Below, piece after piece: positions 1 to 36,336 of a stretch of DNA of 36,336 bases. Position 1 is the stretch's first letter. Each line of letters opens with the position of its first letter. Origin of the DNA: a virus; the IMG/VR virus record IMGVR_UViG_3300011116_001116, positions 1-36,336 of that record, one strand, 5' to 3'. The notes under the pieces were generated by a model. It did no database searches. It was not told the origin of the DNA and saw only the letters and a list, made by a program, of their open reading frames with translations. Position numbers and translations under genes: made by a program.

Positions 1-400
1 TTCTATCACCTTTCATAATAAGTTCCAAGTCACACTCAAAAACAGGTTGTCTAACTTCTTTATCAATTTTAAACTTGTTAACGGTTTCTAACTCCAACTC
101 ATAGTGAACTCTACTACCCATGTTTGTTGATACAATTCCACTTTGTTTCCATTCCTCTAACAAAGAGTGCATCACATACGGACTACCTTTTGCAATTTGT
201 CTTGCAACATCTTCAGCAGGAAACTCGTCATAAAACAACTTCATAACTTTAGAAACCGATGGGAAATCATCTCTTACTTTACCATTCGTGTCCACCATAG
301 TGTATTTATGTTTGTCTTCTTCAAACGTTAATTGAAACTCATTTTGTTTTTGTGATATTATTTCTCTTATTTCTTTTGCTACTTCTTTTAAATCTATCAT
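1..400 (-). CDS. RecB/Cas4-like PD-(D/E)XK nuclease, N-terminal part (cut by window edge)
   Basis: The frame opens with ATG at 400-398 and stays open for 133 codons to the window edge, so the C-terminus is missing. The visible part has the layout of phage-type RecB/Cas4-like exonucleases. A beta-strand start (LTFEEDKHKYTM) is followed by an FPSVSKVMKLF segment at about residues 46-56, then a helix and the motif GSRVHYELE at 95-103. In this superfamily that motif supplies the first catalytic His/Glu. The Asp and Glu-x-Lys motifs would lie beyond the edge, so catalytic competence cannot be judged. Its start overlaps the primase stop as ATGA, which suggests translational coupling and a shared replication/recombination role. 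The family call is from motif pattern only; another PD-(D/E)XK subgroup is possible. Confidence 0.62.
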   Translation of the reverse strand, partial: MIDLKEVAKEIREIISQKQNEFQLTFEEDKHKYTMVDTNGKVRDDFPSVSKVMKLFYDEFPAEDVARQIAKGSPYVMHSLLEEWKQSGIVSTNMGSRVHYELELETVNKFKIDKEVRQPVFECDLELIMKGDR

Positions 401-1311
401 TTGAATTCTACGTAATATTTTTCTATGTCTCCTTTTAAATCACAGACATCTTTATCTTTTGGTAGTTTTACCAACTTTACCCTATTGTAAAGTGCCCCAC
501 CATTTAGTTTATCATATAAGTTTTTTGCGTCGGTGTAAGCGTCACCATCCAAACAAACTATTATATTCTTTTTAGCTTTAGTGTATAATTTTTCCCAAAG
601 ATTATCATTTAGAAACTTTCCTAATAAACAAATTGAGTTATCCAAAAAGAAACTGTCAAACACACCCTCAACTAAGTATATGTCTTTTTTCCAATCAATA
701 AGACTTTCATTAAAAATTAAAAAATCCTTCGAAGCTTCAGGGTTTTTGTACTTCAACTTACTTCGTGGATTCCATGACCTTGAGACAAAAAAATTGAGTT
801 CTCCTTTTTTATCAAACGAGGGAACTACAATTCTTCCGGCATATTCACCTTCCAAACAGAAACCAATTTGATATTTTTCAATGATATAATCGGAAATTCC
901 CCGTTTATGTAGGTAATTTATGGCTTCTTTTCTTGGAATATGAAGTGGGTGAACCTCATCAAACTTTTTGTATTCTTTTGGTAGTACAAGTTTTTTATAA
1001 ACTTTTTCTTTTTTTTCAAACTCATCAGGTCTGATTAACTTATAGATTTTCTTATCTTTTTTATTTCCAAACTTATCAATAAGTTTTCCTAAGTGTCCGT
1101 GAGTTCCGTGTGTTTCACCGCAAGACCAACAATGGTAAACATTTTTTTCTAACGATACTTCTAAATTTCCTTTACCATCCCCCTTATCTAATCCTTTTAT
1201 TTCGTAGGAACACACGGGGCAGTCATAACCGATTTGACCGTTACTATCGTCGTACTTATGTGGTTCACCCAAAAAACCATCTAATAAATCTTTTAATATA
1301 TCATAATCCAT
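397..1311 (-). CDS. DNA primase, DnaG-type with zinc finger and Toprim domain
   Basis: This 304-residue protein should synthesise RNA primers for lagging-strand replication together with the phage helicase. The N-terminus has a zinc-binding module with C31-x2-C34 and C61-x2-C64 (YDCPVC and YHCWSC). A DnaG-like catalytic core follows: GRIVVPSFD at 159-167, the Toprim glutamate motif VEGVFD at 214-219, and the acidic motif CLDGDA at 253-258, with a KDKDVCDL segment near 286-292 at the position of the usual lysine-aspartate motif. It is shorter than bacterial DnaG and lacks the C-terminal helicase-binding domain, as expected for a T4 gp61-like or other phage primase. The stop overlaps the start of the downstream nuclease by 4 bases. 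The HNH gene lies 31 bases upstream. Confidence 0.9.
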   Translation of the reverse strand: MDYDILKDLLDGFLGEPHKYDDSNGQIGYDCPVCSYEIKGLDKGDGKGNLEVSLEKNVYHCWSCGETHGTHGHLGKLIDKFGNKKDKKIYKLIRPDEFEKKEKVYKKLVLPKEYKKFDEVHPLHIPRKEAINYLHKRGISDYIIEKYQIGFCLEGEYAGRIVVPSFDKKGELNFFVSRSWNPRSKLKYKNPEASKDFLIFNESLIDWKKDIYLVEGVFDSFFLDNSICLLGKFLNDNLWEKLYTKAKKNIIVCLDGDAYTDAKNLYDKLNGGALYNRVKLVKLPKDKDVCDLKGDIEKYYVEFK

Positions 1312-1342
1312 TAGGTAAAATATAATAAAAAGATTGTAATAA

Positions 1343-1864
1343 TCAAAACTTATTACTTTTTATATAATTTTCTGATGCCCATAATGGTTGTAAATTTTCT
1401 AAAGAATTAATAATTTTTGGGTCTTCGTTTTTATCAAAAGAAGATATTGGTCTTATGTGGTCTATATGCCATAAACCATAATTTTCCCAACTCATACCAT
1501 TTTTAAAATTTTTTTCTAAATGTGTTTTCAATTCTTGAGCACTATAACCCAATATGTTAATAGTGTGGTCTTTTTTTAAAATTTCTAAATGTTTAATTGT
1601 CCTATATAACTGAGCCCTCCAAGAATATATATGTTTGTTTTTTTTATAGTAATTTTTATAAAATTCTCTAAGATAATGTTTGTTATTTTGTCTAAATTCT
1701 TTTACCCTTTTTCTATGTTCTATTTTTATATTTTCGTAATTTTCTTTAAATTTTTTTGACCTACACATTTTACATTGCTCCCTATAACCATCTTTTCTTC
1801 TTTTATGTTTATGAAATTCTGTTAATGGTTTTTCTATTTTACAAATGATACATACTTTACACAT
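1343..1864 (-). CDS. HNH endonuclease with N-terminal zinc ribbon
   Basis: This 173-residue protein has two cysteine pairs at the N-terminus (C5-x2-C8 and C31-x2-C34), a very basic helical middle, and a C-terminal HNH fold. The HNH signature is visible as W-H-I-D135-H136 (WHIDHIRPISSF), N157 in ENLQPL, and N166 in ENYIKSNK. Proteins of this architecture are common as free-standing, homing-type endonucleases in phage genomes. It sits between the leader-peptide genes and the primase and is preceded by a terminator, so it appears to be its own insertion-like unit. No intron or split neighbouring gene is visible, so free-standing homing is an inference; a packaging or defence role is less likely at this size and place. 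The ATG is 7 bases from a TATTTAT promoter candidate. Confidence 0.85.
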   Translation of the reverse strand: MCKVCIICKIEKPLTEFHKHKRRKDGYREQCKMCRSKKFKENYENIKIEHRKRVKEFRQNNKHYLREFYKNYYKKNKHIYSWRAQLYRTIKHLEILKKDHTINILGYSAQELKTHLEKNFKNGMSWENYGLWHIDHIRPISSFDKNEDPKIINSLENLQPLWASENYIKSNKF

Positions 1865-1870
1865 ACATAG

Positions 1871-1884
1871 TATAAATATTTATA
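1871..1884 (-). promoter_or_regulatory. Candidate phage promoter (TATTTAT motif inside a 14-bp palindrome)
   Basis: The sequence TATAAATATTTATA is a perfect palindrome between the terminator at 1889-1915 and the HNH start at 1864. On the minus strand it gives TATTTATA ending 6 bases before the ATG. Because it lies directly after a terminator, a new promoter is expected about here. It contains both the recurring TATTTAT motif and the T4 late-promoter-like TATAAATA, so the palindrome itself cannot tell which matters. Confidence 0.4.
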
Positions 1885-1888
1885 TAAC

Positions 1889-1915
1889 AAAAAACCCACC
1901 TTTGAATGGGTGGGT
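1889..1915 (-). terminator. Intrinsic terminator after the 166-aa leader-peptide gene
   Basis: Read on the minus strand, ACCCACC, an 8-base loop and GGTGGGT form a 7-bp GC-rich stem followed by six Ts. It ends the unit carrying the genes at 2456-2869 and 1943-2443. Its distal half shares 21 consecutive bases with the terminator at 3006-3036. Confidence 0.9.
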
Positions 1916-1942
1916 CGTAGTCAAATTATAATAAAATAAATA

Positions 1943-2443
1943 TTATGACACAGCACATTCGTCAATGTTATTTACAATTGAGAAAGTTATAAATTTTCCC
2001 TTTTCAGCCTCACTAGGAGATTTGTACCTTATATGAAACACAACGCGCTCTTCATCCAAATTTGCCGGAGTAACCTCTATAAAGAATGATTTTTTTTGTC
2101 CAGGTCCAAGTAATTTTTGAGTTACTTGAGGATAAATGTCTACTTCAATAGAACTAACGTCTACATCAATTAATCTTATTCCTGTTTTTGTAATATTTTC
2201 TACTACTATTTCTGTTTTGTACACATCTTGTCCTCTTCCTTGTTTATAAACTTGAAAAAATTCACATATGTTCCCATCTACCTTGTACCCATAGTTTTCA
2301 TCTTTCTCAAGTTTTAAATCAGTTGCCATACCTTGTGGGGTAATTAATTTAATTTTCAAAGGGGCACTTTCTTCTTGTTCTGAAATAACTCGTCTTACAA
2401 TACGAGATAAATCCGATTCTGTTAATCTTACTATTCTTTTCAT
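1943..2443 (-). CDS. Leader-peptide protein A: shared 22-residue N-terminus plus beta-rich cargo (166 aa)
   Basis: Residues 1-22 (MKRIVRLTESDL, then SRIVRRVISE) are identical to the protein at 3053-3529, and the DNA encoding them is identical too. The segment is basic and amphipathic: hydrophobic residues L12, I15, V16, V19 and I20 recur every three or four positions. After E22 the protein changes to an unrelated, beta-rich domain with alternating hydrophobic residues, resembling an Ig-like sandwich; I do not recognise a family. There is no signal peptide or membrane segment. It follows the 137-aa leader-peptide gene by 12 bases and is followed by a terminator. A targeting or propeptide role for the N-terminus is inferred: I20-S21-E22 resembles the I/L-x-E cleavage site of T4 prohead protease. 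Confidence 0.85.
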   Translation of the reverse strand: MKRIVRLTESDLSRIVRRVISEQEESAPLKIKLITPQGMATDLKLEKDENYGYKVDGNICEFFQVYKQGRGQDVYKTEIVVENITKTGIRLIDVDVSSIEVDIYPQVTQKLLGPGQKKSFFIEVTPANLDEERVVFHIRYKSPSEAEKGKFITFSIVNNIDECAVS

Positions 2444-2457
2444 ATTTATTTTTTTTT
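2374..2457 (-). repeat. 84-bp perfect direct repeat, copy 1 (leader peptide coding region plus 5' leader)
   Basis: Positions 2374-2457 are identical to 3460-3543. The copy spans the poly-A/T leader, the ATG and the first 23 codons of the 166-aa gene. A shorter identity of about 40 bp, covering the leader and first nine codons, is seen at the 2869 gene start. Identity extends through synonymous positions and the untranslated leader. Confidence 0.95.
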
Positions 2458-2869
2458 AATAATTCATACCCCCTCTATCAGGTCTAATTTTATCTGCAAT
2501 ATCTTTAAAGTTTTGAATAAATAAAGTGGCTAAAGTTGCAAAAGTAACAAGACCACCTACGCTCATAATTTTGTCTGACTTTTTGGTTCTTCTTACTTCT
2601 CTTCTAATTTTTCTTCCCGTTCTTCTAAACCATTGAACTAATTTTCTTAACCATTTTGGTTTTCTTCTTGATAATTCCATAATGTAGTTTTCAGCGTCTT
2701 CTTCTGTCATATCTGCAAATAAATTATCAACACATGTTTCCATTGCCATATCATCGTTTTCGTCACAATTTTCTATAGCAACCTCTGCTTGCATATTTGT
2801 ATTTTCATTAACAATTCTTCTAACAAGTCTTGTTAAATCTCCCTCTGTTAATCTTACTATTCTTTTCAT
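2456..2869 (-). CDS. Leader-peptide protein B: basic, membrane-segment-containing small protein (137 aa)
   Basis: The N-terminus MKRIVRLTEGDL, then TRLVRRIVNE, is a diverged copy of the leader shared by two neighbours. After it comes an acidic stretch (about 25-65, with DENDDMAMET and MTEEDAEN). Next is a strikingly basic, Trp-containing stretch of about 30 residues (70-100; WLRKLVQWFRR, KIRREVRR). A hydrophobic segment at about 103-122 (SVGGLVTFATLATLFIQ) could cross a membrane, and the tail is short and charged. I recognise no family. The combination suggests a membrane-active or nucleic-acid-binding small protein, for instance an internal protein delivered with DNA or a lysis accessory, but this is inference. 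It opens a unit that follows the terminator at 3006-3036 and has a promoter-candidate motif 28 bases upstream. Confidence 0.82.
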   Translation of the reverse strand: MKRIVRLTEGDLTRLVRRIVNENTNMQAEVAIENCDENDDMAMETCVDNLFADMTEEDAENYIMELSRRKPKWLRKLVQWFRRTGRKIRREVRRTKKSDKIMSVGGLVTFATLATLFIQNFKDIADKIRPDRGGMNY

Positions 2870-2897
2870 ATTTATTTTTTTTTTTATTTATTTAATA

Positions 2898-2904
2898 ATA
2901 AATA
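2898..2904 (-). promoter_or_regulatory. Candidate phage promoter TATTTAT upstream of the 137-aa gene
   Basis: The minus strand reads TATTTAT 28 bases before the ATG at 2869. It lies between the terminator at 3006-3036 and the gene. Motif, poly-A leader and spacing match those upstream of the 3529 start (27 bases), so the pair looks like duplicated control regions. The remaining intergenic bases, 2905-3005, hold nothing else I can identify. Confidence 0.4.
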
Positions 2905-3005
2905 TATCTTCAATCCAAAAAAACTTTTTTCCTATATCAATTCTATGAATGATTCTCGAAAATATACTATTCAACAATAATAAATTTAAGGGAATATCAA
3001 TTAAC

Positions 3006-3036
3006 AAAAAACCCACCTTTGATTGGTAGGTTTTTT
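3006..3036 (-). terminator. Intrinsic terminator after the 158-aa leader-peptide gene
   Basis: On the minus strand ACCTACC pairs with GGTGGGT around a 7-base loop, flanked by A and T runs of six. The one non-Watson-Crick pair is a U-G wobble in minus-strand RNA but would be a C-A mismatch in plus-strand RNA, which fixes the direction as minus. It is nearly the same sequence as the terminator at 1889-1915. Confidence 0.88.
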
Positions 3037-3052
3037 GTAGTTTTATAATCTC

Positions 3053-3529
3053 TTATCTCATTCCATCAAAAAAAATCAATTCTTGTACACAATATAATAT
3101 ATAGTTTGCTTTCTTGCCGTTAGTTTTAACCATTATTCTTTGTTCATAATTAACTCTACCATTAGAGTCCATATTTTCTGTGGCAGTTCCTCCTTTTACT
3201 AATTTTTGTATTGCTGTAAATCCAAAAGTTTGACCTGGCTGTACTTCAAAAGGTACTCGTTTATCAAATTTAATTGTCATATTATCGTTCATAGGTACAA
3301 TATCGTATATTGTAATAGGTAATTGTCCCGCATTTTTAACACCAGTAAATTTAAACTCAATTGTATCTCCAAATTCAACATTAGTATTGCGAGGATTTCT
3401 AACCATTAATTGCCCTGTCAACGGTCCTGCATTTCCTTGTTTCAAAACACCAATTGGACCTTGTTCTGAAATAACTCGTCTTACAATACGAGATAAATCC
3501 GATTCTGTTAATCTTACTATTCTTTTCAT
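3053..3529 (-). CDS. Leader-peptide protein C: shared 22-residue N-terminus plus beta-rich cargo (158 aa)
   Basis: The first 23 residues are identical to those of the 166-aa protein, ending in VISEQ. The rest (GPIGVLKQ onward) differs completely. It is rich in beta-forming residues, with phrases such as VEFGDTIEFKFTGVKNAG and FEVQPGQTFGFTA that resemble an Ig-like or DUF-type sandwich domain. No family is recognised. It is followed 16 bases later by a terminator, so it ends a transcription unit; the RuvC-like gene lies 60 bases upstream. The shared start with a distinct body argues that residues 1-22 act as a portable tag, possibly removed after E22. It may instead be a generic N-terminal helix that docks on a common partner. 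Confidence 0.85.
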   Translation of the reverse strand: MKRIVRLTESDLSRIVRRVISEQGPIGVLKQGNAGPLTGQLMVRNPRNTNVEFGDTIEFKFTGVKNAGQLPITIYDIVPMNDNMTIKFDKRVPFEVQPGQTFGFTAIQKLVKGGTATENMDSNGRVNYEQRIMVKTNGKKANYILYCVQELIFFDGMR

Positions 3530-3543
3530 ATTTATTTTTTTTT
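3460..3543 (-). repeat. 84-bp perfect direct repeat, copy 2
   Basis: This copy is identical to 2374-2457 and covers the 5' leader and first 23 codons of the 158-aa gene. The bodies of the two genes show no comparable identity, so the repeat boundary falls sharply at the end of the leader peptide. Confidence 0.95.
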
Positions 3544-3556
3544 TAGTTATTTAACT

Positions 3557-3563
3557 ATAAATA
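3557..3563 (-). promoter_or_regulatory. Candidate phage promoter TATTTAT upstream of the 158-aa gene
   Basis: The minus strand reads GTATTTATAG here, 27 bases before the ATG at 3529, in the 60-base gap after the RuvC-like gene. Spacing and poly-A leader match the 2869 gene. Confidence 0.4.
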
Positions 3564-3589
3564 CTTGATTGAAACAAAAAAAATTTATT

Positions 3590-4195
3590 TTACCAAATTT
3601 TTTCTTGTTTCATATAACCAAGAACACAAGTATATGAATCGGCCATATCATAACACTCTTTTTTTAGAGTATTGTTTCTTGTAAGTTGCCATATAATTTG
3701 TGGTTCTTTATCCGAAACTTTTTTCCAAATAATTTCTTTTTTATCTACATCTTTTGGTAATCCGCCAAACAATACAAATTTATCTTTATCATTTTTTTGT
3801 ATTAAATCAGGCCAAGCGTATTTTCTTGAATTATATGTTGATATGTAGTTTGGAACAATTCCCAATACATCGTATATTGATTTTGTAATCATTGAATTAT
3901 ATCTAAGTAGTGTTCCTACCGTCCATATATTATTTGAATTCAATAATGGTTCTTCAATAACAACTTTAGTTATCCCAAGGTTTCTATAATTTTGAAGTTT
4001 TTCTTCAAAAGAAACTACTTTCAATAGTAATTCTTGAATTTTATCTACAGTCTTAGGTTTTATTATTGGTGAAAAATGTGTTAATTCTAATAATTCTTTT
4101 GATTGAATATCAAATAATGACCACCCGATAGTTTTTGTCGATATATCTAATCCAAGAACTTTTGGTGAGTTCTTTAAATCTGATTTTGTTCCCAT
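3590..4195 (-). CDS. RuvC-like Holliday junction resolvase / RNase H-fold nuclease
   Basis: This 201-residue protein has the RuvC-type acidic pattern. D17 lies in the first strand (VLGLDISTKTIGW), E81/E82 follow the fourth strand (KVVIEEPLL), and D183 and D186 sit in the C-terminal helix (ECYDMADSYTCVLGY). Such enzymes cut branched DNA during recombination and clear junctions before packaging, so expression with late structural genes is sensible. The gene starts 6 bases after the stop of the 737-aa structural gene and lacks its own promoter motif, so it is probably co-transcribed with it. Branched-DNA resolvase is the likeliest role; a sequence-specific nuclease with the same fold cannot be excluded. 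Confidence 0.82.
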   Translation of the reverse strand: MGTKSDLKNSPKVLGLDISTKTIGWSLFDIQSKELLELTHFSPIIKPKTVDKIQELLLKVVSFEEKLQNYRNLGITKVVIEEPLLNSNNIWTVGTLLRYNSMITKSIYDVLGIVPNYISTYNSRKYAWPDLIQKNDKDKFVLFGGLPKDVDKKEIIWKKVSDKEPQIIWQLTRNNTLKKECYDMADSYTCVLGYMKQEKIW

Positions 4196-4201
4196 ATAAA
4201 A

Positions 4202-6415
4202 TTAAAAATCGTACTTAATAGGATACTGTTGTACACCTTGTCTTTTTTCGGGTGATTGTATCTTAGAAATAACCATAAGTTCTTTGTTTGCATTGTAAAG
4301 TGCAACTTCAGTGACATAAGGGGGGGTTGTTCCGTCCCAAGTTGGGTTAGATGAATCGAAAAATTGTGTTTGACCCAAATTACATAAGAAGTTCATAACA
4401 TATATTGTGGCTTGAATATCTGTTTCAATCGTTCCAAAAAAGAAGAATTCACCACCAAAATTTAAGGTTATTCCTGTTTGATTTAATACAGGTAATGTTA
4501 TATAATCATTAAGGTCATATATTGGTGCGGTGTCATACATATTTTTGGTTAATTGTAAAGTTGTTCCCGTTAAACCAGTTACTGTTAAATAACCGCCAAG
4601 TGTTGTTGCCGATAATTGTGATGTCACGTCAATTTCTCTCCACTGTGTTACATCGGGTCTTGTTGTTGCCGTTGTAACTTTTTGGGCTAATAACTTTATT
4701 TCATTTGCGGTAAATCCTGATGGTAATCCAACTGAAGGTACTTGTAAAAATGGAAACTCATTTCCGAATCTAACAAGAATATCAGATGCTCCTGGTAATA
4801 AACTTTGGTCGTTTCCTGTGATTGTTTGGTAGTAATTGCAATGAAGTGAATTTGTGAATGCAGAATTATTAAATCTATAAGTTAAAAATAATGTTTCAGT
4901 ATTTCCTGTTAATAATCCTTGTGTTCCTCCAAGTACTCCACTGAATGTATTTGGAGTTACTAATCCCAATTTAGGTGCCGGTAAAGTCCAACTTCTATTT
5001 GACTTATAGTTAAGCGCTGCAACAATTTCATCATCATCAAAAACAATAATTTTTAAGTCAGGAAACACTTTACCAATTCTATTAGGGATTCCATTTGTAT
5101 TTGGGTGAGTATCCCAAAGATGATAATATCTTAAACCAGGAGCATTAAAGTTTATACTTTTTCTAGACTCAATGTAATGTGGGGTAAATAAATTTAAGTT
5201 AGTGAATCCCGATGGGTCTGTGTAAAATACTTCACCTGTAGTCCCACTTGGGTTTTTGTGCCACATTAACCACGGTATGGAAAGTTTAAAGTTTCTTGCT
5301 TGACCTGTATTTCCCGGATTATTTGCATCATAATCTTGCATCGCAAACTTTTCACCATAATAGTTATCAATTGCCTGATTAGTATAATGAACAATCGCAA
5401 TGGCTTTTTGTTCAGATGGTTTTAAAGTTATTTTTTCAGAAAATGAATTATAAAAATATACCGAATCCGTATCTGTTTGACCGCTATCGGAGTAATAACC
5501 TAAATATTCTTTGGACCCCGTATATCCTGTTGATGCGAATTGATTAAAATCTTGGTTTACAGTATCAAAGATACCGGCCGGTGATTCTGTCCAAGGAATG
5601 TTCATATTCCAAACTTTAACATCATTTTGTGAAACATCACAATTAGTTTCAAAATTGAATACATTTGGATGCCAGTAAGGTTCGGGAGTAAAAGAATCGT
5701 AGATTACTGTCATACCTGATGGATAAAAAACAACTCTTGAGTCGCCAGTATAACCCATTCCACTAAAATTTGGTAATTGTCTATCAACTTGTATATTTAC
5801 GGTTGTTGCTGTGGATGTGTCACCTGTTACACCAACCACAACGTAACTAAAAATTGGTGCAGCCCCCGTAAACGGTTGTATGTTATTTGTACCATATAAA
5901 AATAAAAACATCCCATTTGTTACTGTACCTGATACTGTTTGGTCGAGACTTGAATAGGTTAGTGTTAGTACATTTCCTGAAGTTACCGCAGAATTTGAAA
6001 CAATAAAATTAGGATTAATAGTATAGGCGGTTGATGTGTAAGCACTAAAAACAACGGGTGAACCTGTTGACCCCGTAAAAAATCCACGAGGAGCTGCACT
6101 ATTAAATACATTATCTATGTAAGAAGCATCAAATGGTACTCCTAATGTGCTTCCTGATGTTGAGTCCACAAACAATGGGTATTTAACATGCATTCTATTC
6201 TTTTCAGGTATTGGTGCTAAATTTTGTGCGTTGTATTGAGGCATCAAAACGTTTAATTGTACATAATCTGTGTTACTTGTACAATTATAACATACTTCAC
6301 TATCACCAACCTCAAAATAGGAAATATCAAATTTACCTTGCGATATTTTTTTTCTGGCTGCGTCAGTGATTATGGTGTTAATTAACGCTGAGGTATTTTT
6401 GATTATATATGACAT
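4202..6415 (-). CDS. Tail fibre or baseplate-attached structural protein (737 aa)
   Basis: I do not recognise a named family. The N-terminus (IIKNTSALINTIITDAARKK, then ISQGKFDISYFEVGDSE) resembles the start of many phage tail-fibre and tail-collar proteins, where a helix and a short strand with a GD motif dock on the baseplate. The rest is long, beta-rich and low in charge, with many Gly, Thr, Ser and Asn residues, as in fibre shafts. There is one early Cys pair (CYNC, about residues 41-44), no signal peptide and no membrane segment. It is preceded by an AT-rich gap with a TATTTAT motif and followed closely by the RuvC-like gene. Fibre is favoured over adhesin-like enzyme because no catalytic motif is visible. 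Confidence 0.7.
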   Translation of the reverse strand: MSYIIKNTSALINTIITDAARKKISQGKFDISYFEVGDSEVCYNCTSNTDYVQLNVLMPQYNAQNLAPIPEKNRMHVKYPLFVDSTSGSTLGVPFDASYIDNVFNSAAPRGFFTGSTGSPVVFSAYTSTAYTINPNFIVSNSAVTSGNVLTLTYSSLDQTVSGTVTNGMFLFLYGTNNIQPFTGAAPIFSYVVVGVTGDTSTATTVNIQVDRQLPNFSGMGYTGDSRVVFYPSGMTVIYDSFTPEPYWHPNVFNFETNCDVSQNDVKVWNMNIPWTESPAGIFDTVNQDFNQFASTGYTGSKEYLGYYSDSGQTDTDSVYFYNSFSEKITLKPSEQKAIAIVHYTNQAIDNYYGEKFAMQDYDANNPGNTGQARNFKLSIPWLMWHKNPSGTTGEVFYTDPSGFTNLNLFTPHYIESRKSINFNAPGLRYYHLWDTHPNTNGIPNRIGKVFPDLKIIVFDDDEIVAALNYKSNRSWTLPAPKLGLVTPNTFSGVLGGTQGLLTGNTETLFLTYRFNNSAFTNSLHCNYYQTITGNDQSLLPGASDILVRFGNEFPFLQVPSVGLPSGFTANEIKLLAQKVTTATTRPDVTQWREIDVTSQLSATTLGGYLTVTGLTGTTLQLTKNMYDTAPIYDLNDYITLPVLNQTGITLNFGGEFFFFGTIETDIQATIYVMNFLCNLGQTQFFDSSNPTWDGTTPPYVTEVALYNANKELMVISKIQSPEKRQGVQQYPIKYDF

Positions 6416-6420
6416 ATTTT

Positions 6421-6427
6421 ATAAATA
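6421..6427 (-). promoter_or_regulatory. Candidate phage promoter TATTTAT upstream of the 737-aa gene
   Basis: The minus strand reads TATATTTATAAAATATG, with the motif 5 bases before the ATG at 6415. The context closely resembles that at the gp25-like start (TATATTTATTAAATATG). Confidence 0.38.
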
Positions 6428-6446
6428 TATTTTTTATAAATTTATT

Positions 6447-8021
6447 TTAAGACAATCCTATTTTTTGTAAAGGCATTGTTTTGGGTGACCCATTTACACT
6501 TATACCAACACAAGTTGCGGGAGTTATTGTTACATTAGTTAATGAAACGGAATCTAAAATGTATCCTTCCAATTGACATCCTGCGTATTCCATTGTAGGT
6601 GTATCGATAAATTGAGTAATAGTACCATTTATAATTCCTCCTGATGAAATTGTGGCAGTATAAGTGTTTGTGTAAGAACTAAAGTTAATAAATGATGTAA
6701 AACAAGATGGTCTACTTATACTACTTGTTGTTATAACCGAATTCACAGGTGAACTTAACGTTGCATTTCCTGATGTTGTTGCAGTTATTGAATTTGTAAT
6801 TACCGGTATATTTGTTTGGAAAGTTTTTCCTGTAAATCCAACAGCAGTATTAATTGTGAAATTTACAGTTCGACCTGCTGGTAATGTTGGTGTTACATTT
6901 ATTTGATAATACCAAGTTTTTGTTACTGTTGTTCCAACATTTACTTGGTTTGCCAAAGGTGTTAGACTTAAATTTAAAACATAATTAGTAAACGAGTTTT
7001 GTGGTGTCAAAGTAACCGATTGTGATGTTACAGTGTTGTTAGTATCTTTTATGTAAATTGTGTAGTTTCCTGCTGCTAAACCTAAAAATACGTTAGACAC
7101 TTGGTAATTAACTCCATTAATAGAATATGTATATGATGGGACACCTCCAAAACCTGTAACATTTATTACACCATTACTTGTATTTGAGCAAGTTGGTTGT
7201 GTTGTTGTAACCGAAAGTGTAAGTGGTGGTGTTGTACAAACACCTGTAGTCACAACTATTGTTCCTTGATAAGTACCCAATAAAGACCAATTTCCTGTTG
7301 GTGGTGTTGTCGGTTGAAGTAATGCTGGAACCCCAGAATTAGTCCACCCACTGATTTCCCATCTAGTATTTCCTGTATTGTAATACATTGTTGTTGTTGA
7401 GCTAGTCCAAGATGGGTATCCGTTTATTGTTGAACCACTTGAATAGGTTGTCAAGTAAGTTGTGTTTGGTAAAGGTGTGTATTCAAAACAAAGATTTTGT
7501 GGGTACACGGGGGCAGGAACTGGTGGTGGTAAACAATCTGAACAAGTATCAAAAGGACCTGTAGAAACCACAGCAAAATTATTAACATAGGATTGTCCCG
7601 TATATAATGTTTGACCACTATGTGTCCAACAACCTGTTTGTGTTGTTAAACTATAAACTTTATTATCAACAAAAGTTGATGGTAAATTTGCAACATAATA
7701 AACAAAATTTCCCGAGTTTTGACAATCTTCGAATTGTTCTAAATAAAAACTATCATAGTCAACGGTGCAAGTTGTTCTTCCTGTAAAATCACCATAATAA
7801 TCAATTACCGTTGCTGTGTAATCACCAGGTAGTAGGTTTGTTATTAATGAACCTTGAGCTCCGTTACTCCACGAAATGTTATAGGGTGGTGTGCCACCTG
7901 TAACATAAAGGGTTATAAGACCATTTGTGGAATTAGGTGTTGATGCATTAATGCTATCACAATCCAACCCTAATGGTAGGAGTGTTATTATATTACAACT
8001 ATTTCCACTTAAAAGTCCCAT
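6447..8021 (-). CDS. SprB-repeat-containing tail fibre/adhesin protein (524 aa)
   Basis: The protein contains two units of the SprB type, a beta-sandwich repeat named from the Flavobacterium gliding adhesin. One is near residues 25-80 (GGTPPYNISWSNGA, then LLPGDYTATVIDYYG). The other is near 270-345 (QPTCSNTSNG, GGVPSYTYSING, LAAGNYTIYIKD). Between and after them are Thr/Ser-rich beta segments without a recognised fold, and several Cys residues. It starts one base after the stop of the YadA-like fibre gene, so both are translated from one message. Role in host attachment is inferred from context and repeat type; no catalytic site is visible. Confidence 0.75.
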   Translation of the reverse strand: MGLLSGNSCNIITLLPLGLDCDSINASTPNSTNGLITLYVTGGTPPYNISWSNGAQGSLITNLLPGDYTATVIDYYGDFTGRTTCTVDYDSFYLEQFEDCQNSGNFVYYVANLPSTFVDNKVYSLTTQTGCWTHSGQTLYTGQSYVNNFAVVSTGPFDTCSDCLPPPVPAPVYPQNLCFEYTPLPNTTYLTTYSSGSTINGYPSWTSSTTTMYYNTGNTRWEISGWTNSGVPALLQPTTPPTGNWSLLGTYQGTIVVTTGVCTTPPLTLSVTTTQPTCSNTSNGVINVTGFGGVPSYTYSINGVNYQVSNVFLGLAAGNYTIYIKDTNNTVTSQSVTLTPQNSFTNYVLNLSLTPLANQVNVGTTVTKTWYYQINVTPTLPAGRTVNFTINTAVGFTGKTFQTNIPVITNSITATTSGNATLSSPVNSVITTSSISRPSCFTSFINFSSYTNTYTATISSGGIINGTITQFIDTPTMEYAGCQLEGYILDSVSLTNVTITPATCVGISVNGSPKTMPLQKIGLS

Positions 8022-8022
8022 A

Positions 8023-9600
8023 TTAGAATGTTGCTCCGCTTAATCTTTTCCAACCTGTGTTGTCTTTATAGTAAAAGTATGTGTCATCCCATAATAGTGA
8101 ACCTGGTTGCCCCAACGTATCTAAACTACTTGTTGGTGTTCCTGAAAGGGCTAAAACAATATTTGGCACATAGGTAGTGTCTGATGCTGTTGCACTAATT
8201 CCTGTACCTCCGAGAACAACACTTCTTGAACCCGTCACAGAATTTAGTTCACCTCCAACTATTACTGAACTAAAAGATTGTACAGTATTACCTGAACCTC
8301 CGATAATTGAGGAATCATATACGGGGTCACTAGGTGACAATCCTGTTATAGTATTACTTTCTCCTCCTAAAATTGTTGAATTTTGAGTTGTCCCTGATTG
8401 AGTTAAATTGTCGATACCTCCTAAAATTGCCCCTTGTTCGTTATTAACGGTACTTTGTGTTCCAAACACAAAAGATGTTTGCCCATTAATTATATTGTCA
8501 GTTCCTCCTGCGAAAGAAAAGTCTGAATATATTTCATTACTATTACCAGCAACAATTGAAGAAGCTCCTTCCAATTTATTAGAATCTCCAAAAGAAACTG
8601 AACTAGTCCCGTAAACATTATTTGAAGTACCAAACGCAGTTGAGGCGTTTCCAAAAGCTTTATTTCCTTTATTGGCTGTAAATGAATTCCAACCCAAAGA
8701 AAAATTGCCCTGTCCTGAAGCAAATGAATTAGTTCCAATGGCTCCTGAAGCAAAACCTTTAACTCCAGCACTTCTACCACCCGCAGTTTGGTTACCTCCC
8801 CATGTATTAGGAATACTTGTATCCCCAATGTATAAATCATTTGTGGCGGATAAACCAGTATCGTATAAATAAACTAAAGTTTGACCCGCAGTAAAAGTAC
8901 TTCCTGAAACTTTTTTAAAATCATCAGTTAATGAACCTCCAAATGGTGAGTCGTGAATCCATATAAATAAATCTGAAGTAAAGTTTGCACTAACATTACC
9001 ATATGTACTACTTAAATATAAAACACCTGAAGTTAAACCTGTTGCTAAATATGCAGTGTTAGTTCCTGTTCTTGTGTTTGTACCCTCACTATGTGAATTT
9101 AAACCAAATGCTTTAGTATTAGACCCTTCGGCGTGTGAAGTATTTCCAGAAGCGATTGTGTCGACCCCTTCTGCGTGACTGTAGTCGTTTAGTGCCTGAA
9201 CGCCACTACCAAAAGCAAAAGATAATGTTCCTTGAGCATCAGAACCTGTAGATTGTACTCTATTATGTACTGTTATTTCATTAAGACATGCGTGAATATT
9301 ATTTGTGTAAAAACTTGTAATACAATTTCCTGAACCACCTGTAAATGGTGTTGTAAGACCCGAAACTGTAAAAGTTCCACCTGTACTATTTGTAAATGTA
9401 ATTGTTCCTCCTGAAGAAACCGCAGTTCCCCCCGTTAAATATACGTCAGGTGAACCTCCAAACAAAGGTACCAACTGACTTAACGATGCCTTATATGATG
9501 AACCACTAGCACTTTGTGACGTATCACCTGTTATTACAATATGTATAAGGTCATTAAGTGATGCCCCTGTGGCTAATGTCCTTGATGTTAAAGTTGCCAT
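8023..9600 (-). CDS. YadA-like beta-roll tail fibre protein (525 aa)
   Basis: Repeats typical of trimeric YadA/Hia-type head domains, also common in phage fibres, are clear. SHAEG-x2-T-x-A-x-G units occur at about residues 138-175. A long series of SxAxG and SxxxG units follows at about 288-467 (NSFASGQGNF, TAFGTSNN, SIVAGNSN, ILGGESNT, VILGG-type). Such 14-residue repeats form left-handed trimeric beta-rolls that present receptor-binding surfaces. The N-terminus (TLATGASLNDLIHIVITGDT) looks like a short attachment domain, and the C-terminus ends in YFYYKDNTGWKRLSG, a motif often seen at the ends of phage fibre polypeptides. There is no bacterial signal peptide or autotransporter anchor. It is translated just ahead of the 524-aa SprB-type protein. 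Confidence 0.83.
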   Translation of the reverse strand: MATLTSRTLATGASLNDLIHIVITGDTSQSASGSSYKASLSQLVPLFGGSPDVYLTGGTAVSSGGTITFTNSTGGTFTVSGLTTPFTGGSGNCITSFYTNNIHACLNEITVHNRVQSTGSDAQGTLSFAFGSGVQALNDYSHAEGVDTIASGNTSHAEGSNTKAFGLNSHSEGTNTRTGTNTAYLATGLTSGVLYLSSTYGNVSANFTSDLFIWIHDSPFGGSLTDDFKKVSGSTFTAGQTLVYLYDTGLSATNDLYIGDTSIPNTWGGNQTAGGRSAGVKGFASGAIGTNSFASGQGNFSLGWNSFTANKGNKAFGNASTAFGTSNNVYGTSSVSFGDSNKLEGASSIVAGNSNEIYSDFSFAGGTDNIINGQTSFVFGTQSTVNNEQGAILGGIDNLTQSGTTQNSTILGGESNTITGLSPSDPVYDSSIIGGSGNTVQSFSSVIVGGELNSVTGSRSVVLGGTGISATASDTTYVPNIVLALSGTPTSSLDTLGQPGSLLWDDTYFYYKDNTGWKRLSGATF

Positions 9601-9625
9601 TTTTTTATTTTATATATATCATAGT

Positions 9626-9916
9626 TTATTGAAAGTCGTATGGTATTCCGTCTTGGAATTCAAAACATATTAAATCTTCAAATTGTTTATATGTGCAAAA
9701 ACTATCTGAACAGAATTCACATCCATTTGCATCTATTATTTTAATAACATAACTGTTCATTACTTCAAAGGAAACAGGTAAGGTAAATGAATATGGTACG
9801 GTAGTAATTGTATCAATATATTGACAAGTACCATATATACCACATTCATCACAAACCCATACGTCATATGGACTTGTACCTGAAGTTATTGTATTTATTG
9901 TGACAATTGTTGGCAT
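9626..9916 (-). CDS. Small single-unit SprB-like protein 1 (96 aa)
   Basis: This is a one-domain protein: GTSPYDVWVCDECG near residues 13-26, then a beta-rich core, then VIKIIDANGC near 58-67, followed by a Cys/Phe-rich tail. It is the pattern of one SprB unit (G-x-PPY ... D-x-x-G-C) reduced to a separate gene. Two relatives lie at 14473-14760 and 14764-14973. A 17-base DNA stretch encoding TSPYD (TCATATGGACTTGTACC on the plus strand) is identical in this gene and at 14713-14729. It begins one base past the stop of the Pro-Thr-linker protein. It may cap a fibre or decorate the virion; that role is inferred. Confidence 0.75.
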   Translation of the reverse strand: MPTIVTINTITSGTSPYDVWVCDECGIYGTCQYIDTITTVPYSFTLPVSFEVMNSYVIKIIDANGCEFCSDSFCTYKQFEDLICFEFQDGIPYDFQ

Positions 9917-9917
9917 T

Positions 9918-11528
9918 TTAACAAACTCCGTTTACTGTGCAAAACTCAGTGATTACACCACTATTATTAACACTATAAATTTTATTTCCGTATCTTATAT
10001 AGTCAACTGTTAACGGATATAACAATGACGAATTACTATACACAGTCACTCCTGTTTGTATTTGATTAACCGATGGATGTGTATAGAATATTGTTTGAAG
10101 ACCAAAGTTAGTTAATTGACATCCAGGACAATTAACCGAATATGCTCCACTTCCTATCCATTCGTTAAATGTCCCAACAAGTGGTTCAACTTGTAAACAC
10201 TCTGTACAGTCAACATATGTTGTTGCGGTTGTTGCCGTGAATCTATTTTCATTTACCACAATATAACCTGAAGGTGGAACATAATTTATAAAGTTTCCAA
10301 CATAACTATAACAGTTTCCAGAATAATCTCTTATGACTTCTCCCGAGTCTAAGTTAGTTGGCGGATTTGCCGTTTGTGTAATCATAGATGTTGTTGTACA
10401 AGATGTGAACACAAAGTAAGTTCCAGGGGCAAACGTAGGTGTTGGTGTTGGTGTCGGAGTAGGTGTTGGTGTCGGAGTAGGTGTTGGTGTCGGAGTTGGG
10501 GTAGGCGCCGGACAAACAGTACATCCCGTATATGCAGAAACAACAAGTTTAACGGTTGCGTTTGGACTAGCGGTTGTATCTTGTACGTAAGTTGCGCATT
10601 TCAATTGGTCATTAATAACCCTTAAAAATGTTTGTCCCGTTGTGATTGGTGTTCCTGATATATCTAAAGAACCTGAAACATAATAAGTCACATTTTCATT
10701 ACAATCTCTTAATTCCTTAACTCTAAAACATACAAAGTTTCCATCATCTATTGTAAATGTTACCGTTTCGCCTGTTAAATTAATTGTCGGTGTAGGTGTT
10801 GGAGTAGGTGTTGGTGTTGGTGTAGGAGTTGGTGTTGTTCCACTAACCGTGATATCTACAGTAAATCCGGAACAAATATCAGGTGTTGGTGATGGAGTAG
10901 GTGTTGGTGTAGGGGTGGGTGTTGGTGTAGGGGTTGGGGTGGGTGTTGGAGTTACACATAGTATGTCGGCTTCAAAATCAAATATGTCACAAACGGGTGT
11001 CGGAGTTGGTGTTGGTGTATCGCAATCACCATCATAAAATAAATCTGTGTATAAATTTGGACAGGTTGATAGTGTTGGGTCTTGACCAAAGAAATAACAA
11101 TTTGTTCCTGCGGCAGTACCTAAACACCATTTTGTAGGTCCTTTATAAATGTATCCCGGTTGAGTTCCTCCTGTGAAAAATGGTAACTGATTGTAACTAC
11201 CCGCCACAACATAACTACCACTATAAGCTGAAAAATTTACATCATTAATTTGAACACAATAAACGTTAGAACAACATTCTCCTGTCGCACAAAATGATGA
11301 TGAACAACCCGACATTTGTTGGGTATAAATTCCATCAGGTAATATACTTGTTGCCGTAAATCCTGAAGTGAATGCAGATACAATTGTATAACAACCTGGT
11401 ACAACAACAGAATCATAAGTAATAGAAAAAACGGTTGTTACCGCAGATGTGGCTCCTGTCCAATTTGACTCGTCGGTATAATATTGTAATCCAGGATAAC
11501 AACAGCTTTGTAAAAGTATATTTGCCAT
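9918..11528 (-). CDS. Cys-rich structural protein with Pro-Thr repeat linkers (536 aa)
   Basis: Globular, Cys-rich beta segments are joined by four tracts of (Pro-Thr)n. Order: an N-terminal Cys-rich part (CCYPGLQYY, SSFCATGECC; about 1-168), a short PT tract, a small CDIFDFEADILC piece, a long PT/PS tract, another short piece, a third PT tract, a domain at about 255-340, the longest PT tract (12 PT pairs, about 341-364), then a C-terminal domain to residue 536. PT linkers are extended and rod-like and suit a fibre holding binding domains apart. No family is recognised and no enzyme motif is visible. The gene starts a unit with two downstream partners, and a TATTTAT motif lies 20 bases upstream. 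Confidence 0.75.
   Translation of the reverse strand: MANILLQSCCYPGLQYYTDESNWTGATSAVTTVFSITYDSVVVPGCYTIVSAFTSGFTATSILPDGIYTQQMSGCSSSFCATGECCSNVYCVQINDVNFSAYSGSYVVAGSYNQLPFFTGGTQPGYIYKGPTKWCLGTAAGTNCYFFGQDPTLSTCPNLYTDLFYDGDCDTPTPTPTPVCDIFDFEADILCVTPTPTPTPTPTPTPTPTPTPSPTPDICSGFTVDITVSGTTPTPTPTPTPTPTPTPTINLTGETVTFTIDDGNFVCFRVKELRDCNENVTYYVSGSLDISGTPITTGQTFLRVINDQLKCATYVQDTTASPNATVKLVVSAYTGCTVCPAPTPTPTPTPTPTPTPTPTPTPTPTFAPGTYFVFTSCTTTSMITQTANPPTNLDSGEVIRDYSGNCYSYVGNFINYVPPSGYIVVNENRFTATTATTYVDCTECLQVEPLVGTFNEWIGSGAYSVNCPGCQLTNFGLQTIFYTHPSVNQIQTGVTVYSNSSLLYPLTVDYIRYGNKIYSVNNSGVITEFCTVNGVC
10435..11020 (-). repeat. Four low-complexity (Pro-Thr)n-coding tracts
   Basis: The plus strand shows GGTGTTGGTGTNGGAGT-type hexamer tracts at about 10435-10506, 10786-10839, 10882-10954 and 10995-11020, all within the 536-aa gene. 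Codons vary (CCA/CCT/CCC/CCG with ACA/ACT/ACC), so the tract is imperfect at the DNA level. It could still expand or contract in 6-bp steps without breaking the frame. Confidence 0.92.
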
Positions 11529-11548
11529 TAAAAAACTAACTTTATAAT

Positions 11549-11555
11549 ATAAATA
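11549..11555 (-). promoter_or_regulatory. Candidate phage promoter TATTTAT upstream of the 536-aa gene
   Basis: The minus strand reads CTTATTTATATTATAAAG, with the motif 20 bases before the ATG at 11528, in the 45-base gap after the glycosyltransferase gene. Confidence 0.38.
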
Positions 11556-11573
11556 AGCACATGTTTATTTTAT

Positions 11574-12371
11574 TTACAAATCAAGGTCTATTTCTTCAGG
11601 AACATAGTTATAGAAGTGTTTGTAAGCATGAATAAACGCAACATCGGGTTGTTCTTCCATAGGTATTGACCAACCACTTTTATCCCACCAATTTCCTTGA
11701 TTTTTTGAATCGTATTCTGCCCAATCATCCCAAACACCACTTGTGTAACCAAAAAATTGAAAAAGAAATGAAAGTGTTGCATCACACCACTCAATTGGTC
11801 TTGTGTCCAACTTATAGATTTGTTTCCACGGAACTTCATTCAATCTGTGATATATTTCTATAAATTTTTCACGATTGAATATTGCGCCCCCACAAGCACC
11901 ATAACCTTCTAATGAGCCAATCTCACTCCAATAATGTCGTGATTCGTCTGTTATATTAAATTTGTTTTTTAAATATTTGTAAAGTTCAGGTGTATACATA
12001 GGCCCATTTGCCCCCGCAATATCAAAAGTCGGTGGTTTTGTTATTTCACATTTACACCAAACATCATCTTCGTAATGTATTACCCAATCAACGTCTTTTA
12101 ATGTTGTCACACAAGCATCATAAATTCTTCTTAACCAATCTAAAGGTCCGTTTTCACTTGAAAAAACCCTACCCGAGTGAGAATGATTTAAGCCTTGTTG
12201 TTCAATCCAATTATAATCACAATTAAATTTTTTTGCAACGGGTTCTAATATTTTAGAACCATCTTCATATAATGCGATTGGAATTTTTGGATAAATATTT
12301 CTTAATTGTTCCAATGCTTTGTAACAAGCAACAAGTTTATGTCCTGATTGATAAAATGCACCTATTTTCAT
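11574..12371 (-). CDS. GT-A-type glycosyltransferase-like protein (265 aa)
   Basis: The start MKIGAFYQSG with a Rossmann-like first strand, the motif HYEDDVWCK (E101-D102-D103, in the position of the DxD metal/nucleotide-sugar site) and the later GYGACGGAIFNREKF segment are typical of GT-A glycosyltransferases. The 265-residue length is normal for a single catalytic domain. There is no membrane segment, so it should act in the host cytoplasm. It starts inside the stop of the 413-aa glycosyltransferase (ATGA overlap), so the two likely work on the same product. The target could be virion proteins, for example the Ser/Thr-rich fibres next door, or a host surface sugar; the sequence does not decide this. 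Confidence 0.72.
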   Translation of the reverse strand: MKIGAFYQSGHKLVACYKALEQLRNIYPKIPIALYEDGSKILEPVAKKFNCDYNWIEQQGLNHSHSGRVFSSENGPLDWLRRIYDACVTTLKDVDWVIHYEDDVWCKCEITKPPTFDIAGANGPMYTPELYKYLKNKFNITDESRHYWSEIGSLEGYGACGGAIFNREKFIEIYHRLNEVPWKQIYKLDTRPIEWCDATLSFLFQFFGYTSGVWDDWAEYDSKNQGNWWDKSGWSIPMEEQPDVAFIHAYKHFYNYVPEEIDLDL

Positions 12372-13609
12372 ATTTCACCTGTTATTTGTTTCACCCACCC
12401 ATTATCTTTGTGGTGTAACCATATTGACCAAGATTTTGCAGAGTCATCAACCATAAAAGTTCTTTTAATTTGAACATAATCACCTTTGACGGAGTAACAA
12501 GTCTTTAGTTCTTCTTCATCGGCATCTTGTCTGAATATTTCCCCACCGAATTCATCTAAAAACGACACCGCCCAAAAATCATAATCATCCACTGGCGCCT
12601 CAATTCTTGGTACAACTATGTTGTATGTAAATTTATTTAGTTTTGTTTCAAACCAATTTGTATCATCATTTATTGGTGGGTCAGTTCCTTTTAATGTTTC
12701 TGGGTGTAATCTTCTTTTTTTAAAATCAATTCCAGCATATAACTCATAGTCCCTATGAGACCTCACATCACCTAAACCAAATTCACCTAAATCAATATTG
12801 TTATCTTCTTCTTGTAACATATGTCTTAACCTAACTAAACCTTCTGAATTAATTACGTGCCATTCTTTTTCAATCAAACCTTTTTTTACGTTTTCGTCGT
12901 TGAAATCGTCCCAATGTTTTGTTCTACCTATTCTTGTATATTCATGCCAAACAACTGTCTTGTGAGGGTGAAATAAATCATAACCTAACGTATAAGACCT
13001 AATTGATAAACTTATTTCATCTCCTGCAAAATATATATTTGGGTCGTATTTATACTCTTCACAATGTTTTCCTAATGTAAAAAAGAAATGTCCGCTAACA
13101 AATCTTGCGGGTATTGGTTTTTCTAATTTTTGCCAATTTGGTATTTGTTCAGGGTAAAAGAAAATTGTACCATATTCTGAAAACTTTCTAGCAACACATT
13201 TATATGGTTCTTCGTTTAATAATTTATTAATTTTTGGGTCATACATTCCTGCGTATGCGGTAATTATTGGTTTTTCAACACCAGTCAATTTCATCATTTC
13301 AATTAACTCAACATCCCAATCTTGTAAAAAACGGTGATGTGAATCTAATTGCATTGTGTATTCTTCACCCTTCCATAGTTTTTGAATAAGACTTCTAGCC
13401 CAACATAAACCTTTACTTTTGGTCCAGTGATAGTCTAAAATTGTGAACCTTTCGTCGTTTTGAAACTCTTCTAACGATTCGTTTTCGTCTCTTTGCCAAC
13501 AAATCCCAAAGGTTAAGTTTTGTGGATACTTAGCCTTACTTATACAATCTCTGATTGTTGGTACTAACTCGGGGTCGCGATACGATGCGATTTGTACAAA
13601 AATTTTCAT
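12368..13609 (-). CDS. GlcNAc-type glycosyltransferase (Skp1/GnT1-like family, 413 aa)
   Basis: The opening IFVQIASYRDPELVPTI, the CWQRDENE segment at about 38-44 and the motif YTMQLDSHHRFLQDWD at about 84-99 (D89-S90-H91 in the DxD/DxH position) match the family first defined by the Skp1 GlcNAc-transferase, which also occurs in phages and bacteria. The enzyme should transfer a sugar from a nucleotide sugar to a hydroxyl. A further about 100 residues at the C-terminus (NKFTYNIVVPRIEAP onward) look like a separate beta-rich domain. It is coupled to the second transferase and lies beside fibre genes rich in Ser and Thr, which suggests glycosylation of virion fibres. That substrate is inferred. 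Confidence 0.8.
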   Translation of the reverse strand: MKIFVQIASYRDPELVPTIRDCISKAKYPQNLTFGICWQRDENESLEEFQNDERFTILDYHWTKSKGLCWARSLIQKLWKGEEYTMQLDSHHRFLQDWDVELIEMMKLTGVEKPIITAYAGMYDPKINKLLNEEPYKCVARKFSEYGTIFFYPEQIPNWQKLEKPIPARFVSGHFFFTLGKHCEEYKYDPNIYFAGDEISLSIRSYTLGYDLFHPHKTVVWHEYTRIGRTKHWDDFNDENVKKGLIEKEWHVINSEGLVRLRHMLQEEDNNIDLGEFGLGDVRSHRDYELYAGIDFKKRRLHPETLKGTDPPINDDTNWFETKLNKFTYNIVVPRIEAPVDDYDFWAVSFLDEFGGEIFRQDADEEELKTCYSVKGDYVQIKRTFMVDDSAKSWSIWLHHKDNGWVKQITGEI

Positions 13610-13651
13610 TGATTTTTATTTTTAAAATAAATTACTATAAAAAAAAGTGAA

Positions 13652-14449
13652 TTAATAAATTTTGTTAAGTACGAAAAATTCGCTATAGATAAAGTTTGCC
13701 GAATTCGTTGAGTTAAACTGAGCAGTAATATCCAAGGTATTTGTGGAAGTCGTATCAAAAGTTGTGTTGTTTAAAGTTGTAAATCCAATAGCAGAAAAAT
13801 TAGAAGATGCGTTCCCTATAAATGTAAAAAAACCTGATGTCAGAATAGATGCATTTGTAGTTGTTCCTGTAGCTCTTATTGTAAACCCAACATCAAAATT
13901 GTAGTGAGAGCTTGTAATACCTGGCATACTTATAGCTCCTGTGGTTGCCAATATTACACTTCCTGATTTTATTTTTAATGTAAGAGTGTCTGAGTTATGA
14001 GACCCAAGGTCGCCGTATAATTTTATTGAAAAAGAGTCTCCAACACTAAAACCGTTAGCGGGAACTGATAATGTACCCTTACCAGACCCCAAAAGAGAAA
14101 ACTCAGAAGTGGTGCCCGATATTGTATCACTTGTACCTGTTTGTGAAAAAAGACCATAAACGTAAGGATAAGCACTTACGGGCGAAGTACCTGACGAACC
14201 TGATGTTCCATTAGTACCATTAGTACCTGAAGTTCCGTTTGTGCCTGATGTCCCATTTGTTCCACTACTACCTGATGACCCACTTGTCCCACTACTACCT
14301 GAAGTTCCAGCAATTGATGCTGTTATCGCACTAAAAGGTACAGCCTCAGTTCTACCACTTGTTATTGGGTTGTAATTAACAATAACTAATAATGAATTGG
14401 CGTATCCTGTGGTGGCTGCGGGTAAGGAGGATATCGGTAAATCTGGCAT
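13652..14449 (-). CDS. Collagen-like fibre protein (265 aa)
   Basis: The N-terminal part (1-47; MPDLPISSLPAATTGYANSL) is of a type found at the start of many phage fibre/appendage proteins. Residues 48-89 are 14 uninterrupted Gly-x-y triplets built from GTS, GSS and GTN, a collagen-like segment expected to form a triple helix. The remaining 175 residues are beta-rich (FSLLGSGKGTLSVPANGFSVGD onward) and probably form a trimeric C-terminal head. There is no proline in the triplets, so stability would need another source; the Thr/Ser content makes glycosylation by the adjacent transferases an attractive but unproven possibility. A TATTTAT motif precedes the gene. Confidence 0.85.
   Translation of the reverse strand: MPDLPISSLPAATTGYANSLLVIVNYNPITSGRTEAVPFSAITASIAGTSGSSGTSGSSGSSGTNGTSGTNGTSGTNGTNGTSGSSGTSPVSAYPYVYGLFSQTGTSDTISGTTSEFSLLGSGKGTLSVPANGFSVGDSFSIKLYGDLGSHNSDTLTLKIKSGSVILATTGAISMPGITSSHYNFDVGFTIRATGTTTNASILTSGFFTFIGNASSNFSAIGFTTLNNTTFDTTSTNTLDITAQFNSTNSANFIYSEFFVLNKIY
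14183..14308 (-). repeat. Collagen-like Gly-x-y coding repeat (14 triplets)
   Basis: This is a nine-base-periodic tract encoding GTS/GSS/GTN triplets inside the 265-aa fibre gene. Codons for Gly, Thr and Ser vary between units, so the repeat is conserved at protein rather than DNA level. Confidence 0.9.
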
Positions 14450-14461
14450 AGTTTTTTATAG

Positions 14462-14468
14462 ATAAATA
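14462..14468 (-). promoter_or_regulatory. Candidate phage promoter TATTTAT upstream of the collagen-like gene
   Basis: The minus strand reads ACTATTTATCTATAAAAAACTATG, placing the motif 12 bases before the start at 14449. It sits in the 23-base gap after the 95-aa gene. ACTATTTAT is shared with the site at 21148-21154. Confidence 0.4.
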
Positions 14469-14472
14469 GTTA

Positions 14473-14760
14473 TTAAGTTATTTTGATTCTAAAACCATCC
14501 TCTTGAAGAATGTAGAATCCATCTTCTTGTAATAAATAACTTCCACAATCGACTCTTAACTCCCTAATACAACCATCTGCTGTTATTACTTTTATGTAAA
14601 TAACATCTTCGTTAGGGAAAAAATTTGATGAATTAATTACAACGTTTGGTGGGATAGAAGTTACTCCCGAAACATAAAAACAAGACACGTTCGTGGGGTC
14701 GCAGATATAAACATCATATGGACTTGTACCGCTTGTAACTCCTGTTATTTCTATTGTCAT
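14473..14760 (-). CDS. Small single-unit SprB-like protein 2 (95 aa)
   Basis: A single domain with GTSPYDVYICDPTNVSC at about 12-28 and IKVITADGC at about 56-64, matching the 96-aa protein at 9626 and the 69-aa neighbour. The tail carries two copies of an LQEDGF motif (YLLQEDGF, YILQEDGF), a short repeat resembling LLxExG repeats that I have seen at the ends of phage tail proteins. It starts 3 bases after the stop of the 69-aa gene and so belongs to the same message as the 768-aa SprB-repeat protein. No signal peptide. Function unknown; a virion tip or adaptor is plausible. Confidence 0.72.
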   Translation of the reverse strand: MTIEITGVTSGTSPYDVYICDPTNVSCFYVSGVTSIPPNVVINSSNFFPNEDVIYIKVITADGCIRELRVDCGSYLLQEDGFYILQEDGFRIKIT

Positions 14761-14763
14761 AAT

Positions 14764-14973
14764 TTAACAAGTTAATAGTTCAAATGTTTCACAACCATTA
14801 CTATCAATCGCTTTAATTATTAAAGACGTAGCCCCACTATAGTAGGTTGATAGTACGTAGGTTGTTAGAGTTGTTCCGAGTAAAGAACAGTTGTTACCAT
14901 TTTGGTCACAAACATAATAATTGACGGGTGGAGTACCGCCAGTTAAACCCGTTATGTCTACAGAATAAGGCAT
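14764..14973 (-). CDS. Small single-unit SprB-like protein 3 (69 aa)
   Basis: At 69 residues this is close to the minimal SprB unit: ITGLTGGTPPVNYYVCDQNG at about 7-26, a beta core, and IKAIDSNGCETFELLTC at the end. Four Cys are spaced as in the two relatives. Its ATG directly abuts the TAG stop of the 768-aa SprB-repeat gene, so it looks like a unit that became a separate gene by gaining a stop/start between units, or the reverse. The similarity to its neighbours and tight operon packing support it as a real gene despite its size. Confidence 0.75.
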   Translation of the reverse strand: MPYSVDITGLTGGTPPVNYYVCDQNGNNCSLLGTTLTTYVLSTYYSGATSLIIKAIDSNGCETFELLTC

Positions 14974-17280
14974 CTATGTATAACAGGTTACGTCGTACTC
15001 TATTGTTAATTCCAAAGTAAAATTGGCATCGGAAAGTGGGTCGTAATCACCTTCACAATTTGATTCGATGTGGATTGTATTATCGGTTAAACTTATTGTG
15101 TAAAGACTTATATCGGTAATTCCACTTAAGACTCCTTCTATTGTTGATTGCCATAGTGTATCCTGTGGAACGTCATTTAGTGTTGTTGCGGTATAGAATG
15201 GTTGTGTAAAACCTGAACCATTTATATCTAACTCAAGTATGAATTCAGCAGTATTTAAACTACAACCCGTATAACCACTTGTGACATCAATATATCCTTC
15301 ATTTAACATTTCTAAAAACCCTCTTTTTGCGCCAACTGTCGTAGTAAACACATCGTTACATAATGTAACAACAGAATATGTTGTTACATTATTTCCTGAA
15401 CACGTAATTGTAAAATTGTGAGTTTGTGAACAACCACTACTATCTATAACTTCAACCGAGTAAGTACCAGCAGTTAATCCTGAAATAGTGGAGCCTGTTT
15501 GTCCTGACGGTACGTTAGTAGACCAATCATAAGTAAATGTTGGTTCACCAGCGTAAATTAAAACTTCGGCAGCCCCATTTTGTCCATTATAACATTGTGT
15601 TGTAGAAATTGAGGATTGCAAACTACCCCCTGTGGATATTGTTACCCTTTCTTCAATTTGACACCCGTCTCCATCAACTATAGTGAGTGTATAACTACCT
15701 GCTACCAAATTATTAAAAGTGTAGGCTGTTGCCGATGTATCAATCACAGACTGACCATCACTTAATATATAATCTAATGGTAATGTATATCCTGAACTTA
15801 CTTCAACATATAATATACCATCATTTTGTGAACAGGTCGAACCTGTTGTAGACGTTGTTGCACTAAACTTATCTGTTGATGCGATTGTAAATAATGTCGT
15901 ATATTCACAATTAGTTCCTGTGGCCGATATTGTTAAACTATACGTATCATTTGTCAAACCTGAAAATGAACTTGTAGTACTTTGTGTTGTGTTGGTGTAA
16001 ACAAATCCGTTTGTTTGTCCTGACAAAGTGTAAGTATAGAAATTGTTTGAACCTTGAAGAGAAATTGAAATTGCTCCTAATTGTTGGCTACAACTTGAAT
16101 TTGTTATTTGTGTATCAACAACAAAAAATGAATTTGTTGCATTTATAAATGCACTTATTGTTTCTTTACAAAAATTACCATCAGTTATTTCTAAGTTATA
16201 GTTTCCACTAGATAAACCTGATAAAGTCAAAGTATTACTCAATGTATACCCAACTTGTGAGGTACTTGCAGAATAATAGTACGGAACACTACCTCCCGTT
16301 ATTGTAAACGTTATACTACCATCTGATGAAAAACACGTAGGATTAACTGCGGTTGCTATTCCAAGACCTAATGGGTCAGCTTGACCTATTGTTTCACTTT
16401 TTGTTGTTACACAACCATTCGCGTCCGTAACCGTACAAGTGTAAACCCCTAAAGTAAGACCTGTTATTGTTTGTCCTGTTTCACCATTACTCCAATGATA
16501 ACTATATGGTGGTGTTCCTGTAACCCCTGTTATGGATAATTTACCTTGGTTAATAACACAAGTTGATGTGTTCACTTTCCAAAACCCAAAATCCAAAGAA
16601 CTACTTCCTGAAATTATTGCATTAGCCGTTGTTGCAGTAGTAAGACCATAATCAACAACTTCAACAAAGTAAGTATCCGCAGAAAGATTTGTAAAAGTAT
16701 ATGGAAAAATAGTTGTTGTTTGTGATTGTAATGTTGACCCACTATTTTTTAAAAACAAAGTATAGGGTGATGATTGTGAATTTGCACTTACAGTTAAAGT
16801 TCCGTTATTTTCACCACAATTTGTCCCTGTGACTTCAATTATATCGGTATAAAAACATCCTGTTATTATTACATTTATGTACAATTCATTATTTTCATAA
16901 CCCAAGGAGTCGTTCAATCTAAAAACATAAGTATCGGCCGTTAAACCTGTAAATGTTATTGGTGATGATGAAGTTTGAGCACTTATTCCTCCCGGTATTA
17001 CGTTATCGATTGTATAAGGTGGAATTCCTCCGTAGGATGAAAATGTAACTGAACCTGTTGGGTCGGAACAAACACCGGTCACAGAAAAAGACAACCCCAA
17101 AGGTTGTTCTTCACAAGTAGGACTACAAGAACTTGTTTCGTCAATGTATATACCAAAAGAAGACCCTGAAAACGCGCCGTCCAAACAAATACTTTCACCC
17201 AAAGACGCACCTGTTCTTGTGACGCCACAACAATCAACGTAAGAATAAACACCGTCTGTTAATCCTGTATAACAAGCCAT
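14974..17280 (-). CDS. SprB-repeat tail fibre/adhesin protein (768 aa)
   Basis: A Cys-rich N-terminal region (about 1-60; VDCCGVTR, CSPTCEEQP) is followed by about seven SprB-type units up to residue ~640. Clear unit cores are SSYGGIPPYTI, VTGTPPYSYHWSNGETGQ with LGVYTCTVTDANGC, TGGSVPYYYS with SGNYNLEITDGNFC, AGSYTLTIVDGDGC, and AGEPTFTYDWS with AGTYSVEVIDSSGC. A unique C-terminal domain of about 130 residues follows. SprB repeats are known from secreted Bacteroidota gliding adhesins; here the lack of a signal peptide and of a type IX secretion tail, and the position among baseplate genes, argue for a virion fibre. Its ATG overlaps the stop of the 982-aa gene (TAATG). Confidence 0.82.
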   Translation of the reverse strand: MACYTGLTDGVYSYVDCCGVTRTGASLGESICLDGAFSGSSFGIYIDETSSCSPTCEEQPLGLSFSVTGVCSDPTGSVTFSSYGGIPPYTIDNVIPGGISAQTSSSPITFTGLTADTYVFRLNDSLGYENNELYINVIITGCFYTDIIEVTGTNCGENNGTLTVSANSQSSPYTLFLKNSGSTLQSQTTTIFPYTFTNLSADTYFVEVVDYGLTTATTANAIISGSSSLDFGFWKVNTSTCVINQGKLSITGVTGTPPYSYHWSNGETGQTITGLTLGVYTCTVTDANGCVTTKSETIGQADPLGLGIATAVNPTCFSSDGSITFTITGGSVPYYYSASTSQVGYTLSNTLTLSGLSSGNYNLEITDGNFCKETISAFINATNSFFVVDTQITNSSCSQQLGAISISLQGSNNFYTYTLSGQTNGFVYTNTTQSTTSSFSGLTNDTYSLTISATGTNCEYTTLFTIASTDKFSATTSTTGSTCSQNDGILYVEVSSGYTLPLDYILSDGQSVIDTSATAYTFNNLVAGSYTLTIVDGDGCQIEERVTISTGGSLQSSISTTQCYNGQNGAAEVLIYAGEPTFTYDWSTNVPSGQTGSTISGLTAGTYSVEVIDSSGCSQTHNFTITCSGNNVTTYSVVTLCNDVFTTTVGAKRGFLEMLNEGYIDVTSGYTGCSLNTAEFILELDINGSGFTQPFYTATTLNDVPQDTLWQSTIEGVLSGITDISLYTISLTDNTIHIESNCEGDYDPLSDANFTLELTIEYDVTCYT

Positions 17281-20228
17281 TAATTACAATTTATACTAAG
17301 GTTTATTCCTATATTTAGGTATAGTTTTTTATTTGTGAAGTCATCGTAACAAGTAGAATTACTAATAACCAAAGTTTTACCCGCAAAATAATAATTCAAC
17401 CCATGATTATATAAACCAACCAATTCATTATTAATCGCATCAGATATTTGAACAAATGTTGGTGTGTCGTAAAATCCATAACCCGTATAGAATTGTTCTT
17501 GGACTAATATTGTATTATCTAATCTACAATCTATAAACCAGTCTGAAACAATACTTGTTAAATCACAATTTGATTGTGTGTAACCACTTTGAGCGATTAC
17601 CGAGTTTAAAACTTGAGTTAAATAAGTTTGTGGACTTTGTATATTTAAACCACAAGATAAAGTTTGGTCAATACAATCATATCCAAATAATTGACCGTCG
17701 AACGTACACGGAACACATTCTACAGGAATAAATTGACAACCTCTTTGTCTTCTCCAAACAAATTTTTGTCTATGAAAAATTGAATTTTCCATTTTTTGAC
17801 CTGTAAGCCAAAGTGTTGTTGCTGGAACCAATTGTTCTAATAATCTTTGCCAATAATCACCAATACCTAAGGTATAATCAATCATTTTTTGATATGTAAA
17901 TTGATTAGAAGGTATTCCTACGGTTTGTTGAGACTGAAGATATTTCCAATATATTGATTGAAGTGTTGGGTATCCGCCAGTTTTACCGTCAAATATTGTT
18001 TGTCTGTTACGCACATTAATCATATTCATAAAAAATGATTGGGCAAATTCAAAGAAGGTTTTTTCTTTTGGTTTTGGATTTACAAATGTCCAATCAATAG
18101 CTCCCGGATATGGATAAGGTGAGGTTAATCCTGAGTTTGGAATTGGATAGTCGTATTTAACACACATGTCCCAAACATCATATACTAAACCTTGTCCCAT
18201 ATTGATATTTAATTCGATGTTTTTTGAATTTATAATTTGTTTATCACTTGTAACTGTATAATCTACACCATTAAAATTTGAATTATTTTTTCTATTTCCT
18301 ATATCATCTACAGACCAAGATTTTTGGTTGTCAAATATTTTTGTTATTGTATAACCTTCATTTAAAAAAGGAAATTTTGTGAACCTATCCAAATATTCTT
18401 GACCAAAAGATGGTGGTTGTAGTTGTGTAACAACACTAGGTATATTTTGATTCAATTGTGAGTTTTCCAAATCAACTACTTGCGGAGCCCTATGTTTTGG
18501 ACTCGACTCAAACCATCCTGAACCTTTTTGGAAGAAAAAGTCATCGGATTGTTGCGGAGCTTTTGGGTATCCATCGTTTGATATACCATAATCATTCAAC
18601 GTAGTTGTTACGGTTTCAACATTTCCATCGGTTGTAAAACCTGTGTAAGTAACTCCATGTACCGAAAAAGTATTTGTTGGGTCTAGAGCCGGTCTTTCAA
18701 CATATACTGTGCCTCCACTAATTTTGGCATAGTTTTCTTTGAATTGCTCGACATTAATTTTTGAATCTACTAAATAAACAACTTCATTAAATTCTGTAAT
18801 GGCCTCAGGAGCACCAATAAGTCTCATTATATATTCTAAAGAATTTCTTGTTCCTTTAGATTTAAACATATATGCCGAGTTTAATATCACATTTCTATAA
18901 TATTGATAATTCAACTCTGAAGGGGTTTGGTTTTGAGCCTGTCCTGTATATATTTTGTTTGTTGGAGTACTAAATACCGCTTCTAATAATTGGTCATTGT
19001 TTATTGGTGAAATATTTGTATTAACCCCAAGTGTTTGTGCTAAATTTACTAAAAGTTGTGAAGGTATGTCATTTCCAACAACATAGTTTACTGAGTTCAT
19101 ATTCGCAAGAGCGTCTATAAACTTTTTAACTTCGTCAAAACTTCTACCATATATTTGCAAGATTTTTTCCATTCTTTGGTCTTGCGTGTCAAAGTCTTTG
19201 AGGGAACCTGTTGTTAAAAATCTTGATATTAAATTTGTTTTATAATCATCCAAAAATGTTGCAATACTACTTAATTTTTCTAAATATGTGTCAAACTGAG
19301 ACGACACAATATCCAAATTCCAACTACCATCTAAAAACCAAGTTACACTTTCAATTTTTAAAGTATATTCTCCGTTTGAATCATAATAAGGATATTGAAA
19401 TGTTGATGTATACTTTGGTTGGGTATTTCTATTTAAAATAAAATCTTCAACTTCATCAAATTCATCTTGGAATATTTCAGCGGTTTTTTGTGTGTTTGGT
19501 TTTATAATTAAATTGTCTGTTGATGCGGTTGCACCTGAAAATGGATTACCAACTACTGTCATAGTGATTGTTCCTGCAGTAAGTGTTTGTGATGGTATGA
19601 AATCCACTAACGGATATTCTGTAGTTACACTAGAAAAATATAAACTGTAAAACTGAAAATTACTTGTTATATCTCTAAAGTTTGATGTTCTAATTGGCCT
19701 GACTAATAAATTTCTTTTGGCGTTTGATGAGTAATCAATATCAAATGGGTTTACAATCCAAGGAACATTAACATCAAAAGTTGTTAAATTCTCTATCGGG
19801 TCAAAAGTAATGTTTATGGCCGTATATCCTGATGTGAGTGAGAGCGTTTTACTTCTAACGTCTAATGCTGCTGGAAAATTACTTATAATTTTTGTAATCG
19901 AAGCAGACAATCTTTTTTGTAAAGAACCATAAAGAGTAAAACTAGTAATCTGTGAAATATCAAAATTTGGATATACCGCAAAGTTTTTTTGAATTATTTT
20001 TTTGGTTTGTTCAATGTCTTCAATATTTAGATTTTCTAAATTGTAAAGTTGTGAAAAAACACCTAAATCAAAATTTCTATTTACCTTTTCGTATATGGCG
20101 GTTGTAAATTGAAAATTTCCCTGTGTTAGTCCACCACCAGTGACCAACTGAAATCCAACTATGTTGTTAAACGCAGTTGAACTACCTACAGGAGGTGCTG
20201 GTGGGTATTTGAAAATTTGTTTAGCCAT
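17280..20228 (-). CDS. Large baseplate/tail protein with a P2 gpI-like segment (982 aa)
   Basis: I assign this as a baseplate-associated protein from context. Residues about 340-400 (RFLTTGSLKDFDTQDQRMEK, then a helical GRSFDEVKKFIDALANM) and about 455-480 (AYMFKSKGTRNSLEYIMRLI) resemble the region of phage tail protein I and related baseplate proteins in which a helix is followed by F-K-x-KGT-x-x-x-LE-x-x-x-x-LIG. The N-terminal third is beta-rich and the C-terminus is Cys-containing (CVPCTFDGQLFGYDC). There are no membrane segments. It is linked to both neighbours by TAATG stop/start overlaps. T4 gp7 has a comparable size and gene position, but I see no sequence basis for equating them. Confidence 0.62.
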   Translation of the reverse strand: MAKQIFKYPPAPPVGSSTAFNNIVGFQLVTGGGLTQGNFQFTTAIYEKVNRNFDLGVFSQLYNLENLNIEDIEQTKKIIQKNFAVYPNFDISQITSFTLYGSLQKRLSASITKIISNFPAALDVRSKTLSLTSGYTAINITFDPIENLTTFDVNVPWIVNPFDIDYSSNAKRNLLVRPIRTSNFRDITSNFQFYSLYFSSVTTEYPLVDFIPSQTLTAGTITMTVVGNPFSGATASTDNLIIKPNTQKTAEIFQDEFDEVEDFILNRNTQPKYTSTFQYPYYDSNGEYTLKIESVTWFLDGSWNLDIVSSQFDTYLEKLSSIATFLDDYKTNLISRFLTTGSLKDFDTQDQRMEKILQIYGRSFDEVKKFIDALANMNSVNYVVGNDIPSQLLVNLAQTLGVNTNISPINNDQLLEAVFSTPTNKIYTGQAQNQTPSELNYQYYRNVILNSAYMFKSKGTRNSLEYIMRLIGAPEAITEFNEVVYLVDSKINVEQFKENYAKISGGTVYVERPALDPTNTFSVHGVTYTGFTTDGNVETVTTTLNDYGISNDGYPKAPQQSDDFFFQKGSGWFESSPKHRAPQVVDLENSQLNQNIPSVVTQLQPPSFGQEYLDRFTKFPFLNEGYTITKIFDNQKSWSVDDIGNRKNNSNFNGVDYTVTSDKQIINSKNIELNINMGQGLVYDVWDMCVKYDYPIPNSGLTSPYPYPGAIDWTFVNPKPKEKTFFEFAQSFFMNMINVRNRQTIFDGKTGGYPTLQSIYWKYLQSQQTVGIPSNQFTYQKMIDYTLGIGDYWQRLLEQLVPATTLWLTGQKMENSIFHRQKFVWRRQRGCQFIPVECVPCTFDGQLFGYDCIDQTLSCGLNIQSPQTYLTQVLNSVIAQSGYTQSNCDLTSIVSDWFIDCRLDNTILVQEQFYTGYGFYDTPTFVQISDAINNELVGLYNHGLNYYFAGKTLVISNSTCYDDFTNKKLYLNIGINLSINCN

Positions 20229-21136
20229 TACTCAATTATGTTAGTAAAGTTTTTACTGTAATCGATATTGTTATTTCTATCTTGTCTAACTTCATAAAGA
20301 AGCTCGTTGAATGTATCTCTAATTTCGAATAAATTGTATTGTTTGTATATATTACCTGCAGAATCGTACAATGTGTATATACCATCTTCAATACTTTTAG
20401 TTTGATTTCCATACAGAGCAATTGCCAAAGTGTCAATATCGTATTCGGCCATTTGTATGTCTATTGTAATTGGATTAAAAAAAGTATTTGTAATTATAAT
20501 ATTTTGATTTGGTTGCCCAATAAAAGGTACTGCATTTGGCTTGTTGGATGGTGATGAAGATGGAGTCAAAGTACAAAAAATTAAATCTGTTGGGTTGTCA
20601 ACGTATCTATATCTGATTGCTTTTTGTGACGTATTTACTTGTTCTGTAACAACAGGTTCACAATAAAATGATGATGTTACAATTCTATAAAAATTTGGTA
20701 TTTTAGAACCGTCGGAATTCAAATATTCGACTCTAAATCCAACAAGTCCTTGTGTAACAAACTTGTTTCTATATTGTGAAGGAACACCATTGATGTCAAT
20801 TATTATCCCTTTGACATTTGGTAATGCAGACAAAACACCACAATCAGTTATTGTTGTTCTTATTTCGGCAGGCCTAATCATTAAAGTATATATTCCTAAC
20901 TTACTAAATTCAGTAGCAGGTAATTTAAGATTATATAGTCCGCCTAAGATTTCTACATTGTTATTTCCACCTGTATTTGAATTATGAAAATACGGTGTTA
21001 ATATGTTTGCGGTATTTAATTTTTTTAATAAAAAATTATCAGTTACATCTCTTGAAGTTGTATAATGTAAAATAATTTCAACATCTTCTGGAGATACATC
21101 AGCGGGTCTTGTTATTCCATATGTGCCAAGTGCCAT
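20228..21136 (-). CDS. Structural protein of the baseplate block, unknown family (302 aa)
   Basis: I do not recognise the family. The protein opens with MALGTYGITRPADVSPEDVE and is rich in alternating beta patterns with moderate charge. A Ser/Pro-rich turn (TLTPSSSPSNKPN) divides an N-terminal domain (about 1-195) from a C-terminal one. There is no signal peptide, membrane segment or catalytic motif. Its stop overlaps the start of the 982-aa gene (TAATG) and a TATTTAT motif lies 11 bases upstream, so it heads a five-gene unit running to 14473. Constant stoichiometry with the 982-aa protein, for instance as a wedge component, is a reasonable inference. Confidence 0.7.
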   Translation of the reverse strand: MALGTYGITRPADVSPEDVEIILHYTTSRDVTDNFLLKKLNTANILTPYFHNSNTGGNNNVEILGGLYNLKLPATEFSKLGIYTLMIRPAEIRTTITDCGVLSALPNVKGIIIDINGVPSQYRNKFVTQGLVGFRVEYLNSDGSKIPNFYRIVTSSFYCEPVVTEQVNTSQKAIRYRYVDNPTDLIFCTLTPSSSPSNKPNAVPFIGQPNQNIIITNTFFNPITIDIQMAEYDIDTLAIALYGNQTKSIEDGIYTLYDSAGNIYKQYNLFEIRDTFNELLYEVRQDRNNNIDYSKNFTNIIE

Positions 21137-21147
21137 TCTTTTATTCT

Positions 21148-21154
21148 ATAAATA
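21148..21154 (-). promoter_or_regulatory. Candidate phage promoter TATTTAT upstream of the 302-aa gene
   Basis: The minus strand reads AAACTATTTATAGAATAAAAG, with the motif 11 bases before the ATG at 21136, in a 32-base gap. It shares ACTATTTAT with the site at 14462-14468. Confidence 0.42.
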
Positions 21155-21168
21155 GTTTATGTCTTTTT

Positions 21169-22257
21169 TTATGTTTCATTAATTTTATAATAACCATACC
21201 CGTATCTAACCATGTCACCTATATTATCAACTTCATTTAATCTTTGTAAAGGTTCAAATGCGGTATATTTACCTCTTTCAATATAAACATTACTTTGAAC
21301 TTCCGGGTCCATAACAAAATCTAATAGGTATTCATTTTTTGTTATTGCAGAAAATAATAAGTCATTTTGAGTAAATCCTGAACTTTGTAATAAATAAAGT
21401 GTTTGACCATTTGAAAAATCATAATATGTTATGTCATTAATTGTGTATGAAGTAAATGTAGGGGTAATTGAATTAATTTGACCGTATGGTACACCATTTT
21501 TAATGAACGTGTATCCTATTGTGTATGGATTTGGCCCATATCTTTTTACTTCAGTTAATTTTGATTTTGTAAAACCTGAAACAGGGAATGGGACAGTGGT
21601 ATATGAACTTGATATTTGTGAAGCAACATTGTTTTGCGAATCACCTGTGGCAATAAAATCATAACTAATTGGAATTCCTGACCACATACCCCCCTGAGGT
21701 GTAAATGTAAAATTACCTTGTAAATTTGTTATTGTTACACCAGTAAGTGGAACAAAAATAGGTTTTTGAATTACAGTAGTGCCAAAAGTGTTTTGACCCG
21801 AAAAGGTTATAGTATATGCGCTTGGAGTTGTTGGGTATAAATGATTAATAGGTTGGTTTGAAACTTGTTGTATTGGACTTCCGTCCCCCCAATCCACAAA
21901 ATAATTCGAAAGGTTTATAAATGATATTTCAATATCACCTGATGTATTATAAAAATGTACATCATATGGACTTAAAGTGTTTGCAGAAAATAACAAATTT
22001 GTTAATACATCTTTTTGTAATAATAATCCGTCAAACTCACTATAAAAACCAATGTCATTCATTGTTTGTGTTAACATTATAGGAATAGTTAGCCCTGTAA
22101 GTAATGAAGTTCCACCTGTACCACCACTTAAAATATAAGACATACCTGAATAAACACCAAATGTTTGAAGTCCAGTGTCTCCACTATATGTTTTTGTAAA
22201 AATTTCCGATACAATGTTTTCGGGGGATACAACAATTGAGTATTTTTCTGCTTCCAT
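21169..22257 (-). CDS. PKD-domain structural protein (362 aa)
   Basis: A PKD-type Ig-like domain spans about residues 105-170. Its hallmark NYFVDWGDGSPIQQ is followed by a HLYPTTPSAYTITFSG strand pair. PKD domains are non-catalytic beta-sandwiches used for protein or sugar contacts. Just before it is SPYDVHFYNTSGD, reminiscent of the SPYDV phrase in the small SprB-like proteins. The N-terminal 100 residues (VVSPENIVSEIFTKTYSG) are Gly/Thr-rich and the C-terminus is beta-rich without a known match. The start overlaps the stop of the 280-aa gene (TAATG). A baseplate or fibre-attachment role is inferred from context. Confidence 0.72.
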   Translation of the reverse strand: MEAEKYSIVVSPENIVSEIFTKTYSGDTGLQTFGVYSGMSYILSGGTGGTSLLTGLTIPIMLTQTMNDIGFYSEFDGLLLQKDVLTNLLFSANTLSPYDVHFYNTSGDIEISFINLSNYFVDWGDGSPIQQVSNQPINHLYPTTPSAYTITFSGQNTFGTTVIQKPIFVPLTGVTITNLQGNFTFTPQGGMWSGIPISYDFIATGDSQNNVASQISSSYTTVPFPVSGFTKSKLTEVKRYGPNPYTIGYTFIKNGVPYGQINSITPTFTSYTINDITYYDFSNGQTLYLLQSSGFTQNDLLFSAITKNEYLLDFVMDPEVQSNVYIERGKYTAFEPLQRLNEVDNIGDMVRYGYGYYKINET

Positions 22258-23099
22258 TATGGGTTTCCGTATTCATACCATTTTATGACATTAGTCGTAT
22301 CGCCAACTCTTAAAAGTGAGGGTGCTTGGTTTTGTTGTGGAATTTCTTTATAAACTTGGTATTCGTAGTTTGTGAAATCTAATTCCACTTTATAATAAAA
22401 ATATTGTGATTTATTAAAATTAAATTTATTTCCCGCAGAAAATGTTGATTGCGGTTCATTCATAAATCTAACAAATTGACCTGTTTTTGCATTAAAGAAC
22501 TTTGCAGTCATATAAAATTCTGTTATGTTAATAAAATCTCTTTCTTTCAACCAGTAAATAAAAAACCCTTCCTTATCCGCTCCCGTGTAGTCCAATTTCA
22601 TTTTTGGTTTTTTTACTTTCACCTGTGTTTGATTATTCAACGGACCTAAAAACCCAACTCTTGTTTGTCCTTGTTGTGTTGGTATTATTACACTAAAATA
22701 CGCTTTCTGATTTTCGTTTGTTTTGGTGTCGTAAAAATCTAATTTAAAAAAACTTCCTTTAAATGAGTTTGAAAAATAATATAGTTCTGAATCCGTAAAA
22801 GTTGCGTTTGCATAATCAACGGACCAATCACTTGAAGTCGCAGCTGTTACTTGTACGGTAGAATCTAAAAAGTAAAAATCGTAGTTTATATCTGTCTTAT
22901 CGGGGGTTTGTAAATAAGGTTTATTTGCAAACCTTGTGGTTTCAAAATCATCAATACCGTTTATTAAGTCTTGTAATATATCATTTTCAAATTTGACTAT
23001 TCCATCATTTCTTCCTGCCATATCAAAAGTCATTTCAACAGGTATGTTAATGAATGTATCATTTGGTGTAACACTAAATCTGTAATAATTATTATTCAC
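22257..23099 (-). CDS. Baseplate-block structural protein, unknown family (280 aa), GTG start
   Basis: No family is recognised. The frame starts with GTG at 23099, overlapping the preceding stop by 8 bases; the next in-frame ATG is about 22 codons later, in VEMTFDM, and would drop a conserved-looking beta start (YYRFSVTPNDTFINIPV). The sequence is rich in aromatic residues and alternating beta patterns (SELYYFSNSFKGSFFKLDFY; KFNFNKSQYFYYKVELDF), suggesting a compact beta protein. No membrane segment, signal or catalytic motif is visible. It is embedded in a chain of overlapping genes from 29635 to 21169, so it is probably a virion component made in step with its neighbours. Confidence 0.7.
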   Translation of the reverse strand: MNNNYYRFSVTPNDTFINIPVEMTFDMAGRNDGIVKFENDILQDLINGIDDFETTRFANKPYLQTPDKTDINYDFYFLDSTVQVTAATSSDWSVDYANATFTDSELYYFSNSFKGSFFKLDFYDTKTNENQKAYFSVIIPTQQGQTRVGFLGPLNNQTQVKVKKPKMKLDYTGADKEGFFIYWLKERDFINITEFYMTAKFFNAKTGQFVRFMNEPQSTFSAGNKFNFNKSQYFYYKVELDFTNYEYQVYKEIPQQNQAPSLLRVGDTTNVIKWYEYGNP

Positions 23100-24807
23100 A
23101 ATCGTCGTTTATAATTTGTTGATATTCATTAGAGAATGTGTTGTTATTTCTTTGTATTGGGTATTGTAAGAAAATACAATTTAGAAATGGATAATGGGCT
23201 CCGTTTATAAATGGATTATTAACACCTATACCGTCACTATCAATAAACCCATACGTATATAAATCTCTCCATAACCATTTATTGTTAAACTCACTAAACC
23301 AAGAATAACCTGGTATCCCATCTACAGATTTTTTATCACCATTTTCAACATAATCACTAAAAGCCCTAATTGGTATCGAGTGGTGAGGGTTATATAAATA
23401 ACCATCAGGATAGTTTTGAGTTCCTGAAGTTTGAAATAATGTGTCATTAAATGAATATTTATGGACCATTTTTGACAAAACATATTCTTTTTGCTCAATA
23501 TAATTGTATTCGCAAAAATCCCCCAAAATAACATCACCTTCATTTAATATATCATTATAGTAAAAAGTTTGACCATTATAAAAGTAAGATAATGTTGGTA
23601 TGTTATCTTTATTTAAAGAACTACTGTGATTCCACCACGTATCTATTGAATTTTGTAAAAAGTTAAAATTCCACCCAACGTCAATACCACTTGGTGTTCC
23701 ATTTTGATTTGGAAAAGGTTTGTTAAACCATCCCATATATCCTCTGTTTACTACAGTAAAAAATAATTCAGTTATTGGTTTTCCATTGTTGTCCATATAA
23801 GGGGCAATTTTTATATCTTTGTCAAAGGTAAATGAAAAACTTTGGGTATTATTTTTAATCGAAACTCTTTGTATTTGATTGGGGGTTAGTGCCGAATATT
23901 CTAATTTTTTATCAATAGCAAATGGATTGTTTTCAAATCCAATTTTACCAACATTACACTGCTCGTTATTTTTTATTATTTTGTGTAATCTTACATAGTA
24001 TATCGATTTTGTTTCTGCAGAGTTTGCAGTTTCCGTAATTCTTTTAAGATTTCCATATATACCAGTTTGAACATCAACAGGTGGGTATTTTAAATCATAA
24101 ATTGTAAAAACTTTTTCCTCTGAATTAATTGTTCCATCACCCAAAGAATAAACTTGAAAAATTGTTCTGTTGTTAATTGGCACCGATAGTTCAACAAAGT
24201 CTCCAATTTTTAAGTTGTGAATTGTCCCACAATAAAAATAAACAAGTTGTTTACCGTTGAACTTACCTGTGGTTAAAACATAAGGAATGCCGTCACCAGA
24301 TAAAAAACCACTATTTGTTACACCAAACTTTTCATCGGTATAGGACATTGTTTGAGCCGTAGTACTGGAAAATGCGTAACTAATATAAAATGACCAATTA
24401 TATGACGATGCACTTTTAGTAACAAATGGGATGTGCCCTGTAATTCCACTTACTCTTACCATTGTAAATTCATCAAATTGTGGATTTCCTTCCCAAAAAT
24501 TAGAATTATTTGTAGCGTTTGTTATAGCATTTGTGTAATACAGATAATTTTTAAATGGTGTGTATGAAGTTTTACCGGTAACTACGTTATCAAAAAGATT
24601 TGTAATTTTACCAGCGACTCTAAATTTATCACTCGATTGTCTTTCTTGGTCAAAAACAGTTTGTTGATTTACTAAAATACTTCTATCCCCTTCAATTAAA
24701 TCTCTTCTATCCCCAATTAATGGTGGTTGTATCCAAACATCTCTATCAACACTACCAGCACTTCTTTCAGAACCAAGAACTATTCTTATTTCATTTTGAT
24801 TACTCAT
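23092..24807 (-). CDS. Baseplate-block structural protein, unknown family (571 aa)
   Basis: No family is recognised. The first 70 residues are highly charged (SERSAGSVDRDVWIQPPL, GDRRDLIEGDRS, FDQERQSSDKF) and look like an extended arm that could lace into a neighbouring subunit. The remainder is beta-rich with many aromatic residues and no membrane segment or catalytic signature. The gene overlaps both neighbours by 8 bases (ATGAGTAA with the 1611-aa gene; GTG start of the 280-aa gene), which argues for translational coupling. I infer a baseplate or tail-tube-end component from position after gp25- and gp6-like genes. Confidence 0.7.
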   Translation of the reverse strand: MSNQNEIRIVLGSERSAGSVDRDVWIQPPLIGDRRDLIEGDRSILVNQQTVFDQERQSSDKFRVAGKITNLFDNVVTGKTSYTPFKNYLYYTNAITNATNNSNFWEGNPQFDEFTMVRVSGITGHIPFVTKSASSYNWSFYISYAFSSTTAQTMSYTDEKFGVTNSGFLSGDGIPYVLTTGKFNGKQLVYFYCGTIHNLKIGDFVELSVPINNRTIFQVYSLGDGTINSEEKVFTIYDLKYPPVDVQTGIYGNLKRITETANSAETKSIYYVRLHKIIKNNEQCNVGKIGFENNPFAIDKKLEYSALTPNQIQRVSIKNNTQSFSFTFDKDIKIAPYMDNNGKPITELFFTVVNRGYMGWFNKPFPNQNGTPSGIDVGWNFNFLQNSIDTWWNHSSSLNKDNIPTLSYFYNGQTFYYNDILNEGDVILGDFCEYNYIEQKEYVLSKMVHKYSFNDTLFQTSGTQNYPDGYLYNPHHSIPIRAFSDYVENGDKKSVDGIPGYSWFSEFNNKWLWRDLYTYGFIDSDGIGVNNPFINGAHYPFLNCIFLQYPIQRNNNTFSNEYQQIINDDCE

Positions 24808-27800
24808 CTTGATTTAAAATGTATAATTTGATGTATCTGTTTATCGCACTTTTACCTTTATTTAATCCATAATAAAAATGATTTGGTCCTCCAACAACAT
24901 ACTGTTGAGGTGTTCCTGCCGGCCAATTAGGATTTGACAATCCTTGTGGAGTCTGATTAAAAATAAATCCTCTTCGTCCCGTAGTTGAAGAATTAAAATA
25001 TGGTGTTGTTGGTGGTTTAAAACTAAAATTTTGATAGGCTTGTGAGTAAAATCCTCCACTTGGTAATACGTCGGTGTACCAATCATTTTTATCTGAACCA
25101 AATATTGTTGTTGTAACATCAGATTTCCATTGGTAAGTTGGTACAACTTGTGTTTTTGGATATCCAAAAAAGTTAGTCAGTGTTGGTGTGAAAGTTTGAA
25201 TTCCAGGACTTAAAGTCAATCTGTTTACTGTGTTAGAGCTAAAAAATATCCCCATAAGTGCATCTCCCGTACCTAAGTAAAGTTCATTGTCAGAATAGTT
25301 ATCTTCATCAAATTCTTCTATACCATATTCAGAATTTATTGAAAACATTTGAGCAACGTCACCATCTATTCTATCTTCACTTCTTGAAAACATCCTATTA
25401 ATTGATGCATCACCTAAACCTAAAACTTGTCCCCAAAAGTTAGAATTTATGAGTCTCGATATAATGAAAAGTTGTAAAATTTCAGAAGTATCATTATATG
25501 ATGTACTTTTTATTGTTTCAATCATATATCCTTCAAAATTTGGATTTGTACAAATTTCTTTTGTGAATTCATCTCTTGGTCCTAAATCCATAATTGTTGT
25601 TGGGAAAAACAAATTACGAACATTCATTCCTTTAAAATTTGCATCTTGCATGTCTTGTCTAGGTTTTTGTCCTATGAAATTAGTTCCATCGTAAACAGCA
25701 CTTCTATAAAAAAGTGAGTTACTCGTCCCTCTAGTGTAGAAAATTGGACCTTGATATGCTCTTCTTGTACTATCGGGAGTTCCGCAGAACTTATATTTTT
25801 TTGGTTGTCCCGTTATACTTAATATTGTTTGTTTTTTTAATGAAAACATGTATAATGTTCCATTTACCCAATTATTTTGAAAAACTTGTGAAAATATTCC
25901 ACGGCAAGCGGCAAACACCATTCTGAATCTTGATTTCCATTCAAAAAAGTAAACCACATCTTTAGGTATTGATACTATCAATGGGTTATCAACAAACTTA
26001 TAACAACCTCCTGACATTCTCTTACCGTTAGGATTTTCACTACATGGATTTTGAACCGAAAAAGAAGTTCCTCCTCCTTGATAACATTTTAATACTGTCA
26101 TATTTTCACAAGTCAAAGAGGCTAATACCGTACTAGATACTTGACTTGGAGTATCTCCTGTAAGGTCCTGAGCATTATTAGTTGTGTCTCCAGGTCCATT
26201 AGTTGTGGGAGCCAATGTAACGCCCCCACCTCCATCAATAGTATATATAGAAAAGTTGTCATTTAAAAATAAACTGAAAGAACTGTTACCACTTACCTCA
26301 GTTATATCTGAAGTTGGTAATCTATCTGACCTAAATACAATATTTGTTGGGTTTGATACCGTTATATTTGTACTAACGGTTGTGTGGTAGGCCGGTGAGT
26401 AAACTCTAGTTGTTGTGTTTGTAGTATTTAAAGGGGTGCCAGGAACTGCGGTTGACGCAATTAATGAACCGCCTTCGATATTACCTTGAGGACTTAAAAC
26501 ACCATTTGTCCATTGGAATGCCAATCTGTTATTTCCAACGCTAGGTTGTATATTAGAATAGACCCCTTGTGGTGATGTAAAATACCCCAAATTAAGAGCA
26601 TCTGAACTGTAAGCTTTAAATGCACTTTGTGATTTATCGGTCGAGTTATAATAGTATGGACTGTTATTTGTAAATGCCGAAAATAATACAGGGTCAGGAA
26701 TAAAACCAAATGATGGATGATAAAGAGAAACGTTTGTGTTATTTGAAACCAAATGTGATTCTGGCGTCTTATAATCATTAAACCACAAACCACTACCCGT
26801 ATTTTGTTGTATTGGTATATTCAGATGATAACTACCCTCAACAAATGGCCCTGTTCCTAAGTTATAACCAAATAGTTTTGATAAATCATATTTTATGTTT
26901 TGTTTTTCTGTATATGGGTCAGTTCCTCTTGTTAAGAAAATTACCTCGTAATTTGCAAAATTATCGATAAATTTGATTGGGAATACATAGTCGCACTGTT
27001 GAGGTGATAAACCATAACAAAATCTTTGTGTTTTTTTAAATAGGTATTTATTTAGTAGTCCACCTGAAGTGTTTGTCATACCAGAAAACTGTGTTACGGT
27101 TCCTCCTGTAATTACTTGGAAGTATTCTACACCGGCAGGAAATTTGTAATCTTTTCCGTCTTCAGAGATTTTTAACTTTAGGTTTGCGGTTTGTTGTGTT
27201 CCATTTTGATTTATATAATTCACAGGCACTGTCACTAAACTTGATGCATTATATAAAGTTGTTCCTGTTATAGAGTTAGTATTAAATTGGTTAGCGTTTG
27301 TAATACCTGTTAAATTAGGGTCATTAATTTTACTAATGTCTTGAAATGTTAATATTTGTCCAGGAGGTAATCCGTTAAATGTTCCACTATCAACAAACAA
27401 CATTAATACATTATCGGTAAATGGTTGTGACGCATCAACCGTTACAGTATTTGGAATTGTGTTTCTAACCGTAGTTTGAATGAGGTTTTCTCCATCAAAA
27501 TATCTTTGTCTTATATTTGCAAGATTTAAAGATTGTGATAAAGTAACATCATTTGCTAAAAATTTTGTCCCTCCTTGAGCCGGAATTTCAGCAATTGGTG
27601 TTTTTATTAGTTTATCATCATTATTACCTAAATTTTGAAATTGATATCCTGCCATGGCTTGTGAAACGCCGTTGTTGTATGCTGGTACATCGTTAGAGTT
27701 TGCGGCCAATATTGAATTATACGTACTAAAACTGACCGTAGAATTTGTATCACCAAGTGGGCTATTATTTTGTGACGATATTGAACTGTTTGCCGTCTGT

Positions 27801-29635
27801 GCAAATGAGGATTGTGTAGTGTCTTCTGTTAATGGCTCATCGGTACATGGACAAGCCTCACAATCGGGGTATGACAACATCGGTAATGATATTCTTTTGA
27901 AAGGGTTGTCTTTATCGAGAGGTTTAATAGCTTCTTTTTTACAACCACCCTTAGGTCTTGCACCGAATGTTATCGCACTAATAGCCAAACAAATACCGTA
28001 AATAACGACGTTAATTAACCAAATTAATAAATTTATTATTATTCTAATTATTGGATATAAGAGCGCCAATACATGTAAAATAATTATTAAAGTTATAAAA
28101 GTTGGAGTTATAAGTATTGTTAATAAACTAAAAAGAAAAAATATAAAATCAAAATTTCTCACACCGTCATTAACGGGAAACCTGTTTGTTGTTGTTGTAC
28201 ATCTTCTATCTGTTATTTCTTTAATACCTAAGTGTCGACTTCTATTAAATCCCCATTTCCATCTATCAATAAAATTAGAAATTGTATAAACTTTGTTAAA
28301 GTGAAATTCATAAAACTTATCTTGACAATTAACCGCCTCTTGAATCATTTGTTGTCCGATTGTGGTATTAACATCTCCATAGTCGTCCCAATCCAAACTA
28401 AAGGCATAAGATTTTAACTGAGCTGTTGGGTCGGTAGGTGTATCCACATTTGCAGTTGTCCAACCCCATTCTTTTATATTAGGAACAAGGTAGTCTGCTC
28501 TTAAAACACTTGACCTCATACCATCCTCATTTTGGTATTGAATTCTAAATCTATATTTACCTTTTGTGGGAATACCAACTTTGGGGTCTTGTGATACGAC
28601 TTGTTCTCCAAATTCATTAGTTGTAACATAATCTAAATTCATAGGGACATTTACCAACCAAGTACCGTTATCATCAATAACTTTTCCTCCTTCAGGTAAT
28701 GAGTACTGTTCTAATGCAGGTCTACCATTTACATCGTAATTAATTGTTTGTCTTATTGCCAAAATAGTTCCTTGACCTGTTACCAAATCACATAAATTTC
28801 CAGAGTCTTTTTTAGGTTTACAATTTGATTTTAAAAAATCTTCTTCACTTGTTGAAAATATAGACCCCATAAAAACCGCTTGAGGGGTAATTTCTATACC
28901 CAAATCTCTTAAATCAAAATCAACCCTTGTTATTCCAACATTACAAATATTCTCTTCACCCCAAAAAGATGCTACATCAATATCTTTTTTCTGTCCAACT
29001 ATTTGTGGTAAAGAATCTAAATCCGTAGATGATTTAAATTTGTCCCCATCGAATTGTTCAGAAGTTCCACGACCCAATCTAATTAAATCTGCAGGTCTAA
29101 GAGAAAAACACCCAATGTTTGATAAGTCCAAATCTAATACCGCAGTTTGAATTCCTAATGGAACACCAACAATCATAAAGTCACCACTTTCGTTTGTTTT
29201 TACAGTATACTTATAATATTTTTCGTAAATTTCTAATACTTCTTTTCTTTTTAAAACGTCTTCAACATCAGGAAATGTTCCAGTAGCCGTGTGTCCTCCA
29301 TATTCTTGAACATATGGTAATAAATTGTATCTGAAACCTTCTTCGTTTTTTTGGTCTGGTCTTTTGTATGGGTATAGTGTTGAGATAATTGGGTCATTTT
29401 CATCAAAAGCGTCTAAAGGGACAAAAATCGATACGTTTGCATTTGGTACTCCGTAACCACCGTTAACTACAACCCTTCCCGCCACTACACCATAATCTGC
29501 ACAAAACCTAGTGTACACATCTTCTTGTCTCAATTTTAGAGAAAGTATTTCTAAAAAATCAAAATCTTGAGTTACGTTGATTCTTAAGTTTTGGTCTTTG
29601 AGCGGTTGAGCCTTTAGTCTATATGTTTTTGTCAT
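24800..29635 (-). CDS. Giant baseplate-associated protein with internal hydrophobic segment (1611 aa)
   Basis: This is the largest protein in the window. Residues about 50-73 (GVVAGRVVVNGGYGVPNANV) and 141-171 (YKYTVKTNESGDFMIVGVPL) look like the two halves of a carboxypeptidase-regulatory-like beta-sandwich, split by an about 65-residue insertion. At 495-558 lies a long hydrophobic run with only one charged residue (FDFIFFLFSLLTILITPTF, then IIRIIINLLIWLINVVIYGI), enough for two or three membrane-spanning helices. It is followed by a Cys cluster, C565 and C592-x2-C595-x-C597. The remaining about 1000 residues are beta-rich and Asn/Thr/Ser-rich, structural in character. Location right after the gp6-like gene suggests a wedge or tail-tip component; membrane contact during infection is a hypothesis. 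No frameshift is seen. Confidence 0.72.
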   Translation of the reverse strand: MTKTYRLKAQPLKDQNLRINVTQDFDFLEILSLKLRQEDVYTRFCADYGVVAGRVVVNGGYGVPNANVSIFVPLDAFDENDPIISTLYPYKRPDQKNEEGFRYNLLPYVQEYGGHTATGTFPDVEDVLKRKEVLEIYEKYYKYTVKTNESGDFMIVGVPLGIQTAVLDLDLSNIGCFSLRPADLIRLGRGTSEQFDGDKFKSSTDLDSLPQIVGQKKDIDVASFWGEENICNVGITRVDFDLRDLGIEITPQAVFMGSIFSTSEEDFLKSNCKPKKDSGNLCDLVTGQGTILAIRQTINYDVNGRPALEQYSLPEGGKVIDDNGTWLVNVPMNLDYVTTNEFGEQVVSQDPKVGIPTKGKYRFRIQYQNEDGMRSSVLRADYLVPNIKEWGWTTANVDTPTDPTAQLKSYAFSLDWDDYGDVNTTIGQQMIQEAVNCQDKFYEFHFNKVYTISNFIDRWKWGFNRSRHLGIKEITDRRCTTTTNRFPVNDGVRNFDFIFFLFSLLTILITPTFITLIIILHVLALLYPIIRIIINLLIWLINVVIYGICLAISAITFGARPKGGCKKEAIKPLDKDNPFKRISLPMLSYPDCEACPCTDEPLTEDTTQSSFAQTANSSISSQNNSPLGDTNSTVSFSTYNSILAANSNDVPAYNNGVSQAMAGYQFQNLGNNDDKLIKTPIAEIPAQGGTKFLANDVTLSQSLNLANIRQRYFDGENLIQTTVRNTIPNTVTVDASQPFTDNVLMLFVDSGTFNGLPPGQILTFQDISKINDPNLTGITNANQFNTNSITGTTLYNASSLVTVPVNYINQNGTQQTANLKLKISEDGKDYKFPAGVEYFQVITGGTVTQFSGMTNTSGGLLNKYLFKKTQRFCYGLSPQQCDYVFPIKFIDNFANYEVIFLTRGTDPYTEKQNIKYDLSKLFGYNLGTGPFVEGSYHLNIPIQQNTGSGLWFNDYKTPESHLVSNNTNVSLYHPSFGFIPDPVLFSAFTNNSPYYYNSTDKSQSAFKAYSSDALNLGYFTSPQGVYSNIQPSVGNNRLAFQWTNGVLSPQGNIEGGSLIASTAVPGTPLNTTNTTTRVYSPAYHTTVSTNITVSNPTNIVFRSDRLPTSDITEVSGNSSFSLFLNDNFSIYTIDGGGGVTLAPTTNGPGDTTNNAQDLTGDTPSQVSSTVLASLTCENMTVLKCYQGGGTSFSVQNPCSENPNGKRMSGGCYKFVDNPLIVSIPKDVVYFFEWKSRFRMVFAACRGIFSQVFQNNWVNGTLYMFSLKKQTILSITGQPKKYKFCGTPDSTRRAYQGPIFYTRGTSNSLFYRSAVYDGTNFIGQKPRQDMQDANFKGMNVRNLFFPTTIMDLGPRDEFTKEICTNPNFEGYMIETIKSTSYNDTSEILQLFIISRLINSNFWGQVLGLGDASINRMFSRSEDRIDGDVAQMFSINSEYGIEEFDEDNYSDNELYLGTGDALMGIFFSSNTVNRLTLSPGIQTFTPTLTNFFGYPKTQVVPTYQWKSDVTTTIFGSDKNDWYTDVLPSGGFYSQAYQNFSFKPPTTPYFNSSTTGRRGFIFNQTPQGLSNPNWPAGTPQQYVVGGPNHFYYGLNKGKSAINRYIKLYILNQDE

Positions 29636-29648
29636 TTATTGTTTTAAA

Positions 29649-29655
29649 ATAAATA
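29649..29655 (-). promoter_or_regulatory. Candidate phage promoter TATTTAT upstream of the 1611-aa gene
   Basis: The minus strand reads ATCTATTTATTTTAAAAC, with the motif 13 bases before the ATG at 29635, in a 74-base gap after the gp6-like gene. No clear terminator is visible in this gap. Confidence 0.4.
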
Positions 29656-29709
29656 GATAATTTAGGTTTTTTATTAAAAACTAATCATCTAAGTAATAAA
29701 ATAAATGAT

Positions 29710-31548
29710 TTAGTAGAAGTCTACAGTCCTTAATTGTTTAACTCGCACATTAATGTCTCGAGAATCAAATCTAATTTGATATATTTGGTCAGGCTCTGCG
29801 AATATTGTGTCATCAATCAAAAGAATTTCTTTTGTTTCCAAGTCCACATACCTTTGTGAAGTTTCAGATGAAGAATATTGACCACCTACTTTATTGTAAA
29901 TTTTCAAATCGGTAAGTGTGTTTACTCCGGCAGTATTTTGAATTAATCGTCTTACTTCAGAAACGTTGAGGTTTTGACCTAAGTCTCTATTTTGTGGATT
30001 CATGTATCTCGATACTTGGTCAATAATTTGAGTTATAATTTGACTTTGAGCTGTATTGTTTTCTATTACAACTGAAATTTCAAATTCTAAATCAATAACT
30101 TTAGCAACATCAATAGATATGTAGTCGTTTATCATCCTATATTTTGATAGATAAGTTGCAAGATTTGTTTTAAGAGTATTTGGGACTGTCTGTGTCAAAT
30201 TACCATCACCATCATAAGATAAAATTTGAACGGTAATTTTATTGTTATTTTCAGTGATTGCAACTTTCGATGGTGCACCAAACTTACCAGGCATTGTGTC
30301 TATCAAAGATTTGTAATCATTTACAGTCACTGCTCTTTTTTGAGATGCAAAATTAAATGCCACCATGTTTCTAGTCTCTTCGATTGTTGGTTGGTTTGCC
30401 CCTCCAACAGCACTTGTAACATTATTTACTTTTATTGATTGTATGACACTTTGATTAATTTGTGACGAAGGCCCATTTACCGACAAATCAATCAATCCAA
30501 CTTGATTGATTGCACCAACACCAACATTCGAAACCGTTCCTCCACCAACACGATATTGGACAAACAAAGTAGTATTTGGTGTTACGGTTAAACCTAATCC
30601 AATATTATTTTGATAATTCTGTATTTTCAAAGGCATTCCAATATTTGCGAACTGTTGTAATTGTTGGTTCGGTGTTGTTGTTGCAGCACCAAATTGAATT
30701 TTCATATATCCTTCTGGTGTGTATTCTGTAATAAACCTATTATCTGTTTTAATATATTTTCCTACCTTTATACCTGCATTATCAATTGGTTTTGTTGTAT
30801 CTTCAATAAACACCGTATCTTCCGCTAATGCGTCGACTTCATACCATTTATTTTGACTTGTTATAAATTCAGCGTTAGTTGGTGTTGATTGATATTGTGT
30901 CCCATCTTTTTGAATTATGGTTGTAACAGATAATACATCTTTTTCAGGTAAGAAAAAATTATAAAAAGGAACTACATCTGCAGCGTTAACAACTTGTTTA
31001 TAAACTTTGGTTACACCATTGAGAACTACTTCTCTTTTTGTAATTATATAACTAATTATTTTATTATTGGCGTCAAAAACGGGAATTTTTGTTCTATTAT
31101 TAAAACCTTCGTTATTATATTGTGTTGAAAAGTCAACGTCGTATACAGTTTCAAAAGTTTGTCCTCCACCATTAAACTGAGCACCAGCCCTCAAAATACC
31201 AAGATAACGTGTGTCTTCATTGTCTCCAAATGCCGGAACTTGTATTGAAATATCCGCTAAAGCAACTGATGGTCTAAAACCTGGAATTTTTAATCCATAG
31301 GTCCTTGCAATATTGAAAATAGACGACCTTTGTTGTGCGTATTGTAGAACAGTTTCTTGAATACTTCTATCAATATGAAAATGTAGATTGTCACCGATAG
31401 CGGCATTCAAATCCATTAATACTGAAAAAATTGACGCATCATTAAAGTTTTGTATTACTTCGGGGTAATATTGTTGTGTATAATTGATGAGGTCTTTTCT
31501 GAGACTATCAAAATCTCTACTAGTATAGTTAATTTTTTGTGTTGCCAT
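29710..31548 (-). CDS. Baseplate wedge protein, gp6/J-like (612 aa)
   Basis: The N-terminus INYTSRDFDSLRKDLINYTQ followed by NDASIFSVLMDLNAAIGDNL and the helix with SIQETVLQYAQQRSSIFNIA is the classic start of T4 gp6 / Mu gp47 / P2 gpJ-type baseplate wedge proteins. In contractile tails, gp6 dimers form the inner iris-like ring joining wedges to the hub. The length is near that of T4 gp6. The middle holds a GGTVSNVGVGAINQV segment, and residues about 400-440 (NMVAFNFASQKRAVTVNDYK) are also typical of the family. It starts one base after the gp25-like stop, as the two genes adjoin in many myoviruses. This gene is the strongest evidence that the phage has a contractile tail. Confidence 0.9.
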   Translation of the reverse strand: MATQKINYTSRDFDSLRKDLINYTQQYYPEVIQNFNDASIFSVLMDLNAAIGDNLHFHIDRSIQETVLQYAQQRSSIFNIARTYGLKIPGFRPSVALADISIQVPAFGDNEDTRYLGILRAGAQFNGGGQTFETVYDVDFSTQYNNEGFNNRTKIPVFDANNKIISYIITKREVVLNGVTKVYKQVVNAADVVPFYNFFLPEKDVLSVTTIIQKDGTQYQSTPTNAEFITSQNKWYEVDALAEDTVFIEDTTKPIDNAGIKVGKYIKTDNRFITEYTPEGYMKIQFGAATTTPNQQLQQFANIGMPLKIQNYQNNIGLGLTVTPNTTLFVQYRVGGGTVSNVGVGAINQVGLIDLSVNGPSSQINQSVIQSIKVNNVTSAVGGANQPTIEETRNMVAFNFASQKRAVTVNDYKSLIDTMPGKFGAPSKVAITENNNKITVQILSYDGDGNLTQTVPNTLKTNLATYLSKYRMINDYISIDVAKVIDLEFEISVVIENNTAQSQIITQIIDQVSRYMNPQNRDLGQNLNVSEVRRLIQNTAGVNTLTDLKIYNKVGGQYSSSETSQRYVDLETKEILLIDDTIFAEPDQIYQIRFDSRDINVRVKQLRTVDFY

Positions 31549-31549
31549 G

Positions 31550-32014
31550 TTATATATTAAGTATTATGAATTCCCTTGAACCAAACGCATTATTGTCATC
31601 AGTGTAATCGATAGTAAGTTTAGCAGTATATTCTTGAGTTTCTTTTCCAGGTATTTTATAAATCTCACTTGTTCCTAATAAATTTTGATTTAATTCTCCT
31701 GGTGCTTCATCAGACTGTAAATATGGAACTACACTTATATCATTAATTGTTAGGTTAGGAATGTATTTTTCAATCTGTTGTTGGACTTCTGATTTTATTG
31801 CATCAAAAGTTTCACCATCAAGTGGGTCAAAAATAAATTCATATATTCTAGTCCCAAAATCAGGATTATAATATCTACTTCCCTTAGCCGTTAACAATAA
31901 ATGTAAAAGATTGGCTCTAATTTCATCACCAGCATTCTCACTTAAACCAAAATAATAATTTAGAGGACTTCCTATAAATGGAAAAATAACTCCGTAAGTA
32001 TTTCCTTGTGCCAT
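31550..32014 (-). CDS. Baseplate wedge protein, gp25-like (154 aa)
   Basis: Residues 45-63 (GSRYYNPDFGTRIYEFIFD) carry the diagnostic pattern of the T4 gp25 / P2 gpW family: a helix ending in a basic residue, then N-P-x-F-G-x-R and a hydrophobic helix. Gp25 sits at the core of the wedge and helps nucleate the sheath. The 154-residue length is slightly above T4 gp25, with a beta-rich C-terminal extension (INDISVVPYLQ onward). It opens the structural unit: upstream lies the nrdA terminator and then a TATTTAT motif 5 bases before the ATG. Adjacency to the gp6-like gene reinforces the call. Confidence 0.93.
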   Translation of the reverse strand: MAQGNTYGVIFPFIGSPLNYYFGLSENAGDEIRANLLHLLLTAKGSRYYNPDFGTRIYEFIFDPLDGETFDAIKSEVQQQIEKYIPNLTINDISVVPYLQSDEAPGELNQNLLGTSEIYKIPGKETQEYTAKLTIDYTDDNNAFGSREFIILNI

Positions 32015-32019
32015 ATTTA

Positions 32020-32026
32020 ATAAATA
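32020..32026 (-). promoter_or_regulatory. Candidate phage promoter TATTTAT at the start of the structural unit
   Basis: The minus strand reads TATATTTATTAAATATG, 5 bases before the gp25-like ATG and after the terminator at 32062-32086. Some promoter is required between these two, and no better candidate is seen. The very short leader is similar to that of the 737-aa gene. Confidence 0.42.
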
Positions 32027-32061
32027 TAATATTCAATATTTTTAGTTAAATAGAATAAAAC

Positions 32062-32086
32062 AAAAAATCCGAGTGTAACTCGGATT
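32062..32086 (-). terminator. Intrinsic terminator after nrdA
   Basis: On the minus strand AATCCGAGT, a 3-base loop and ACTCGGATT form a 9-bp perfect stem, followed by a run of Ts, 7 bases past the nrdA stop. It separates the nucleotide-metabolism/replication unit from the structural unit. Confidence 0.93.
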
Positions 32087-32092
32087 AGTTTT

Positions 32093-34510
32093 TTAAGAAG
32101 AACATCCAAAACATTCAAATTCAGAATCAGTTGGTCTTGTTGGTAAAACACTTTCTTTTAGTATCCTATCAGGTGATGGTGGAGATGGTACTTGTTTTTT
32201 AGACATATCTAAAGCCAAATGTTTAGCCCCAGTCGATATTGCTTTAGTTCTAACATAATAACACAAAGTCTTTAAACCACTTTCCCATGCGTGAAAATGT
32301 GATGAGGTTATTTTTGACAAAGTTGGATTTGACATATAAATGTTCATGGACTGTGATTGGTCAATAAACGGTGCCCTCTCAGCGGCCATGTCAATTAGTT
32401 GTTTTTGTGATATCTCCCAAATGGTTTTATACTTGGGTATCAAGTGTTCTATTCTTTTGACTTTTTTATTATAGTTCTTGTCTTCAGAATCTAAATAATT
32501 ATTAAAATTAATGTTTTGAATTGAACCTTCATTCATAATAATTTCATTTTTCAAATCTTCTGACCAAATACCAATTTTTTCAAAGTCATTTATTAGATAT
32601 TTGTTTACAATCATGATTTCACCACCAACAACTCTTCTATTAAACAATGCCGAATGTGCTGGTTCGGTCATTTCAAATGAACCAGTAATTTTAGCAGAAG
32701 ATGCAACAGGCATTTGTGCGGTAAACAAAGAATTACAAACACCATACTTCATTACATTTTCTTTCAACTCTTTCCAATTCCAAAATAAGTCACTTTCATC
32801 TAATCCCCACATATCAAATTGAAATACCCCTTTTGACATTGGTGAGCCGTTAAAAAAATCATATGGTTTGTATTTACCTTCCATACATAGTTGATTGCTT
32901 TCATAAACTGATGCGTAGTAAATTGTTTCAAAAATTTCTTTGTTTAATTTTTTTGCCTCATCTGAAGTGAATATGTAGTCCATTAGATAAAACACGTCAG
33001 CGAGTCCTTGTGTACCAATTGCAATTGCTCTTTGTTCAAGACCTCCTTTTAGACCTTTTTTTGTTGAGTAGTTGTTAATGTCTACAACTTTGTTCAAAGC
33101 TCTAACAACTTTTCTAACTTCATTAAAAAGTTTTTCAAAATCAAACTTATTTCCGTTGACAAAGTTCTTCAACACAATTGAAGAGAGTGTGCAAATTGCT
33201 GTAGTATTTTCATCGGTATATTGATAGATTTCATTACAAAGGTTCGATTGTTTGATAACACCAATATTTTGATGGTTGGTTTTACTGTTTGCACTATCTT
33301 TAGAACACAAATAAGGAACACCTGTTTCAACTTGTGACTCTATAATTTTAGTCCAAATAGTTTGTGCTGAAACTTTTTTACCTAAACCTAACTCAACAGC
33401 TCTATTATAAATCTCTTCATATTCATCCCCATAACATTCTTGTAGTGGTTTTAAACCCTCCTTTTTAATGTCATTAGGACAGAACAAATACCAATCTCCA
33501 TTATTTTTGACCGCCCTCATAAAATTGTCAGGTATCCAAAGAGCAGTAAATAAATCACGAGCCCTTAACTCTTCAGCCCCCGTATTCTTTTTAATGTCGA
33601 GTAAATCAAAAATGTCTTTGTGCCATGGTTCTAAGTAAATAGCTGCAGAACCTGGTCTTCTACCTTGCTGATTAAAAAATCTTAGTGACTCATTTACTAT
33701 TTTTAAATACTTAAGTAATCCACCTGCATATCCACCTGAAGTTGTAATTCTACTTTCTTTACTTCTAATATTAGACATAGAAAGACCTATACCTGCAGCG
33801 TCTGAAGAAAAAGTAGATATATCATTTAGTGTCCCTAATAAACCTTGTCTTGAATCAGAGTCGTTGTAATGTAAAACACATGACGCTAACTGAGGAACTT
33901 TAGTTCCTGAATTAATCATTATAGGTGTTGCTTTAGAAATCAACTGATTAGAAAGTGACTTGTAATATTCAACAGCGTCTTCAAAAGTATCGGTAACCCA
34001 AAGAGCAACTCTCATGTACATGTGTTGTGGTCTTTCTATAACTTTACCATTTGGTTTTTTTAACAAGTACATCTCTTGTAAAGACCTCCAAGCAAAGTAA
34101 TCAAAGTTATAATCATTATCGTGATTAATTACCGCATCTATTAAATTTTCACCATAGTTATCAATTTTTTTAATTAGTTCTTCGTTAATTATACCATCTA
34201 AATATAACTCTTTCATAGTTTGTGAAAAACTATCGTTTGTTTCTTTATGATATGATGATATTGCGACTGATGATGCTAATCTTGAATAATCGTGGTGACT
34301 ACCAGTGTATGATGCGGCTATTTCATAGATTAACTTATCTAATTCTTTTGTTGTTACTTCACCTTCTGTTGGTACAGAAGTGATTACCTTGATAAAAATT
34401 TCATCAGAATTTACGTTCAAACCTTTTGCTGAACGTTTTACTCTATTGTAAATTTTTTGTGGGTTAAAGGCAACATTCTCCCCCACTCTTTTAATAATTT
34501 TTAATGACAT
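32093..34510 (-). CDS. nrdA: Ribonucleoside-diphosphate reductase class Ia, large subunit (805 aa)
   Basis: Reduces ribonucleoside diphosphates to deoxy forms for phage DNA synthesis, together with NrdB. The N-terminal 95 residues form an ATP-cone (IIKRVGENVAFNPQKIYNRV), the usual allosteric activity site. Catalytic residues are in place: C211 (LASCVLHY) and C440 (AICTLSSIVL) as the redox pair, and N423/C425/E427 in SNLCNEI. Y751-Y752 (CYYVRTK) is the radical-transfer pair, and C800-x2-C803 (CFGC) at the C-terminus is the swinging-arm dithiol. Length is normal and uninterrupted, with no intein or intron. It starts 10 bases after nrdB, an order reversed from the usual nrdA-nrdB, and is followed by a strong terminator. 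Confidence 0.97.
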   Translation of the reverse strand: MSLKIIKRVGENVAFNPQKIYNRVKRSAKGLNVNSDEIFIKVITSVPTEGEVTTKELDKLIYEIAASYTGSHHDYSRLASSVAISSYHKETNDSFSQTMKELYLDGIINEELIKKIDNYGENLIDAVINHDNDYNFDYFAWRSLQEMYLLKKPNGKVIERPQHMYMRVALWVTDTFEDAVEYYKSLSNQLISKATPIMINSGTKVPQLASCVLHYNDSDSRQGLLGTLNDISTFSSDAAGIGLSMSNIRSKESRITTSGGYAGGLLKYLKIVNESLRFFNQQGRRPGSAAIYLEPWHKDIFDLLDIKKNTGAEELRARDLFTALWIPDNFMRAVKNNGDWYLFCPNDIKKEGLKPLQECYGDEYEEIYNRAVELGLGKKVSAQTIWTKIIESQVETGVPYLCSKDSANSKTNHQNIGVIKQSNLCNEIYQYTDENTTAICTLSSIVLKNFVNGNKFDFEKLFNEVRKVVRALNKVVDINNYSTKKGLKGGLEQRAIAIGTQGLADVFYLMDYIFTSDEAKKLNKEIFETIYYASVYESNQLCMEGKYKPYDFFNGSPMSKGVFQFDMWGLDESDLFWNWKELKENVMKYGVCNSLFTAQMPVASSAKITGSFEMTEPAHSALFNRRVVGGEIMIVNKYLINDFEKIGIWSEDLKNEIIMNEGSIQNINFNNYLDSEDKNYNKKVKRIEHLIPKYKTIWEISQKQLIDMAAERAPFIDQSQSMNIYMSNPTLSKITSSHFHAWESGLKTLCYYVRTKAISTGAKHLALDMSKKQVPSPPSPDRILKESVLPTRPTDSEFECFGCSS

Positions 34511-34520
34511 AGCTTATATT

Positions 34521-35468
34521 TTAGAAGTCTTCTGTAAATGTTATTGTTTCGTTTAACTTAGCTTTTTGGTATTCGACCGTTCTTGATTCAAAGAAATTAC
34601 CTTTTGTTTCAACCGCAATCTGTTCCATGAACTTAAAAGGTTGTTCTACGTTGTATTCCTTAGAACATCCCATTTTTACTAAAAGTCCATCTACAACAAA
34701 CTCTAAGTATTGTTTCATTAGATTTGAATTCATACCGATAAGTGAAACAGGTAAAGACTCAGTGATAAACTCTTTTTCTATTTCAAGAGCCGACAACAAT
34801 ATTTCTTTAATTCTTTTTTCTGATGGTTTTTCTTCCAAGTGATTGTTTAACAGGTGTATTGCAAAATCACAATGTAAGTTTTCATCTTTAAAGATAAGTG
34901 AGTTAGCGTTACATAGACCTTGCATAATTCCTCTTGACTTCATCCAAAAGATGGCACAAAATGAACCTGAAAAGAAGATACCTTCAACAGCCGCAAACGC
35001 CACCAATCTTTCGGCAAATGAAGCCTTTTCAATCCATTCTAATGCCCATTTTGCTTTTTTCTGTACTGCAGGTAATCTATCAATCGCATTGAAACACTCA
35101 TCTTTTTCTTTTGGGTTTCCAATGTACGTATCAATTAATAAAGAATACATAAGTGAATGAATGTTTTCCATTGCCAACTGCATACCGTAGAAAAACTTTG
35201 CTTCAGGGTATTGTACTTCACGATAAAAGTTTTCAGCCAAGTTTTCATTTACAATACCATCGGAAGCGGCAAAAAATGACAATACATTTTTAATAAAGTA
35301 CTTTTCATTGTCTGTAAGATTTTCCCAATCTCTGATGTCATTTGTTAAGTCGACTTCTTCTGCCGTCCAAAATGCAGCTTGGTGTTGTTTGTAATATTCC
35401 CATATATCGTTATGTTCGATAGGGAAGATGACGAAACGTCCAGGATTTTCTGTTAATATTTTTTCCAT
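34521..35468 (-). CDS. nrdB: Ribonucleoside-diphosphate reductase class Ia, small subunit (315 aa)
   Basis: This is the diiron-tyrosyl radical subunit that activates NrdA. All ligands can be placed: D40 (FWTAEEVDL), E101 and H104 with radical Y108 (MENIHSLMY), E162 ([10 protein letters not shown]), E196 and H199 (FKDENLHCD). The C-terminus ends in TFTEDF, the peptide type that docks on the large subunit. The active-site segment AMENIHS[11 protein letters not shown] is of the eukaryotic/Bacteroidota type rather than the E. coli type, supporting a Bacteroidota connection. Length is full for this subgroup. It lies 13 bases after the helicase gene, so replication and dNTP supply appear to share a message. 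Confidence 0.97.
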
Positions 35469-35481
35469 AGTTTTAATTAAA

Positions 35482-36336
35482 TTAAGATTGTTGTTCTTTT
35501 AACTTCTTTTTTTCTAGAAGTTCTTTGACACGGTTTTTGTTTCTTTCTTCTTTTTGTTCTTCTAAACCTAAGAAGGTCATACTTTGTTCTGTGTCTATTT
35601 CTAACATTGCGTTATCAAACTTACAGTTTTCAAACACAATACCGTCCTTACCTATTCTTGACTTTGTAATTGCAATTGTTGCCAAGTTCATTTCTTTTTG
35701 TTGTAAACTTTTGGCAACTGTTATGATTACGTGACCTACTTGTGCCTTTTTGATTGACCCACCCATTTGGTCTGTTGTTACAACTTCAGACGAAATTGAG
35801 TTACGATTACCTTGAGTTGCTGTCCAACCAGCCAAGTCTAACTCGTGGCACATCGCCTCAAAAGCCCTCATTACAGACCCTTCACTTTTCCACTCATCCC
35901 CTAACATTTTATCAGGGACAACACAATCAATGTAGTCTAAAATAATCATATCAACTTTGTTACCCTCAGCAATCATTTTTCTAATTTGATTTTTGATTTG
36001 ATTCATGGTTACGGTGTCAGATGGTAACTTTTTTAAAATCAACTTATTTTTTCTTGTTGCTTGAATATGTTTAACTTTTTCTATCACATCTTTTCTGTTT
36101 TCGGTCAAATCATCAGGGTGAATTTCCGTCCAAAGAGTAATATGTTTTCTTTGGATGATTTTTGGATTATCTTCAAAAAATATCTGTAAAACGTTATACC
36201 CTAAATTAAATGCGTGGTTTGCAATTTTTGTAGTAAAAGTAGACTTACCGACACCCGTGGGTGCTAAGATAACACCTATTTCTCCTTTTGCCAAACCTCC
36301 TCGTAACAAATTATCAATACCAGGTATTCCTATTGG
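35482..36336 (-). CDS. Replicative DNA helicase, DnaB/gp41-like (C-terminal part; start beyond window)
   Basis: The frame is open to the window edge; the first visible residues are [14 protein letters not shown], so the true start lies outside. The visible 284 residues are a RecA-fold ATPase. Walker A is APTGVGKST in [14 protein letters not shown] and Walker B is [12 protein letters not shown] motif (TATQGNRNS) follows as in the helicase sensor region, and the closing strand pair [20 protein letters not shown] is typical of DnaB family C-termini. It ends in a basic coiled tail ([20 protein letters not shown]). With the primase at 397-1311 it would form the phage primosome, although the genes are far apart. 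A RecA-like recombinase is less likely because of the DnaB-type C-terminus. Confidence 0.88.

Follow-up and report, generated by a model that had tools for sequence, protein, structure and literature searches.

A constant N-terminal leader on many unrelated proteins of large T4-like phages probably acts as a capsid-targeting sequence

We analyzed the whole of IMG/VR record IMGVR_UViG_3300011116_001116, a genome fragment of 36,336 nt, here called the window. It encodes the T4-like baseplate proteins gp6 and gp25, a ribonucleotide reductase, a primase, and a DnaB-like helicase, and no head module was recognized within its 36 kb. As an earlier note on this DNA had described, three adjacent small genes begin with the same or a diverged N-terminus. 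All three open reading frames are present on the minus strand, as are the features described with them, and they are transcribed in the order C, B, A. Gene C (3053..3529, 158 aa) joins the leader to a beta-sandwich body with homologs in the IMG/VR loci L018, L056, L007, and L069. Gene B (2456..2869, 137 aa) joins a diverged leader to a basic body with a hydrophobic segment, which has homologs in L063 and L069 and a weaker one in L012. Gene A (1943..2443, 166 aa) carries the leader on a body for which no homolog was detected; among the relatives of A fetched from IMG/VR, the leader was the sole common part.

The common start, MKRIVRLTE[S/G]DLxRxVRRxxxE, is 22 residues long. The leader of C (3464..3529) reads MKRIVRLTESDLSRIVRRVISE, with a predicted cut after E22; that of A (2378..2443) is identical to it, and that of B (2804..2869), MKRIVRLTEGDLTRLVRRIVNE, has diverged to 73% identity over the 22 residues. 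Genes C and A share an exact run of 84 bp (3460..3543 and 2374..2457), split into 14 bases upstream of the ATG and 70 within the gene. Beyond the leader, the alignment of a C-family profile to A was limited to residues 1-25, and BLAST returned no match above chance level among the bodies of A, B, and C. The identity across the untranslated leader and the complete divergence after it were thus reported correctly in the earlier note, and so were two features of the flanks. Terminator-like hairpins follow A (1893..1916) and C (about 3004..3038) and have 21 identical bases in common, TCAAAGGTGGGTTTTTTGTTA (terminators were checked in the window only), and a late-promoter-like TATTTAT element stands before C (3557..3563) and B (2898..2904), ending 27-28 bases before the ATG. 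Gene A has no upstream TATTTAT of its own; it starts 12 bp behind B and is therefore probably cotranscribed with it, so that the element of B probably also serves A. Gene C is closed by its hairpin, and A by the near-identical one.

Pfam and PHROGs searches with A, B, and C gave weak sub-threshold matches only. A structure model of C (mean pLDDT 63.5) contains a low-confidence helix at residues 9-17, and a Foldseek search with it returned generic beta-sandwich matches (TM about 0.3-0.5), none of which allowed a function to be assigned. Directly downstream of the leader genes lies an endonuclease VII-like/HNH gene (1343-1864; phrog_1035, E 3.7e-27), which also has an upstream TATTTAT and could be a mobile element. 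Elsewhere in the window, a glycosyltransferase gene (12368-13609; phrog_24687, E 2.4e-106) sits amid structural genes.

We scanned for the leader with a back-translated 12-residue pattern, for which about 0.02 matches per 100 Gb are expected by chance. At least 120 stretches in IMG/VR matched, and none were found in 257 Gb of bacterial and archaeal genomes; judged by this pattern, the leader is widespread in phages and phage-specific. Searching the fetched loci with relaxed criteria, we obtained 237 distinct tagged proteins in about 169 body families, a BLAST-based count that overstates the number of unrelated folds and is drawn from sets with some near-duplicate contigs. The many unrelated bodies that the earlier note had proposed to look for behind the leader in relatives are therefore present, which supports the interpretation given there. 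Every one of the 25 large contigs tested (109-412 kb) had between 2 and 15 detected copies. Protein-family searches named few bodies (peptidoglycan-binding domains in four members, sigma-70 region 4, and UPF0227/hydrolase) and left the majority without a family assignment, and PADLOC gave isolated weak matches to the tagged cargo with no pattern. Leader 23- and 26-mers had no match in INPHARED phage records (tblastn, E<=10), a search in which only near-perfect matches would show. A text search of published papers found no occurrence of the leader peptide string, which is weak evidence of novelty because peptide strings are seldom printed, and a survey of jumbo phages (PMC7824862) does not mention "capsid target" or "prohead protease."

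The set of 237 was picked with a hydrophobic-x-E/Q/D site already required and so carries no weight for a cleavage site. We examined the site in 141 proteins picked by residues 1-12 only. Conservation in this set ends at residue 22, and [ILVM]xE stands at the end of the conserved block in 141 of 141. E22 is present in 128, and 122 have the site at 20-22; in a minority, which makes up most of those lacking E22, the leader is four residues longer and the site is shifted to E26. The frequency of [IL]xE at random body positions is 0.9%. In T4, cleavage by the prohead protease gp21 takes place after L/I-X-E (PMC9026906). The leader itself is basic (mean net charge +3) and looks helical. Two properties count against a capsid-targeting sequence: the position following the predicted cut is mostly occupied by Q, E, N, S, or D, versus A in gp23, and the charge of the bodies spans acidic to basic and is often acidic.

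A protease of the gp21 family (S77, PF03420) is encoded in 19 of the 25 leader contigs, and the capsid protein gp23 (PF07068) in the identical 19; the other six, which encode neither, may be fragments. In each of the 19 gp23 proteins, LINE|A or LIYE|A occurs some 60 residues from the N-terminus and immediately precedes the region alignable to mature T4 gp23. Among random IMG/VR contigs, S77 was found in 2 of 20 and the leader in 0 of 20, an imperfect control since these contigs are smaller on average. When S77-bearing contigs were sampled independently (40-93 kb fragments), only 6 of 13 had the leader, which counts against the capsid-targeting reading, and the association of protease and leader is partly common descent. 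It also counts against this reading that leader genes are mostly away from the head module and that the window has no recognized one; its leader genes adjoin tail genes. In two of the largest genomes, of 412 and 295 kb, leader genes (L176:9454-10224 and L133:2260-3066) lie ~1-2 kb from the prohead protease gene. Next to gp23 in L174, two ORFs at 4775 (+) and 5230 (-) start with MKNLDRLIKQVLRE|D and MIERTIKNILKE|A; these starts resemble short forms of the leader, and the products are possible head or core proteins.

The TATTTAT element is found upstream of 160 of 236 leader genes (17 in shuffles) and of 12 of 12 protease genes. In the window, it precedes gp25 and the tail and fibre genes and is absent upstream of the primase, nrdA, and nrdB, and we read it as a late-promoter element. 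The earlier note had counted a constant control region as part of its cassette; that part needs correcting, as the element is common to virion genes at large and not private to the leader genes.

By gp23 or baseplate gp6, the nearest cultured relatives include Flavobacterium phage immuto, Microcystis phage Mel-JY01, and Rhodothermus phage RM378. A profile of the leader found here (RLTESDL) had no match in any of the three; their gp23 propeptides have [ILVM]xE at the end. When the N-termini of immuto proteins (L186, L187, L191) were compared de novo, other common leaders emerged on unrelated bodies, with the consensuses MENFDLKKFLVENKLTxNSKxLxE and MKKQILSEQFxRMQxLAGIITE and tagged proteins that start MENFDLKKFLVENKLT... 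and MKKQILSEQF.... We followed these two families, FDLKKFLVENKLT and RMQxLAG, chosen without regard to the site, through IMG/VR (loci L205-L404 and above). Among the matches listed, they cover at least 48 and at least 56 body families, with [ILVM]xE after the core motif in 95 of 101 and 95 of 96 proteins. S77 is encoded in 13 of 13 large contigs of these families, and the RLTESDL leader in 0 of the 13. Possible extra leader classes are NLQENIxRIKEMMGL, IIISESQYxxL, MIKLxxLLKE, and MKxSELxxLIKEEL (L180, L030, L032, L157; L417, L252, L416), some of which precede bodies that carry another leader elsewhere.

Six body families span leader classes. One body, 64% identical between its two forms, is found behind the RMQxLAG leader and behind the start MNLQENIQRIKSMMGLNE in an RLTESDL genome (L157). 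Another, identical at 144 of 147 positions, follows the RLTESDL leader in L011, and in L114 its N-terminus is replaced up to RVIKE. A 120-kb relative contains a natural fusion (L069:463-1299) that unites the bodies of B and C in a single protein across the junction MNESHIRRRFINE|QGQGPIGG; its inner leader has a decayed targeting half and retains FINE|Q. The same junction occurs in L063:6641-7111, but the locus ends there. As these sequences attest, leaders and bodies are recombined.

We consider it likely that large T4-like (far-T4) phages use the leader as a capsid-targeting sequence (CTS), which the prohead protease cuts off, and that the cargo is ejected; the "cassette" of the earlier note is best explained as such a propeptide. 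What we read from sequence is a constant leader on many unrelated bodies, its [ILV]xE end, a late-promoter-like element, the co-occurrence in these genomes of a protease with a capsid protein that has a matching site, and the presence of homologous bodies after different leaders; from these we infer core docking, cleavage, head location, and ejection of the tagged proteins. The tagged proteins would be made late, together with other virion proteins, and each would be docked by its leader onto the prohead core. The phage's gp21-family protease would then cut after the leader-terminal [IL]xE, and the mature body would stay in the head until infection, when it is ejected into the host. New cargo could be acquired when a body is fused to a leader already present, with the joint at or close to the cleavage site.

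The principle is known from T4. Its internal proteins are basic, and its Alt protein is a host-takeover enzyme. In T4, a short CTS directs the internal proteins into the core of the prohead and is removed by gp21, and the mature forms are ejected along with the DNA; among T-even phages, the CTS is the only conserved part of these proteins (PMC3012670; PMC9026906). IPI of T4 inhibits a restriction enzyme, and IPIII is needed to infect some strains (PMC9391042). Like IPI, IPII, IPIII, and Alt, the proteins described here have a short N-terminal leader that is constant over diverse bodies and ends in the L/I-X-E motif of gp21, and, like T4, the leader genomes encode a gp21-family protease and gp23 (19 of 25 contigs; the window lacks a head module). 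Unlike the T4 CTS of 10-19 residues, the leader has 22 (or 26) residues and apparently no recognizable sequence in common with it. Where T4 has three internal proteins and Alt, we detect up to 15 copies per genome and about 169 body families, and the bodies are often acidic and the residue after the cut differs. In the giant Salmonella phage SPN3US, many head proteins likewise have N-terminal propeptides, which are cut by gp245 at a motif resembling the T4 gp21 motif, and a targeting role was proposed for one of them; the propeptides of its named proteins are 111-130 residues long, and the portion of that account consulted describes no short tag common to many unrelated bodies (PMC7411985). 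Phages immuto, Mel-JY01, and RM378 agree with the leader genomes in the [ILVM]xE end of their gp23 propeptides, and immuto in having leaders on unrelated bodies, and differ in that none has the RLTESDL leader. New relative to T4 are leader families for which no record was found, on far more cargo; the CTS principle itself is not.

Four other explanations deserve consideration. The leader might be a permanent, uncut N-terminal helix that docks proteins outside the virion to one partner, such as the RNA polymerase, the replisome, or the membrane. Its basic charge and helical look and the low-confidence helix in the model of C agree with this; we nevertheless regard it as unlikely, as it leaves unexplained the [ILV]xE ends of several unrelated leaders, the survival of FINE|Q beyond the targeting half in L069, and the late-gene type of upstream element. 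A little less probable still is that the leader targets the virion, but the tail, baseplate, or neck instead of the head interior. Peptidoglycan-binding domains, which some cargo has, are usual in tail lysins, and the leader genes of the window are neighbors of tail genes. Other phages are known to eject head proteins that act on the wall, though, and the end of the leader agrees with both the motif of the prohead protease and the site in gp23, while the small size and diversity of most bodies are what one would expect of internal proteins that are ejected.

We hold it very improbable that the constant part is maintained purely as DNA, with gene conversion or recombination preserving the identity of the 5' control region and leader and with no function for the peptide. 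The 84 bases identical between A and C would fit such a process, as would exact runs of 46-65 bases in a few other pairs of neighboring leader genes. However, synonymous codons agree at only 59% between loci and 67% within a locus while the peptide is kept, and the untranslated stretch beyond the promoter-like motif varies among loci. Conservation of the peptide with synonymous drift is the result that refutes this explanation; given these figures, the 84-bp identity is a single recent event and no general rule, and gene conversion was rejected as a general cause since synonymous identity within a locus is only modestly raised. The conserved unit is thus the peptide more than the DNA, and of the cargo-swapping module that the earlier note had proposed, the constant leader on unrelated bodies stands and conservation as DNA does not. 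Finally, a single fast-evolving homologous family with an eroded C-terminus has next to no chance of being correct: some tagged families do have paralogs inside one genome (L105, L112) and BLAST clustering overstates unrelated folds, yet the identical leaders of A and C are followed by nothing that a profile finds past residue 25, and peptidoglycan-binding, sigma-70 region 4, and hydrolase-like domains all occur among the bodies.

Returning to the capsid-targeting reading, we lean, with less confidence than for the leader itself, toward a more general rule, in which far-T4 phages would have several leader families, unrelated and interchangeable, that serve as head-delivery tags, each a targeting segment followed by [IL]xE, with bodies moving between tags. 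Should the capsid-targeting reading prove correct, hundreds or more phage genes that otherwise defy annotation could be recognized by a short N-terminal motif as coding for proteins injected together with the DNA; in T4, this class includes the anti-restriction protein IPI and the host-takeover enzyme Alt. This would account for many small genes of large environmental phages that share only a start, supply candidate lists for new counter-defence proteins, and offer pairs of leader and protease for loading chosen proteins into phage heads. The cargo, mostly without assigned function, may have roles in anti-defence, takeover, or entry. If the general rule is true as well, delivery in these phages would be open and modular, and sequence alone would suffice to read out their very large and nearly uncharacterized repertoire of injected effectors.
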